Shown: one piece after another, positions 1-64,000 of the stretch | How positions within the stretch are numbered: position 1 is the stretch's first letter | Layout: each line of letters begins with the position of its first letter | Assembly (NCBI GenBank): GCA_001600055.1 | Contig: BCIV01000001.1 | Span: 1,791,774 to 1,855,773, forward strand | Direction: 5' to 3' | Length of the DNA stretch: 64,000 bases | DNA from: Filobasidium wieringae | Lineage: Eukaryota; Basidiomycota; Tremellomycetes; Filobasidiales; Filobasidiaceae | Notes under the pieces: model-generated | The model's input: the letters and a program-made list of their open reading frames with translations, nothing else | The model's database searches: none | What the model was told of the DNA's origin: nothing | Position numbers and translations under genes: made by a program

Positions 1-292
1 GAGCAAATCGTTCTCGTGGCCCATTGGGACAGACCAGAAGTACTATTCTCTCAGGCCTTACCTAGAAGCTGCCGAGAAAGGAGGTTTTATCACAACGTGG
101 AATGATCCGAAAAAATCCCCTTCAAGCTGGGTTCGGACTACGGGTCTACTGGAAAACCTCTATAATGGTATGCTTTGCTTCAAAACCCCAATTCTATCGT
201 ACTAAACCATCTTGATCGTACATCATACAGTCAATTACGCAGGGGGATACCAGCGCGGCACTTGGCCTGAACTGGATACCTCGAGCTACTGA
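1..292 (+). CDS. 3' end of unknown protein, paralog of the next gene
   Basis: Partial gene cut by the window edge; only the C-terminus is present. Exons 2-167 and 231-292 (frame starts at base 2), intron 168-230 with a TACTAAAC branch site and CAG acceptor. The readable part contains WPIGTDQKYY, then a Y-L-E-A-A helix, a W-V-R-T-T-G-L-L-E strand/helix and the tail WPELDTSSY-stop. The same order (WPIG, tyrosine-rich helix, aromatic-R-x-T-G-x-L-E, W-P tail, intron at the same place) ends the gene at 785-2083, so the two are tandem paralogs. I do not recognise the family. The shape, a helix followed by a short strand with a conserved glycine and arginine, resembles a small winged-helix or OST-HTH-like module, but that is inference only. 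Confidence 0.6.
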
Positions 293-784
293 ACAACTGG
301 GCGGATTCTCTCGACTTTCTGCGTCGATTCATATATAATACGGACCTGGCTTTCTGCGTCGAAATATACTGCGAACTACGTACATCCTAAGCTTCTGATC
401 TGCCGCTAATGTCCGACGAGCACTAGGCATTATACGTTATATCTCATTATCATTTACGAACTATTTGGCATAGACCTCGATGGATTCCGCTGCACGTTCT
501 TTCTTACGGTTACGGATTGGTCAAAACTGATCTTTGCTGATCACTGATCGTCGTATTGATCATGAATACAAGACACGGATCGGCACGAAATTAGCGAGAT
601 TCTCGACAGATGCTTCTCACGACATGATTCTTGACAGGTGATTCTGAACTGCGTTTTTTAGCGTGACTCTATCGGGCTGAATTGTCCCGACCATACAAAC
701 ATTGAACAACTTGCCTTCTTCTTCTCGTCTTCAGCGATACATCGATAGTAATTGTACTACCTCCCTTTCACACACATCTGAACT
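293..784. other. Intergenic, no gene seen
   Basis: AT-rich spacer between the two tandem paralogs. No open frame with coding character and no RNA gene was seen. It should hold the promoter of the 785 gene. Confidence 0.5.
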
Positions 785-2083
785 ATGACCGAGAACAAGC
801 AGAAGGAAACGACTTCAAGACTCTTGATAATTATTGACCTACAAAACTGGAAGGCGAGTTCTTTCTAATTCAGCTTCAGTATTCCCGTTTCCCTGACGCT
901 TCTCCGATATCCGACGCAGTATCCCATTTTGAATGAAAAGAACGCCTGTAAAGCGCTCGACACGGTTTTGGGGAGCATATACTTCCATCTAGGCAAGAAC
1001 GCTATTGAAACCGACCGCCGATGTATCATGAAAGCGCTTGCATCCGAGGAAGCAGGGGTATCCCTCGATTCAGAACTAGAGAAGCTGGATGGAGTTCAAT
1101 TGATTGGGAAGGGGCGGCCGATCGAAGACATTCGTACTGGTATACAAGGTAGAGTCCTTGGAGTCGATCGGAAGATGACGAAGCTAACTTGTCTTGAATG
1201 AATCTAAAGTGGGCAACAAGAGCGCTCTCCTCGCGAATCGTCCCGTATCAGTAGCGCTTGTGGTCGATCATCAAGATGATCCCGCCAACAATCTGTTAGA
1301 CCCGGTCAAATTGTTGCCGGATGTTCAGACCTGTATAAAGTTCTTCTGGTACAAGCACCAGGGGCTCGAGAAGTGTGATGTCAATGTGGTCCCAATCGAG
1401 AGGAAACCAAACACGTTTAACCCGCTAGATACCAAACAAGCGGATGAAGAAGAATACGCGGAGCAGGTGCTGCTATCTCAGCAATGCGACGTCGATCGGC
1501 CAGAAGCCACCTTCAGTCATGCCCAAGCTATGTCTCCGATCGGTAAGTGGATATTTAGTGCATTCTGCTTTCGGTATTGATCACTTTTGCAAAATTTGCA
1601 ACATGTACAGCCTCACGCGAAGACGCAACACCATCGATTGACGATGAGTAAGTGTACGCGTGTGTACTCTTTTGAGGTAGCATTGAGACTTACACTCATA
1701 TTTATCAGTCATCTTGATTTTGTCCCTCTAGTCAAGAGTATCCGAACCTGGGAATTCGAGTATGGTTCTAAGAAGAAGAAACCGCTGCGTTCGGCCGTTG
1801 CGCTGGAGCTCAACTCCGCTCATGACTGGCCGATCGGCGACGCAGATTACCGCACGTACAAGACTTACAGCAGGGCAGCAATGGATGCAGGTTTTGTCTT
1901 GCTAGGAGATTGCGAGGCGGGGCCGTTTATCCGGTCGACCGGCCGCTTGGAGCGCTTGTGTGATAGTAAGCTACATATCTCTCCTACTACGTGCGTGGTT
2001 GACCGGTCAACGCTCCACGAATAGTTAGCGGAAGAAACAATTGGACGGAAGGCTGGCCGAAAGCATATTGCACCTGCAAGTAA
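785..2083 (+). CDS. Unknown protein, paralog of the gene at 1-292
   Basis: Six exons: 785-853, 920-1148, 1210-1542, 1611-1647, 1709-1965, 2025-2083; 327 aa with consistent phases throughout. Intron 1 (854-919) starts GCGAGT after AAG, so it would be a GC-AG intron; every other intron is GT-AG. The N-terminus has a hydrophobic strand ending in an acidic residue (LLIIIDLQNW, residues about 13-22), like the first strand of a NYN/PIN-type nuclease fold, and a second strand VSVALVVDHQDD starts the third exon. The C-terminal 70 residues repeat the module of the upstream paralog (WPIGDADYRTY onward). I do not recognise the family; a NYN-like nuclease with a small C-terminal domain is one possibility, held weakly. 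The gene model is solid from 920 on and less certain for exon 1. Confidence 0.6.
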
Positions 2084-2190
2084 TTCCTTCACTGGAGAGA
2101 GAGACATGTCACTGGAAGACAACTGGAAATGCGACCTATGTGAATCTGTATAGACTGAAGGCCTGCCTTACGCAACGAATAACCCTATAC

Positions 2191-4846
2191 TTATACAAAT
2201 GTGAACTTGCTCTCGTCATCCACGATCATCTTCCTCGCACTCTCAGTCCCTACCACTCGCTCCAACTTCAGATAATCGAACTTGGAGAATGCAACTCTGC
2301 TTGTGACCTCTGCTTCGTCGATGTCGATGGTTTGCTTTCCAGTAGCCGAAAGTAGGAAAGGCGAGGCCATCAACTCCGAGTAGTATTGAGCATGCTCAGG
2401 TAGAGCATAGAAGACGATCGTCTTGGCACCTCTCAGACGGTATCTTTAAGATCGAGAATCATCAGAATACATTTCTCCGCTGCGAATCGATATCAGCTCA
2501 CCTTCGGTAGAAATGGAAACGCTCAGTTATAACCAAGAAAGATTTCTTCCCCTTGAAGAAGCTAGTTCTGGCTGCTGAGATTTCTTGGTTCGAAGAGTAT
2601 CTGGAAGGTAAAGTACGGTTAATAAGATCATTACAAAGACACTCCGAATCGTTACTTACTCAGAAATGGCGGCAAAGGAGACCTTCTCCATCTTTCGCAT
2701 GTGGTTTGTTACCCGCACGAAATCAAAGTATGATGGTACAACGATCATCGTACTCGAGCTCGCAACAGCTGACTTCATTAAGGCAGGGAGCGTCTACGAC
2801 AAAAAGCTCGTCAATGTCAGGCGGGTGATTGACCTGTAGAAGGTACTTACGGTTTGCGTAAAGAACTTGAACCTCGCCTCCAACTCCTCAAGCGCATCTT
2901 CTCCCTTCAAGCGAGTGAAGACCTGTTTCACGCCCTTCCTAACACCCCCTAGCACTCCTTCAAAGTCTGTTCGTTCTACTCGGATCTTTCCTTCGACGTT
3001 GTAAAGAGAACGGTTAAAGAGCGATCGGAATTCAGGGGTCTCATATCGGGATAGCAGAATCGATTGTCGGAGGTATTTAGATCTGAACATTGAGTTATTA
3101 TGAGTCGACCTACGCTCTTTGACAACAAAACGGGCCTTCTGACTTACTGGTTGTCCAGGTACCAAGGCTTCACTCGAGAGAAATCGCATCCGTGAGGGTT
3201 GTTTGGTACCTTGTTCATGTTTTGGAAAGTGAACTTTGGATGACAGTGTTCAGATGTCGTAGCCTTGATGCGATCTGGACGGAATTCTCACCTGCACATG
3301 TTCCCAGTTCTGCATGGCCATAACATCCAGGCCATCCGCCACACAAATCTCAATACTACTCAAACTATCGGTTCCTCCCTCCTTATCGCTCCCCATCCTG
3401 ATTCCAAGCGGACTTGCAACGATGATATCGCAGCCGATAAGCTTCTCCTCGTTTGCAGGAGGAAGGATCACTCTCCAAGCTTTCCTGGTGAACTTGATCC
3501 CGAATCGGAAGTTGTCGTCCGAGTTGCCGGAGAAGGTGGAGATGTGGTCACGAGGGTAATTGGCGGCCTTTTCTGGGTCAGCGAGTGGATCGGCGATGTC
3601 TTCAGGAAGGGAGAAAGAGGAGGTGAATGGTTTGAGGTTCTCGATCTGAGTTCCTTCAGGAGCCAAGGGGAATAGATGAGTCTGAAGCCAATGAAGGGCG
3701 AGGGATCGGAAGGGAAGGAGGAGCAGGACTTTGGGACGAGTAAAGGATTGATCTCGTTGCTCAAACGAATCAGGTAGTGTGGTGTTGTTCGCCTGAAAGT
3801 GAGCGAGCTTTTCATTGTTCCGGATGATCTTTCGTCGAGACCTGTCACAAGCAGATGATATCAGTCTCGATCCGCTTATCTCGCTACGCATGTGGCTTAC
3901 TTCATGACATGGTTGACAGCATGCATCATTATAGCACTTCGAACATCCTCTGCCTCATTTCCATACAAAGCGTTACCTTTCTTGCTAGAACTCCCATCGG
4001 CTTCACCATCCATTCCATGCAGGAACAAGTCTTTGTATGAAGATGCAAGATCAAGGGTGGTATTAAGGATAGTCGAAGGGGAAGGGTGTGATTCTTGGAA
4101 GGTCGCCAAGATCGAAGGAGTTATCTTTTATAGTTTAAGATTGTATTTCAGCTTGACCATTTCCTATCCTGAACTCGACCTTATCTTACCCTAACATCCT
4201 TCTTCTCCAGCTTGTCGGCAATTTTACTCCCCTCCGGCACCATTTCACAAACTCGCTCGAAGCCAGGTACGAATCGTCTTTTGGATTTCCATTTACTTGA
4301 TTCTGCCGATTCTTGGTTTGAGGGAGTAAGAGGAAGCGGTTCAACAGAGAAATGGGTCAGGAAGGGGTCGGAATCTGAAAGACGAGCAAGGCATGAGATC
4401 CATGGAGCGAGGCGAACACGGATACGAAGCTTACCTGTTACTGGCGTTGTTCTGCCTGTTGCCTCGTCCTCATCCTCGCTATCGTCCTCCGCTTGGAGGT
4501 CCAATCCCCCACTCGTTTCCTCCTCATCCTCGAGAGGTTCAGATACTGCTCGCGCCTCTTCAACCTTTCCAGCCTTGGCTTTGCCTTTCTTATCCTTCTT
4601 TCCCTTCTGCTCTCCGATCAATTTCGCCTCGCTTCCACTAGGTCCAATCTCCCCACCCAATACTATCCTCCTCTTCTGTTTCTTTTTCTTTGGCTCCTGT
4701 TCCTCGGACTGAAGGGAACGAGAATCTTGCGTATCGGGAGTCAGCGAACTGCGCTTGTGACCTCCTGGCTGGTCCAAATCGAATGGCCGTTTGACCGCCG
4801 ACACGTTCAAGAGCGTGAGTAGCTTCAATTGTACTGCAGTCGACAT
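2191..4846 (-). CDS. UTP25: U3 snoRNP-associated protein Utp25 (DEF family)
   Basis: Exons in transcript order: 4846-4435, 4374-4190, 4124-3901, 3841-3292, 3233-3148, 3082-2851, 2793-2660, 2600-2502, 2443-2191; 724 aa, close to the usual family length of about 720. Utp25 is a nucleolar SSU-processome component needed for 18S rRNA maturation; it has a helicase-like fold lacking the Walker motifs. Visible family signatures: RPKVLLLLPFRSLA, DDNFRFGIKFTRK, DIIVASPLGIR, the MQNWEHV segment, CDFSRVKPWYLDNQ, VVPSYFDFVR, ISAARTSFFKGKK, RFHFYRRYRLRGAKT and YALPEHAQYYSELM. Residues about 50-125 are a lysine-rich then acidic low-complexity stretch typical of nucleolar proteins. It is divergent from SUMO across about 320 bp. 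All splice phases agree. Confidence 0.95.
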
Positions 4847-5169
4847 TATGGTATTGCTTTCTATGGTCAGAACTGGTAGGACATCGAGCTAAGAACTGGT
4901 CGGGAACATCTCCTCTCCCTTGTGAGCTCGTTCTTCCGCCTTGACAAAAATCGGAGAAGGTTGTTTACGATTTGTGCTTATCGATATACACGTCATGACG
5001 AAGACTCGTCTTATCAGAGAAACCATCGCTCATCGATTCCTCAGAAGCAGAAACACAGTCCATTCAGCCAACTCCATGTTCCTTGCCTCTTCATTCACTT
5101 CTTTCAGTCTTGATACCATCCTCACCTAACCTCTCACCGAATCTAACCGCCTAACAAACTATAAACAAG
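4847..5169. promoter_or_regulatory. Divergent UTP25/SUMO promoter region
   Basis: A 323-bp spacer between two divergent start codons. It contains pyrimidine-rich tracts just before the SUMO ATG (leader ends AACAAG-ATG). No clear TATA box was seen. Confidence 0.5.
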
Positions 5170-6491
5170 ATGTCTGAGAACGGTGCCGCCCCTGATACCG
5201 CTGCCGCTGCCGAGGTCAAGGCTGAGCCCCGTATGTCTACGACCGTCAGGAATCGAGATCGGACGTTACTGATCCAATTGTATCGTGGCTTACAGAGTCC
5301 ATGAACGTCAAGGTTAGTTGCATTTAACCTTCGGTACAACTAGCAGATCGCTGAAGTATTGCAAGTTAACAGGTCACCTCGACTGGTAAGACTTCGTATT
5401 GACGATAGCAAGGTAGTTATTGCCTTTACTTACGGAACTCTGCTTTTCTTGTCCTTCCGAAGATGGAAACGAGGTCAGTATCCCTCTATGATACAAGGAG
5501 CGCCAGCTTACAAGGCTGACCCATCCTCCATTTGAATGACCAGGTCTTTTTCAAGATCAAGCGTACCACTCGTTTGAACAAGTTGAAGGTACAATCATCG
5601 TCTCTCTTCTGATTTAGATTCCTATCCACGATTCATCATCGACAATCTACAATTTGGTTGCGATGCACAAAGATCGATTCAGCGACCGTCCTCCCTTAGA
5701 GAAAACTGGGCGATCAGAAGGGACGGGAAAGTAGTACCACTCGTTCGTTCGAGGTATTATCGTTCCACTCGTCTAGCGAAAACCTAGCTCGAGGTCCCTT
5801 TTGATAAAGAAAAATGGGGAGACGCTTGGGGAAAGAAATGGCGTGTTTCGAGAGATCGGTTTGGATTGAATGAAAAAGGGGACAGTAAAGAATAAGCGCT
5901 GTCAAGATAGCTTCCTGCAACGCTTGAATCCTGCGAAAGGGAGAGTCGGGCTGCTTTTTGTCCGTGCATCAAGTTCCTTTGCAGAGGATTATCGTCGCGA
6001 TGATCGATTTTTCGAACAAACGATCAACATCCTTTGTTCGCGTCAGAGGAAGACAAGATTCACATCAGGTTGGCAAGGATACATCTGACTGCTTTCGCTT
6101 TTCTATAGAACGCCTATGCTGAGCGAGTCGGTAAGAACGTCAGCGCTATCCGGTATGTCAACAGCTTACTAGCGAGTCCATTAGGTAGAACGGCCTGCTG
6201 ACTCCACGTTGTCATTTCATGATCCGCGAACTATAGATTCTTCTACGACGGACAGCGAATCAGTGACGACGACACTCCCGAGAGTTTGGACTTGGAGGAC
6301 GGTAAGTACTCTGGTGGCGAATGGTTGTTTTCGCTCAGCCCCCTTGACGATCTGTCCTTCTCTCGCTTAGGTGACTCTATCGAGGTTCAGTTGGAGCGTG
6401 AGTATAATATTGTTCTAATGGCCACAAAGAGAAGTTGAGACTGATGTGAATCGTAACGGGGTCTGCTCATTCAGAGGTCGGTGGACAATAG
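5170..6491 (+). CDS. SMT3: SUMO (small ubiquitin-like modifier)
   Basis: Nine exons: 5170-5230, 5296-5312, 5373-5385, 5463-5473, 5544-5588, 6109-6152, 6237-6301, 6371-6397, 6475-6491; exactly 99 aa. Family features: an Ala/Glu-rich flexible N-tail (residues 1-25), then a beta-grasp domain with DGNEVFFKIKRTT, GKNVSAIRFFYDGQRI, DTPESLDLEDGDSIEV and the C-terminal QVGG. The precursor ends GG-Q, so only one glutamine must be removed by a Ulp1-type protease to expose Gly-Gly. SUMO is conjugated by the E1 Aos1-Uba2 and by Ubc9, whose gene is also in this window (46314-47245). Exons 2-4 are 17, 13 and 11 nt, and intron 5 is 520 nt, about ten times the local norm. Every junction keeps phase and the protein aligns without gaps in the conserved core, so the model is reliable. 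Confidence 0.95.
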
Positions 6492-6887
6492 ACGCGTGCG
6501 ATGCGATTTGGGTTTCAAACTACAAAGCCGGGCATATTTCTAGCTCTTCCCTCTGTTCTATGTATGTTTTGTAGAATCAATCAAGAATAAGGACATAATG
6601 GTGGCACGAGGCGGTAGTTGCCTGCTGATCAAAGCGATGAAACGTGTCAGGTTCACGTCGTTTTAGGTCCGAATCGCTCGCCTTATTTAGTCGACCAACG
6701 CTTTCTCACGCGTGTTACCAAACTTTTCTGCTTTCCTCCTCTCACGACCATTCAAGTCGTTCGCATTCCCGGATCCTACCGTCCAAACCACCTGCTCGTC
6801 CTCCTTTCTTCTTCACCAATCATTTGCAAACAGTCACCGCTGTCGCCCAACCCTCAAACTTAGCAACAAGTCGCTATCACTGCAAAA

Positions 6888-6939
6888 ATGGCCACCAAGG
6901 AGGATTACGAGAAGACCGGCGCTGCCACTGGTGCCAAGG

Positions 6940-6976
<37 letters not shown>

Positions 6977-7451
6977 TAAGAACCTCGAGAAGTGTGAGTA
7001 TACGTCGTTTTGAGGCTGTGGAGATGAAACGTTGGGCGCAGCTCTGGAAATCGTGCTATACACCTCATCTCCCAGACGACTACAACTCTATTAACAATTT
7101 GCTGATTTGTTGGTCCCGTATCAGTCTCTACCGACCTCGTCACCCGTGCCAAGGACAAGGACCTCCGTGTCAAGGGACCCGTCAGGCTCCCCACCAAGCA
7201 CTTGAAGATCACCACCAGGAAGTCGTAAGTACACCATTTCCTAAACCGATTCCCAGGAAATAGACGAAGCTTATCATATCCGCCTGTTCCACTCTAGTCC
7301 TTGTGGAGAGGGTTCCAAGACCTGGGACCGATTCGAGATGAGGATCCACAAGCGTCTCATCGACTTGCACACCACCGCCGATGTCGTCAAGCAGATCACC
7401 TCCATCCAGCTCGAGACCGGTGTCGAGGTCGAGGTCACCCTCGCCGAGTAA
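6888..7451 (+). CDS. RPS20: 40S ribosomal protein S20 (uS10)
   Basis: Three exons: 6888-6993, 7125-7224, 7298-7451; 119 aa, the normal length for eukaryotic uS10. Motifs: [52 protein letters not shown] and the C-terminus [11 protein letters not shown]. It sits in the head of the small ribosomal subunit. The first intron is 131 nt and the second 73 nt. A pyrimidine-rich leader and an AAAATGGCC start context fit a highly expressed ribosomal protein gene. It lies 396 bp downstream of SUMO on the same strand, with its own promoter. Confidence 0.97.
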
Positions 7452-8318
7452 ACTCGATGTCCTTTATTGGATCCTATCGATTTACCCGCTTGGCTTTTCA
7501 CGGTCCCTGGGCTCTCGTATCTATTCGACCTTTTGAGCGTTGTAACGTTTATGGGGCATTTGGATGTATGAGTGTCGGGGTGATACTATGATTTCGCCTT
7601 CCTCTTCGTTTCTGGTTCCGTGTCTGTCGTTCGATTGAGCTGCGTATGGACTGTGTGTGCTCGAGGAGAAGGTGCATTCGACGTAGATCTGAAGGGATAT
7701 ATATTTCGACCTCCTTTTCCAGTAGCTTTTTACTGACGTAGAAACGGTTAATTTTCCTTGACATTCAAGGGCGCGTATAGCTGAGTGGTTCAGAGCTTTT
7801 TGATACCCATCACCTTCATGAATATATCTTTGGTACTGAATCTTAACAGGTACTCACAAAGGTTGGTTTGTATATCTCAAGAACTCTTATCCCATTCTAA
7901 ACAAAGGAAAGCCGGATTGGGTTCTCTGGTGGGAGAAGAAGAGGGGAGAGACATACCCTTATCAGCGCTTGTTTAAGTGGGGGTTGGCAACGTGTCAGAT
8001 CCACAATTTCGATTGCTTCGGAAGAATATGTTCCCTACTGAGGATGAGGGAAAGGTAGAGGTAGACTGCGAGAGGGATCCCGGAGGGTGGGACGCTATGA
8101 CGGATACATTTTACGCAGAATATCGGACCGTCACAATCCTTTATGCAGTGATACATCATCTATTCAAGTTCGATACAAACCAATGCTCCCCGATCTTTCC
8201 TTTAGATCTTGGATTTCTTCTGTTGTTCTTCTTCGTAGCTGGGCAAACTATCGTTTCGAAAAGGCATGGATGAGTATCGATGACGATCTGTAAGAAGAGA
8301 AGGGAAACGGGAGTGGAC
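7452..8318. other. Intergenic, one tRNA-like fragment
   Basis: The spacer between the convergent 3' ends of RPS20 and the Old Yellow Enzyme gene. Only short open frames without coding character. Around 7771-7796 there is a D-arm/A-box-like stretch (TAGCTGAGTGG then TTCAGAGC), but no matching T-arm or closing acceptor stem, so no tRNA is called. Confidence 0.5.
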
Positions 8319-9644
8319 TCACTCGGTATACCCCTTGGCGCCTTGGGAATAAAAGGTGGATCGGTCCCAGTGGTTCATAGGGTGACCTTGTTTGATCCTC
8401 TCGGGCAGATCGGGGTTGGCTGATCACGCGCACAGGAAAGGGTCAGAACGAACGAGCTCCCCCTTGGAAAAGGACGACGAGACGTACCGATAAAGTATCT
8501 ACCAAAGACGACCAGATCCTCCGGGAAAGCTTTGGCATGCTCCACCGCCGTCCTAGGGTCCCACCCGCCGGCCGTCAAGAACCTGACCTTGCCCCCTCCC
8601 AACTCCTTCGTCAACCCCCTGAAGACCTGAACGTCATCTCCTTCTTCCAGACTATCGGAATCCGACGCTCCGGCGATCCTACTCTCGACCACGTGGATGT
8701 AAGCGAGATCGGGGAAGGTCTGGAGCAAGAGTTTCGTCCATGGGATGAAAGTCGCGTAGGGATCGGATTCTCGCATGCCTTGGAAGGTCGAGAAGGGGGA
8801 AAGACGGATACCGAGTCGGTTCGTAGGGAAGACCGAGGCGAGGGTTTGCATTACTTTGAGAGGGAAACGCATACGGTTTTCTACCGATCCTCCGTATTGA
8901 TCTGTACGTTGGCTGTGGGGGAGGGTTTGGTTCGTAGGGGATGAGCAAGGGGTATTCCTTGTTGAATCACTCGAGGTATACTCACTTGGAAACGTCTTGA
9001 AGGAATTGATCGATAAAGTATCCATTCCTACGAGTCGGGATCGGATCAGCTCGACCGCCTGTCAACCCGCTCACACGCCACACATGCGATACTCACGCTC
9101 CATGCAATTCGATCCCATCGAACCCAGCCTCCAAAGCGTACTCTGCCGCCTTTTTGTAATCCTCCAAGATCCGTTCCAAATCCTCTTCACTAGCCACGGT
9201 GAGCTCGACCGGTTTCGACTTGTCCGCCTGGATATCGCTAGCGGCCAGGACCCTCTTGACGACGGTAGGATCGGCCACTCTACCCAAGAACCAGAACTGA
9301 CAGAAATGGAGCCCTCCCTTTTCGTGCACGGCGGAGTTGATCTTTTTCCACTCGTCGCATTGGTCCTGGGTGAAGATCCCTGGAGCGCCTTTGAGGCCGG
9401 AGGCTTCAGGACTGATGAACGTGGCTTCGGAGATGAGGAGACCGCCTTTACTGGCTCGCTGGGCGTAATAATCCTTTGCCAATGGGTTGGGGACCAAGGT
9501 CTTTGGGTCGGCCCGAAGACGAGTGAGAGGTGCCATTCCGATTCGATGTTCGAGTTTGAATGGACCTAGGGAGATGGGTTGGAAGAGAGGAGTGTCTGCA
9601 CCTCCCTCCCAAGCTGGGAATGATCTGTCGTCTCCTCTGGCCAT
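8319..9644 (-). CDS. Old Yellow Enzyme-type NADPH:flavin oxidoreductase
   Basis: Exons in transcript order: 9644-9097, 9027-8986, 8912-8488, 8419-8319; 371 aa. FMN-dependent ene-reductase with a TIM-barrel fold that reduces alpha,beta-unsaturated carbonyls using NADPH. Signatures: N-terminal LEHRIGMAPLTRLRAD, substrate/active-site HGANGYFIDQF (H181, N184, Y186), QRTDQYGGS, RLSPF, LTAGGW and FGRYFIANPDLPERI. The start at 9644 is preferred because an in-frame upstream ATG (9752) only adds a low-complexity leader and lies at a TATA-like element (TATATAAA near 9736), which would then be the promoter. No transmembrane or targeting signal was seen; cytosolic by family. The exact physiological substrate cannot be read from the sequence. 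Confidence 0.92.
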
Positions 9645-9903
9645 GGTGGGTGTGTGTGGTATGTGGTGGTAGTGTTGAGGTGGTGTTGCGCTGGCGATGA
9701 TGGCTCTGTCTGACGGTGATGTGACGGTCTGAGCGTATATAAACGTTGACAAAGTGGAGGTCTTGATTATGAATCAACCTCGCTCGGCTGCACGCAACTA
9801 AAGCGGCAACGACAAGTGTGATCCGCGGATCGACCCCTATTTCAATCACAACCACAACCACAACCGTACAATCGTATACAACCCGCCGCTCGATCTGACT
9901 TCG

Positions 9904-11365
9904 TCACTGTCCTATCCCCCTGGACATGGACGATCCATCCAGAACAGGGCTCAAGCTCCTCCTCGGTCGTTCGACGATCGGATCGGTCGATTGTCTCAAT
10001 AAAGGTCCTACCCCCCTTGATCCCATCGTTCCCGTCAGCGTTCCCGTTGGTGTTCCCGTTCCAGCCCCAGTCCCGGAGTGGGAGACGATAGCGGGTGAAG
10101 AACTCCTACTCCTCTCTCTCCTCTTCCCCATCCCTCCCATCCCGTTCTGCCCCTGACCCACCGCCTGACCCTGAGCGGCAATCGAACTGGATCCCAACCC
10201 GACCCAAACCCTGACCCACCACCTCGCCCTAACCCTAGCCTCCCAGACCTTCTCGGCCCTCCTCCTCTCAAAGGCCGAGCGGTAGCGTTCATACCCTTCC
10301 TTGAAGGCGGGAGGGATTCGGGAGGAGAAGATGAGTTCTCCCCGTGGGTTCGTCGTCGTTGGGATCGGTGGGATCAGGGGGGGTGCCGTTGAGGACGGGG
10401 TGGAGGGACGGGGTGGGCTGGTCGTGCCGGTCGTGCTGATCGTTGATGGTTGTTGTGATGGTGGTACAGGCCCATTAACTCCTCTAGAATCCGTAAAACA
10501 TTTCCCCCTTTGTCCTAGCTGTCCTTGCCCCCCTTGTCCCAGCTGCCCTTGTCCCTGCATTTGCCCCTGACCCACCCACCCCCCAACCCAACCCATAACC
10601 GCACGTCCAAACCCACCCAAGATCCCCCCCTGCCTGCGCATGTTCAAGTGCATATTGATCGATCGGAGTGCTCGGTTGGCGTGTGGGACGTATCTGCAGA
10701 AGTGATCCATATCAACGAATGGATCGACCAGGACAAAAGAAAGAAAGAAAGAAAGAAAGATGGAAAGAACCCGGCCTCTCGACGTGCGACTCACTTGTTA
10801 GCGTAGACGATCCGTTCTTGATACATCCCCGAGGCGAAGAAGAGGACGAGCGTGACGAGCGCGACGGCGAGGAGTCCTTTGGTTAGGTACCGTACTAGGT
10901 GGAGCTGTTGCGTCGATCAGGGNNGGNGGGGNGGGGGGGGGGGGGGGGGGTTGTGATCAGATAATAGAACAGAAGAGATGAGAGAAGAAGAGGGACAGCT
11001 CACTTCGGAAGGATGGAATACCATTCGATGCGCTAGGAAAAAGATGCTTATGACTAACGAGACCAAGAACGCTACACCCCTCGTCCAATCGCCATCACAA
11101 CCACCAATCACCAATCACCAATCACCAATCAGTCCCGAACCTCTCAAGTACGCAAGTACCCCAGCGCCCCGGACCCACCCTCGTACCTCCTCCTCCGTCT
11201 GTTCAACATCTGAGCGTTCATCTTGAGCCTCTCTTCGAATAACAACAGGTCCTTGTAAGTGGTCGTGTCCGCCGAGGGGTACCAGGGTGCGTTCGGGTGG
11301 GGGAGATGGGCGGGGCGTTCGGAGAGGAGGGAAGAACGGGTTCGGTAGGATGGTGGGCGTGGCAT
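9904..11365 (-). CDS. SPO7: Spo7-like regulatory subunit of the Nem1 phosphatase
   Basis: Exons in transcript order: 11365-11179, 11071-11004, 10904-10795, 10693-9904; 384 aa. Spo7 anchors and activates Nem1 at the ER/nuclear membrane, and the complex dephosphorylates the phosphatidate phosphatase Pah1, controlling lipid synthesis and nuclear shape. Evidence: TYKDLLLFEERLKMNAQ followed by an arginine run, a first membrane helix (AFLVSLVISIFFLAH), a second (LLAVALVTLVLFFASGMY), then KYVPHANRALRSINMHLN, the family core. The C-terminal two thirds are Gly/Gln/Pro low complexity, except ELIFSSRIPPAFKEGYERYR, which is also typical. Intron 2 contains the only ambiguous bases of the window (10923-10932) beside a long G run. 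Divergent from the CoA ligase gene. Confidence 0.85.
10921..10950. other. Poly-G run with ambiguous bases
   Basis: A 30-base G tract with four Ns inside SPO7 intron 2. It looks like a homopolymer or sequencing/assembly artefact rather than biology. It does not affect the predicted protein because both flanking exons splice in phase. Confidence 0.8.
11101..11132. repeat. Short tandem repeat (CACCAAT)n
   Basis: Four to five copies of a 7-bp unit (ATCACCA) inside SPO7 intron 1. The reverse strand reads ATTGGTG, so each unit carries an ATTGG (CCAAT-box) core. It lies in an intron near the divergent promoter; any role is unproven. Confidence 0.7.
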
Positions 11366-11486
11366 TATTGTTGTGGGCGTGGTGGGCGTGGTGGTGTAGT
11401 GCGGTGGGTACGGTGAGTGACTGGAGAGAGGAAGCAGGTGTTATTCGTCACTACCGTACTGTGAACCAGTGTTATTGGGGAGACAG

Positions 11487-11510
11487 GTCACGTGACCGTA
11501 TCACGTGACC
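11487..11510. promoter_or_regulatory. Two adjacent CACGTG (E-box) palindromes
   Basis: GGTCACGTGACC (11487-11498) is a perfect 12-bp palindrome, followed by TCACGTGACC (11501-11510). The two CACGTG cores are 13 bp apart, a little over one helical turn, in the 338-bp spacer between the divergent SPO7 and CoA ligase genes. TCACGTGA is the known core bound by Cbf1/USF-type bHLH factors. The spacing suggests paired binding on one face of DNA. A TATA-like TTATATAT lies at about 11588-11596, about 110 bp before the CoA ligase ATG. Confidence 0.65.
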
Positions 11511-11703
11511 GTGGGTGTGGGGCAGAGATGCCGGGTGTGCGCCGGGTAATGATGCCGAATGGGTATAACCGGTGAGATCGACCTTTCTTTATATATTCAC
11601 TCACTCGCTCACTCGACAGCGACGGCAGCGACAACTGTCAGCTGGTATTTCCATTTCAAACATCAACCTCGCCATTTCAATTTCAACTTCCATTTCAACT
11701 ACC

Positions 11704-14097
11704 ATGCCATCGACCATCCTCAAATCACAGTACGAACTCGCTCCACTGCCATCCCCCTCGACGTCGGTATTTCAATTCCTACTCCCACAAAACATATCCA
11801 ATCCAGACCATAAAGCGTTCATCGCTGCGGAATCCGACGAGTCGTACACTCGGTCACAACTTCGAACGAACGCTCTGCGACTCGGAGCCGGAATCAAGAG
11901 CCTCTTCGGGCCCTCGCCGTCACCCTCATCCCCGGGGAAGAAGAACGTGGCGCTAGTGTTCAGTCCCAACTCGATCCATTACCCGTTGATCTTCTTCGCA
12001 CTCCAAGCGACGCTCACCATCGCCTCCCTCGCCAACGCCTCTTACACCCCCAAAGAGCTCATCCACCAGCTCAGGGATGGGAAACCTACCGTCCTCTTCG
12101 TCCATCCTGCACTCTGGCCTGTCGCTCAGAAATCCCTCCAGGCGCTGGAACGGGAACCGCACGAGTCTGGTTGGGTGAGACGGGTCAAGGTGTTCTTCAC
12201 CGTGCCGGCTAGAGAACTGCCCGAGGAGAACCCGCGCGGGATAAAGTCGTTCGAGTCGCTCTACGTGGATGAAAAGGAGGTGCGGGGGTGGAATGGTGAT
12301 GAGCTGGGGAAAGAGGGGGATTTGGAGACGGCCGTTTTATGTTATTCCAGTGGGACCGTGAGTCGTACTTCCCCCGTTCTCTTCTCCTCCTCCTCTCACT
12401 CTCCTCCTGGTCAAAACTGACACCCGCACCCGCGCGCGCACAGACCGGACTGGCAAAAGGAGTAGAGACGACTCATCGTAACCTGACCCACGTCTCCGTC
12501 ATGGCAAAGGGACTCATGATCCCCCTCAACCCGGATACTGACAAAGTCATCGGCGTCTTGCCTTACTTCCGTGAGTCCCTGGCCGCCTTGAGAGCGCGAG
12601 TGCTCAGGTGAGGATAGGATGAGAGGTTGATTTGATTTGGATATACGCGCGCGCGGTAGATATTTATGGGATGGTCAAGTGAGTATCGGCTTGTGCTTTT
12701 CAATCGATGATGGCCCCCGACCCTGACCCTGAACGCTCCGCTCCCCCTCAGACTGGTCTGTTTTCCTCTAGTGGTGGGAATCCCCAACGTCACGTTACCC
12801 AAATTCGACCCCCTCTTGTTCCTAAAGACGATCCAGACGTACCGTATCACCTGGGCCCTCCTCGTCCCCCCCATCCTCGTCGTCCTAGCGAACCACCCCA
12901 TAGTGGACGAGTACGACCTCTCCTCCCTCCGCAGTATCATGTGCGGTGCTGCCCCGCTCGGAGAGGGGCTCACTCGGAAGGCCATCCAGCGATTGAACAG
13001 GGGGAAGAAGGAGGGGGAAGGGTTGACCATCAGTCAAGGGTACGGGTTGACGGAGACTACCGCACCCTGCATGGCCGTAAAGGTCGAAGATTCCGTCCGA
13101 AAGATCGGATCCGCCGGGAAACTGTTCCCCGGACTGGAAGCCAAGTTGATCGATCTGGATGGGAACGCGATCCCCATCTCCTTTGAGGGGGAGGGGAGGA
13201 GGAGCAAGCCCGGAGAGTTTTGTCTGAGAGGGTCGACGGTGATGAAGGGGTATTGGAACAACCCAAAGGCGACGGAAGGGACGTTCTTGGAGGATGGGTG
13301 GTATAGGACCGGAGATATCGCAGAGGTGGACGAGGAGGGGTTCTTCTAGTGGGTAATCGTGTTCTTCTTTCGACCTGCTGGGGAACTGATTGGGACACGC
13401 GCCGGGGGTAGTATTGTGGATCGTCTCAAGGAGTTGATCAAGTATAAAGGATTCCAAGGTGAGTCCCCGATTCCAATTCATCCTTATCCCCACTCACAAG
13501 TCGCGTTCTGACAATCATCACCCTTACCAACCAACCCCCTTCACACAGTCCCCCCGGCCGATCTAGAGGCCCTCCTCCTAACCCACCCCAAGGTGGACGA
13601 TGTCGGTGTCATCGGGATCGCCTCGGAAGCACAGGCGACGGAACTCCCTAGAGCCTATATCGTCCCCCAAGGAGGACTGGCCAGGTGGAAAACCCAGGAA
13701 GAGAGGGAAGGGTTGGAACGGGAGATCATTGCGTGGGTCCAGGAGAATGTGAGTGTTATGCCGTTCGAGAATTGGCTGGAATGGGATGGACGACCTGGGA
13801 AAGGCATGCTGATGAGGTGATTGGGTAGGTGGCTAATCATAAACGTCTGAGAGGAGGGGTCGTTTTTGTCGATGCCATCCCGAAAAGGTAAGTAATCATC
13901 GCGTTCTTTCCCTTTCCCGCGAGAAACTAGAACTGACTCTCTTCTCTCTCTCTCTCTCTCTCTTTTCGGACCCCTCCCCGCTCTATAGTCCGGCAGGGAA
14001 GATCCTTCGACGTGAACTGAGGGAGATGGCAAAGGTCGATGGACAACAGGATTCCAACGCGCTCAACACGACTCAACAGAAGATTGCTAATCTTTGA
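11704..14097 (+). CDS. 4-coumarate-CoA ligase-like acyl-CoA synthetase
   Basis: Eight exons: 11704-12357, 12444-12570, 12660-12678, 12752-13348, 13412-13458, 13549-13748, 13829-13887, 13989-14097; 603 aa. An ANL-superfamily adenylate-forming enzyme that activates a carboxylic acid with ATP and transfers it to CoA. Motifs: P-loop YSSGTTGLAKGV (214-225; the usual PKG proline is alanine), GYGLTETT (363-370), YRTGDIAEVDEEGFFY, hinge DRLKELIKYKGFQ and the catalytic lysine in SPAGKILRREL (K572). The third exon is only 19 nt (completes HIYGMVK). The tail ends ANL, not a canonical SKL peroxisomal signal. An aromatic or medium-chain substrate is likely but not determinable. GC-rich coding sequence. 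Confidence 0.92.
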
Positions 14098-15577
14098 ACG
14101 TGAGGGGGATGAGATGGATCGATCGGGTTGGGACGGATTTGGACGGATTTGGATACTAAAGGAAGAAAAGCATGAAAGGAAAAGGAGAATATCGTTTGTA
14201 ATTGATAGGAATCGATTCATGTGTATTTTATAGCATTCGAGATCGCTTATACGTTCGAGAGCGGGTTGCCGGTATCGCCCCTTCTCGTGCAACATTGCGT
14301 ATACTCGGTTGGCTTTTTCTTCTTTGTATGGCCTTCACTGATGGAGTAGGTCGGCTTAGGATAGCCTTGATTTGTTTACACAGGGGTATGACCAAGGGCC
14401 ATTCGATATCCTAGATTTCTTTGTGGAGATGATAAGGAAATGAGGGAAAGAAGCTGGAGTTTGATGGTCCATGTCCCCTTTGCGATATTGTTCTCGTTTC
14501 CTTATGCGTGAAACCCAAAGGTGGTTTACCTTCTTTAGGGGCAGCGCCTGCCAAAAAAAAGGGAACAAGCAAGATCATCCTGGCTCGACGTCTCATTCAT
14601 TCCGATCGCTCTCTCCAGTCAGTCCCATCCCTGGTAGGCTTCCGGACGAGCAGGGGTAGTAGTGCAAGAGAAGGCTTCCGAGATGCACGTAGCGGTGTCT
14701 CCATTAACAAGCGGTGGGATGACCTTCTAGCACAAAGGTACACAAACTTAAACTTACAGAGCTTGTTCTCGGAATTTTAGGTGTCGCCGTTCCCACAAGC
14801 GCCAGATCAGTGGTCCTATTCGCCTCTCGAATGTCAACGATGATCCCGAATGATTTGTCAGACGACTGGATGCATACGATTATGCGTCACAATGATGTTG
14901 GAATTGACCTGGTTAGTAAACCGTCGATTCTAGGGTCATTGACTATTTATCCCTACAGTAAGATCCACTGTGTGACTCGTCAGTATCTCGCTCAACACCC
15001 GCGAGCTCGGCTCAATAACCCCGTGCGCGTGGTTCCAGGGTCAGAGCAAATGTCTTCAAGCACACTCCCGTCTCTCGAAATGAAACAAGATTCAGGAAGA
15101 ACAGTTCAAGAATGGGTTGCAAAACCCGAATACCTCCTCGTCCTGATGTCACATGGCTTTCAAACACGATACACTGCTGCATGTTTGGTAATTGTGTTGG
15201 CCGGATCGACAACGCACACGGCAGTTTTAGGACGTCGTCATACGGTTTGTTTCAGATCTTCCGAGTATCAAAGTCATTTCAGTATCAATCTCAGCGTTGT
15301 TTTCTCTGTTACATCGGTCTCGGATGTCTCCATTGAAGCCCCAAACGCCACCTTCGCTTCTTTTTCCTTATCTGCTTGGCCTGCTGGGGGAGGATCTCCT
15401 TCATGGTACATCTGTTATGACCGCGTGCAGACTTTACTGTGTTCAATTCCAAAACAGCCACGGATTGCCGAGCCGCAACCATACTGTTTCGGTAGTGATG
15501 AATCGAGAAATTCATATTATGCTAAGATTTTGTAATTGTGGAATATAAATTTTCTTGACAAAAGCCATATATCGGAA
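14098..15577. other. Long intergenic region with one doubtful ORF
   Basis: About 1.5 kb without a recognisable gene. One open frame of 241 codons (14810-15535, +) starts MVLFASRMST. It is serine-rich, shows no recognisable motif and no flanking exon could be added, so it is probably chance. Nothing else supported. Confidence 0.4.
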
Positions 15578-15661
15578 AGCGTCGTGGTGTATTGGAAACA
15601 TGCTGGGCTCATACAATTATGGCGTTACCCAGAGTGAGAGGATCGATACCTCTCGACGCTA
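15578..15661 (+). tRNA. tRNA-Met (CAU), elongator type, with intron
   Basis: The acceptor stem AGCGTCG (15578-15584) pairs perfectly with CGACGCT (15654-15660) and the discriminator is A. The anticodon stem CTGGG/CCCAG closes loop CTCATAA, giving anticodon CAT at 15610-15612. A 13-nt intron (about 15614-15626) sits one base 3' of the anticodon, the canonical position. The T-stem AGAGG/CCTCT encloses ATCGATA, a variant of the usual TTCGANT loop. A T-run at 15666-15670 can end Pol III transcription. It lies in the opposite functional context to protein genes, as an isolated single tRNA. Confidence 0.8.
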
Positions 15662-15804
15662 ATGTCTTTTTGCCCGATTTCTTTTTGTATCCGAATCTTG
15701 TTGATTTTGTCACGATGTAGAGCATATGAATTCCGATCGAGTTATCTTTGATCATTACTACACAACAGGTGGGCTTGAGTCCATCGAATATACGCAAGAG
15801 AGAG

Positions 15805-17411
15805 ATGAGCCGGTCATCAGCAGACAAGAGGGACGTGTATTACCGTTTATGTGAGATGGGTCTCCTTCTCCGAACGCCGAACATGACTGACGAGGAACGG
15901 CATGGCTCTCTTAGGCAAGAGCGAAGGTGGGTCTGCTATGTATCGACACTGCTTGTCACCCCGCTGAGGTGTCTCCCTTGATAAATCAGGCTACAGAGCT
16001 CGGTCTGCATATAAACTACTACATCTAGGTAAAACTAAAGTGGGACCTCTTCGTCGTTGGGATGATGCTTATTAAAGATATTCTGTGGGCATCTTACAGA
16101 TGAAGAGTTCGACTTGTTTCGAGGGGTCAAAGTTGCTTGCGACTTCTGTGCTGCACCCGGATCATGGAGTCAAGTGCTTAGTAGGAAACTGAGGTAAGTT
16201 TCTATATGACTAGATTTCGATTGATGCTGAAGACTGGCTACATAGACCGGCTGGTAAGCAGGACCCAGCCAAGATTGTTTCCATCGATCTGCAGCCTATG
16301 GTAAGACTCTTACCTGCTTGTCAATTATCCGAGCTGATGCGAGGGTACTCTTGATGTATAGGCACCGCTTCCTGGAGTGACGATCATACATGCGGATATC
16401 ACATTACCTACGACGCACGACCTCATGATGAACGCAATGGGAGGGGAGAAGGCGGACCTCGCAGTATGCGATGGCGCCCCAGAAGGTGATCCAGGTCGCA
16501 TACTCGTTGTCATTGGTAATTCCCTCAGCTGAAACAATCTCTCGTTCGACACAAACAGTGACAGGCGTGCACGATCTGGATGCTTATCTCCATGCGCAAC
16601 TCCTCCTTGCGGTAAGCTTCAATATCTGGTAATAAATTCTGAAGCACCGCTTAAATCCACTACTATAGGCTACTACACTGGCACTTCCACTCCTTGCCCC
16701 TCATGCCACTCTGATATTCAAAGTCTTCCTTTCCCCCTCGGATCCGGCTGGGGAAGTCTTGATCTCGCAGCTGGAACCATTCTTCACTTCACCTCAGCGA
16801 GGTGACCCTACGATAGATGACACGAAGAAGAACCCTTACCTCAAAGGTGGATGCGAGATGAAGGGATACGACCAGTATGGACGAAGAGGGGGCGTCTGGG
16901 TGCGGAAGCCCCGTAGTAGTCGAGCAGGAAGTGCAGGTGAGCTTCCGTTGTCCGGCACGTTCTGACCCATTCCTGTTCGACTCACTCTGCTTCATCTGTA
17001 GAGCATTTCCTTGTATGCCGAAACTTCAATCCAGCATCTCTACCAGCCAACTTCGATTCGAAGGTTCTTACTCAGATTCAATCATTGTCTTTGGAGCCAC
17101 CAAAAGAAGCTCAGGGTGTACTCGTGGCTGAAGCGTCTCGTAACGATCAAAAGCAGATGACGAACGTGACGGTTCTGTACTTTGCTTCAATCCGAACGCA
17201 CCTGAAAGTAGAGCAGGAAACCTATCAAACCGTACCAACCCTAGTAGGGTTGAAGGATGAGATCATAGCTCGACATCCTGACCCTACGACGCGATCGATC
17301 TTGGAAGGTTCTATGTGGAGCGTTGGAGATGAGATGGCCGATTTGGAAGACGACGTCGAGCTGAAGGAAAGGGACGTTGTTGCTGTGATACCGCCAGTTA
17401 GTGGAGGATGA
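15805..17411 (+). CDS. TRM7: Trm7 tRNA 2'-O-methyltransferase fused to MoaD/MOCS2A sulfur carrier
   Basis: Eight exons: 15805-15859, 15990-16028, 16100-16193, 16246-16300, 16362-16485, 16559-16611, 16669-16936, 17002-17411; 365 aa, phases consistent. Residues 1 to about 260 are an FtsJ/Trm7 methyltransferase, which modifies ribose 32 and 34 of the tRNA anticodon loop: [32 protein letters not shown] (SAM site), [21 protein letters not shown] and KPRSSR; the catalytic K27-D118-K158-E230 set is complete. The last exon runs on without a stop into residues 282-365, a MoaD-type ubiquitin-like domain: [27 protein letters not shown] and [16 protein letters not shown], the thiocarboxylate-forming tail of molybdopterin synthase's small subunit. 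An in-frame ATG (17157) starts the MoaD part, so internal initiation is possible. The intron 1 donor (GTCTCC) is weak. Confidence 0.88.
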
Positions 17412-18191
17412 TCGCGTTTGATCTATAATTATTTTGACCATATCAGCGGAGCAGCGGTTTGATTGTAGCGGGTCTGTCGTATGACACAGCGACCATGTCA
17501 ACGATCCGGAAAACGAGACTGGGCGCTGGATCGCTCGCAGATGTAACAAAAAACGAGCCCTCCACAATCAACACGGGTTCATCATGCAACTGTGATTGGG
17601 TTCAGTCTACTCACTCTCTACATTCGGACTTGTCAGTAAATCGAGGGTTGAAGTGATTTTCGGAAGTATGCCCGTACGGAATGTACGGGCATAGCATAAC
17701 CCGGCGACATCCTGTGACTGGAGTCTGGCATCGTATGATGTACATTGGTTCTGGTATAGGAGCGATACAAGACAGTCTTGAAGGCAGAATGAGGGACTAC
17801 AGAAAGATTCGTAATAAGACACGCGGTTGGGAGTTGGCACACAAGGGGTCATCTCATGCAAAATCTGCTTGGCCGGAGGAAGATGCATGGTTTGGGATGG
17901 AGGTGGAGGAAACATGGTTTGCTCTTGTCCGGGTACAGCTGACTGAAACGCGAGTTGAGAAGTGCGCTCCAGAAAAACACCTACTGCTAGTGAACCACAG
18001 GTAGTACGGTCAATTGGTTCATTCGATTTCGATTATATCGGTTCAACATCTGGAGGAATGATACAGCTAGCTCAGGCATTATACTACGACTTCAAGCAGG
18101 GTAGAATAAAGGGTTCAAATACGAGAGGTGAGATAGGGAGTGTCGTTCGTGGAAAGAGGGAGGGTGTCGTCAAGTGCAAGAAGGGACACGT
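17412..18191. other. Intergenic, hairpin but no supported gene
   Basis: A 780-bp spacer between convergent 3' ends. Two overlapping open frames (17681-18004 and 17962-18240, +) show no recognised motif and could not be linked by convincing splice sites. A perfect inverted repeat is annotated separately at 17667-17693. Confidence 0.4.
17667..17693. repeat. Perfect 11-bp inverted repeat (hairpin)
   Basis: TATGCCCGTAC, a 5-base loop GGAAT, then GTACGGGCATA. The stem pairs at all 11 positions with 5 internal G-C pairs. It lies about 260 bp past the TRM7-MOCS2A stop codon in the spacer between convergent genes. It could be a 3'-end or boundary element, or chance. Confidence 0.7.
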
Positions 18192-19374
18192 TTACTTGAG
18201 GGGAACACCGGTGGATCCGTGTCCGTCGAGTTCTCGCTGATGCACGTACTTTCCGTTGTGCCAGACGAGACCGTGGGGACCCTTGGACTCGGGGTGCTTG
18301 TCAGCAACGTCGTAACCGCTGCCAGCTGCAGGTAGGGAAGAACAATGGATGAGTGCTCTGAAACGATGAAATACGAGTGAGCGTTCAGATGAACTTACAC
18401 TTCTGGTGCTCCTTCAACTCTTGCTTCAACTCGTCAATGGGACCGTTGTCGTGGTGGCCTTTTCCAGTCATCTTCTCGCTCAAAGACTCCTTCTTGGAGT
18501 GACCGGCACCGGCACCGACGCCAGCCAATCCAGCAGCACCAGCACCGACTCCGGCACCGGTTGCGAGACCAGTGGATCGGGCTCCAGTGGCAACACCGGT
18601 GGTACCGGTGGACTGACCGGGAGCAAAGTGGGTCTGTCCGGTGATGGAGTCGTTGACGATTCCCTCGTATCCGGAAGTGTGGTCCCTAGCACCGACATCG
18701 GCAACAACAGCGGAGGCGACACCGGTAGCACCTGCACCAGCGGCGAGGTTTCGTCCAGTGTGGGAAGAGGACTCGTGGTTGTGACCGAGACCAGAGCCGA
18801 CGTTGGTCTGCTCGTACTTTCCGTCACGAGACGAAGAGTCGTGGTGACCAGGAGCCAAAGCAGCCTTGACACCGGCAGCGTTAACACCACGGTCACCGGT
18901 CCTGTCTCCGGTCAAACCAGAGGTGGAGGAGTGGTGGTGGTGGTCACCCGTTCGGTCGGTCCCTACTCGGCTAGCATCGGATTCGAAAGCGGTGGGACCT
19001 CCGTGTCCTCCACCGATACCCTTGTCACCAGAGGTGGTGTTTCGGGCAGAAGTGTCGTACTTGTCGGTAGCGTTGGAAGCGGCGGCACCGACGGCGGTTC
19101 GGTGGGACTCTCCCTGGTTGTCACGGTGAGAGTGGTCGTGGGTACCGGAGAGGCCAGAAGATCCGGTGAGACCGTGAGTTCCGGTGGATCCTCCAGTGGT
19201 GGTAGTGGTGGCAGGGTGAGCAGGGAAAGAAGAGGTGGAACCTCCGCCGATCTGTTGGACAGTTTGTCAGAGACATGTCGCCGAGGCACCTAGAATGTTG
19301 CCTGTACTTACGGGGGCACCCAAGTTCAATCCATCAAGAGCTCCAGCGGGGTGAGAGATACGTTCGGTAGACAT
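18192..19374 (-). CDS. Glycine/histidine-rich hydrophilin-like protein
   Basis: Exons in transcript order: 19374-19312, 19251-18399, 18325-18192; 349 aa. The body is strongly hydrophilic and built from Gly, Ser, Thr, His and Asp, with a histidine run near DRTGDHHHHSS, repeated TGDRTGDRG, and one non-polar stretch of alternating Gly/Ala (ATGAGVGAGAAGLAG) like a glycine zipper. The C-terminal part is more ordered: IDELKQELKEHQK, then SGYDVADKHPESKGPHG and VWHNGKYVH. High glycine and hydrophilicity fit hydrophilins/LEA-like desiccation and stress proteins, but no named family is recognised. A TATATAAA box (minus strand, about 19490-19499) lies about 120 bp before the ATG and a CRE-like TGACGTAA at 19590-19597, suggesting inducible transcription. 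Confidence 0.75.
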
Positions 19375-19889
19375 TGTTATTCGAGGTATGTGTTTGTGGT
19401 AGGTGTTGTGGTTGTGGTGGTAGTGGTTGTTGTGGTAAAGCGTGTGAGGGGAAGCAGTTGGCGATATTGCGACGCTTTGCGAGTCGCGGTTTATATAGAA
19501 ATGACGCATTCTCCCGTTCTGCGACTGTTTGTTTCTCATCGAACATCCACGGACACGCTCTTCCTCCGCGTCATCGCTGCTTCCAACGATGACGTAACCG
19601 ACATCAATTTCGTCATCGCGCTCATCACATGCGGATGCAAAAAGTAGTCGTCAATTGCCAGAAACCGCCAGTTTCGTAGATCATCTTCGGGTTTAGCTTC
19701 CGCCTTTTGTTCGATCAGATACGGCAATAATGAAAGCTTGTGTACATCTCGGCTGATACCAACTAGTTTACAGAGTAACGCTACAAGCTACAAGGTTTCG
19801 TGACATCGTCTAAGCTCATTCATCAGCATCCCATCCTATCCATCCATCTTCCTGCTGCACACGCGACCGTCCATCTCGTCTCCTTCTCA
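19375..19889. promoter_or_regulatory. Promoter region of the hydrophilin-like gene
   Basis: A 515-bp spacer holding the hydrophilin leader (a GTGGTT-type repeat on the + strand, read as CAACCAC in the mRNA), the TATA box near 19495 and the CRE-like TGACGTAA at 19590-19597. The far half holds only short frames next to the 3' end of the RING-like gene. Confidence 0.5.
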
Positions 19890-22126
19890 TCAAATAAACA
19901 TCTGAACGACCGCCTCAGGATCAGGCACCCATCCTCCCCCGAGCTGCTTACTTCCATACATCCTCCCACATCGTCTGCCGACAGGACAAGCCCATTGATA
20001 CGTAACGACCTCGACCTTGGACTTCCCTCCCTTCTTCTTTTTGTTAGATTTGGCGGGAAGAGGTGGGGCTTTCCGTTTCAGTGCTTGACCGGTAGGAGCA
20101 GGCGGGTCCGGGTTCTTCATCGAGCTCCGGGTTGTACGTCTTCCTCCCGTCCCATCATCAATCGAACCATTTCCATTCCCGTTCAAAGCTCCGATAGCCT
20201 GGTTTCCTAATTGCCCATCGACCGTTCCCTCCTCATCATCCAACCCAATAATCTCATCCGGAGCCCGAACGAGTATCGGCGGCCTGCTCATCTCCTCCAT
20301 ACATTTCGCATCGACAGCATGTCCGCAAGGCAAAGCAAATACCCTCTGACTCTCATCCTTCATCCCTTCGCTCGTATAGAGCGGTAAGCGGCATCGAGCG
20401 CAAACCAAAGTCTGTTTCATCTTGGTCTTCTTGCTCTTCACCTTCTCCTCGGTGAATGGTGCTTCATCGTCCAGGTCCAATCGAATAACAGAGGAGGGTG
20501 AAACAGCCGCATCGTTCGCCTCTCGATCGAAATCCACCGTAAAAGGAGCAACAGGAGGGTTTCTGTGACCTACGAAATTGACCCCCGTCCATGCCTCTTC
20601 GACAGCCTGAGGCTCATTGTGATGGTGATGATGATGATGATCGAGAAGACCAAATCCATGCCGACCAGCCAAAACGGTCAGATAGGCTTGTTGTAGTTGT
20701 ACGTCAGCTCTGACCTGTTCCATATGTTGGTCGATGGTGGGTTGGACGGGCTCAGCTCCCCAAGCTCCCGCTCCACCTCTGCCTAATCCTCCTCTCGGAG
20801 GACGTTGATTCGCTCCAGCTCCAGCTCCAGGAACAGGCGGTGCAGCAGCTCCAAATCCGAATGCAGACCCAGGTCCAGTGGGGTAACCTCCAAGCATCGC
20901 AGGTATAGTCCCTAGCATTCGAGATATCGGATTATTTAGCCAGCCGTTGTTGGCCGGTGGGACCGGGGCAGGGAGGTTGTTCCGAATGGCAGGTCCCGAT
21001 GGTCTCATCGCTGCTGCCCTCGCTCGCCTGCCATCTTCCCTCTGGGCCCTTTGAGCCTCTTGTTCCGCTGGACCGAGAACTGACAAGTAATGCAAATTGA
21101 AGATAAGGATCACGTGGGTTCTTGCGATGAGGTCGGGAAAAGGAAAGACCACATACATTGAACCCGTCGGCGTTCTGCCGCTCTTTCTTCTGCTCGTTGC
21201 CTTGCTAATGAATCGAGACCCGACGGGTTGATGGCAGAATTATTACTTCCTTCTGCTCGAACGCTTTGTTCTGCCGCTCTTTCTGCTACTCGTTGCCTTG
21301 CTAATGTCTCGAGGCCCGACAGGTCGATGGCAAAATCATTACTTCCTTCTGCTCGAACGCTTTGTTCTGCCGCTCTTTCTGCTCCTCGTTGCATTGCTAA
21401 TGTCTCGAGGCCCGAAAGGTCGATAGATCCTGCTCGAAAGTTTTCCCAAGGTCCAGCAGGTGCATCCTCCCCTAGCTGTCTTCTATTCCTAGCGCTTCTA
21501 TTCGTTGCTCTGGCAGGAGGAGGGTCGCCATCGTTGATGATCTGGTTGTTGCCCTGCTGGGCATTGCCTCGCCTTAATAACCTTCTCCAATCCAAGCGCG
21601 GCTCTTGCTCCTCATCGTCATCGCTTGCTCCGAAAATGGCGTCTGCTCGTTGTCGTCGAGCCTCTGCGGTGACTCGTTCATATTCCGCTTCGTCTCGTTG
21701 GAGTGTCGATTGAGCTCGTGCCAGGTTGACTGCAGCGTCTTCGTAGTTCCGAAGGGCTGTCCCCAACTCTTCATCATCGCTGGCTGCAAAGAGAGGTTGT
21801 TCCTGAGGTTGCGAGGGAGCAGTTGTGTTCCATGGATCAGGTTCGGTATGGCCAGTCTGGCGGAGTTCAGGAACACTTGGAATTCGATTCGAACTATTCC
21901 TATCTAGAGATGAACCGCCGCCAGCGATCATTGGGGAATAAGTAGCAGAGCTAGATGCAGTTACGCCGTAGGGATTTTGAGTACGAGTACGGGATTGAGA
22001 GGGTAGATCTGCGAGGGCAGGAGGGAAGGGGGTGTTGTCCATTTCTCGAATGTCGTCCGAGTTGATGGGAATGTCATCGTAATCTTGATCGGAGGAAGGT
22101 GCGTTTGAGCGAAGAGATCGGGACAT
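19890..22126 (-). CDS. Split-RING-like zinc-binding protein with tandem repeats
   Basis: Exons in transcript order: 22126-21157 and 21079-19890; 719 aa. Residues about 227-323 hold three tandem 32-residue units rich in AERAAEQSVRAEG and IDLSGLETLARQR. The middle is Pro/Gly-rich with seven consecutive histidines (471-477). The C-terminus has cysteines spaced like a RING: CARC (C550, C553), then CGHAVDAKC (C575, H577, C583) and, after about 100 residues of low complexity with a basic KKKKGGK segment, a final CPVGRRC (C688, C694). This would be a RING with a long insertion between the third and fourth ligand groups, suggesting a ubiquitin or SUMO ligase, but the insertion makes that uncertain. 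The ATG at 22126 is the first in frame. No named ortholog recognised. Confidence 0.7.
21160..21447. repeat. Three tandem 96-bp coding repeats
   Basis: The hexamer CTGCCG starts equivalent positions at 21175, 21271 and 21367, so the period is exactly 96 bp (32 codons). The second and third units are nearly identical; the first is more diverged. The repeats lie in exon 1 of the RING-like gene, on the minus strand, and keep the frame. Confidence 0.85.
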
Positions 22127-22588
22127 AGCGTCCAGGATGTCTTCGTGCAAGAAACGGGTTGTAGAGGAAAGGTAATATCTAGTCACAAAGATGATGACAG
22201 AATCGAGGTCAGGATGTTTGATCTCAGGTCATCGAGGTAAGATTTTAACCTTACAATAGATTTAGTTTCGTAGATATTGTATGGAGGCGTTCAAATGTAG
22301 CTACCGTTCAATCGGGCTGATTCATAAAGCTTATCGCATCATTCTGGCTGTAGTGTATTTCAGTTTCTTCGATTTTCAAGAGTTGAGCGATTCATGGTTG
22401 AACTCAAAATGGTCTCATTCCCTCTTTGAATCGTTCCGGTACCCCTTTATTGTAATCCAACATAACCTGGTGCGGATGCAAAACTTGGGTATGAATCATC
22501 ATGGCCTTTTTGGTCCATCGAACGAGGTTCTCATTCATGCTACGGATACATGCTACACTCTGCGTCGATTGCGGTACATCGTTCTAGT
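22127..22588. other. Intergenic, no gene seen
   Basis: A 462-bp spacer between the 5' end of the RING-like gene and the 3' end of the glucosidase II gene, both on the minus strand. It should contain the RING-like promoter. No RNA gene or repeat seen. Confidence 0.5.
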
Positions 22589-25500
22589 CTAGAAAGTAAT
22601 ACTCCAGTCCTCTACCACCTTGACTGCAGGGTTCTTGACAGTCAACTTGCTAGCCGTTCCCTCACTGCTGGTCGACGCCGCAGCTCCAGCTTCCCAGAAC
22701 CACTCGAGTTCCGTTCCTGCCACTGTGACACTAGAGGGCTTGCTCTTGAGTCCGAGGACGATGATTTGCTCAATCTTGACCCCAGCGATCCCTTCAGCCC
22801 ATGGCCCGCGAGAGGGAGAATAAGCTGCGACCTGCGTCTCGCTCTCTCCCGAACTTCGAAGATCGTGGTTGGACAGGGTGAATCGCTTACCAGAAGCGGT
22901 CAGCTTGAACTCTCGTAACACGAACAAGCCCTGTTCATAGTCGAAGGAATCTCCATCGTCCAGGTAAAGCTTGCCACTTGCGGTTCCGTCAACACCCACT
23001 GCGACGATCAGAGTGAACGGATCACGCCACATGAGCGTCGATGCTCTTCTGGCACGAGTTCGGATGGGGAGGATAGAACCCCCTTGAAGAAGGACAGGGA
23101 AGCTTTCGAGAGGGGCAGGCACCTTGACGTGACGCGACCTCTTGGAAGCGGGATAGACTCGGTGAGAAAAGTAGTTGTAGTATGGCTAAATCGAGCTTGA
23201 TTCAGCTTTCCAACTTCGACAAGTATGTCTGTCAGGACTTACCTGGTTGTCAGAAAGATATACAAGAGCTTCCTCGGCTCCAGCAGTAGTGACAGGTTTA
23301 ACTAGCAATCCAGAGCTTCCAACGTAGTATTGATCGTCAATCGCGAATCCAGACTGATCGGTAGGGAAAACGGCGTATTGAGGTCTATTCAGGCGCTCAA
23401 GTTCAGTTAAGAGAGCTATCGGCCTGGAAAATGAACCCTACTCACCGCATCGTGGGAAGTCCTGAAACGCTAGCCTCATAGAAGGCTGTGTACCAGACCG
23501 ACAACATCTGATATCTGAGCTGAATGATATCCCTCATAATTCCCTTGTATGGCTCGTCGAACAGGAATGGTTCCCTTCGCTTAGTGTCGATATGGGCGTG
23601 AGCTCGGAAGAAAGGCATAAAAGCACCAGCTTGATACCATCTGATGAGCATCTCAACGCTTGGGTTACCGAAGAAACCACCAACGTCCGCTCCAGAGAAG
23701 GTCATTCCACAAACGTTGAGAGACAACAGCATAGCAGTCTGACCGGCCATGTGTTCCCATGTACCCATGTTGTCTCCAGTCCAGATAGCTCCATATCGCT
23801 GAGAACCAGGGAAGAAACTCCTCGAGAGGACGAAAGGACGCTTCTTTGGGCTTTCACGTTCGACAAGGGCATCATACGTCGCGCGTTGGAAGGTCATACC
23901 GTTGATGTTGTGCACATCACGGTGTTCCCAGCCACCATCGTGGATGTTGTCCCTGGGCATGGAGATCTCAGGACCGTCAAAGACCGAAGGCTCATTCATA
24001 TCGTTCCAGATGTAAAGGAACTTGGTAGAATCCTCCCAAACCTTGAAAGAGAACATGTCGGTCCACCAACTCCAACTTTTCGGGTTGAAGAAGTCGACCC
24101 AGACACTGCTCCCGGTCCAGCACCATCCTTCGAAGTTACTAGAGTTGTCGTTTCGCTTGGTGATGATATCCTTCTCAACCGCATCCTTATATACTCGGAA
24201 GGTATCGGCTTTCTTGATATGAGGATCCACGATAGCGACCATCTGCGTCAAGATTATGAGTGGTCAGCAATTTTTTACCTGAAACAACCTTTTCAACCAG
24301 TCTTACCTTTCTACCCATAGAACCAATTTCCTCCTGCATTTTGACAGGATCAGGGAATTGCTTCTTGTCCCAATCAAAGTACTTATGCTCAGCGGCATAT
24401 TCGATATCCAACCAAGTGACATCAAGAGGAATATCGTCTTCATCGAACCTCCTGTTCACTTCAAGGACATCGACCTGATCCAGGTAGTTCCACCTGCACT
24501 GGTGATAGGCAATCGACCAGAGAGGGGGGACAGGAGCGGTTCCAGTCAATGAGGCATACTGTGAGAAAAGGTCGTTTGGCTTGGGACCAGGGAGGATGAA
24601 GAGGTCCATAATTCCACTCTCAGAAATCCAGTGAGTTTGAACACCTGATTTTGGGTGCTTGACATCTACCAAAGTTTCCGATCCCACCAGGTTCAATATT
24701 CCAACGGAGTGTTTCGAAGTTTGAGCGTGAATCATCGGTATGTTTCCGTACATAGACATTGGTGAATCGGCTTCGTATTCGAAGATGTCAACGTTGTAAA
24801 GACGGTAGGGTTCTTTGAAGGCGCCCTCTCCGGACCCATCCGTAGATCGTAAAGACAAAGGTGAAGCGTGTTCTGCAAGACCATAGACATGCTCAGCTCC
24901 AGGGAAGGAGATATCTACCGCGAATCCTTCGGGACCTGTCATTGTGAGAGAAAGCTGACACGTAAGACGAAGATTTGCCTAAGCTGTCATCATTCGACCT
25001 ACCCTTTGGCTTGGAATCGGTCCACTTGCTCCAGGTTTCCTGGAACATATCCTTGTCTGGTTCTCCTTCGAACCACGTCGTATCTTTCTTCTCAGCAGAT
25101 CCCAGGACGACCTGTGCGTCACCTTCTCCACCTTCGATAACCTCTTGCTTGGATTCCTTCTCCCGGAAATGCTCCATATGGAAGAGGTTCCGGTCGTTGA
25201 TAGTCATGACAGTCTCCTGTCCTTGCTTAAAGGTGATGTGGAAAGGATCGTGTTGAATTTCTAGAGAAAGAGAATGTTCAGGTCCGTAAGTGAAGGTAGT
25301 CAATTTCCCGTTCTTCGAGGTCTTCTGCGTGACGTTCTTCATGGATACCAAGGTGGGCTCCGATTCGACCAATGCCCATTTGGCTGCCTCGTCATATCGC
25401 TTCCAAGGCAGTTTCGAGCCTACTTCGTCAACCCGAACTCGTGCAATACCATCCCCCTTCTGTAGAAAGTCAAGCTGGAGCTCAAATTGAATGTCTTCGT

Positions 25501-25738
25501 ATAACGAAGTGTGCAGGGGGAAGGTCCACGATGCGGCATCCTTCCCCTTCGTGGTAATAGGTGCATCCAGAGTATAAGGCGATCGAAAACCTGCGTTATC
25601 CGCCCTCTCGGCGATTCCTCTTAGCCTCCTGCAAAAGGATTGCTGATGACATTCTTTGAAGTCGTGATGTTTGGCTGCAAGAGCTTGTAGAGGTCCTCCT
25701 ACCAAAGCTAGCGCTGCTAGCCAATGTGAAAGGATCAT
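22589..25738 (-). CDS. ROT2: Glucosidase II alpha subunit (GH31)
   Basis: Exons in transcript order: 25738-25003, 24935-24307, 24242-23446, 23384-23243, 23185-22589; 966 aa, within the family range. An ER-lumen enzyme that trims the two inner alpha-1,3-glucoses from N-glycans and so controls entry to the calnexin cycle. The N-terminus is a signal peptide (MILSHWLAALALVGG, then ALAAKHH) followed by the cysteine-containing DFKECHQQSFCRRLRG typical of this subunit. The GH31 catalytic region holds IWNDMNEPSVF with nucleophile D536 and WTGDNMGTWEHM with acid/base D612, plus SGADVGGFFG and RWYQAGAFMPFFRAHAH. The C-terminal beta domains follow. No ER-retention tail is seen (ends DWSITF), as expected since the beta subunit retains it. 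Divergent from PPG1. Confidence 0.96.
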
Positions 25739-26188
25739 GACCTGTAACAGAACCGGGTCATCGTTTAGAGGTAATTTCAGCCGCTAGCATCATATATAAC
25801 CGACAAACTCGACAAACCTCTTGAAGATAGCTGTTCTCCTAGACTTTGAAATCAGGAGATCAAACACAATTGTTGAACACAGAAAGGTCGATGTGAGTGA
25901 TAGATAGCCAGAGTTCAAGATTCGTCACGTCACAAAAGGTTGAGCCGCGCTTCGACTCGTATGTCGGAATTTCGAAAAGGCTCAACTTAGATCATTCCGA
26001 TCCTATTCGAATCGTTGCACCTCTCACCCGGCAGAACAATCCCTGAGCATCTGTAAAATTAGAATTCTGATTTGTTCTCTGTGGTCGTCCTTCCAACTGC
26101 CAGTAATTCGACATATCCCCCGATTTGCTCAGACGCCTTCATCTATTGCTATTCCTACTCATCAGAACTCGCTCTACCTACCTCTCGC
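25739..26188. promoter_or_regulatory. Divergent ROT2/PPG1 promoter region
   Basis: A 450-bp spacer between divergent start codons. No TATA box or clear repeat stands out; the sequence before the PPG1 ATG is pyrimidine-rich. Confidence 0.4.
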
Positions 26189-27930
26189 ATGGCGCCTTTC
26201 AATCTAGACCAATGTATAGAACAAGCATTCAAGAAACAACTTCTGGGTGAAGCGCTGCTCCGAGAGATATGTGAAAAAACAAAAGAAGTGCTTATGCGGG
26301 AGAGCAATGTCGTGCATGTTAGCTCACCCGTAACGGTAGTTGGTGATATCCATGGGTAAGCCTATTCATTTAAAAATGTACGCAAGACTAAGATTAGCGT
26401 GGGGTACAATGATATTCAAAGCCAGTTCCATGACCTAATAGAGGCATTCCGAGTAGGAGGGAGTGCACCAGAGACGAACTACCTGTTCTTAGGTAAGTTA
26501 ACCTGCTATTGTCTATCTACAGGGTTTATCATGCTGATTTGCCCTATGATCAATCAGGGGATTATGTGGATCGAGGTTTACACTCAGTAGAAACTATATC
26601 GTTGCTCACATGCCTAAAATTGCGGTATCCTGAACGAGTGCAGTTGATCAGAGGGAATCACGAAACGAGAGCGGTAACCCAGGTCAGTCAATTCTGCCTC
26701 TACCTTCCCTCTTACCTGTGAAGCGAGCGTTGGCTGGGAGCTCTACACCATGCATCAAAAATGATGTCAACTTAACAGAAATGTCGAGATTCAGAACTTT
26801 CCAGAGGTTAACACCTCTGAGAGAGAAAGGAAATGATCAAGCGTCCATCAAGATTGTCTTCGCTGCGCTGTTGATATCAAGGTATACAACCTCTACCCTA
26901 AGGCTCCTTACAACGGATTCCAATGGGAAGAGGAATGGAACCGGATGTAGGCGCTCCGAAGGGGGTCGGACGAAGAACGGAGAACTGATTAGATGCATGG
27001 TGCTCGAGGCGATAGTCGACATTTACGGGCGGATGGGACGACAGGAATCTGACAGCCATGTTCAAGGGGCTGACCTTTCGCTTCCTTTTTTTGAACTTTA
27101 TAGACTTATGGGTTCTATACGGAATGCGTACGGAAATATGGGTCGCCAGTCGTATGGCAGTATTTCACGGACATGTTCGACTTCCTGACTCTCAGTGTCG
27201 TCATCGACGATGCAATATTCTGCGTCCATGGAGGTCAGTGTTTAAGGAACTCGTCTCGGAACATGTGACTAATCAGTACTCTGGCTTGATACAGGACTCA
27301 GTCCATCGATACATTGCATTGATCAGATTAAAGTGATAGATCGATTTAGAGGTCAGTCTACCACAAGGTCATGCATCTTGTTTCATGCTGTCTGATTGTC
27401 TGCTTTGGCCCAGAGATCCCACATGAAGGACCAATGGCGGATCTGGTTTGGTCAGATCCAGATCCAGACAAGGAGGAATTTGCCATCAGCCCAAGGGGAG
27501 CAGGGTTCACATTTGGTTCTTCTATCGTGAAGAAATTCTTGGAAATCAACGGCATGAATCATGTTCTGCGAGCGCATCAGCTGTGTATGGAGGGTTACTG
27601 CGTAATGTACGACGACCGCTTGAGTACAGTCTGGAGTGCGCCAAATTACTGCTATAGGTAAGCAGTCTTTTATCCTTACGGGCTCGTATTCGAGAAGCTA
27701 AGCAAGGTATCCGAATACAGATGCGGAAACGCGGCCAGTATATTAGAGGTCTCGCCAGGAGGCAGGCGATTCTTCAACGTGTTTGATGCTGCACCAGAGA
27801 ACGAGCGAGACGGACCAAATCAAGCAGAAGCTCAGGCCCAGAAGGTTAGCACGAGTTATGGCAATCTCCGCAAACCCGAAACTGACCTCACCTATCGGGC
27901 GTCAATCAGGCTGTTTCCTATTTCCTGTGA
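26189..27930 (+). CDS. PPG1: PP2A-family serine/threonine phosphatase Ppg1
   Basis: Eight exons: 26189-26355, 26422-26492, 26558-26682, 27104-27233, 27295-27351, 27414-27657, 27721-27844, 27910-27930; 312 aa, the exact size class of PP2A-like catalytic subunits. Metal and catalytic motifs: [78 protein letters not shown] and [12 protein letters not shown] point to the Ppg1 branch rather than PP4 or PP6. The final 21-nt exon supplies the conserved YFL C-terminus used for carboxymethylation. Ppg1 acts in a STRIPAK-like complex. Intron 3 (26683-27103) is 421 nt against about 60 for the others. Confidence 0.93.
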
Positions 27931-29015
27931 TTTATAGATTTCCAATCACCGCATACCACGCTTCTCTGTTTCATCCCTTGCATTAATTGCATAACGAGTA
28001 AGAATGTCATAAATACGTTGTATAATCAGGTTGGCTGTATGAATAGACGGACCAAGTTCTGAAATCGGCCTGGACACGACGGCTATTTTCTTTCCATGCG
28101 GCCGACCGCTTGTAATACAACGGCGGCTCATTGTATATGACATACATGGACACAGCGATGTCGATTCGTGATCGTGATTCACGATTCACGATGCACATGG
28201 ATTGGTATTTTTCGATTCCCTTGGAGGTCATCGAGGCTGAAGTTGGGCTTTTTCAAATATCTCAACTTTAGAAGTACTAAGCAGTTTCCCCATGACACAA
28301 GGAGAATGTGTGATCTCTAGCCTTGTTATATAACTATATGGCAACGCTATATCAGTGATAAGTCTGTAAATTTTGATGTGGTGCTTACAGGTCAACCTGG
28401 CTTGGTGTCTTCACCAAAGGTATGAAGAGATCATACAACATAGCAGGGACATGACTTTTGATAGAGAGGAGGCTGACATGTTGATACAGTTGGCGAATCG
28501 AACATAGCTCCACAGAAGAAACAGCCTGATATTCCCTTCTAAGGTTAGGACATTGTTGGAGATAGGGGTTGACTTCAATGATCATGTCTGAACACGATTG
28601 CCCAACACGGCGGGTCTTGTCTCAAAGTCACGATCTCAGTTGAAAGCTAACGAAATCGGGCGATCGGATGGGCCGTAGAGGTGTACCATTTACTCGATCG
28701 TGGTCCCTTCATTCCTCTGTAAACAGAAAACGGCGTACTGCAGCAGCAAGTAACGCTACCGTAACTTCCAGATGATCGACTTCACTAAATCTCGTCTTCT
28801 AACCCTTTTCTTAACTGGTCTTCAGATGTGAACGCAATTGCACATGCATAAGTTATAGCTACATTTGACTACTCGTGTATATATTATGACGAAAAAGCAA
28901 CCTTCTAAACGGTTCTCAGTAAATATGATGATATGTTCCTACGACTTCCGGCCTTTCCCTCCTTTCCTGTCCATCTTCGATTCGGATCGAAACGCGAGAC
29001 TGAAAAGACGCGCGC
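27931..29015. other. Intergenic, no gene seen
   Basis: About 1.1 kb between the convergent ends of PPG1 and the secreted cysteine-rich gene. Only short frames without motifs. A 15-bp near-palindrome (ATCGTGATTCACGAT, 28171-28185) lies within a patch of related CGTGAT/ATTCACG repeats at 28161-28192. Confidence 0.5.
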
Positions 29016-30388
29016 TCAGTCCCACCTGACGAACCTCTTGGTAGGGGCGGCAGGAGCGACGGAAGTGATGATCGAAGCGATAGTGGCGATGGACTCGGTA
29101 GGGACTCCGCTGATGGGGATGGGAGGAAGGCTGGTGGTAGGGAGAGGGACGCTGCTTACGGGAGCGACGGTAGGGACGCCGGAGATGGAGGCGGTAACGG
29201 TGCTGGCGGAAGCGGAAGAGGTAAGGGAGGTAGAGGTGGTGTTGGTTCCGATGGTAACATTGTAGGCGGTCTCGTTCACAGAGGCAGGAAGAGTGGCGTC
29301 TGTGATGAGTAACGGAAATGAGTGATATGCCCCTATAAATCGTAGAAGACCAACAGCTACTCACTGGAACCAACATCAATAGCACAAACGCCCTCGTAAA
29401 GACTAGTAACGGTCCAAGTTCCGTTGCTGGAAGTGTTGTTCAAAGGCAAGTTGGTGTAGTTGGCAACGTAACTCTGGGGAATCTTGAAAGTCAAGTTCTC
29501 CAACTGAGGGTAATCCATCAAGACGACATCGACACTGGCAGCTACGCAATCGTTGCATCCGAGCTGGTTGACGAACTGGGTGTCCTTGGGGAGAGCTAGG
29601 ATTTGTTGGTAAGCGGTAGCGTTTGCTCCGAGGATGAGGGAGTCGATGTAGGTGTTGGTGAAGCTGACGTTGAGGTAGTCTTCCACTTGAGAGAGGAGTG
29701 CGATAGGGCAGAAGGTTCCGTTGCTGGAAGCGGAGGTACCGTTGGTAGCCAACTCGGTCGAGCTGCCAGATTAGACGAGTCGATCATCAGAACCAAGCGT
29801 CTCTGCTAAACACAATTAGAGGCTGGGAATGACTCACTTGGAAGACAAACAGGCGACCTTCCTGGCAGTGCTATAAGCACCCATGATGGTCTCGACAGTT
29901 CCGTTGGAGATACCAAACCTGCTTAATTCGGTGGAACAACCGCTCAAGACGGTCTGGGTGGCATTGTTGATCACCTCGGGAGTACAGGCAGGGGCCGCAC
30001 AGAGAGAGCTGAGGTAGTCGTTGACATTGGGAAGGACGGAAGTGCTGTTGTTCTCCAAGACTGATCGATCGGAAGAAAGGTCAGGCGAGCGAACAAGGCA
30101 TGTTAGATAGGAAGAAAACTCACTAGGGTAGAGGTTCCCGGTTTGAAGACAAGACGACAACGAGGAGTTGGAGGCCAAGACAGTGGTCACTGCGGTCCTA
30201 CAAGCGGGACTCAACCTGTTCGAACGGACATCAAGTCAGCTCGAAGACTCTGCCCACATTCAATCCGATCAAGACACTTACAATTGCTGAGCATACCCGA
30301 TGATCTGGAGAGGAGTCGATTGGCTCAATTGAGCAGAAGCTCCGGTGGCCAAGACGGTTGCGGCGGCAGCGGCAGTGGAGAACTTCAT
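29016..30388 (-). CDS. Secreted cysteine-rich glycoprotein, unknown function
   Basis: Exons in transcript order: 30388-30282, 30215-30124, 30060-29838, 29762-29365, 29299-29016; 367 aa. A signal peptide (MKFSTAAAAATVLATGASA) is followed by two related cysteine-containing blocks: one around SPACRTAV, SSCLQTG, YLTCL and SLCAAPACTPE, the other around FCPIALL, LGCNDCVAA and EGVCAID. There are more than ten N-glycosylation sequons (for example NGTF, NVSF, NLTF, NETA, NVTI). The last 90 residues are Ser/Thr/Pro-rich and probably O-mannosylated; they end KRFVRWD with no hydrophobic GPI signal, so secretion or wall retention by sugar is more likely than GPI anchoring. A TATATAA box lies at 30469-30475, 80 bp upstream. 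No named family is recognised with confidence. Confidence 0.8.
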
Positions 30389-31450
30389 TTTATATAGATC
30401 GGATTGATTGTTTGATTCGTTCTAGATGTGTTTGAGTTGTGGAATAGCGAAGTGGTGGTGGATGTGAGTTATATACGACTTTTGAGTGGATTACTACAAG
30501 TAGCAAGTAGCAAATAGAGCGAGAGGACTTTATGCTAAGTAGGAGAACACGTTCACAGACACAGTGACGTCTACGATTCCTGGGCAACTGCGCTTTTGAC
30601 AAAAAGCACGGTCCGCTCGTGGTCCAAGTGCTCCGCTGACTAACGAGGGAACGGTTCCTCTACAGCTTGAGCCAAAAGGAAAAATGGTGGAGCGGGGCGG
30701 CATTCCGCTCTTCATTTCACGCGGCTAAGCGAGATCTTACTCCACAATGCCGAGAACCTCGGGGGGCGTGATCAGCACGCACTGACGTCACATCCGCCAA
30801 CGCGCTTGGGGCACAGCCTCGGATCTCAGCGTTGCAGTTCGTAGATCGCAGAGTCGCTAGAGTATCAGAGTACGTCTAGAGTCGTTCATGCAATTATTTC
30901 TGTTCGTCGCTTGGATCTCTTGAGCTCTTGCTCTTTTGCTTCTCCAGAAGCTCTGACTCAGCTACCCATCAGCTGTACAATTCCTTATTGCTAGACTATA
31001 CGAGAATTACGTTGATGCAAGCTTTCACCATCTTGTGAAGTACTTCTAGTGAGAGGCAGAATCAAAGTACATATCAAATATGCCAACCCGTAGAATGGAG
31101 CAGGTATATCACGTTCAGAGGAACCGGACTATATCGGTGGACTTGAATCGTCTACGTAGACCTACAGCTGTCTGCTATTTGCACTGCAAGTCCGCATCAG
31201 AGAGCCTCGTGATGGCTCATCGATCAAAAGCGCAAACGCGCTACAGTCTGAAACACGAAGAATATTGCTTCCGACTACGCATTCCGTGAACGCAGGGTCG
31301 ACGAGCCTCCTTTGATTCATCTGAACAACAACAGAGCTCTACTAACGTATGTAACATCCATAACAAGGCCAGAAGACGAGCTCATCCTCATTCTCATCCT
31401 TTGACAATTCTAAACTTCAGGCAATATATATACCATCATCAGCCAACAAG
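30389..31450. other. Intergenic with divergent promoters
   Basis: About 1.06 kb between the divergent secreted-protein and F-box genes. It includes the TATATAA element at 30469-30475 for the minus-strand gene. A 69-codon frame at 31080-31289 shows no motif. Nothing else supported. Confidence 0.5.
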
Positions 31451-32855
31451 ATGTCCAAAACAGATCTGGCGTCGACATTTGAAGCGTTCCTCAAGCCAGA
31501 ATCTTCATCAATGCACTTTGATTCTATAGTGAAAGTGAGTAGCATGATCAGAGCTGATCATCCTAGAACATGCTCTGAACGACCTTTCAGTTCTACGAAA
31601 CTCCTGCACCAACTACCCCGGTACTTCCTGTGGAAATCATTTCCAAGATCTTTTCCTACGTGCCGCGAAAAGACCTTTTCGACTTGCTTATTCTCAATAG
31701 CGATTATCACGCTGAGATCAGCAAATACGTACATGCAACGTTAGACCTGCAACGGTTTTTGGAAGCAGATCAAGCCGGCAACATCACGAATAAGTATGAT
31801 GTAAGCTTCCTCCCTCCATCGCGAGCTTTGAGTAGATTTTGACTACTCTCGTTCTTCTATGTTGGCCGGAACATCTGCAGACGCTACTGAAATCGGCGCT
31901 ACGAAGAATCAAGATTAATCAAGATCTGGCGTGTCCTGACATCCCTGCATCTTTGTTATCATTTCCTCGACTTAAGGAGATCGAAATACTCGGCGGACCG
32001 CAGACAGTAACTGTTTTGACTATACGAGAGGATCAGGTCGAATCGACAACAGATATGTCCCAGCATTGCGCTACGCGATCTCGCCTCGTCCGAAAATTCG
32101 ATGACGATGGGTTGTGGCGGCTCGCATTAGTTTCCTATATCACAACGATTTCCATGCACCCGATCCCAGTGCTCGCCCCAGGATGAGCAGCCGAAGGTCT
32201 CTTTTCCCAATTTGTTATGCCCGAATTGAAATATCTTAGCTGTCCCGTGCGGGCATTTCCGGACGACTTTGCGTCGGCGAACATGTCGAAACGCCAGACA
32301 GCCATTGACAAGGCCGAATCGGAAGTCTATACGAAATGGCCGAAGGATTCGAGAGGGGTTCCGGAGCATATCTATATAGAGACGATGGATTTTCTCGGAA
32401 AGCACCCTGACATGGTTAGATGCGAGACCACTCCGGCGTACGAGATCCTATTCCGCATAAGCTTGCCTAAGCTTCGCGAGTTGCATCTGCCTATCAGTTT
32501 CGACGACGTTGAGCGACAGGATCTACCTGACGTCGGATGGAGTCGGATCCCCAATCTTCGAACGGTGACGCTTGTATTACGGGAGCAGTTACAACTGCGC
32601 CAGATCTCCAAGGTAGTCAACTGGATGGAAAAGCGGTTTCCACCTGACTGTCAAGTTAGGATACATTCAAGTTGGGGAAGGACGAGACCTCTCCTCCTTC
32701 GGATTCCACATGGTGCTCCTGCGCAACGTACTCGGGAACTCATCAACCAGATCGCAAGTCAGGCGAGTGAGAGGATAGGCTGGGCGCGGATTGAAAGAAG
32801 ATGGCTGAAACACGCGAATGGATGGATCGAAGCAGATGTCGAGGTCCACGGATGA
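31451..32855 (+). CDS. F-box-like protein, reading frame interrupted
   Basis: Exons supported: 31451-31534, 31591-31800, 31881-32006 and 32064 onward, all phase 0. Exon 2 holds an F-box-like motif, TPVLPVEIISKIFSYV followed by RKDLFDLLILNSDYH, the Skp1-binding helices of SCF ubiquitin-ligase receptors. The following residues look like degenerate leucine-rich repeats (LPKLRELHLPISF, IPNLRTVTLVLRE). A TGA at 32184-32186 stops the frame, yet the same frame continues open from 32187 to 32855 with 222 codons of clearly similar character (EGLFSQFVMPELKYLSC onward). No intron with proper phase removes the stop. The gene is therefore either mutated, mis-sequenced, or has a splice I could not find. 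Substrate unknown. Confidence 0.6.
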
Positions 32856-33279
32856 TTGAAAGCTAGGAAGAGAGAACGAAAAACTGTTTCAAGAAGAATC
32901 GGGAAGTGGCGGCGGAGAGCTTCGCGAACAGGCCGATGCGTAGTTTAACCGACGTCTGACACGCACGAGCGGTTATCATAACAGTCAATGTGTTCTGGTC
33001 CACAGACGTCGATTAGATTATTCGTATTGCGTAACAGCTCTTATGTAGATCTTCTGTTGTGTTTGTTGAGAAGGACGGAGCCGATCTGCGGTTGTATCAA
33101 CCTGTAAAATATTTGCGCGAGCTATGTAAAACGATGGCGCGTATGAAACGACCCCGCGATGTCCGCCTTGCTGCCTCGTTAGACTGGAATTGGAAAGGTT
33201 GATCGCTCAAACGACGAATTCGATCAATCGAATATCATAGAACTAGCTTTCATTACCTCGCATCGCTACTCAAGTCACA
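32856..33279. other. Intergenic, no gene seen
   Basis: A 424-bp spacer between the two same-strand F-box-like genes. It should hold the promoter of the second. No repeat or RNA gene seen. Confidence 0.5.
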
Positions 33280-34976
33280 ATGCAGTCCCAAGCGAAAAAC
33301 AACCCTCTTCCCAAAGGTCATTGCCTGACGATGATACCTGTGGATGAACCGCCTCGACTCAAGGAGCCTTGTCCTTATGAAGACGATCCTTTCACTTACA
33401 AAAAGGTTGGCTACGTACCGAACGACAGTGTACCGCCTCATATGCTTCAACAATTCCCTGAGTATCTTGCTGGAGAGCCAGGTACCTTGACAGAGAGATG
33501 TTCGTGAGGAGGACCCCACAGATCATACCCACGGACATCCTCGGTATGGTGATGGAACATTGCGACTTTGAAACGGCTCGAAGCTGCTTGTTCATGAGCA
33601 AAGCTCTCTTACCAAGTGTTACTGCCCGCCTTTGGGAATATGCAAAGGAGAACGTGGATGAAAAGCTAAAGTCCGTTAACTGTCCTGAGGTAGATTTGTT
33701 GCCACACCGACAACTGAGGAGGGCACGTATTGATTCGAAGTCTTCTTATACAGGATAGGATACGGGGATATCTCGCAAAAGTCAGAACGCTCGAACTTGA
33801 ACAAGATGTACTTCCGAGTATCGCTTATCTAGACAATCTGAAGCGGAAGTTCCCCGCTTATCAGGATTTTGTCGTTACCAACCAGTACATGAATGTGAGG
33901 GTCAAACATCGGAAAGAGCTGTATGTCACATTCCTGCATGGAAAAGCCTTTGAGCAGCGGGTTGCGAGGGAGGAGGATCAGCGTTCTGTTTCTCAGGATC
34001 TGATTGATTGGGCGAATGGCTTTGAAGGAGCCTGGATAGAGCAATCGTGTCAGGTCGATGTCGAAAACGAAAGAGGTTGCTGCAGCGGCAAATTCAGCTC
34101 CGTCTTGCTTAGGCAGCCGAACGACACCTCAATCCAACAGTTAGAGACTCTTTGTATGCATAGCGGTTCTATAAGCGCAAGGTGGAGCACTGTTTTCCAA
34201 CCAGGCCCTGGCGACGATGTTCTTGTACCAACCCTCCTGCCAATCCTGGCCAGTGTGACACGCTTCAAATTGGTACTGGACTACAAAATGCAAACCATTC
34301 AGATCTCCGGTCTGAAAGCCCGCCTTCCTGCATTGGAAGAAGTAGATCTTCGCGATCCTTGTGGAATCGCTTGGCAACACCTGATCTGGCCCTCGGAGTT
34401 TCGAAGTCCACTATATGCGTTTGCGCCGAGCACGATCCCGCTGAAGCGTATCAGGGTGAAAGTCGATTTGAAGGATATCAATAACAATTTGGAATGGTTC
34501 GGCAAGGGAAAGGGAGATGCCTGGAAGCTCGATAGTGAGCTCGAAGAGCTTCATATCTACGTCGATCACGAAAAGTACAGCCGTTATCGGACACGTTGGA
34601 TCAACCATTTCATCGTCGAAATCGCCCCAAGGTGAGCTTGCTTGTTAGTCACGCGGAATCGAACAGGACAGCTGATCTCGCAAACGTCTTCTTATGCAGG
34701 AAATATACTGTGCATCTGCATACGACTGATCCTCGGCATGAAGACTCGTGGTGGGTGAACAACATTCGGAACAACATGGGAGCGGCGTATATCTACAACG
34801 GGCTCGATCCGATTACGAGGAAGGAGACGTATCCGGATGCCAAGGAACCTGGTGAAGGATGGACAACGATCTTCTCGTCCAACATGAGATATCAGGCGCC
34901 TCTGGGTTTCGAGACTAAGGATCTCTGGGAAGCGTTGTCGAAAGCCTATCCGGTTGTCAAGTTGCGCGCGGAATGA
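33280..34976 (+). CDS. Second F-box-like protein
   Basis: Firm exons: 33522-33689, 33754-34631 and 34700-34976, with agreeing phases. A first exon from the ATG at 33280 is likely, but its 3' boundary is unclear (a phase-0 donor such as 33430/33431 or 33405/33406 joined to 33522 works). The F-box-like segment is TPQIIPTDILGMVMEHC then TARSCLFMSKALLPSVTARL. The remaining about 440 residues resemble the irregular leucine-rich C-terminal region of fungal F-box proteins (LPALEEVDLRDP, ELEELHIYVDHEKY). Exon order, intron position after the F-box and general layout match the gene at 31451-32855, suggesting an old tandem duplication. Expected role: substrate adaptor of an SCF ubiquitin ligase; target unknown. 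Confidence 0.65.
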
Positions 34977-35620
34977 ACGAAGGGTAGGTTTTGATGACGC
35001 GCTGAGGCTTCGTGCTCGGACTGAGCGATATGTACACAACAGATCTAGCGATAAAAGTCCTGTAACAAGCGAAGGAGAACCAAGACGGACTTTTCATACT
35101 AGTCAGAGATCCTGTGGGAGGGCGCCAGATCGATAGGATGAAGCAAAGAATACGATGGAAACGACAAGATATCAGATACTAGAACGAATTGAGCGAAAAG
35201 ATCGCAATCTACGGAACCCACGAGTTCGAGTGAACAGACAGAGCTGAAAACCCCCAAAAACGCAACTTTTATATCAACTAGTTCTGCAACTACTATGCTT
35301 CCGCCTCAAGCTGTCGGACTGGAAGATTCGACGTAGCCGTGGGACGCCCGCGCCAGTACCGAAGTTGATAAGAATTCGTAGGTGACCGTATCGCGACGAA
35401 CACATGATTATACACTCGTCCACTCGGTGGAATGTCTCACACAGCGCCAGATCGTGTTCATACATACATTTACGAATCGCTACAACAACCCGCCTATTCC
35501 AGCTCCTCGAGCCGGCACGATAGACGAGGGGGGAGGTACACTGAACATCCAGACTCATGCTCTAGGTCTCATTCCGTCTCTTCCTCTCTGGCATTGCAGT
35601 AATGAAGATCCGGGATGATC
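34977..35620. other. Intergenic, no gene seen
   Basis: A 644-bp spacer between the convergent ends of the second F-box-like gene and NOP16. Only short frames lacking motifs. Confidence 0.5.
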
Positions 35621-36564
35621 TTACTCGACCATCATCGTCCCGCCCCTGACCTTGACGCGTTCTTGTAACTTTTGTACTCCTCCCGCTTTTCTTATCCTGT
35701 CCGTCCCAAATCGGAAAGGAATCAGTCTCCTCTGCTCCACCTCTCTCTCTGTACGACGCCAACGCCCGCGACTCACATTCGTCCGATCTCTCCACTGGTC
35801 TTCTGCCAAACGTTCAACCCCCTATCTCGACTCATCAAAGCCGTATCCGCTCCGTACTTCTCCACGAGGTTCGTGAGCCATTCCTTCTCTGATAATGAGG
35901 AATGACGTTTGATAGGGATGTTCGTTGTGGATGAGAGGGTTTCCAGGGCTGAGCGGGGCGTGGGGGTGAGAGAGGAGAGAGGGGGGGGGGTGGTTAGGTT
36001 AAGGGAATGTGAGGGAAGGAGAAAATGAATGGGAGGGGACCCACTTTTGACGACTTCCGTTTTACCTTGGACGGTTCTTTGTTCTTCTTCCACATCGCTA
36101 TCTTCCTCTGCTTCATTGCTATTAGAGGCGCCCTCCTCGTCTTCCGGTAAGATGACGTCCACGACATTCCCATCTTCATCCCGAACGATCCGTCCGTATC
36201 CACTAATAAGGTTCTCAGAGAGCTGTTTCGTACTGGCTTTAGCGGGTAAGGGGTTGAGATTGGAGGAGAGGGGGATGGAAGTCAAAAGTCCCAAAGCTTC
36301 ATAGCTGAGTTCCAAAGCGTTAGAAAAGAGGAACGGATCAACATCTGATCCCCGATTCGTTGGAATGGAAAGAGGAAGGAAAAGAGTGCACACGTACTTT
36401 TGCCTGACGGTCTTGTGTTTATCCCAATTCTCTTGCAAGGCCAGAGGTCCCTTCATGGTAGGCGCACGGTTGGATCGATTGTGTAGCCGTCGTAGACCGT
36501 TCTGAGTCGGTTTTCCACCGCGGGAACCGTTCTTGACTTTACGACGTTGACGAGGGTTGGGCAT
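35621..36564 (-). CDS. NOP16: Nucleolar ribosome-biogenesis protein Nop16
   Basis: Exons in transcript order: 36564-36398, 36304-36045, 35948-35777, 35696-35621; 224 aa, the usual size. Nop16 is a constituent of pre-60S particles in the nucleolus. Signatures: N-terminal MPNPRQRRKVKNGSRGG, LALQENWDKHKTVRQNYEALGL, GYGRIVRDEDGNVVDVILP, an acidic run (DSDVEEEQ), KTEVVKTLETL and the C-terminal SEKEWLTNLVEKYG / ALMSRDRGLNVWQKTSGE / RMIRKAGG. The order and spacing match the family. It is divergent from the VNX1-like gene across 871 bp. Confidence 0.93.
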
Positions 36565-37435
36565 GTTGGTGGTTTGTTCAGGGGTTCAGGAGTCGTTAGG
36601 GTTGAAGGTGTGAAGTTGGTGACGTTGAAGCGGGGGAGAGGAATGACGGACGTTGATGAGTGGGATCATCTCCAGGGTGAATTGATCGCTAGCCAGGCAA
36701 CTTTTTGATCAGCATCCGCGCCGCGGGAAAGACACGTCAGTCCCCGTGTATCGACGATTGAGCGAGCGATTTATTGATAACGATAATACTCATCATCATC
36801 AGTTACAAAGTAAATCGACAGAGTTGAAACTTTGAGTCACAACAAAAACAAAACGGTCAACGAGCATTTTGATTGGCTGAGCAGCGAGCGATGAGGGTGG
36901 GGTACGTGGTAGGGAGGGGTGTGGGGTGTATATAATGAGGAGATCGATGTGGTGACGTTGATACAAGTGTGACGGTGTAGGGACATTCTATTTCGAGTTT
37001 CCGTTCTCGGTGGTCTTGTCGCTCTCGCGTTCCTCGTCCTCGGTCACTGCCGATCAACAGGCGACAGGCGAACAGCATCGTTCGTTCCCACAAACACGCT
37101 CAGATCGTACACCACCTACTCGAGCTACTCGAGCTACTCGAGCTACTCCACCCTGGCACTTGGCAACATAGCATACACTCGTACTGATCGGGTAGACCAG
37201 CCACCATCCACTCGTCCACATCCAACCGCTAGCCGCCCTTTGTGATCCGATCACAGACTGACACTCGCTCAGCACGTTCGGCATAGCCCTCTGAACGGGG
37301 TGAAACACTAATTCGACCCATCCATCCATCAATTCCGCCATTCTCGTACCCCCTATGACCTGATCTGATAGGTGATTCGTATAAAGGGATCAACTCCTCG
37401 GCTCTCTTCGTTCCGATCCGTTGAAAGGGGTTACG
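36565..37435. promoter_or_regulatory. Divergent NOP16/VNX1 promoter region
   Basis: An 871-bp spacer between divergent start codons. It contains a tandem CTACTCGAG repeat at 37116-37148 (annotated separately). No TATA box stands out near either ATG. Confidence 0.5.
37116..37148. repeat. Tandem 9-bp repeat CTACTCGAG
   Basis: Three and two-thirds exact copies of CTACTCGAG, each carrying a CTCGAG palindrome, about 290 bp before the VNX1-like ATG in the divergent promoter. CTCGAG is a possible bHLH-type core; no direct proof of function. Confidence 0.8.
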
Positions 37436-40400
37436 ATGTCGAGCGATCAGTATCAGTCTCAACCTGGCGGCGAGAAGAAAGAAACATCGGACCTTTCCTC
37501 CATCTCGTCCTCAACGGGTGAACAGAATCAACAGGCAAGTAAAAATCATCCATCACCCGCTCGATCTTCTTCCCTCGGTCCATCCACCTCCCATCACAAC
37601 TCTGGTACCGCCTCATCAACCTCGACTTCGACTTCGACTTCGACTTCAACGGAAAGAGGAAGAATGGGATTCGCCATGAAATCGGAAGTGAACGATATTC
37701 CCGAAGAATCATCAGACGACCAGTCTACCCCTCTCGAACCTCCCCCTTCACAACTCAACAGTGCGAAACGTAACTCCTTGACGTCCACTACCAATCAGAT
37801 GACGGACAGACCTCAAACGCCTACCCCTAAACACCTTCAACCTCCCCCGAGCGCATTCCGGCCCCGCCCCGATAGTCGGAATCGGTACACCACCCCGAAT
37901 ATCCCTCACTCTGCCCAGGGGTACGGGAGTTTGGGAAGTAATAATTCTTCCCTCGGACAGAGGAGGGCAGGGAGTAGGGTCCCTTCCCGCAGCGTATCCC
38001 GAGTCAGAGGGAGCGAGGTGGGGAGTGAGACGGAGGGTACGGAAGACGACGAGGAAATGACGAGGGATGATCCTCCTCTGACGGGGAGGATCACACGGAA
38101 CGTCTCCTACGCCGGGACGAAACGTGGACAAAACCCTAACCCGAGCTCCGCCATGAACCAGAAGGAGAAGGAGAGGGAGAGGGAGAAGAGGGATAAAGGG
38201 GAAGAACTGATCAGACAACGTCAGATCGAGAGGAGAAAGGCGAAGAGGTTGGCTAGTTCTCGAGCCGTTTCTTATTACCCTTCCGCGACGGGGACGGGGG
38301 AGGAATATAACAACCAGAATCAGAATCAGAATCAGAATCAGAATCAGAATCAGAATCAGAATGGTCAGGGGCAACAGGAAGATGTCTTCCAGACGACCAT
38401 GGGGGAAATGGGGTATTCCGTACCGACCACTCCCATGTTCCGTCACACCCAAACGATGGATCGTCAATCCAACTCGGGTCGGAAACGTTACGCCCCTCCA
38501 TCTGGGGAACAACAGGAGGTGGGAGGATATTTCCCCCCTTACACCAGCAGCGTCTCGGGAGCGGGGAGTACGGTGGGGGATGGAGAGAGCGTAAAGGGGA
38601 GCGAAACGGGTAGCGATGCCGTCACCCCCATGCCGGGGGATACGTTTCCTTATCCTCAACAACACGCTCATACCGCTCAACCGACGTACGATAACAAGTT
38701 TCAACATCAACAGGGGAGACAGAGGAGTCTCTCTAGAACCAACACCAATACGCTTGGACGGACGCCTCGGCTGAACCCATCGACCCCTGGGTTTGGGCAT
38801 GGGGGGTATGGGAATTCTCCGGTCCACACTCCTGGGATTTATAACGATCAGCAAGGGGTGGGGAAGGCCGCTAGTGTGATCGAACAGGTCGTTAGTGAGT
38901 TGGGGGATTTGGACAGGGGAGATATGGGTGGGGATGGGGATGAGGAGGGGGAGGGGGATGATGATGATGATGACGACGATGAGGAGGTGGACGAGGAAGG
39001 AGTCACCATGCGGGATAGACAGGACGTGAGTGTATAGTTTGGATGGTCTGGAATGGAGAAAATCAGTTCACTTTTATTTGACTCTGCGTAACAGGCGATC
39101 AATATAGAACATCCTTTCGGTTTACCTATCTGGAAACCAGCCCTTTACAAGAAATCTCGATCGATCACTCGGAATGCGGAAGTAGCGCTACATGCCATCC
39201 CCTCTGCCGCGGCGGAAAGACACCTCTTACCGGGAAACCTGTTATGGACGTTAGTGTTCGGTTGGTGGTTGGCCCTCATGTGCTTTGCTATAGCCGGAGT
39301 CGTACTCGTCGGGGAGACGATCGGAGGTCTGGGGTGGAGAGGAAAGAGAGCGGGAGGATATGCAAGGACCGTAGCGGGCTTGGGATGGTACATCGGATGG
39401 CCGTTTGGGAAGTATGTCGAAGGCAAGGGGTTCAAGAGGAAGAAGGACGACGTGGATGATGAAGAACAAGCCTTGGAGACGGTCGACGAGGTAGAACCCG
39501 AGACGGAACGAGAAGAGAACGAACAAGAAGATCGAAGGGTGGCAAGCCAAGCCAGTTCGAGTTCGGGTACAACGGTCAAAGCGCCTAGAGCGTCTACCGT
39601 CGGGTTCCGCTCGAGGGAGAATTCCGTGGCTTCTATCGACGCTTGGAAACCTTCTCCGGCGGAACTCGTCACCGAGACCGCCCCGTTGGTCCCTAAAACG
39701 AAAACGGGTGATAAGGGTCACGTCTCCCACGTCGATTTCGCCAAGGGTACAAACGGTCAGGCTAGGAACAGCTTGTATGGCGCGATAGGTTATTCGAACG
39801 GGGATTCGAAACGTCACCCTGATGATACTCGCGGGACCAAGTTCAACGGTGGGAATGGACAACCCCATTCTCGTACGGCAAGGATCGTCGGAGGTTTCTT
39901 CTACTGGCCCTTGTTCGTGCTCTTCATCGCACCCACTTTGAGCGCTGTTTGTTTGCTCTGTTGGGGAATGGTGGTCACCATCCCAATGGCCAAATTGACC
40001 TGGGCTCTGCTTAGATACCTCGCTAGGGGCCCTTTGGACATCAAATTCCGAGCAGCACCCAAAATCGCGGTGGTCGTCCCTCCTTCCCCTTCGTCCTCAC
40101 CCACATTCGAATCTGATCCCGCGGAGAGCTCTTATACTTTCAGACGGGCTCGATTGAGTCCCGGTCAACTCGCTCCTACGGGAGGTCCCGAATCGACGGT
40201 CCTTCTTTGTACCTATCGTGCCATCGGTCTGCAATACTACAAGTACACCGTTGGGGGTGTCAACATCATGTTCGTCAATCTTCTACCGCTCGTCTTCTTT
40301 ACGATCCTCGACGGACTCGTCATCCTGCCGAGGGTGGAACACGGCCATACGTCTAACCCTATAGTCAAGATCATTGCATCGCCGGCTCTGATATTCTTGC

Positions 40401-42514
40401 TATCGCTGGCAAGCGTCATCCCTCTTTCCTACTTCATCGGTATGGCCGTAGCCAGTATCTCTGCGCAGTCTTCGATCGGAATGGGAGCCGTCATCAACGC
40501 TACGTTTGGTTCCGTTATCGAGGTCATCCTCTATTCCATCGCGCTCACTCAAGGCAAGGGGAAACTTGTGGAAGGATCCATCGTAGGAAGTATCTTGGCA
40601 GGTGTTTTACTCATGCCTGGAGGTAGTATGATCTCCGGCGCCTTCAAACGGAAAGAACAGAAGTTTAACGCGAAAAGTGCTGGAGTCACCAGTACTATGC
40701 TGATCATGGCCATCATCGGTACACTAACGCCTACATTGTTCTACCAGACTTATGGTTCAGTAAGTGCTGATGCCCTGTCTCGACCGGACCACCCAGTATA
40801 TTCATTGTTCCACGCGTATCTCGTAGTTTCAACTTCGCTGCGAGGGTTGTCCAGGTGTGCCGGGCGGAACGATAATCGGCACCCTACCCCACAATGCATC
40901 GATCCAGGCCGATATGCGACTCTACAACACTTTTAAGCCTGAGGAGGGTCCTATGCCTTGGCAATGCGACCAGTGCTATTACGACCACCCTGATCCCGCG
41001 ACTGACCCGTTCTACCAAGAGCAGGTCAAGGGGTTGATGTACTTTTGCGCCATCATCTTGGTTTTCGTGAGTACTAACCATCCGAGACGTCTGAGTAGGT
41101 CTCCTGAGCATGACATTCACCATAGTCATATTTGGTCGGACTCTGGTTCTCGCTGCGTACACACGCATCGCAAATTTGGCAGAACCCACAACAGCTCATG
41201 AAGGTGGATGAAGTGCCTGTTGGCAGTTTACATCCCGCCGTTCGAGCCTCCATATATCAAAAATTGACGCCTCAAGCGATCATGCATCAAATTCTGCCAT
41301 TGAACCGCTCTGCTGAGCACTCCAGGAACGGTACTGCTCAGTTGGCACACGAGAGAGAACGGTCCAATTCGCCGGGTTTCCGTAGCTTGCCTACGACTGC
41401 CAAACCGGGCGATGGCGCTGCAAAGCATAAACGTCAAGATTCGCTCAACTCGACCAATCCTGTAGGCTACACGCCCAATATGGAAGCTCAGCACATCGTG
41501 AATAAGGATGGCAGTATGACCCCTATGAAACTACCTAATAGCCTTACACCGGAAGATTTCACACGGGCGGTCGCTGCCGCTACAGTAAGCGCGTTGCGTC
41601 AACATGCTCATGCTGCAGGGAAGAAGGCGGGACACATGAACCAGATGGAAGCTGCGGGGGAGGAGGAAGAACATGGTGGGCACGAGGGACCGAGTTGGAG
41701 TAGAGCAGTCAGCGCTGCTGTACTTCTGGTGTGCACTGTACTTTACGCTGCGATTGCTGGTTAGTCTTCTTGGTCGAGGTTGCTCATCGCTATCAAGGAA
41801 TCTAATTGAAATCTGGTCGCTAGAAATTCTCGTGGATGTCATCGATGTCGTTTTAGAAGGCTCAGGAATTGACGAAAAGTTCCTTGGGTTGACTTTGTTC
41901 GCCCTTGTACCAAATACAACGGAGTTTATGAACGCCTTTTCCTTTGCCCTCAACGGTAACATCGCACTAAGGTAGGTCGAGGTAGAACCCATTGCGATGG
42001 TCAGAGTTGGGCGCTGACGATGTTTTCTCTGACAGTATGGAGATCGGATCCGCCTATGCTCTACAGGTTTGCTTATTGCAAATCCCCGCCATGGTCGCGT
42101 TCTCTGCCTTTTATGATCCCGGAAAGCTGGGAGACATGGTTGACACTTTTACGTAAGTACTCGGTCCACATCAGTTTACCTTTTTCTGCCTAAACGATCG
42201 TGTTACGAATTACAGGTTAATCTTCCCGCGATGGGACGTCATTGCGATCGTCCTATCAATCTTCTTATTGACCTACACATACATCGAGGCCAGGAGTAAC
42301 TATCATCGAGGAAGTATCCTGGTGCTCGCGTAAGCCCAGCACGAGATTCTGTCTCTACAGATCCTGGTTCTGATGTCTTTGGCTCCTTAGATACCTGGTC
42401 CTCACCGCTGGCTTCTACTTTGCTCCATCCAACGGTGGCGGAGAAGAGGCTATTCCAATCGTTTATGGGCCGTATACGCCAAGACAACCCTTGAACGCCC
42501 TACCAACCTTCTAA
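37436..42514 (+). CDS. VNX1: Vnx1-like vacuolar cation/H+ exchanger (CAX family)
   Basis: Eight exons: 37436-39025, 39095-40759, 40827-41066, 41126-41759, 41824-41971, 42036-42152, 42216-42329, 42391-42514; 1543 aa, much longer than yeast Vnx1 (about 900). The first 530 residues are low complexity: Ser/Thr runs, eight Asn-Gln pairs, a basic/Arg segment and an acidic tail. A domain typical of Vnx1 follows (HPFGLPIWKPALYKK, LPGNLLWTLVFGWW). The exchanger core has two halves: the first with IGMGAVINATFGSVIEVILY, the second with FLGLTLFALVPNTTEFMNAF; both carry the acidic residue in a membrane helix that exchanges cation for protons. A 210-residue soluble loop separates them. Expected: low-affinity Na+/K+ or Ca2+/H+ antiport at the vacuole. 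Final exon ends ALPTF. Confidence 0.9.
38312..38359. repeat. (AATCAG)n coding microsatellite
   Basis: Eight hexamer units (one AACCAG and seven AATCAG) encode an Asn-Gln dipeptide run in the disordered N-terminus of the VNX1-like protein. The near-perfect codon repetition indicates recent slippage rather than selection on protein sequence. Confidence 0.9.
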
Positions 42515-42831
42515 TTCAGACACAATCCCATTCATAGTATTACTGCCTCAATGATGTCCTTTATTTGTAGCCAACATTAGCGTTTCGTTCCCTATATCCA
42601 GATCTAGATCATATCATCCATTGCCTCACACCTCACACCCCCTAAGACTGTCAGGTGCTTAGCGGAAGCAGATCCGGAAGTGAATCAGCTTGTGAGATGG
42701 GAGATGACATTCAAAACAACCGAGGTCGACCAAGACTTGAAGTTTGAAGCGAACCCAATACATCAACAGAATACTCAGTCTCGCTTCAGGAGCGACGATC
42801 CTCTCAGTCACAAACCTAACCAACTGCTACC
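42515..42831. other. Intergenic, KU80 promoter
   Basis: A 317-bp spacer between the VNX1-like stop and the KU80 start on the same strand. It should contain the VNX1 3' end and the KU80 promoter. No repeat or RNA gene seen. Confidence 0.5.
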
Positions 42832-45800
42832 ATGTCCAGAACCGTGACGATATACTGCCTGGACGTGTCAGAGGGAATGAACCAGATGATCGCCGACCCG
42901 TCTACTGGAGAAGAGGTTCGCAAAATAGATCTAGGGAAGGAGTATATCCAGAGGAAGCTTGCTCCAAAGGTAAGCAACCAGAGGACTCGAGACACGAGTC
43001 GAATTAATCCTCCACGATCGATAGGTTCAAGCAGGAAGGAAGACAGAGCATGCGGGAGTGATCACCTTTGGAGGAGGTGAGCCTATAGATTGGATAGCGT
43101 CTGAGAGATCACAGAGCAGCTAAGAGAAATAATTTCTGAGCAGCTACAAACAACCCATACTTCGCCACGGATGCGACATCTCACCCTGAAGCCGAAGCAA
43201 CGGACCCAGCAGATTACATCGCGGTTGCCTCAGTGATATACCCTCAGACTGCAGCACCTGGGATGCTAAGTGTAGTAAGAGACGTCAGGACGGGCCGTAA
43301 CTCAGCGAATCGTGAGTACAGCTCTACACATAGCATCCGAAGGACTGCCCTTATGAACGCTGTGGATCAACAGCCCTTGCCGCCCTCGTTCTCGCTCATC
43401 AGAACTTCACGGACGACGCATCTAAAAGTAAAGGGTTCAAGCGGGAGGTAGTAGTCATCACACACGGTTAGCATCGCTCGAGAAACAAACTGAAACTGGC
43501 TGATAGAGACCTGTGCTTGAGTCAGAAAAGGCCAAATTGAAATCCGATAATTGGCAGACTGTCTTGAATATGCTGTATGAGCAGGAGATCGTGTTGAGAT
43601 GGATGTAAGTCAGAGAAGATTACCCGCATACAAAAACGTGTCCATAACTGATAGTCATGCCTATGTAGAGGTATCGGATACGATACACGACCGACAGAGG
43701 AATTAGAGGAGGATGAAACGGTGTTCAAGGCTTTGGTATGTTCTAACCACAGACTACGCTGCGCAACGAAGCACTCACACGTACATCTTTCAGCCTAAAT
43801 CCGAACGATTCTGGAGGAAGTTTGTCCAAAGATTGGCAGAGCTGACGGTGGATGACGACGTATCTAAGCAACCCGCTATCGGGTCGATCGAGCTGGCGCT
43901 CAGCATAGCAAGGGGTCCCTCAATAAATCAACCGGACTCAACCCCAATCAAATCCATTTTCCGAATAGGTTCTAAGGCCATAAATACGGATGAAGGCATC
44001 GAGTTCCCGGTCAGATATAGTAAAGCCACAGCCAAAGCCATGCCGATGAGCTTGAAGAAGGTCATTGCGAACGAGCTCTTACCGCAGAACCAGCACCACG
44101 CATCGAGTTATGGAGCGGGTCCTAGTCAATCCCAAAGTCAAGCGAAGAGTCAGGGTAGGGACGTACCTCAGACTGCTAACGTCGGGATTGAAGCGGATGT
44201 TACGCCATTCAAGAAATATACGGTGATGGTACCCAAAACCAAAGATGATACGGATACGATGGACGTCGACGACCAGCCTGTCGGTAGCTCGAAGCCTGTT
44301 GGTGCTGAAGACGAACAAGATCAGCCGGAGATAGAATACGAGGAGCGGGAGGTAGAGGAAGACAACTTGGTAAAAGCATATAAATTCGGCAAGACATGGG
44401 TACCAATGCCAAAGGATATTTTCCCTGATATGGAAACTGTTAGTGGAATGGACTTGTTAGGATTCATGAAGAGTTCGGGTGTAAGTCCTTTCGTGAGTTG
44501 TTCCGATCGGAACTGGCACTGAACTAGGCGTTACTCATATAGCTAAGACGTTATCAAGAAATGGGCGAAGTCCGATTCATTTGGTCCGAGCCCGATAACC
44601 ACAGCTCTCAAATTCAGCTGTCAGCCCTGGTCCAAGCGATGATCGCAAAAGACTTTGTGGCCATTGTCCGATCGGTGGACAAAGCCAACAGTCAGCCAAA
44701 AGTGGGCGTTTGTCGACCTGTGATAGATGGCGACGAGTTGCATTACTTTTACTGGGTTCAGGTGAGATGGTTTGTCTGTTCATTGGTAAGATATCTATAA
44801 CACAATCCTCTCACAGATGCCATTTGCGGAGGATGAGCGGTCTTTCTACTTCCCTTCACTGAGCAATCTGTTCAGTAAATCGGGCAAACCGATCACTCAG
44901 CATCCTTTGTTACCTACCGATACTCAGCTAGTTTTAATGGATAAGTTGGTCGAGGGGATGGATCTCGATGTATATGAGCAGGTGGAAGACGGGTGAGAAC
45001 GACTTTCTCTCAGGGATGAGATTCTGCTGATCAGCCCTCCGTCGCATCAACATATAGAATCGAGTATCCTTGGTTCGATCCATATGCAAGCTCGAATCCT
45101 GCCATCCACCGCTTGCAAGAGGCTATCTTTCACTTAGCGACCGTACCAAATCCCGCCGATAATCCAGTTGGACCGCCTCATACGGAACTCGCTAAGTACC
45201 TTTATCCGCCAGAAGAGGTGATAGAATATACCGTTGATATAGTTCAAGAACTGAAGAAAGAGCTTGACATCAAAAGGGTACCTCCGCCTGTGAAGAGGTC
45301 TGAGAAGAAATCAGGTCGTGCACATGGTGCGGATGACGCAGAGTGAGTGAACCATAACTTATCGCGGAACGCTGCCTCGACTTGACTCGGTTCAATTATT
45401 CAACAGGATCGATCTGGACGAGCTCTTCAAGAGCCCTGTGGCCATAGGATCACAAAAGCCTACCACCAAGACTGAATTTGATTCCGGTATCAATCTGAAT
45501 GCAATTGTATATAAGCCTAAACCAGGTCGAGTGATAAGCAATGAAGATCCAGTCGGAGACTTCCTACGCGAGGTAGAACATGGAGGTGACATCACCGGAA
45601 AAGCTGTGAGCTGTCCGTTCAATTGTCCATGTACTGCATTGACCGTCGAGTCTTCAGATGCGTGATCTCGCGGACGTCAGCAAAGAGGTGGTGGCGACTT
45701 CTTTCTCAAGCAGTAATTTTGGTAAAGCCATAGAGTGCTGGCAGGTTTTGCGAGAACAGGCCTTGCTGGTATGTGCGAAACGCCGCAAGCTGCAATTGAT

Positions 45801-46123
45801 CCACTATACCGTGAAATGCTGAGTTTGTCCGCTTTTAGTTGGAAGAAACAGAGCTCTACAATACGTGAGCCCTTCTCATTCACATCACCGGGAGTAGACT
45901 GTTGGCTCATACGTAGATATAGATTATTTGGTGAATTTAGAGCTTATATCAAAGATCCCACATTCAAGCACAATGATTTCTGGTCTCGTAAGTCCTCTAC
46001 AGTAATATCGGTTATCGTACTGGTGAGCTAAAAGCACGTCTCCGAATGTTAGGTTTCAAGATGGCCCAGCCTTCATTGACGCCCATCACCAAAGAAGAAG
46101 CCGATGCTGCTTTAGGTCTGTAA
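42832..46123 (+). CDS. KU80: Ku80 DNA end-binding protein
   Basis: Exons: 42832-42969, 43025-43076, 43144-43283, 43334-43466, about 43507-43604, 43669-43735, 43794-44480, 44543-44761, 44817-44992, 45058-45342, 45407-45605, 45658-45768, 45839-45864, 45917-45987, 46053-46123. The Ku70-Ku80 ring binds broken ends in non-homologous end joining and at telomeres. Evidence: N-terminal VTIYCLDVSEGM (vWA domain), HAGVITFGG, KREVVVITH, PVLESEKAKL, then KSERFWRKF, the beta-barrel part (KTWVPMPKDIFPDMETVSGMDLLGF, EVRFIWSEPDNHSSQIQLSAL, HYFYWVQMPFAEDERSF) and an arm and C-terminus ending PSLTPITKEEADAALGL. Exons 4 and 5 are both certain, but their junction is one base out of phase with GT-AG splicing. Everything else is in phase. 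Confidence 0.9.
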
Positions 46124-46313
46124 ATTGCATCAAATGTCACGTTACTAGTTCAGGATGAAACCGCGTCGATGGTGTCTGGCCTTTTCCACTAAACATAACT
46201 CATACTACGGTTTCAAATATGGTGGTACATCGGTCTGCGTGTTCATCATGGCAAGCTCGTTATATTCCTTCCCATGTATCTCCATGTTAGGCCCCAAGCG
46301 ACGCGCGTCCCAA

Positions 46314-47245
46314 TCACTTCTGAACTCGTTCTTTCGCCTGCACCTTGATCTTCCTGTCATAGGCGACCTTGTCGTTCCTGCGGGAGATTCGGTCTCTATT
46401 AGCTATCTAGTGAACATGTGTCGAATTCTAGGTTCGACTGACTTGTATAGCGTGTATGCCTCAACTTGAGCAGGATCAGAAGCGTTAGGATCGTTAAGTA
46501 AATCCTGAATTCCCAACAATAACTATCATGCCCCGTACCGTAAGCGTAGTGTCAGCTACAGTCATGCGAGCGATTTGAGGAGGGAAAATACATACCTGCT
46601 TGATAGTGATAGCGGGCTTCCAAGCCTTCTCCTCATCCAGAATGGAAAGGCAAATCGTTCCCGAAGGGTAAACATTCGGGTGGAATAGAGGTGGGCTGAA
46701 TTTACCTGTATACAATAAAACAACGGTTCGATAGGGATTGAGCAGGAGAAAGGAAAAGTAGACTTACACTTTGGTGGCCTCATTGGGTAATCTGCAAGGA
46801 ACTATATCAGCGTCTCACGGGACCTGAATAGAGGAAGCAAATACCGACCTTCGGGGAAAGTCATGATCACTTCATATAAACCTCCCTCCCAGTTTGTCTA
46901 TTCAGATTGGCAGACGACAGACCTCAGCGAAGGTGAACCATCTATCTGGAGTCTTCCAACAACGTACCCCTGCTTTGCCTGGAATACCGACCTCCCAGAT
47001 CAACAAGTTCTGAGACCCATCCGCCTCCTTCTTTGGTCGAGCGTAGAATCCCTGGGTTGTGATAGAGATGAAGAACGTAAGCAGCGAGTCATATCAGGTT
47101 CACCAGGAGCGTGATGGACTTACGAAGGGATGGTCCTTTCTCCATTGTTTACGTTCCTCCGCCAATCGTGCTCGACAAAGTCCGGACTGACAGAGATGTG
47201 CGATTAGCTCTATGCAGAAACCTTAGATACGACATTGCTTACCAT
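46314..47245 (-). CDS. UBC9: SUMO-conjugating enzyme Ubc9 (E2)
   Basis: Exons in transcript order: 47245-47243, 47186-47124, 47051-46968, 46897-46849, 46791-46768, 46705-46596, 46522-46443, 46377-46314; 158 aa, the universal Ubc9 length. It accepts SUMO from the E1 and transfers it to lysines. Motifs: [76 protein letters not shown] (catalytic cysteine) and [23 protein letters not shown]. Coding exon 1 is the ATG alone: the donor GTAAGC follows it directly. Exon 5 is 24 nt. The 3' end faces KU80, 190 bp away. Its substrate modifier SUMO is encoded about 40 kb upstream. Confidence 0.96.
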
Positions 47246-47820
47246 GTTTGTTGATGGCTAGGCAGGCTCTAGCAGGTTCTAGGTCTCGCTGGTTTCAACC
47301 GGGTTCTGAGAAGCAGGAATGTGAAGTTTCAAGTCAATTTTCGATCATTTCAAGGTAAAACGTTTCCGATGCGTACTGTTCTCGATTAAGAGCTCCCTTG
47401 TTACGTCAAGAACGATCAAGATGTGTTGTCAAGCTAAGCCAAACCGTCTCTGAAGTTGTTATCAATTGTTCTTCAAGTTCGAGCTGCTCCTGCTTTCGAT
47501 TTCGGGGATTTGTTTCCGCGCTCGTCCAAGATTTCAGATCGTTCAACTAAACTCGTAAGAATCCCTAAGGTGGGTGAACCTTTGAAGCTTCAGATCTCTT
47601 GATCGATACCCAATTTCATAGATAAGCCCACGTACCTTCTGCCCAAACACAGATATTTAGGTATCGAGCGGGTCCCATCAACAACATCCTGTCCTCCCTT
47701 TTCTCCCTCATCACCAAAAGAGCCTACTCGAGCTCGCCTCGCGTGTTACAGAAATTGAGCAACGGCAAACCTGCCAATACGAGTCCATTACAGCGGAGCA
47801 CCGAAACCTCGTCCTTCATA
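47246..47820. promoter_or_regulatory. Divergent UBC9/RRP6 promoter region
   Basis: A 575-bp spacer between divergent start codons. An in-frame extension exists before the RRP6 ATG (from GTG at 47743) but begins without an ATG, so it is taken as leader. No TATA box or repeat stands out. Confidence 0.4.
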
Positions 47821-50800
47821 ATGAGCGGAAAGAAACAGACGTCCAAAAAAACGGCATCGCCCGCTGTACCTACTCCTCCACCTGCTCTCTATGACAAGCT
47901 CAAGACTGTTTTAGGACCGTTGGCTGGACATGCGGGCGAACTCGGGGATGCCAACGATCTGAAGCTTCACACTACTTTGGACAAGAGATTTGCGAAGCGT
48001 TTGAACAAATCGAGTGACAGAGTTTTGAATCTCGCTCGAAGTCTTACGGAACTGGTTGGCAAGGATAGACAGGATCTGAAGAAGAGGAAGAGGCTGCAAG
48101 AGGAGGACGATGTGGTACATGAATTCACTTCCAATGTACAGGATACTATCGATGGGCTCCTGGAAGCTACAGTGAGTGCTAGTTTCATAAAGCATATGCG
48201 ATGGGACTGGTCGTGCTTACACCTGTGGATACGGTAGGATTCTCACCTAGATATCGCGACTGGAAGAAAGAAAGCCCCTGTTGTTACCGCAAGACCTGGA
48301 GCTCCTGCTACCCGACCGGTAGGTGTCCATATTTTATCTACGATGATACGCATCGACTGATCTTGCGTATACTTCCTCTTGATTGCAGGAAACGAGAAAG
48401 ATTGACACGACAGGCAAACCAAGCCTAGGATCCCTCGCTTCAGATATCCTCCTTGCCGACATCCCTAAGCCCCAAGAATCCTTCACCATCAAACCCAACA
48501 ACAGCTACGATGCACCCCTATGGCAACCTATCCTCGAAAACAAAGCACATGCTATGGTCCCTCTAGATTACGTACCCACCCCAGCTACCTCCCGAGCGGG
48601 AACCCCTTTCTTCGGAGAGACGAACAGTAACGATGACAATGCCCCGGCTACCGGAACAACCACGCCTACGAAGCCTGATTTCTCTAAACATCCCTATTAT
48701 CACGAAACGAAACATCTCCCTTATCCTTCTTCTTTGTTCGATTCTACCCCTGCCATTCCTAATCGACCTTTCGCCTCGACCCCTTTTACTTATGTTGATA
48801 CCCCCAAGGTGTACGAGGACATGGTCATCAAGCTACAGGCAGCAAATGAGCTCGCGGTGGATCTCGAGTATCATGCTACGCGATCGTACACCGGATTCTT
48901 GTGTTTGATGCAGATTAGTACGAGGGAAGAAGATTTTGTGGTGGATCTTTTGGCGCTCCGGGATCTTGTCCGGGAAGATAAGTTGGGAGGAGTCATGGTC
49001 GATCCTTCGATCGTGAAGGTGTTCCATGGAGCGGAGAGCGATATTTTGTGGTTACAGCAAGATTTCGATATCTATGTGGTTGGTCTGTTTGATACTTATC
49101 ACGCAACGAAGGTTCTTTGTGAGTCATACGTCTCGTCGTGGGGAAAAGGAGAGCAACGCTAATCTTCATATATAAATAGCTTTCCCTCAACACTCTCTCG
49201 CTTTCCTCTTGCAGCACTACTGTGATTTTACGGCGGATAAGCGATACCAGATGGCTGATTGGAGGATCCGGTTAGTCCATTGCTATTCTGACATCAATCT
49301 GCACGACGGCTGAACCGCTATTCGTATCTTTAGACCCTTACCTCAAGAAATGTTGCATTACGCACGTTCGGATACGCATTTCTTGCTATACGTTTACGAC
49401 ATGCTCCGAAATACCTTGTTAGACCGAGCGGAAGGCAACCAAGACCAAATTCGTGACGTCTTGAAACGATCGGCTGAGACTGCTATGAAGCTCTACCAAC
49501 GACCTCATTATGATGACGAGAATGGGGAAGGTTCTGGAGGATGGAAAGGACTGATTAGAAACCAGCTTGGGCAGAGGGGCTTGTTGACTAAGGGTCCGGA
49601 GTATGGCCGTGCTGGCGATATGCTTGCTTGGGGAACAACCGAACGAGGTTACATGGAAGAGCGCGTGTTCCGAAAATTGCACGCATGGAGAGATAGAACA
49701 GCTCGGGAAGAAGACGAAAGTTTACAGTAAGTTACTATGCATCAAATTATTGGTGTATCAATGCTGAGCCCGCACTATCAGCTTCGTACTTCCTAGTGCA
49801 GTGCTATGGGCGCTTACGAAACGACAGCCTACGACCGATACGGAATTCCACAACATTGTTTATGCCAAGAACCGGTTGGCTACGTCGAAGAAGGACGAGA
49901 TACTACAGCTGGTACAGGAAGGGCGCGCAGAAGGAGTTGAGAACCATCGGATAGCGCTAGCCGCTATATTGGTACGAGACGCAGAACAGCAGGCCAAAGG
50001 AGACGAGGACGAAGGCTATAAATCCGATGCGACTGTTACTGCGAAGAAGGTTATACCTGCACCATTAGTACGGATCACCAATCCATCTGCATCACTCTGG
50101 GATCTTGGTAACGGTGAGCATTACCCCGAATTGTTTCAGTGAATTATGCTGACAGGCTTGCGAATCTTAGCTATCGCTTCCGGTTCCAGGTCTCAATTGT
50201 TTGGCGATGCTGCTGGCGCTTCTGTATCAGACAAAGATACTAGAAGTGCTTTGTTCGGCGAAGCGCTAAATACGATGCCGTCGGTGAGTTTACGTGGATG
50301 ATTCGGCACCACACATGTCCTAATTGATTTAACTTCAGGCTCTGAGAGATGATCCCGTTGTCAGGACCGTAATGGACGGATGGGCAAGCAAGGCCTCAGT
50401 GAAAGCAGATCAGATCGAAGCGCCTGTCCTCCCCTCAGATATCGAGATGGCGGCATCAGCAGCGACCACCTTTGCGCCGGAGCAAGTTCCCTATGTACCA
50501 GCTCAAGCAAGGACTACCAAACCTGTCCCGCTCGCCGTGAAGGAGGAGGTTGTGACTGTTAAGAAGGCAAAGAAAAGGAAGGCCGACACTACGATACCTG
50601 CTGTGCCTGAGATGACAGCATCACCATCTGATGAACCCTCTCCGGCTAAACGGGCGAAAGCCACGGAAAAAAACAGAGGGAAGAAAAAGGCCGTCAAAGC
50701 GGAAGATATCCCTGAATTCGATTATGCTCAGGAACCGAATCAGCTCGATACCTTTGCGCCAGAGAGCTCAGCTAAAATAAAGAAGACCAAGAAATCCAAA

Positions 50801-50952
50801 AAGCGTGAGTTATACTCCAATCCACACAGTATGATCTATTCACTAATCAAATGTATACAATAGCTATTGTCGACACCTCAGCATTTCGAAAGCCTCCTAC
50901 GAATCCGTCAGAGTTGGCAGCCGGGAACAAATCAGGGAACTTCAAGCGATAG
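47821..50952 (+). CDS. RRP6: Exosome 3'-5' exoribonuclease Rrp6
   Basis: Nine exons: 47821-48171, 48238-48318, 48389-49118, 49180-49270, 49334-49726, 49782-50113, 50171-50283, 50339-50804, 50864-50952; 881 aa. A nuclear exosome subunit that trims rRNA, snoRNA and aberrant transcripts. The N-terminal PMC2NT-like helical region (residues about 15-125) binds Rrp47. The DEDD-Y nuclease has [10 protein letters not shown] (D, E), [16 protein letters not shown] (D), and [16 protein letters not shown] (Y and last D). An HRDC domain follows ([34 protein letters not shown]). The C-terminus is basic and carries nuclear-localisation-like KKAKKRK and [10 protein letters not shown]. All phases agree. It is divergent from UBC9. 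Confidence 0.95.
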
Positions 50953-51392
50953 TACAACCATATGATGCCCGTCGGCATCACGTAACGTGTAATCGCCTGC
51001 AACATAGCAGGTGTATGCGTTGTATCAGTAAAATCAGCATGTCAAGCAGATAGTCACAAAGACTTCGTTGTATCGCTGGAACGTGTTAGACCGAAAGACC
51101 AAACGTAAATCCGCCCGTCTCATTTGGGAAACACGACCTCACTATCGAGTTGTACGCTTGTAAAACTCTGGTATTGCTGCCAAATTATGTCTCAACGCAA
51201 CCGTAGCTTAAAATTGATAGAGTTCGTTACAACCGCTTCCCATCCCGCTTCTCGTAAAATTCGTTTGTTATCGTAATGTTGCAGATCAAGCAAATCTGCC
51301 TTTCATGTTGGTTTCGCCTTGAGGACTCTTAGCTGTTCCGCCAAAGCTATACATTTGCTGTTGAGAAGAGAAGGAGCGCGTTAGCACTTGCG
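50953..51392. other. Intergenic, no gene seen
   Basis: A 440-bp spacer between the convergent ends of RRP6 and MED7. Nothing with coding or RNA character. Confidence 0.5.
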
Positions 51393-52384
51393 TCATTGGC
51401 GAGACGAGTGTCCGGGAACTGCCCACTTCTTCAACTCCTGTGTCTGAGCTTTCCGGCGGTCTAATTGCGCCTGCATCATCGTTTCCAGTGTAAGACGTCC
51501 CTGAGGGACAGATTGCGAGCACAAAGTCGTATCAGAGTCATCTCTTGATTGTATGGCAACATGCAAAACTAACCTGGGCGTCCCTCAGGCTGTTTGTTAC
51601 CAAGATCATAGCTAACGCCAAGGTATGCATATGCCTAGCGTACTGCAACAGGACAGAAAGTCAGTACTGTCAGGGCGACAGGGGAGACGGTTCAGTGTCG
51701 TACTGGTTCTCCTTCGTTCGACCACATGTGGCCCCCATCCCTCCATAGGTGTTCTGTTTCTCGTTGGAAACGATCGACCGGGCGTAAGGTCTTTGTAAGG
51801 GCGGTAACTAGTTGAAGCTTTGTATGGAGCATAGAGCGGAGAAGTAGATGGAGATATTGTTTATCGGAAACTTGATAATTAGAGAAAAACACAGTCAGTT
51901 CAGGATCGGATAAGCCATGTTACAGAGTACTCACGGTCTTGATCAGGGGGACGAAATGTTGGAAGGTTAAGCTCTATTTCCGAGATTGGTTTCGGCGCGA
52001 GCTGGTTTACAACTCGAGATAAGCGAGCGATCAGAAAAAACAGCAAGAGGTTGTATTACTTACAGCGTTAGCTTGACCAAAAGCTTCCCAGTACCCATCT
52101 TCTGCTATCCAATCTACATTAGGAGGAGTGAACAAGTCTTGCGTCCTAGTGAGTATCTCATCTCTGTCTCCCAGACTGAAGATGTTCGTTCCTCTCTTAG
52201 GGTCCCTAGAAAGATCCCGAGCCTCATCCTCATTGTCTTCTGATTTGCTGGAGGAGGCTTTATGAGCTGACCAAGCTTGATCTGTGAATGCTTTGTAGTA
52301 AAAGGGGGGGACGGGGAACTGTCGATTCGCTGCAGCTACCGTCTGTCTTGAAATGTCTTCAGGTGGGTCTGGCGGAGGATTCAT
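51393..52384 (-). CDS. MED7: Mediator complex subunit 7
   Basis: Exons in transcript order: 52384-52064, 52001-51935, 51870-51704, 51642-51574, 51500-51393; 243 aa, similar to human MED7. It forms the elongated middle-module hinge with Med21 and Med31. Family marks: proline-rich start with FPVPPFYYKAFTD, the LFTPPN and EAFGQANALAPKPISEIELNLPTFRP region, the helix SDKQYLHLLLRSMLHTKLQLV, a second helix (ARHMHTLALAMILVTNSLRDAQ) that matches the conserved INxHHLLNEYRPHQ segment, and TLETMMQAQLDRR. Between the helices about 16 residues are extra (RDGGHMWSNEGEP), which could be a short insertion or a mis-set exon edge. Divergent from LSM2. Confidence 0.8.
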
Positions 52385-52666
52385 TTGTGAGTATCAAAGT
52401 TGCGCTCCTCGACAAAGTAGGTGCGTAACTTTTGTGGTCGGAACGAATGAACTTCAGTATAGGCACATCAATCATAAGTGCCCGACCTAGAAGGTGGAGG
52501 TCATCTAGCTTCCACACTCCCGGACATCGAAACTAGCGTAATGTCCGGCACATCATCGTTGTCTCATATGTTGAGCAATCTATCTCAAGATCGTGATTGC
52601 CCAACCGCTAGTGAGAATCTATTAACATAGAAGTTCGGGCCACATAAGGAAGAAATTGCCGCCAAG

Positions 52667-53335
52667 ATGGTACGTTTGACTCTTCTGGGCGAGCCTGCCA
52701 AAGTCGCTGCGATACTGACATCATGATGAATAACGATTCTCCTCATGTTAGCTTATGTTCTCGTAAGCCATTACCTAGCTAGTTATCATCTGGATCTAGA
52801 CAAGAAGACTGATGAAAGCCTTTTTATTGGTCTTGATTGATAGAGTCTTCAAAACGCTCACGGAGCAAGTCGTAACGGTGGAGTTGAAGAACGACCTATG
52901 TATTATGGGGACTTTGAAATCGGTAGACCAGTCAGTGCTCTAGCTCGCAGCTCTCTGCATTATTCGATATAAACGCTGATTGTAACTTGGAAACTTCTGT
53001 TCTCAGGTTCTTGAACATCCGATTAGATAACATTAGAGTATCAGACCCAGAACGATTCCCTCATATGGTAAGTCACCTTTCACCTGTCGAGCTCTATATC
53101 GACTTACACGTATCTGATATTCTGTATCTCCTCACAGATGTCGATAAAGAACTGTTTCATCAGAGGGTCGGTGGTACGATATGTTCAGATGCCTACTGGA
53201 GCGGTAGATACTCAGTTATTGGAGGATGCTACGCGAAGAGGTTTGTTCCGTTTTACCATGTTCGAGAATTCAGATGTACAAGTACTGACTTATCCGTTCG
53301 ACTGTATGACAGAGGCGAAGGAGTCAAAGAAGTAG
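52667..53335 (+). CDS. LSM2: U6 snRNA-associated Sm-like protein Lsm2
   Basis: Six exons: 52667-52669, 52752-52762, 52844-52930, 53007-53067, 53138-53240, 53313-53335; exactly 95 aa, as in human LSM2. It belongs to the Lsm1-7 and Lsm2-8 rings, in mRNA decapping and U6 binding. Sm1 motif: VVTVELKNDLCIMGTLKSVDQ-FLNIRLDNI; Sm2 motif: MSIKNCFIRGSVVRYVQ. The first coding exon is the ATG alone (context GCCAAG-ATG-GTACGT) and the second is 11 nt, so the N-terminus MLMFSVFKTL is assembled from three exons. The final splice, donor GTTTGT, replaces an in-frame extension by the family tail DATRREAKESKK. Confidence 0.94.
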
Positions 53336-53778
53336 ACTCTTTGATCGATGATGAAAACAACTGCGGTCGGACGAGCAGAGGACGACTTTGAGCGCTGAGA
53401 GTCCGCTGGATAAAAGGTCGATGAGTTAGGTTTAAGTAACCTTTGTACCATAAAACGCATGATTGCTCGTAACAAGTAACGGTAACGATGACTATGAACT
53501 ATACTGTACGACCATTACATACCAAACGAAGGAACTTTTAGGAGTTTGACCTTGAAGTCGTTTCCTTCCTTTGTGAAACCGAGTAACTGTAACCGGTCGG
53601 TAGGAATCGGTCTTGCGCGAAGGATCGATTGTGTTGACCATGTGATGGCCCACATGCAAATAGATATTTCACTTTTATCCCCATATCACAACTCAATAAC
53701 TGCTCTTCCCATATTTAAGAGAAGTCGTCTATCAAATTTACAATCCTATATCTTAACGTATAGAACAAACCAGAAACA
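53336..53778. other. Intergenic, no gene seen
   Basis: A 443-bp spacer between LSM2 and the dipeptidase gene on the same strand. It ends in an AT-rich leader just before the dipeptidase ATG. No repeat or RNA gene seen. Confidence 0.5.
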
Positions 53779-56045
53779 ATGCCTGCTCCTGCTGAAATTT
53801 TGAAGTACATTGACGAGCACCAGGAGGAGTTCATCGATCGTCTTGCCAAGGCGGTTGCTATTCCTTCGTGAGTCTAAGTCGACAAACTGTCAACTAACAA
53901 TACGATACAGTAAAATCTGATCCCATCTGCTCAATTTTATGACAGAATCTCTGGTGACCCTGCGTAAGCTTTCTGTTGTCAAAACGATATTGTGGGATAC
54001 GTTTGTTGACCATCTTTTACCCTTCCTTGTAAACAGTCGAAGGAAGGATGTCTTCGCCATGGCCGACTTCCTCGCCGCCGAGTTGGAGTCTCTTGGTGCT
54101 ACTGTAGAGAAGAAGCCTTTGGGAAAGCAAGTTCTTGACGGAGTTGAGCTCGAACTGCCCCCAGCTCTATTAGCTCAGCTCGGTAACGACCCTGCCAAGG
54201 TGAGTCGGGAATCGACGTCCTATACTTTGACAGTGTCGATACTGAATTGTTTCTGGTCTTCGATCTAGAAAACTGTCCTCTTGTACGGACACTTTGACGT
54301 TCAGCCCGCCGAGTTGAGCGATGGATGGAAATACGATCCATTCACCCTCACCAAGGATCCCGAGGGTACTGGTCGATTATACGGACGAGGAAGCTCGGAC
54401 GACAAGGGTCCCGTTCTCGGATGGTTGAACGTTTTCGAGGCTCACAAGGCTTTGGGAATCGAGCTTCCTGTTAATATCAAGATGTGTTTCGAGGGAATGG
54501 AAGAGTCTGGTTCTGAGGGCCTGGATGATTTGATCGAGGCGGAGAAGGACAAGTTTTTCAAGGGAGTTGACTGTGCTTGTATCTCTGACAACTACTGTAA
54601 GTCACTCTCAAACATTATTGTGCCATCTCGAGATATTGCACTGAAGGTCATTGGCTATAGGGTTGAATACTACTACTCCTTGTTTGACTTACGGTCTTCG
54701 TGGAGTCAATTACTTCAGGATTTCCATCTCCGGTCCTGCCAGGGACTTGCATTCTGGAGGTCAGTTCGATGTTGTTTATTTGATCGAAATAGTGCACTTA
54801 TGTGCTCAATCTTTATCATACGGCGTAGTCTTCGGAGCTACCGTTCACGAGCCCATGACTGATTTGATCACCCTTAGTTAGTATCTTTCCCTTCAAAGCT
54901 CGAGTCTCTTGGTTAACCCCGCATTTTATCAATAATCAGTGTCCAAGCTCGTCAATGAGAGGGGAGACATCCTCATTCCTGGAATCAAGGAGCTTGTTGC
55001 TCCTTTGACCGACGAGGAGAGGTCCAGGTACGAAGCCATCCATGTCGAGCTCAAGGACTTCGAGGATGCCGTTGGCGCCAAGATCACCATCCACGATGAC
55101 AAAGTTAACACCGTAAGTGACAAGCAATATCTAAGCTACAACGAAGATCCTAATCTATTCTTAAAGCTTATGGGCCGAATGAGGTACCCTTCGTTGTCCT
55201 TGCATGGAATCGAGGGAGCGTTCTGTGAGTTCAACCAGAGCTACGTCAACCTTAATGCGACTGATGTCTTGCCTTGAAAAGACGGAACTGGATGCAAGAC
55301 TGTCATCCCAGCTTCCGTACACGGTCAGTATTTTTCTGAACCTTGAGCCGCTCTTTCCTGACAATCCCATCAAACGTATGACAGGAAAGTTCTCTATCCG
55401 ACTAGTACCCGATATGACCACTGCCAAAACCACTGAGTTGGTACTCGACTACGTCAACAAGGAGTTCGCCAAGATTAACACCAAGAACAAGATGAACGTA
55501 GAGTTGTTGCACGGAGGTGAACCTTGGGTCGCTGATCCCAACGTAAGTTAAGATCTCGACGATGGTAATGGGGTACTGACGGATATACCAACATTTAGCA
55601 CTACAACTACCGAGCCGCTCACAAGGCTACCGAATCTGTTTACGGAATTGCCCCTGACTACACCAGGGAAGGAGGTATGTGCAAATCGTCGCTTGAGGTG
55701 CATGCTCTCGCTTAGGAAATTCGTTATAGGATCAATCCCCGTTACTCTGTCTTTCGCGAACGCCTTGAACATCAACGTATTGTTGCTGCCTATGGGTCGA
55801 GGAGACGACGGTGCTCACTCGTAAGTATATTACGAGTAGATAATCATGTGAACCCAGTCCTAATGTCGCTTATATCGCTATCCAGTACCAACGAGAAGTT
55901 GGATACCGACAATTACATCAGGGTAGGTAGAACAACGAGGGAGCTGCACAAGTCTTTCGCTGATCACATTGAATTTCCGATTTTGTAGGGTACGAAGCTC
56001 TTGGGGTCCTACCTGCACGAGTTGGGATCCATCAAGGCAGAATAA
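53779..56045 (+). CDS. DUG1: Cys-Gly metallodipeptidase (Dug1/CNDP2, M20 family)
   Basis: Fourteen exons: 53779-53867, 53946-53963, 54037-54199, 54269-54596, 54661-54759, 54829-54876, 54940-55112, 55167-55224, 55282-55323, 55385-55542, 55599-55674, 55730-55820, 55886-55922, 55989-56045; 478 aa. A cytosolic enzyme that cleaves Cys-Gly in glutathione breakdown. Metal/catalytic motifs: [46 protein letters not shown], and late [14 protein letters not shown] with the last histidine ligand; also [15 protein letters not shown] in the dimerisation domain and [20 protein letters not shown]. Exon 2 is only 18 nt (ISGDP). All fourteen junctions keep phase, and the length matches the family. Confidence 0.96.
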
Positions 56046-56260
56046 ATCGAACAATACGATATAAATAGGACATGTGCGAATATGAGTTATATCGATGCTT
56101 GTTCACTTTTTGCTTCCGACTGGTGTATCGGGGCCCCGCATCGCAAATAATTTCCTAGCATATCTGTAGCAATTTCTGAACAGTTGATTCAGTAAATCCT
56201 GGAAAGGACAACCAACATATACGCTTCATTTCCCTCGATAATATACTGATAGAACTCGAC

Positions 56261-57570
56261 ATGTTCAAACGGATACAGAAACAGGTCGAGAGGAAGGCCA
56301 TCGACAAAAAACGAAGGAAGAATGACGACGAAGAAGATTCTGACAACGTTTCCGATGCATCTGGTTCTGAGCTAGAATCGGAGGACGGCTCGGACTTGGA
56401 GGACGGAGGTCTGATTCCGATGAGCGGCGAAGAAGGTAAAACAGCACATATCCATGGAAGACTTAAGGATACTCATTTGATCCCTATTACAGATTCCGAT
56501 AGCGATGACGAGGAAGACAGCGAAGATGGCAGTGAGGAAGGAGATGAGGCCGAGGCTGAGGACGAGGACATGAGTGATGCATCAGATTCAGGTACGTCAA
56601 GATAAAGAATGCCAAACATTTCGACTCATCTCGTGTTTGTTGTGTAGATCCCCCTCCAGTCTCCTTAGATGACGCCCTTTCGAAGCCGATATATTCTCTT
56701 GAGGACGATGCCGAAGAAGGATCCAGTGATAAAGAGGAGTCGACAGAAGGGCCTAAGAAGAAGCTTCAGGCCTGTATATTGTGTCCCACGAAACTTTTCA
56801 AGAATGATAAAATGGCAGAGGATCATTTGAAAAGCAAGGTAAGCAGTTTGATCGGTAGATCGCACGAAGCGCGAAGCTGATTGAAGTTACCGGCATGCAG
56901 AGTCATATGAGATCCAAGGTCCGGTTTGCGCAAAAGTTATTGGATCCCGAAAGCCTCACTTCCGATGACCCGAGAGATATTGTCGAGGATATCTTACTAG
57001 AAATTGAGGCTAAGAAGGAGGGTGGCCTAAAAGACGAAGCTGAAGAAGTAGAAGAAGCCAAATCTACCAAGAAGGCTGGAAAGAGGAAAAGCGAGGACGA
57101 GAAAGATGTAAGAGTAACCCTTAAACTAATCTGATTAGAGGTTGACACCGCCGTTTCAATCACAGGAGAAGCCAAGCAAGAAGCGAAAGTGGAAAGAGGA
57201 GGCTCGAGCAGCAAAGGCTTTACGGCAAGCAGCTAAAGAACAAAACCCGGCATTGGCTGCGGCAGCAGCCAGACACAATGCTGAGACGGAAAGTGTCAAG
57301 GAAAGTGTCAAGCCTAAACCGGCAGCACAATCCGGTGGAAACCGAGAACAACGACGGCTGGAGCAATTATTGGCGTCTCTCGGACCTGCTCGAGAAAGCT
57401 TTGAGACTGGACTGAAAGGCAAGAGCGTGAAAGACAAAGTTAAAGCAGTGCTACAAGAGAAGAAGCGACTGGAGGGGGGCAGTAAAGGAGAATCAGGTCC
57501 AATCAAGACGAAAATTACTCCGAAGAATACTAGCACGCCTCAGGGCAAGAAGACGAAAGGGAAGAAATAG
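56261..57570 (+). CDS. Acidic/basic C2H2 zinc-finger protein, probably nucleolar
   Basis: Four exons: 56261-56591, 56648-56838, 56901-57107, 57166-57570; 377 aa. N-terminus: a basic KKRRK patch, then a strongly acidic Ser/Asp/Glu domain (residues about 25-110). A single C2H2 finger, CILCPTKLFKNDKMAEDHLKSKSH (C-x2-C-x12-H-x5-H), spans the exon 2/3 junction, then SHMRSKVRF. The C-terminal half is lysine/glutamine-rich coiled-coil-like sequence with SKKRKWKEEARAAKALRQ, and REQRRLEQLLASLG. This charge pattern is common in nucleolar and ribosome-biogenesis proteins. I recognise no named ortholog, so no function is assigned. Confidence 0.8.
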
Positions 57571-57695
57571 ATTGTATCAGCCATAGCCATACCAGATGAT
57601 GCATATGTTAGCATCCGTTTCATACGATTGTATGCAGGACTTGAACTAAGTGCGCTCCGAGGTTTTATGTAGAAGACAACATCGAATCATCGTTT

Positions 57696-59341
57696 CTACA
57701 GATCCATATCGACGATTCTCACAACATCTCCCTCCTCAAAAACTTCCTTCCCTTCAGGTAACACAACCCAACAATCCGCTTCCCCCATAGCTGATGTCAA
57801 GGAAGCAGATCGTGTAAGAGGTTCTACCCAAGGGATGATGTCCGATCCAAGAGAGCTTTTGTTATCCTCTCCTAAAGGGCGAGGCCGTGTTCGGTGTAAC
57901 CGAGAAGGCAAAAAACATCGAGTTGCGAGAGGTTTCTTGTGATACCTAGCCCGATGTTCTTGAGTGCCCGATACACTGGCACCACAACCAGGCCCTTGAG
58001 CACGCACAGAATTGCCTCTAAAATCTGAGGAGAGTAGTCTCGCAAAAGCTAGCATCCTTGACGAGTGCTTATTTCCTGCTATAAACTCCGCAACAAGAAA
58101 CCGCAAACAAGCTGCCACAGCGATGGGATTTCCAGGCAGCCCAAAGATCGGTACTTTCCTCGGTAATTCGCCGAACAAGACAGGGAAACCGGGTCTTATT
58201 GTGGTCTTGTGGAAGATGATTTTTCCGCCCAGATCTAAAATCGACGATGGAACGTAATCGTGCTTTCCGGCGGATACTCCTCCAGTTGTGATGACTAGAT
58301 CCAGGGACGACCGAAACATATCGCTATCAGGAGGCGGGGTCAGCAGTCCATTCTGCGACGTGGTTCCAGTCGGGTCGATAGCCTCCTTCAGGACTTTCTG
58401 GAATGCTTCAGCTGTATCCTCTTTAGGGGGATCGATGGAAATCACATCGTGTCCCCATGATTCCAATATACCTCTCAAGTACGGGCCGTTCGAGTTGAAA
58501 ATATGGCCTTCTTCCAACGTAGCTGGAGTGACTGTAGCAAGATCCCTGCGCAGATCCGGGTCTAAATTCCGCGAAGAGTTCATCGCATTCGGGTTGTTCA
58601 CCTCCTTTCCCGTAGTCAATACCCCTATTCTTAATCGCTTCCTTTCGCTCGATCGACGGGAAACTTCGACCTGCTGTAGCCCAGTAGAAGCAAGTGCCAT
58701 TATACCCCCAGCTGTAACGACTTTCCCCTTTGGTCCTAGCATATCTCCAATCTTAAAATCTTCTCCTGCTAACTTCCGATTTGCTCGTGATGGGACGGGA
58801 GAGTTTATGGTGATATACCTCGCTTGAGGGAAAGGATGATCTTTTTGTGACCGGGGTGTTATATTTGTCTGTCCTGTCGAGGTCTCAGGTATGATGACTG
58901 ATTCGTGCCGAATGCAAGCGTCATACGCATTTCCAAGTGGGAATGGTGCACCAGTCATTATTTCGTAACAAGTCAAATCCTGAGCAGTCTCGGTAGGTCT
59001 CAATGGAGGATCTCCAGCGGCTATCGATCCGATTACTCTATAAGTCACAGGATTCGAAGATGATGCTTCTGATGTCGATGAGGAGGACAGGGCGTATCCG
59101 TCCATAGCTAGCAGCATGCAAGCAGTTGAGTCAGCTACCTATCATCTATACGCTGCTAACAGAGTTGCTCACCAGAGTTGTCAAATGGTGGTGCATTCAC
59201 AGTGGCTCTATAGTCCCTTGCCAATTTCCTCCCGACAGCTCTTGATAGACTGACTAATTCAATTTCCTCTTTTTCTTCTCGAGCTCGATCCTCTAGGTAA
59301 GAGTGTATTAGAGAAACGGCTTCTGGGTATGGGACTGTCAT
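57696..59341 (-). CDS. Molybdopterin molybdotransferase (MoeA / gephyrin E domain)
   Basis: Exons in transcript order: 59341-59173 and 59107-57696; 526 aa. It inserts molybdate into molybdopterin, the last step of molybdenum-cofactor synthesis. Motifs: YPEAVSLIHSYLED, RDYRATVNAPPFDNSAMDGYA, the sugar-binding ITINSPVPSR / GEDFKIGDMLGPKG part, RIGVLTTGKEV, the MoCF-like VITTGGVSAGKHDYVPS and FGLPGNPIAVAACLRFLV, and a C-terminal barrel ending PEGKEVFEEGDVVRIVDMDL. It lacks an N-terminal MogA (G) domain, so a separate gene should encode adenylyltransferase. Only one intron, unlike neighbours. An upstream in-frame ATG (59479) would add 46 residues; 59341 matches the family start. The pathway is shared with the MOCS2A domain at 17157-17411. 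Confidence 0.93.
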
Positions 59342-60209
59342 TTTTAGTGTGACAAGACTGTGGTTCCTAGAATGTGATTGTGGGGAAGATCTTGACAGTA
59401 CCACGACGATACAAGTGCCTGCTGCAGAGAGATTGGTAATTTTATAGGCATTTACTGTAAGTACGTCAGGTCGAAGCATTTTCTACCGATCACCGATGTC
59501 GTCAGCAGAATAATGAAATACACGTGATTAGATAGAAATAGCTGCGCTCCAGGATATCACGCTTGGTCTCGAACATAACGGTCAGAGAACCTAGAGAAGA
59601 TGTCGTATCGTTTGGAATATATCCAGCATAGTTTTGTGTTTCTATCTGGAAAAAGCTTTGCGCTAGGCTGGGCTCGTTCAGTCGTCGTGGAAAGGATATT
59701 TCAATGAAAAAGGTGTCTTTTTACGAGCCTTCAATGATGCGTCGAAGATGTGAGATGCCTTCGGGGCATAACCAGGCAAGCACTTTGATTGTTAGACTTT
59801 TTAATTGTTGAGGATAACTCATACGACAGCGAACGCTGAAAGCGACGTCCATGCCGTATCAGAATGGCAAAAAGTTCGCCTTCGAGGTTCAAGAAATACG
59901 TCAGCAGTCCTTTTGCCGTGACCCTAGTGTTTAGATGTTTCCCCATGGTGTTGTGGTGCATAGATCGCATCAAGTGGTAAAGTAAGATGGGGGATCGGTG
60001 TGGTTACCCAGCTAAGCAGCTCAGTGATCTTTCCAGGATCCGAACGACAGACCTCAAATGGCAAATAAAGATGCATTCTCGCCAAAAAAAGCCCGCATCC
60101 AGGAGCCTTCATTGATCGTGAAGGATTGCCAGAACCAGCTAGTCCTTCGCGATAAATGGATGTCCATCCGTAATACATTCGAAAACAACAGAGATGACCA
60201 AAACAGTGA
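59342..60209. other. Intergenic, no gene seen
   Basis: An 868-bp spacer between the MoeA start and the SEM1 stop. Short frames only (for example 60058-60240), no motifs. It holds the MoeA promoter and the SEM1 3' end. Confidence 0.5.
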
Positions 60210-60778
60210 TCAGAGCTTCATAGCGTCAGCGTCTGATTGAGACTTGAGTTCGGCTCTGGGGATAAAGAATAGTCAGCGACCTACACCAAGCGAGGTTTGA
60301 GGGTGCGGGATAGGGATGACTCCGATTGTCGAACCCGGACAAGAACTCACCTCAATTGCTGAACAAATGGAGGTTCCTTGTCATCATCATCCCAGTTATC
60401 CTCCCATAACTGTGCTCCTACGTCCCCGGCAGAAGAACCAACCCCAGTACTGCTCGAGGTGTTTTGTTGAGCTTGTTTCGTAAGGACTGCTAGAGTCGTG
60501 GCGGACTCGTCCCAATCTAAAAGCAAGTATGCATAAGCGTGAGTTCAGTGTAGGATCTTAGGTCACAACAGGGTTACCTTCTACAGGGAATTCCTATGAA
60601 ACTGATATGCCTTAGTATGATAATTTGATTGAAACCGCGTCTCAGACAAGCAGCTCACCTCAAACTCATCATCTTCCTCGAGCGATCCAAGTTGCTCAAC
60701 AGGTTTAGGCTGACTAGTTGTGTCAGGGGCAGTAGTAGACGGCCCAGAGGTAGATCCGTTTTGGTTGTTAGCAGACAT
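60210..60778 (-). CDS. SEM1: 26S proteasome subunit Sem1/Dss1
   Basis: Exons in transcript order: 60778-60659, 60593-60578, 60516-60351, 60255-60210; 115 aa. A tiny acidic, disordered protein of the proteasome lid, also found in TREX-2 and BRCA2-type complexes. Diagnostic blocks: LEEDDEFEEFPVEDWDES and LWEDNWDDDDKEPPFVQQLRAEL, the two tryptophan/acid patches of the family. The N-terminal extension (Ser/Thr/Gln-rich) and the 30-residue linker between the blocks make it longer than the human protein (70 aa). Exon 2 is only 16 nt and joins EFE to EFPVED exactly. The final exon adds the AELKSQSDADAMKL tail. Confidence 0.93.
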
Positions 60779-61163
60779 GTTGTGTTGAAAGTGATATGAC
60801 GGTACAGAGTTCAATAGACAAGGTGAATTGTTACTTGCTACTTGCTACAATTGCTACTTGATCCATCGAATTGAAGTGACGAAGCGTACGATACATATGG
60901 GCGACGCGTATCCAGGCAATCTCAAAATGCATGATATCCTCCAATATCGCTGTTGACACTACTTCCGACTGCACTCTGACTACACCTCTACTAATACCAC
61001 TATCTAGTCCTGATTGCACTACTCTTTCGTCTGTTGACAACTACAAAGAAAGCTAATTCTACACGACTGCCCTTGAAACTTTCAAGCCTTACCGGCGAAT
61101 TAGCTTGAGCTAGTAGTACGATTTAGAAAGGATCTTCGGCTTACCGTTTCGTCGTCCAACCCA
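60779..61163. other. Intergenic, no gene seen
   Basis: A 385-bp spacer between the SEM1 start and the stop of the intronless gene, both on the minus strand. It contains the short tandem TTGCTACTTGC repeat at about 60832-60858 in the SEM1 upstream region. Confidence 0.5.
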
Positions 61164-61814
61164 TCATGAAGCTTCATCGAATTCCAAGTCGTCTTCTCCT
61201 ACCTTCGCACGCTCTTCCCTTTCTTTGCTATACTTCTCCCTCAACTGCCCTGCAACCTTCGGGGTGGTCACCCAATAGTCTCCGGTCAAGACATTGCAGA
61301 TCATGTAGTAATCTTCGCATGTATCGTACTCCTTGTCCCGTTGGTCCCAGACAACGTCCCCATTATCGTGGCCGAGGAATTCTTCGACAGTCTCGCAGAT
61401 ACCCGCTCTCCTTAAAGGTGGCCATATGCGACCGCCGTCCTTCGTATAAAATATGAAAACCTTCTCGGTCAGATCATTGCGACGGTGCCCTCCGGGATAG
61501 TTTCCGTCTTCTCTCAAGTCGACATCCTGTCTAGCCTTTACCTCCTTCAAGATCGCTCTGGCATCCTCTCCGGTTGCCCCGTAATAGTCACCGGTCTTTT
61601 CGTCGACAAGGCGGATCTCCTCCTCTCCCTCACTATATTCGAGTTCGGCACGATAACCAGGTCGAGGAACGATCTTGTCCACATCGGCAATGGTCCGGAG
61701 CTGTCCTATGAGGCGTTCTCCGGATATGCATCCATCCTGCTTGAGTCCGGAAAAGAATTCGAGCATAGGCAGTTCAGGGAAGTCTGGGGGATTTCCTGTG
61801 AGGTATGTGGGCAT
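61164..61814 (-). CDS. Intronless acidic protein, unknown function
   Basis: A single 216-codon frame, unusual here because most neighbours have several introns. It starts MPTYLTGNPPDF at 61814 and ends EDDLEFDEAS. Two segments look alike: DEKTGDYYGATGEDARAILKEV and CNVLTGDYWVTTPKVAGQLREKY, each a strand ending T-G-D-Y followed by a helix, suggesting an internal duplication. Strand-rich KVFIFYTKDGGRIWPPLR and tryptophan-containing DVVWDQRDKEYD sit between them. No signal peptide, membrane helix or known domain recognised. Possibly a lineage-specific gene. Confidence 0.65.
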   Translation of the reverse strand: MPTYLTGNPPDFPELPMLEFFSGLKQDGCISGERLIGQLRTIADVDKIVPRPGYRAELEYSEGEEEIRLVDEKTGDYYGATGEDARAILKEVKARQDVDLREDGNYPGGHRRNDLTEKVFIFYTKDGGRIWPPLRRAGICETVEEFLGHDNGDVVWDQRDKEYDTCEDYYMICNVLTGDYWVTTPKVAGQLREKYSKEREERAKVGEDDLEFDEAS

Positions 61815-62235
61815 GATGGCTGTGAATTACGATTCGTCGACAGCTGCCTCGAACAGGAAGGCTAGGCTACTAGGCTGACGGTCAGATGTGGACAGGTAGA
61901 AGCCAGTTGTACCAGTTAGTTACTTTGGGCTGTTTCCCATGAATCTGCTCCAATTGCCAGCGAGACGCGGTACTTCGGTACGCTGAGGTTTTCGATCACG
62001 CGTCGATTACGAGTAAATGCTCCGGCGACTGTAACGCTGCCCGAGCTAAACGTTTCAACGACGTCAGCATCCAGTAGCTGCATCATCGCTATCATGACCT
62101 TTCGTGCATCGTTCCCAATCGAGACTTACAATCTCGTACATATATGTAGCATCTCTACAGCCTGTATGATGCGGAAGAGATGGAAGTTGTGATACTTTTA
62201 TTCACATAATCATAGTTTCGTGAATACCGCACAAC
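61815..62235. other. Intergenic with divergent promoters
   Basis: A 421-bp spacer between the intronless gene and the secreted hydrolase. A TATA-like ATATATG lies near 62139-62146, about 90 bp before the hydrolase ATG. Nothing else seen. Confidence 0.5.
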
Positions 62236-63713
62236 ATGCTCACATTGAAAACTATCCTCGCTGCGGCCTCAGTCGCCAGTGCGACTCCATTAATCCTTCG
62301 AGATTCGTTAGGCATCAGTAACACTACTGGACTACCTGCTAGTTCTAATTCGACTAGCACCAATAATACTGCTCCTGTCTGTACTTCCTTCTTCAAGACT
62401 TTCCAAGTCACTTCCAACAACACCCTTCTGGCCATTCCTATTCCTAATGGAGAGAAGGCCATTGTGGATTTGGTGACCGACTACGTTTCCACCAACTCTA
62501 ATTTCACCGAGGAGTATCTGGCTGGTAACAACCAAACCACCGGAAGTTGTACGCATGAACGAGTTCCTGTTGTCTTCCACGTGTGGCTTATACTGATTGT
62601 GCGATACAGATGATATCTGGATGCAATACTGTGAACCTAGTGGAGGACCCACCAAGTCCGGTGTATTGGAGTTGATTCACGGAATCAATTTCGACCTGAC
62701 TTACTGGACTTTCAACACTTCTACTAATGCAACCAACTACAAGTAAGCGCGAATTGTCAAGATGTGTCAAGGGTTATCAACTGACCCCTCGATTGGTTCT
62801 TAGCTTCGTTCAGGCTGCTACCAGCGCGGGATACGCTACATTGGCATACGATCGACTCGGAGTTGCCCTCTCCTCCAAGCCCAATGGAGTGAATGTGACT
62901 CAATCCCCTACCGAGATCGCCATTGCCAATGCGATCGGTCAACAACTCAAGAACGGTACCCTTGTACCAGGCAACACCACCTCCGCTTTCAGTGAAGTCA
63001 TTGGAATCGGTCACTCTTACGGATCCGCACAATCTCAGGGAGTTACCGCCATGCACCCCGAGACTTTCGACGCGGTCGTTCTTACTGGGTTCTCGACTGA
63101 CGGATCTGGCGTTCCTCTCTTCCTTTCCGCATCGGCTTACGCGTCTGCCAACCAGGTCAATGCGACCAGGTTCGGAAACTACTCCAACGAATACCTTTTG
63201 AGTGCCACTAGTCAGGGCGATAGGCAGCTGTTCTTCTACAACGGTGGATACGCTGAGGATGTCTTTGTCAAGGGCGAAGCTGCCAAGCAGACCGTCACTG
63301 TCGGAGAGCTTTGTGAGTTCATACTCCGGGAAATTGGTGTCACCGACCGGATGCTGACATATCTACCGCGTACAGTGACTCTTGGTGGCCCCGTCTTCCC
63401 TGCTCAGACTTCTTCCAACTACACTGGACATGTGCTAGTCGTTACCGGATCGCACGATCTTGTTTATTGTGCTGGAGGCTGTATCCAAAACGGCACGAAC
63501 ATCCCTGCTCAGGTCCAGTCCCTTTATCCCACTGCCGGATCATTCGAAACCTATATCCCTGCGTGAGTGGATTCACTAACTACAATCTTCTCGAAATGAG
63601 GTCTGACAATCCATTCTTCGCTTAGATACACCGGACACGCTGTGAACTTGCATTATTCAGCCCCTGAAACTTATCAGTACATCTTCAACTGGCTCAGTAC
63701 CAACGGACACTGA
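62236..63713 (+). CDS. Secreted alpha/beta hydrolase, N-glycosylated
   Basis: Five exons: 62236-62548, 62610-62742, 62804-63312, 63376-63562, 63626-63713; 409 aa. A signal peptide (MLTLKTILAAASVASATPL) directs secretion. The fold marks are LELIHGINFDLTYW (oxyanion region), TLAYDRLGVALSS, the nucleophile elbow GHSYGS (S220), HVLVVTGSHDLVYC (acidic residue) and the terminal YTGHAVNLHY (histidine). At least ten N-x-S/T sequons occur, many in the first 100 residues. The short cysteine pair AGGC near the acid suggests a disulfide. Probable lipase or esterase; substrate not readable. The last exon completes the catalytic histidine, so the gene is intact. Confidence 0.9.
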
Positions 63714-64000
63714 TCCTGTAAACCAGGAACTGTAACCTCTATAATGTTGTTGATAATCATAATTAGTTAAACGCACCAAACCGGAAGGGATAGCAACCCT
63801 GTAGACACACCGTCCAACCCATCCGACCCATCTGTGTGCTCGAGAAAGCTAGATCGCTAATGCGCATAGTCTCTTTCCATCGATTGATCGACGCCCAGTG
63901 ACTGAGATGGAAGGCCGATCACCTGATGGACTTGACGCGATCTTTATGTCCGCTTCACAGAACTTCGATAGATTGAGCATCTTAGAGGTGCAACTTCGCT

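Follow-up and report, generated by a model that had tools for sequence, protein, structure and literature searches.

The small subunit of molybdopterin synthase, MOCS2A or MoaD, ordinarily exists on its own, as a protein of about 80-90 amino acids (5mpo, 1fm0). Sulfur carriers of this kind are also found as parts of larger proteins; in the available portions of PMC1779556, an aldehyde ferredoxin oxidoreductase of Azoarcus carries a C-terminal MoaD, and in actinobacteria a sulfite reductase is joined to ThiS, again with the enzyme preceding the carrier. MoaX and other MoaD-MoaE fusions, as presented in excerpts of PMC4326299 and PMC11237513, likewise place MoaD within a larger chain; there, however, MoaD comes first, the Gly-Gly of MoaX is internal, and the protein has to be cleaved after it to be active (PMC4326299). 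For eukaryotes, the excerpted text of PMC9228816 describes a molybdopterin-synthase subunit joined to a different functional domain, namely Drosophila MoaE-MBIP, which involves the large subunit and, as partner, a component of the ATAC chromatin complex.

Here, we describe a gene of Filobasidium wieringae, TRM7-MoaD, which occupies positions 15805-17411 on the + strand of a 64,000-nt window (the whole stretch of DNA that was analysed) and joins a Trm7-type tRNA methyltransferase to a C-terminal MoaD. It shares with the Azoarcus and actinobacterial proteins, as far as the passages cited above describe them, the order of enzyme first and sulfur carrier last, whereas their partners are enzymes of Mo/W or sulfur metabolism and MoaD here is attached to a eukaryotic RNA methyltransferase. 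Neither the two domain families nor the carrier-last order is new; the pairing of Trm7 with MoaD appears to be. The original prediction knew of no described fusion of the two, in keeping with a search of the full-text literature, with subscription journals and fungal protein databases outside its scope, which gave none among the matches listed. Term searches of the accessible parts of the review PMC13299246 (no mention of a fusion, fungi or MoaD) and of PMC6356722 (no mention of a fusion) agree with this, and the accessible part of the Cryptococcus Trm7 paper PMC8963569 is without gene details. A comparison of the fusion with viral contigs gave no match.

Gene structure and reading frame

A splice model rebuilds the gene from nine exons that together encode 366 aa (predicted mass 40.1 kDa). 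All eight introns are of the GT..AG type, measure 52-73 bases and have consistent phases, and four of the eight contain CTNAY, a branch-point-like sequence. An earlier eight-exon model, said to keep phase throughout, had missed a 12-base microexon at 15915-15926, and nine exons are needed for a coherent Trm7 N-terminus. With the microexon in place, the encoded peptide aligns gap-free to yeast and human Trm7; an exon 1 running on to 15926 was considered and rejected, as the downstream frame is lost. The nine-exon model also corrects the length from 365 to 366 aa, and the residues that had been numbered E230 and M282 become E231 and Met283 (ATG at 17157). The features of the gene are as follows:

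15805..15850, + strand: exon 1, with the start ATG (splice model; the peptide matches the Trm7/FTSJ1 N-terminus)
15915..15926, + strand: exon 2, the 12-base microexon (splice model)
15990..16028, + strand: exon 3, which holds K28 at 16013-16015 (splice model)
16100..16193, + strand: exon 4, SAM-binding segment (splice model and alignment to PDB relatives)
16246..16300, + strand: exon 5 (splice model)
16362..16485, + strand: exon 6, which holds D119 at 16470-16472, within CDGAP
16559..16611, + strand: exon 7 (splice model)
16669..16936, + strand: exon 8, which holds K159 at 16720-16722 and whose last base is the first base of the E231 codon
17002..17411, + strand: exon 9, with the end of Trm7, the linker, the MoaD domain and the stop codon
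17037..17156, + strand: linker, residues 243-282, without a match to the Trm7 C-terminal block
17157..17411, + strand: MoaD/MOCS2A domain, residues 283-366, beginning with the ATG of Met283 at 17157 and ending in Gly-Gly-stop

The E231 codon is split by the last intron (16936 + 17002-17003), and exon 9 completes the Trm7 motif that contains this catalytic Glu. The central claim of the original prediction, that the exon at 17002-17411 carries the catalytic Glu and continues without interruption into a complete MoaD domain that closes with PPVSGG-TGA, was borne out; the TGA lies at 17409-17411, there is no stop codon between the catalytic Glu and the end of MoaD, and the Trm7-MoaD fusion is real in sequence. 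Retention of an intron, tried as a route to a short Trm7, was rejected: any of the eight introns, if kept, ends the reading frame no later than codon 240, and retained intron 8 does so at codon 240 with the sequence changed from residue 231 onward. Because no stop intervenes between the Glu and the MoaD end, and because no retained intron yields a complete Trm7, any complete Trm7 made from this gene is predicted to read into MoaD, barring splicing within exon 9 that would cost it the VCRNFNP segment. Nor is MoaD set off as a small protein of its own by a stop codon, an obligatory intron or a detected second gene, although a processed or internally initiated form may exist.

The openness of the linker is by itself weak evidence, because the chance of adjacent genes sharing a frame with an open 40-codon linker is about 5%, calculated as (1/3)(61/64)^40, and because shuffling of the linker left an open frame in 1186 of 10000 cases. 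Its codon content is coding-like, with as high a score in 3 of 854 flanking non-coding 40-codon windows, which overlap and are not independent, and in 0 of the 164 such windows that are open; the codon table was compiled from frames of >=250 aa that lack stops, on either strand of the analysed stretch, to which the Trm7 and MoaD parts of the fusion were added. With 120 bases separating the domains, there would be little room for a terminator and a promoter. In an AlphaFold2 model of exon 9 the pLDDT block means drop along the linker from 83 to 56-62, and the linker is accordingly predicted to be partly flexible.

The Trm7 half and its missing tail

Residues 1-242 are most likely the organism's Trm7, a 2'-O-methyltransferase for the tRNA anticodon loop, and are predicted to carry out this methylation. 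The FtsJ family (PF01728) covers residues 21-239 with 141.2 bits against a cut-off of 24.1 (E 4.5e-41), and the best sequence matches in the PDB are human FTSJ1 (8y2o, 192.4 bits) and yeast Trm7 (6jp6, 177.6). Other FtsJ types score lower (Spb1 <=102.4 bits, mitochondrial methyltransferase 2 <=82.4), so that on PDB sequence comparison Trm7/FTSJ1 is closer to the window protein than Spb1 or Mrm2. The two solved relatives share with it the FtsJ domain, the N-terminus, the PRSSR..S.E.F.VC motif and the K-D-K-E catalytic tetrad, which is intact as K28, D119, K159 and E231; the counterparts in human FTSJ1, as given in the accessible part of PMC12145424, are K28, D116, K156 and E191. A separate peculiarity of this half is an insertion of about 34 residues before the PRSSR motif (residues 183-216; 16792-16893, + strand), which is absent from human FTSJ1.

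The fusion is the only Trm7 found in the genome (19,759,124 bases in 33 contigs) with the FtsJ profile and a 282-aa Trm7 query. The query matched the fusion locus, Spb1 and an Mrm2-like gene only. A second Trm7 was considered and rejected, the other FtsJ matches being Spb1, the Mrm2-like gene and a general class I methyltransferase; the remaining FtsJ match is short and, at 23.5 bits on contig C21, falls just under the family cut-off (24.1).

The fusion and Trm7/FTSJ1 part company at the C-terminus. Trm7/FTSJ1 continues in a tail of about 100 aa, whereas the fusion has a 40-aa linker and MoaD instead. In yeast Trm7 the tail extends some 100 residues past the NP of the PRSSR..S.E.F.VC-region motif, and the yeast and human tails have in common a CG.L.S.DSD block and a PPY..A..LKR.G end. 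The similarity of the window protein to yeast Trm7 ends shortly past this NP, after NPPSNWTPKL, and the CG.L.S.DSD block has no counterpart in linker residues 243-282. A lost C-terminal exon just downstream was sought by eye and rejected, with none among the listed stop-to-stop frames of >=25 aa; in the frame at 17438-17656, the segment VAGLSYDTA is faintly like the block, although it lies past the stop and in another frame.

The available text of PMC12145424 states that Phe222-Ser243 of human FTSJ1 are essential for binding WDR6, and that the C-terminal region also binds THADA, for which Cys238 seems crucial. Counted on the 8y2o chain with a tag offset of 18, Cys238 is the C of the CG.L.S.DSD block. 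As judged by alignment, then, the Trm7 half is without a C-terminal block that overlaps the human WDR6-binding region, a feature that had gone unremarked in the earlier account of the locus. Because this block is missing, it is uncertain whether this Trm7 would function with the usual adaptors; a THADA/Trm732-family gene (PF10350) was found on contig C17.

The MoaD half and its partners in the genome

The ThiS family (PF02597) is matched over its full length, 1-76 of 76, by residues 288-366, with 30.6 bits against a cut-off of 22.5 (E 5.1e-7); like the FtsJ match, this exceeds what chance would give. The TIGR01682 moaD model is likewise matched throughout (1-80 of 80, E 4.3e-10), although its 40.3 bits fall below the equivalog cut-off of 66.15, a value set for prokaryote annotation. 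Among PDB sequences, human MOCS2A comes closest (5mpo, E 4.3e-4), and identity with four solved relatives ranges from 27 to 39%. AlphaFold2, supplied with exon 9 and an alignment of 65 prokaryote MoaDs, models the domain as a beta-grasp, with pLDDT block means of 93-97 and a value of 71 for the last five residues. Foldseek matches 1-7 in the PDB are all molybdopterin-synthase small subunits, human MOCS2A among them, at a TMt of 0.76-0.83; the TMq of 0.47-0.54 is low because the query carries the linker.

The prokaryote relatives used for reference are the best 80 of at least 103 confirmed loci found with one scan pattern, and do not amount to a survey of fusions. A GG-stop end is present in 71 of these 80, and for 67 of them the retrieved flanking sequence contains a match to the MoaE exon of the window organism, with 11 loci of the set measuring less than 3000 bases; from both counts, the relatives are mostly molybdopterin-synthase small subunits. 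A tblastn search of the Trm7 part against the same best 80 of at least 103 loci gave no match. The alignment retained the 65 of 80 with a usable start, a length of 70-110 aa and a GG end. Eight invariant columns in it were dropped as evidence for MoaD, since seven had been preselected by the scan pattern or the GG filter and Phe291 alone is independent.

In sum of its parts, the domain resembles MOCS2A/MoaD (5mpo, 1fm0) in its beta-grasp fold, in its PPVSGG-stop end and in the company of MoaE and a Uba4-like E1 in the genome; it differs in that, instead of being free, it stands behind a tRNA methyltransferase. A free C-terminal Gly-Gly, as first proposed, is indeed kept, with PPVSGG-TGA closing the chain.

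A stand-alone MOCS2A was also sought elsewhere in the genome, a check put forward with the original prediction, and none was found, the fused copy being the only ThiS/MoaD detected. PF02597 and the 84-aa MoaD query (E up to 10) each gave only the fusion locus, and a second, free MoaD was rejected accordingly; these searches read exons singly, and a copy split into very small exons could escape them. The pathway around it is represented by a MoaE on contig C1 with the conserved IWK.E.Y segment, by MoaA and MoaC on contig C8, and by an E1 on contig C2 whose best solved relative is Uba4; Urm1 is on contig C4. The Uba4-type E1 and the Urm1 that the original prediction had invoked are thus both encoded. 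Pfam did not find a rhodanese domain (PF00581) at the E1 locus; the next open frame there shows faint similarity to Uba4 (E 0.0044) and to a yeast rhodanese-type protein (E 0.093). Four loci, on contigs C4, C1, C10 and C20, encode the sulfite oxidase/nitrate reductase molybdopterin domain; the C4 locus, the one compared with solved structures, is closest to nitrate reductase and has a cytochrome b5 domain nearby. Because genes of the molybdenum-cofactor pathway are present and no other MoaD was found, the fused MoaD is probably functional.

The MoaA-type (Mob_synth_C) and MoaC domains on contig C8 lie close together on one strand (locus L037 1235-2872) and possibly form one gene like the fungal cnxABC.

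Working of the fusion and alternative readings

On balance, we favour one gene that gives one bifunctional 366-aa protein, with Trm7 at residues 1-242 and the only MOCS2A/MoaD found at 283-366, and we regard this as fairly probable. We infer that the cell produces the protein at full length and that each half works without being separated; their union would owe more to accidental co-expression than to catalytic coupling. The fusion would be translated whole, with MoaD tethered on the linker; placed at the C-terminus, MoaD would keep its Gly-Gly free and accessible to the E1. The Uba4-type E1 would then thiocarboxylate the Gly-Gly of the tethered MoaD, and MoaE would accept the MoaD tail, with the sulfur being passed to cPMP to give molybdopterin. 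Cleavage would be needless for this, in contrast with the MoaD-MoaE fusions that have the Gly-Gly inside the chain.

Translation of the protein as a whole would make molybdopterin synthesis dependent on a tRNA-modifying enzyme, and the two functions could be lost or regulated only together. It would also allow a test for coordination between the modification of tRNA and the synthesis of the molybdenum cofactor, two processes served by a common Uba4/MOCS3-type E1, and the gene offers a natural test both of a sulfur carrier with a large N-terminal partner and of Trm7 action without the usual C-terminal tail.

A nested gene, which we consider unlikely but the first of the alternatives to be weighed, would produce, in addition to the fusion, a short transcript from a promoter in TRM7 exon 8, intron 8 or early exon 9, and from it a free MoaD of 84 aa (9.3 kDa) starting at Met283. 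In alignment, the first residues of the 65 bacterial MoaDs fall between -2 and +6 relative to Met283, a fit biased by the picking of nearest starts, and this closeness to the usual MoaD start would suggest either a recent fusion or a second use retained through an internal promoter. A transcript starting between coding-sequence offset 704 and Met283 (846) would meet Met283 first, as there is no AUG between these points. Leaky scanning lets the single human gene MOCS2 encode two proteins, according to the accessible part of PMC9607355. On the full mRNA of TRM7-MoaD, however, 19 AUGs (the TRM7 start included) come before Met283, which makes scanning not credible, and the base at -3 of the Met283 ATG is C; for these two reasons the internal start at M282 (Met283 here) raised in the original prediction is unlikely to be reached by scanning.

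Alternatively, the fusion could be made whole and then cut in the linker into a free Trm7 and a free MoaD. Such a cut would suit the distal half of the linker, where the pLDDT block means are 56 and 62, low values of a kind common in flexible stretches, and precedents are MoaX, cut between MoaD and MoaE in the text available of PMC4326299, and MOCS1AB, likewise cut in that of PMC9607355. Since cutting is unnecessary for freeing the Gly-Gly end of Trm7-MoaD, we judge this improbable.

We hold it to be just as doubtful that the two activities are coupled, with MoaD replacing a lost adaptor tail and tying Trm7 to Uba4 and MoaE, so that sulfur or cofactor status would alter Cm32/Gm34 methylation. 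The yeast/human Trm7 C-terminal block is undetectable ahead of the MoaD domain, and MOCS2A and URM1 are both adenylated by human MOCS3 in the available part of PMC9228816. Against this, the shared E1 type is the one link between the two activities; a THADA/Trm732-family gene is still in the genome; and the block may already have been lost before the fusion arose, or may persist in the linker in diverged form. There is little likelihood that Uba4 and MoaE dock on Trm7 to make the protein a bridge between the cofactor and the tRNA sulfur-relay branches.

Finally, it is very improbable that there is no true fusion in vivo, owing to an assembly error or to unrecognised splicing within exon 9 that parts the halves, because, although a donor-like GTATGC lies at 17013 with four possible acceptors 40-200 bases downstream, all four of these splices would delete the conserved VCRNFNP of Trm7, and three of them would stay in frame with MoaD while the fourth (17013-17211) would shift the frame and lose MoaD. 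The ATG of Met283 is directly preceded by CAG, and a splice at 17013-17156 would be in frame (144 bases) and delete the linker together with VCRNFNP.

The bifunctional protein remains the preferred reading, and three observations concern the neighbourhood of its gene. An Rfam search of 14000-19000 gave no match. ARAGORN, with introns allowed, places a tRNA-Met(CAT) with a 13-base anticodon-loop intron at 15578-15661 (+ strand), and without introns it finds none there; this tRNA is separated from the TRM7 start codon by 143 bases, and its AGCG start looks initiator-type. On the downstream side, a repetitive stretch at about 18200-19380, recognised by eye in the raw sequence, may encode a minus-strand protein.
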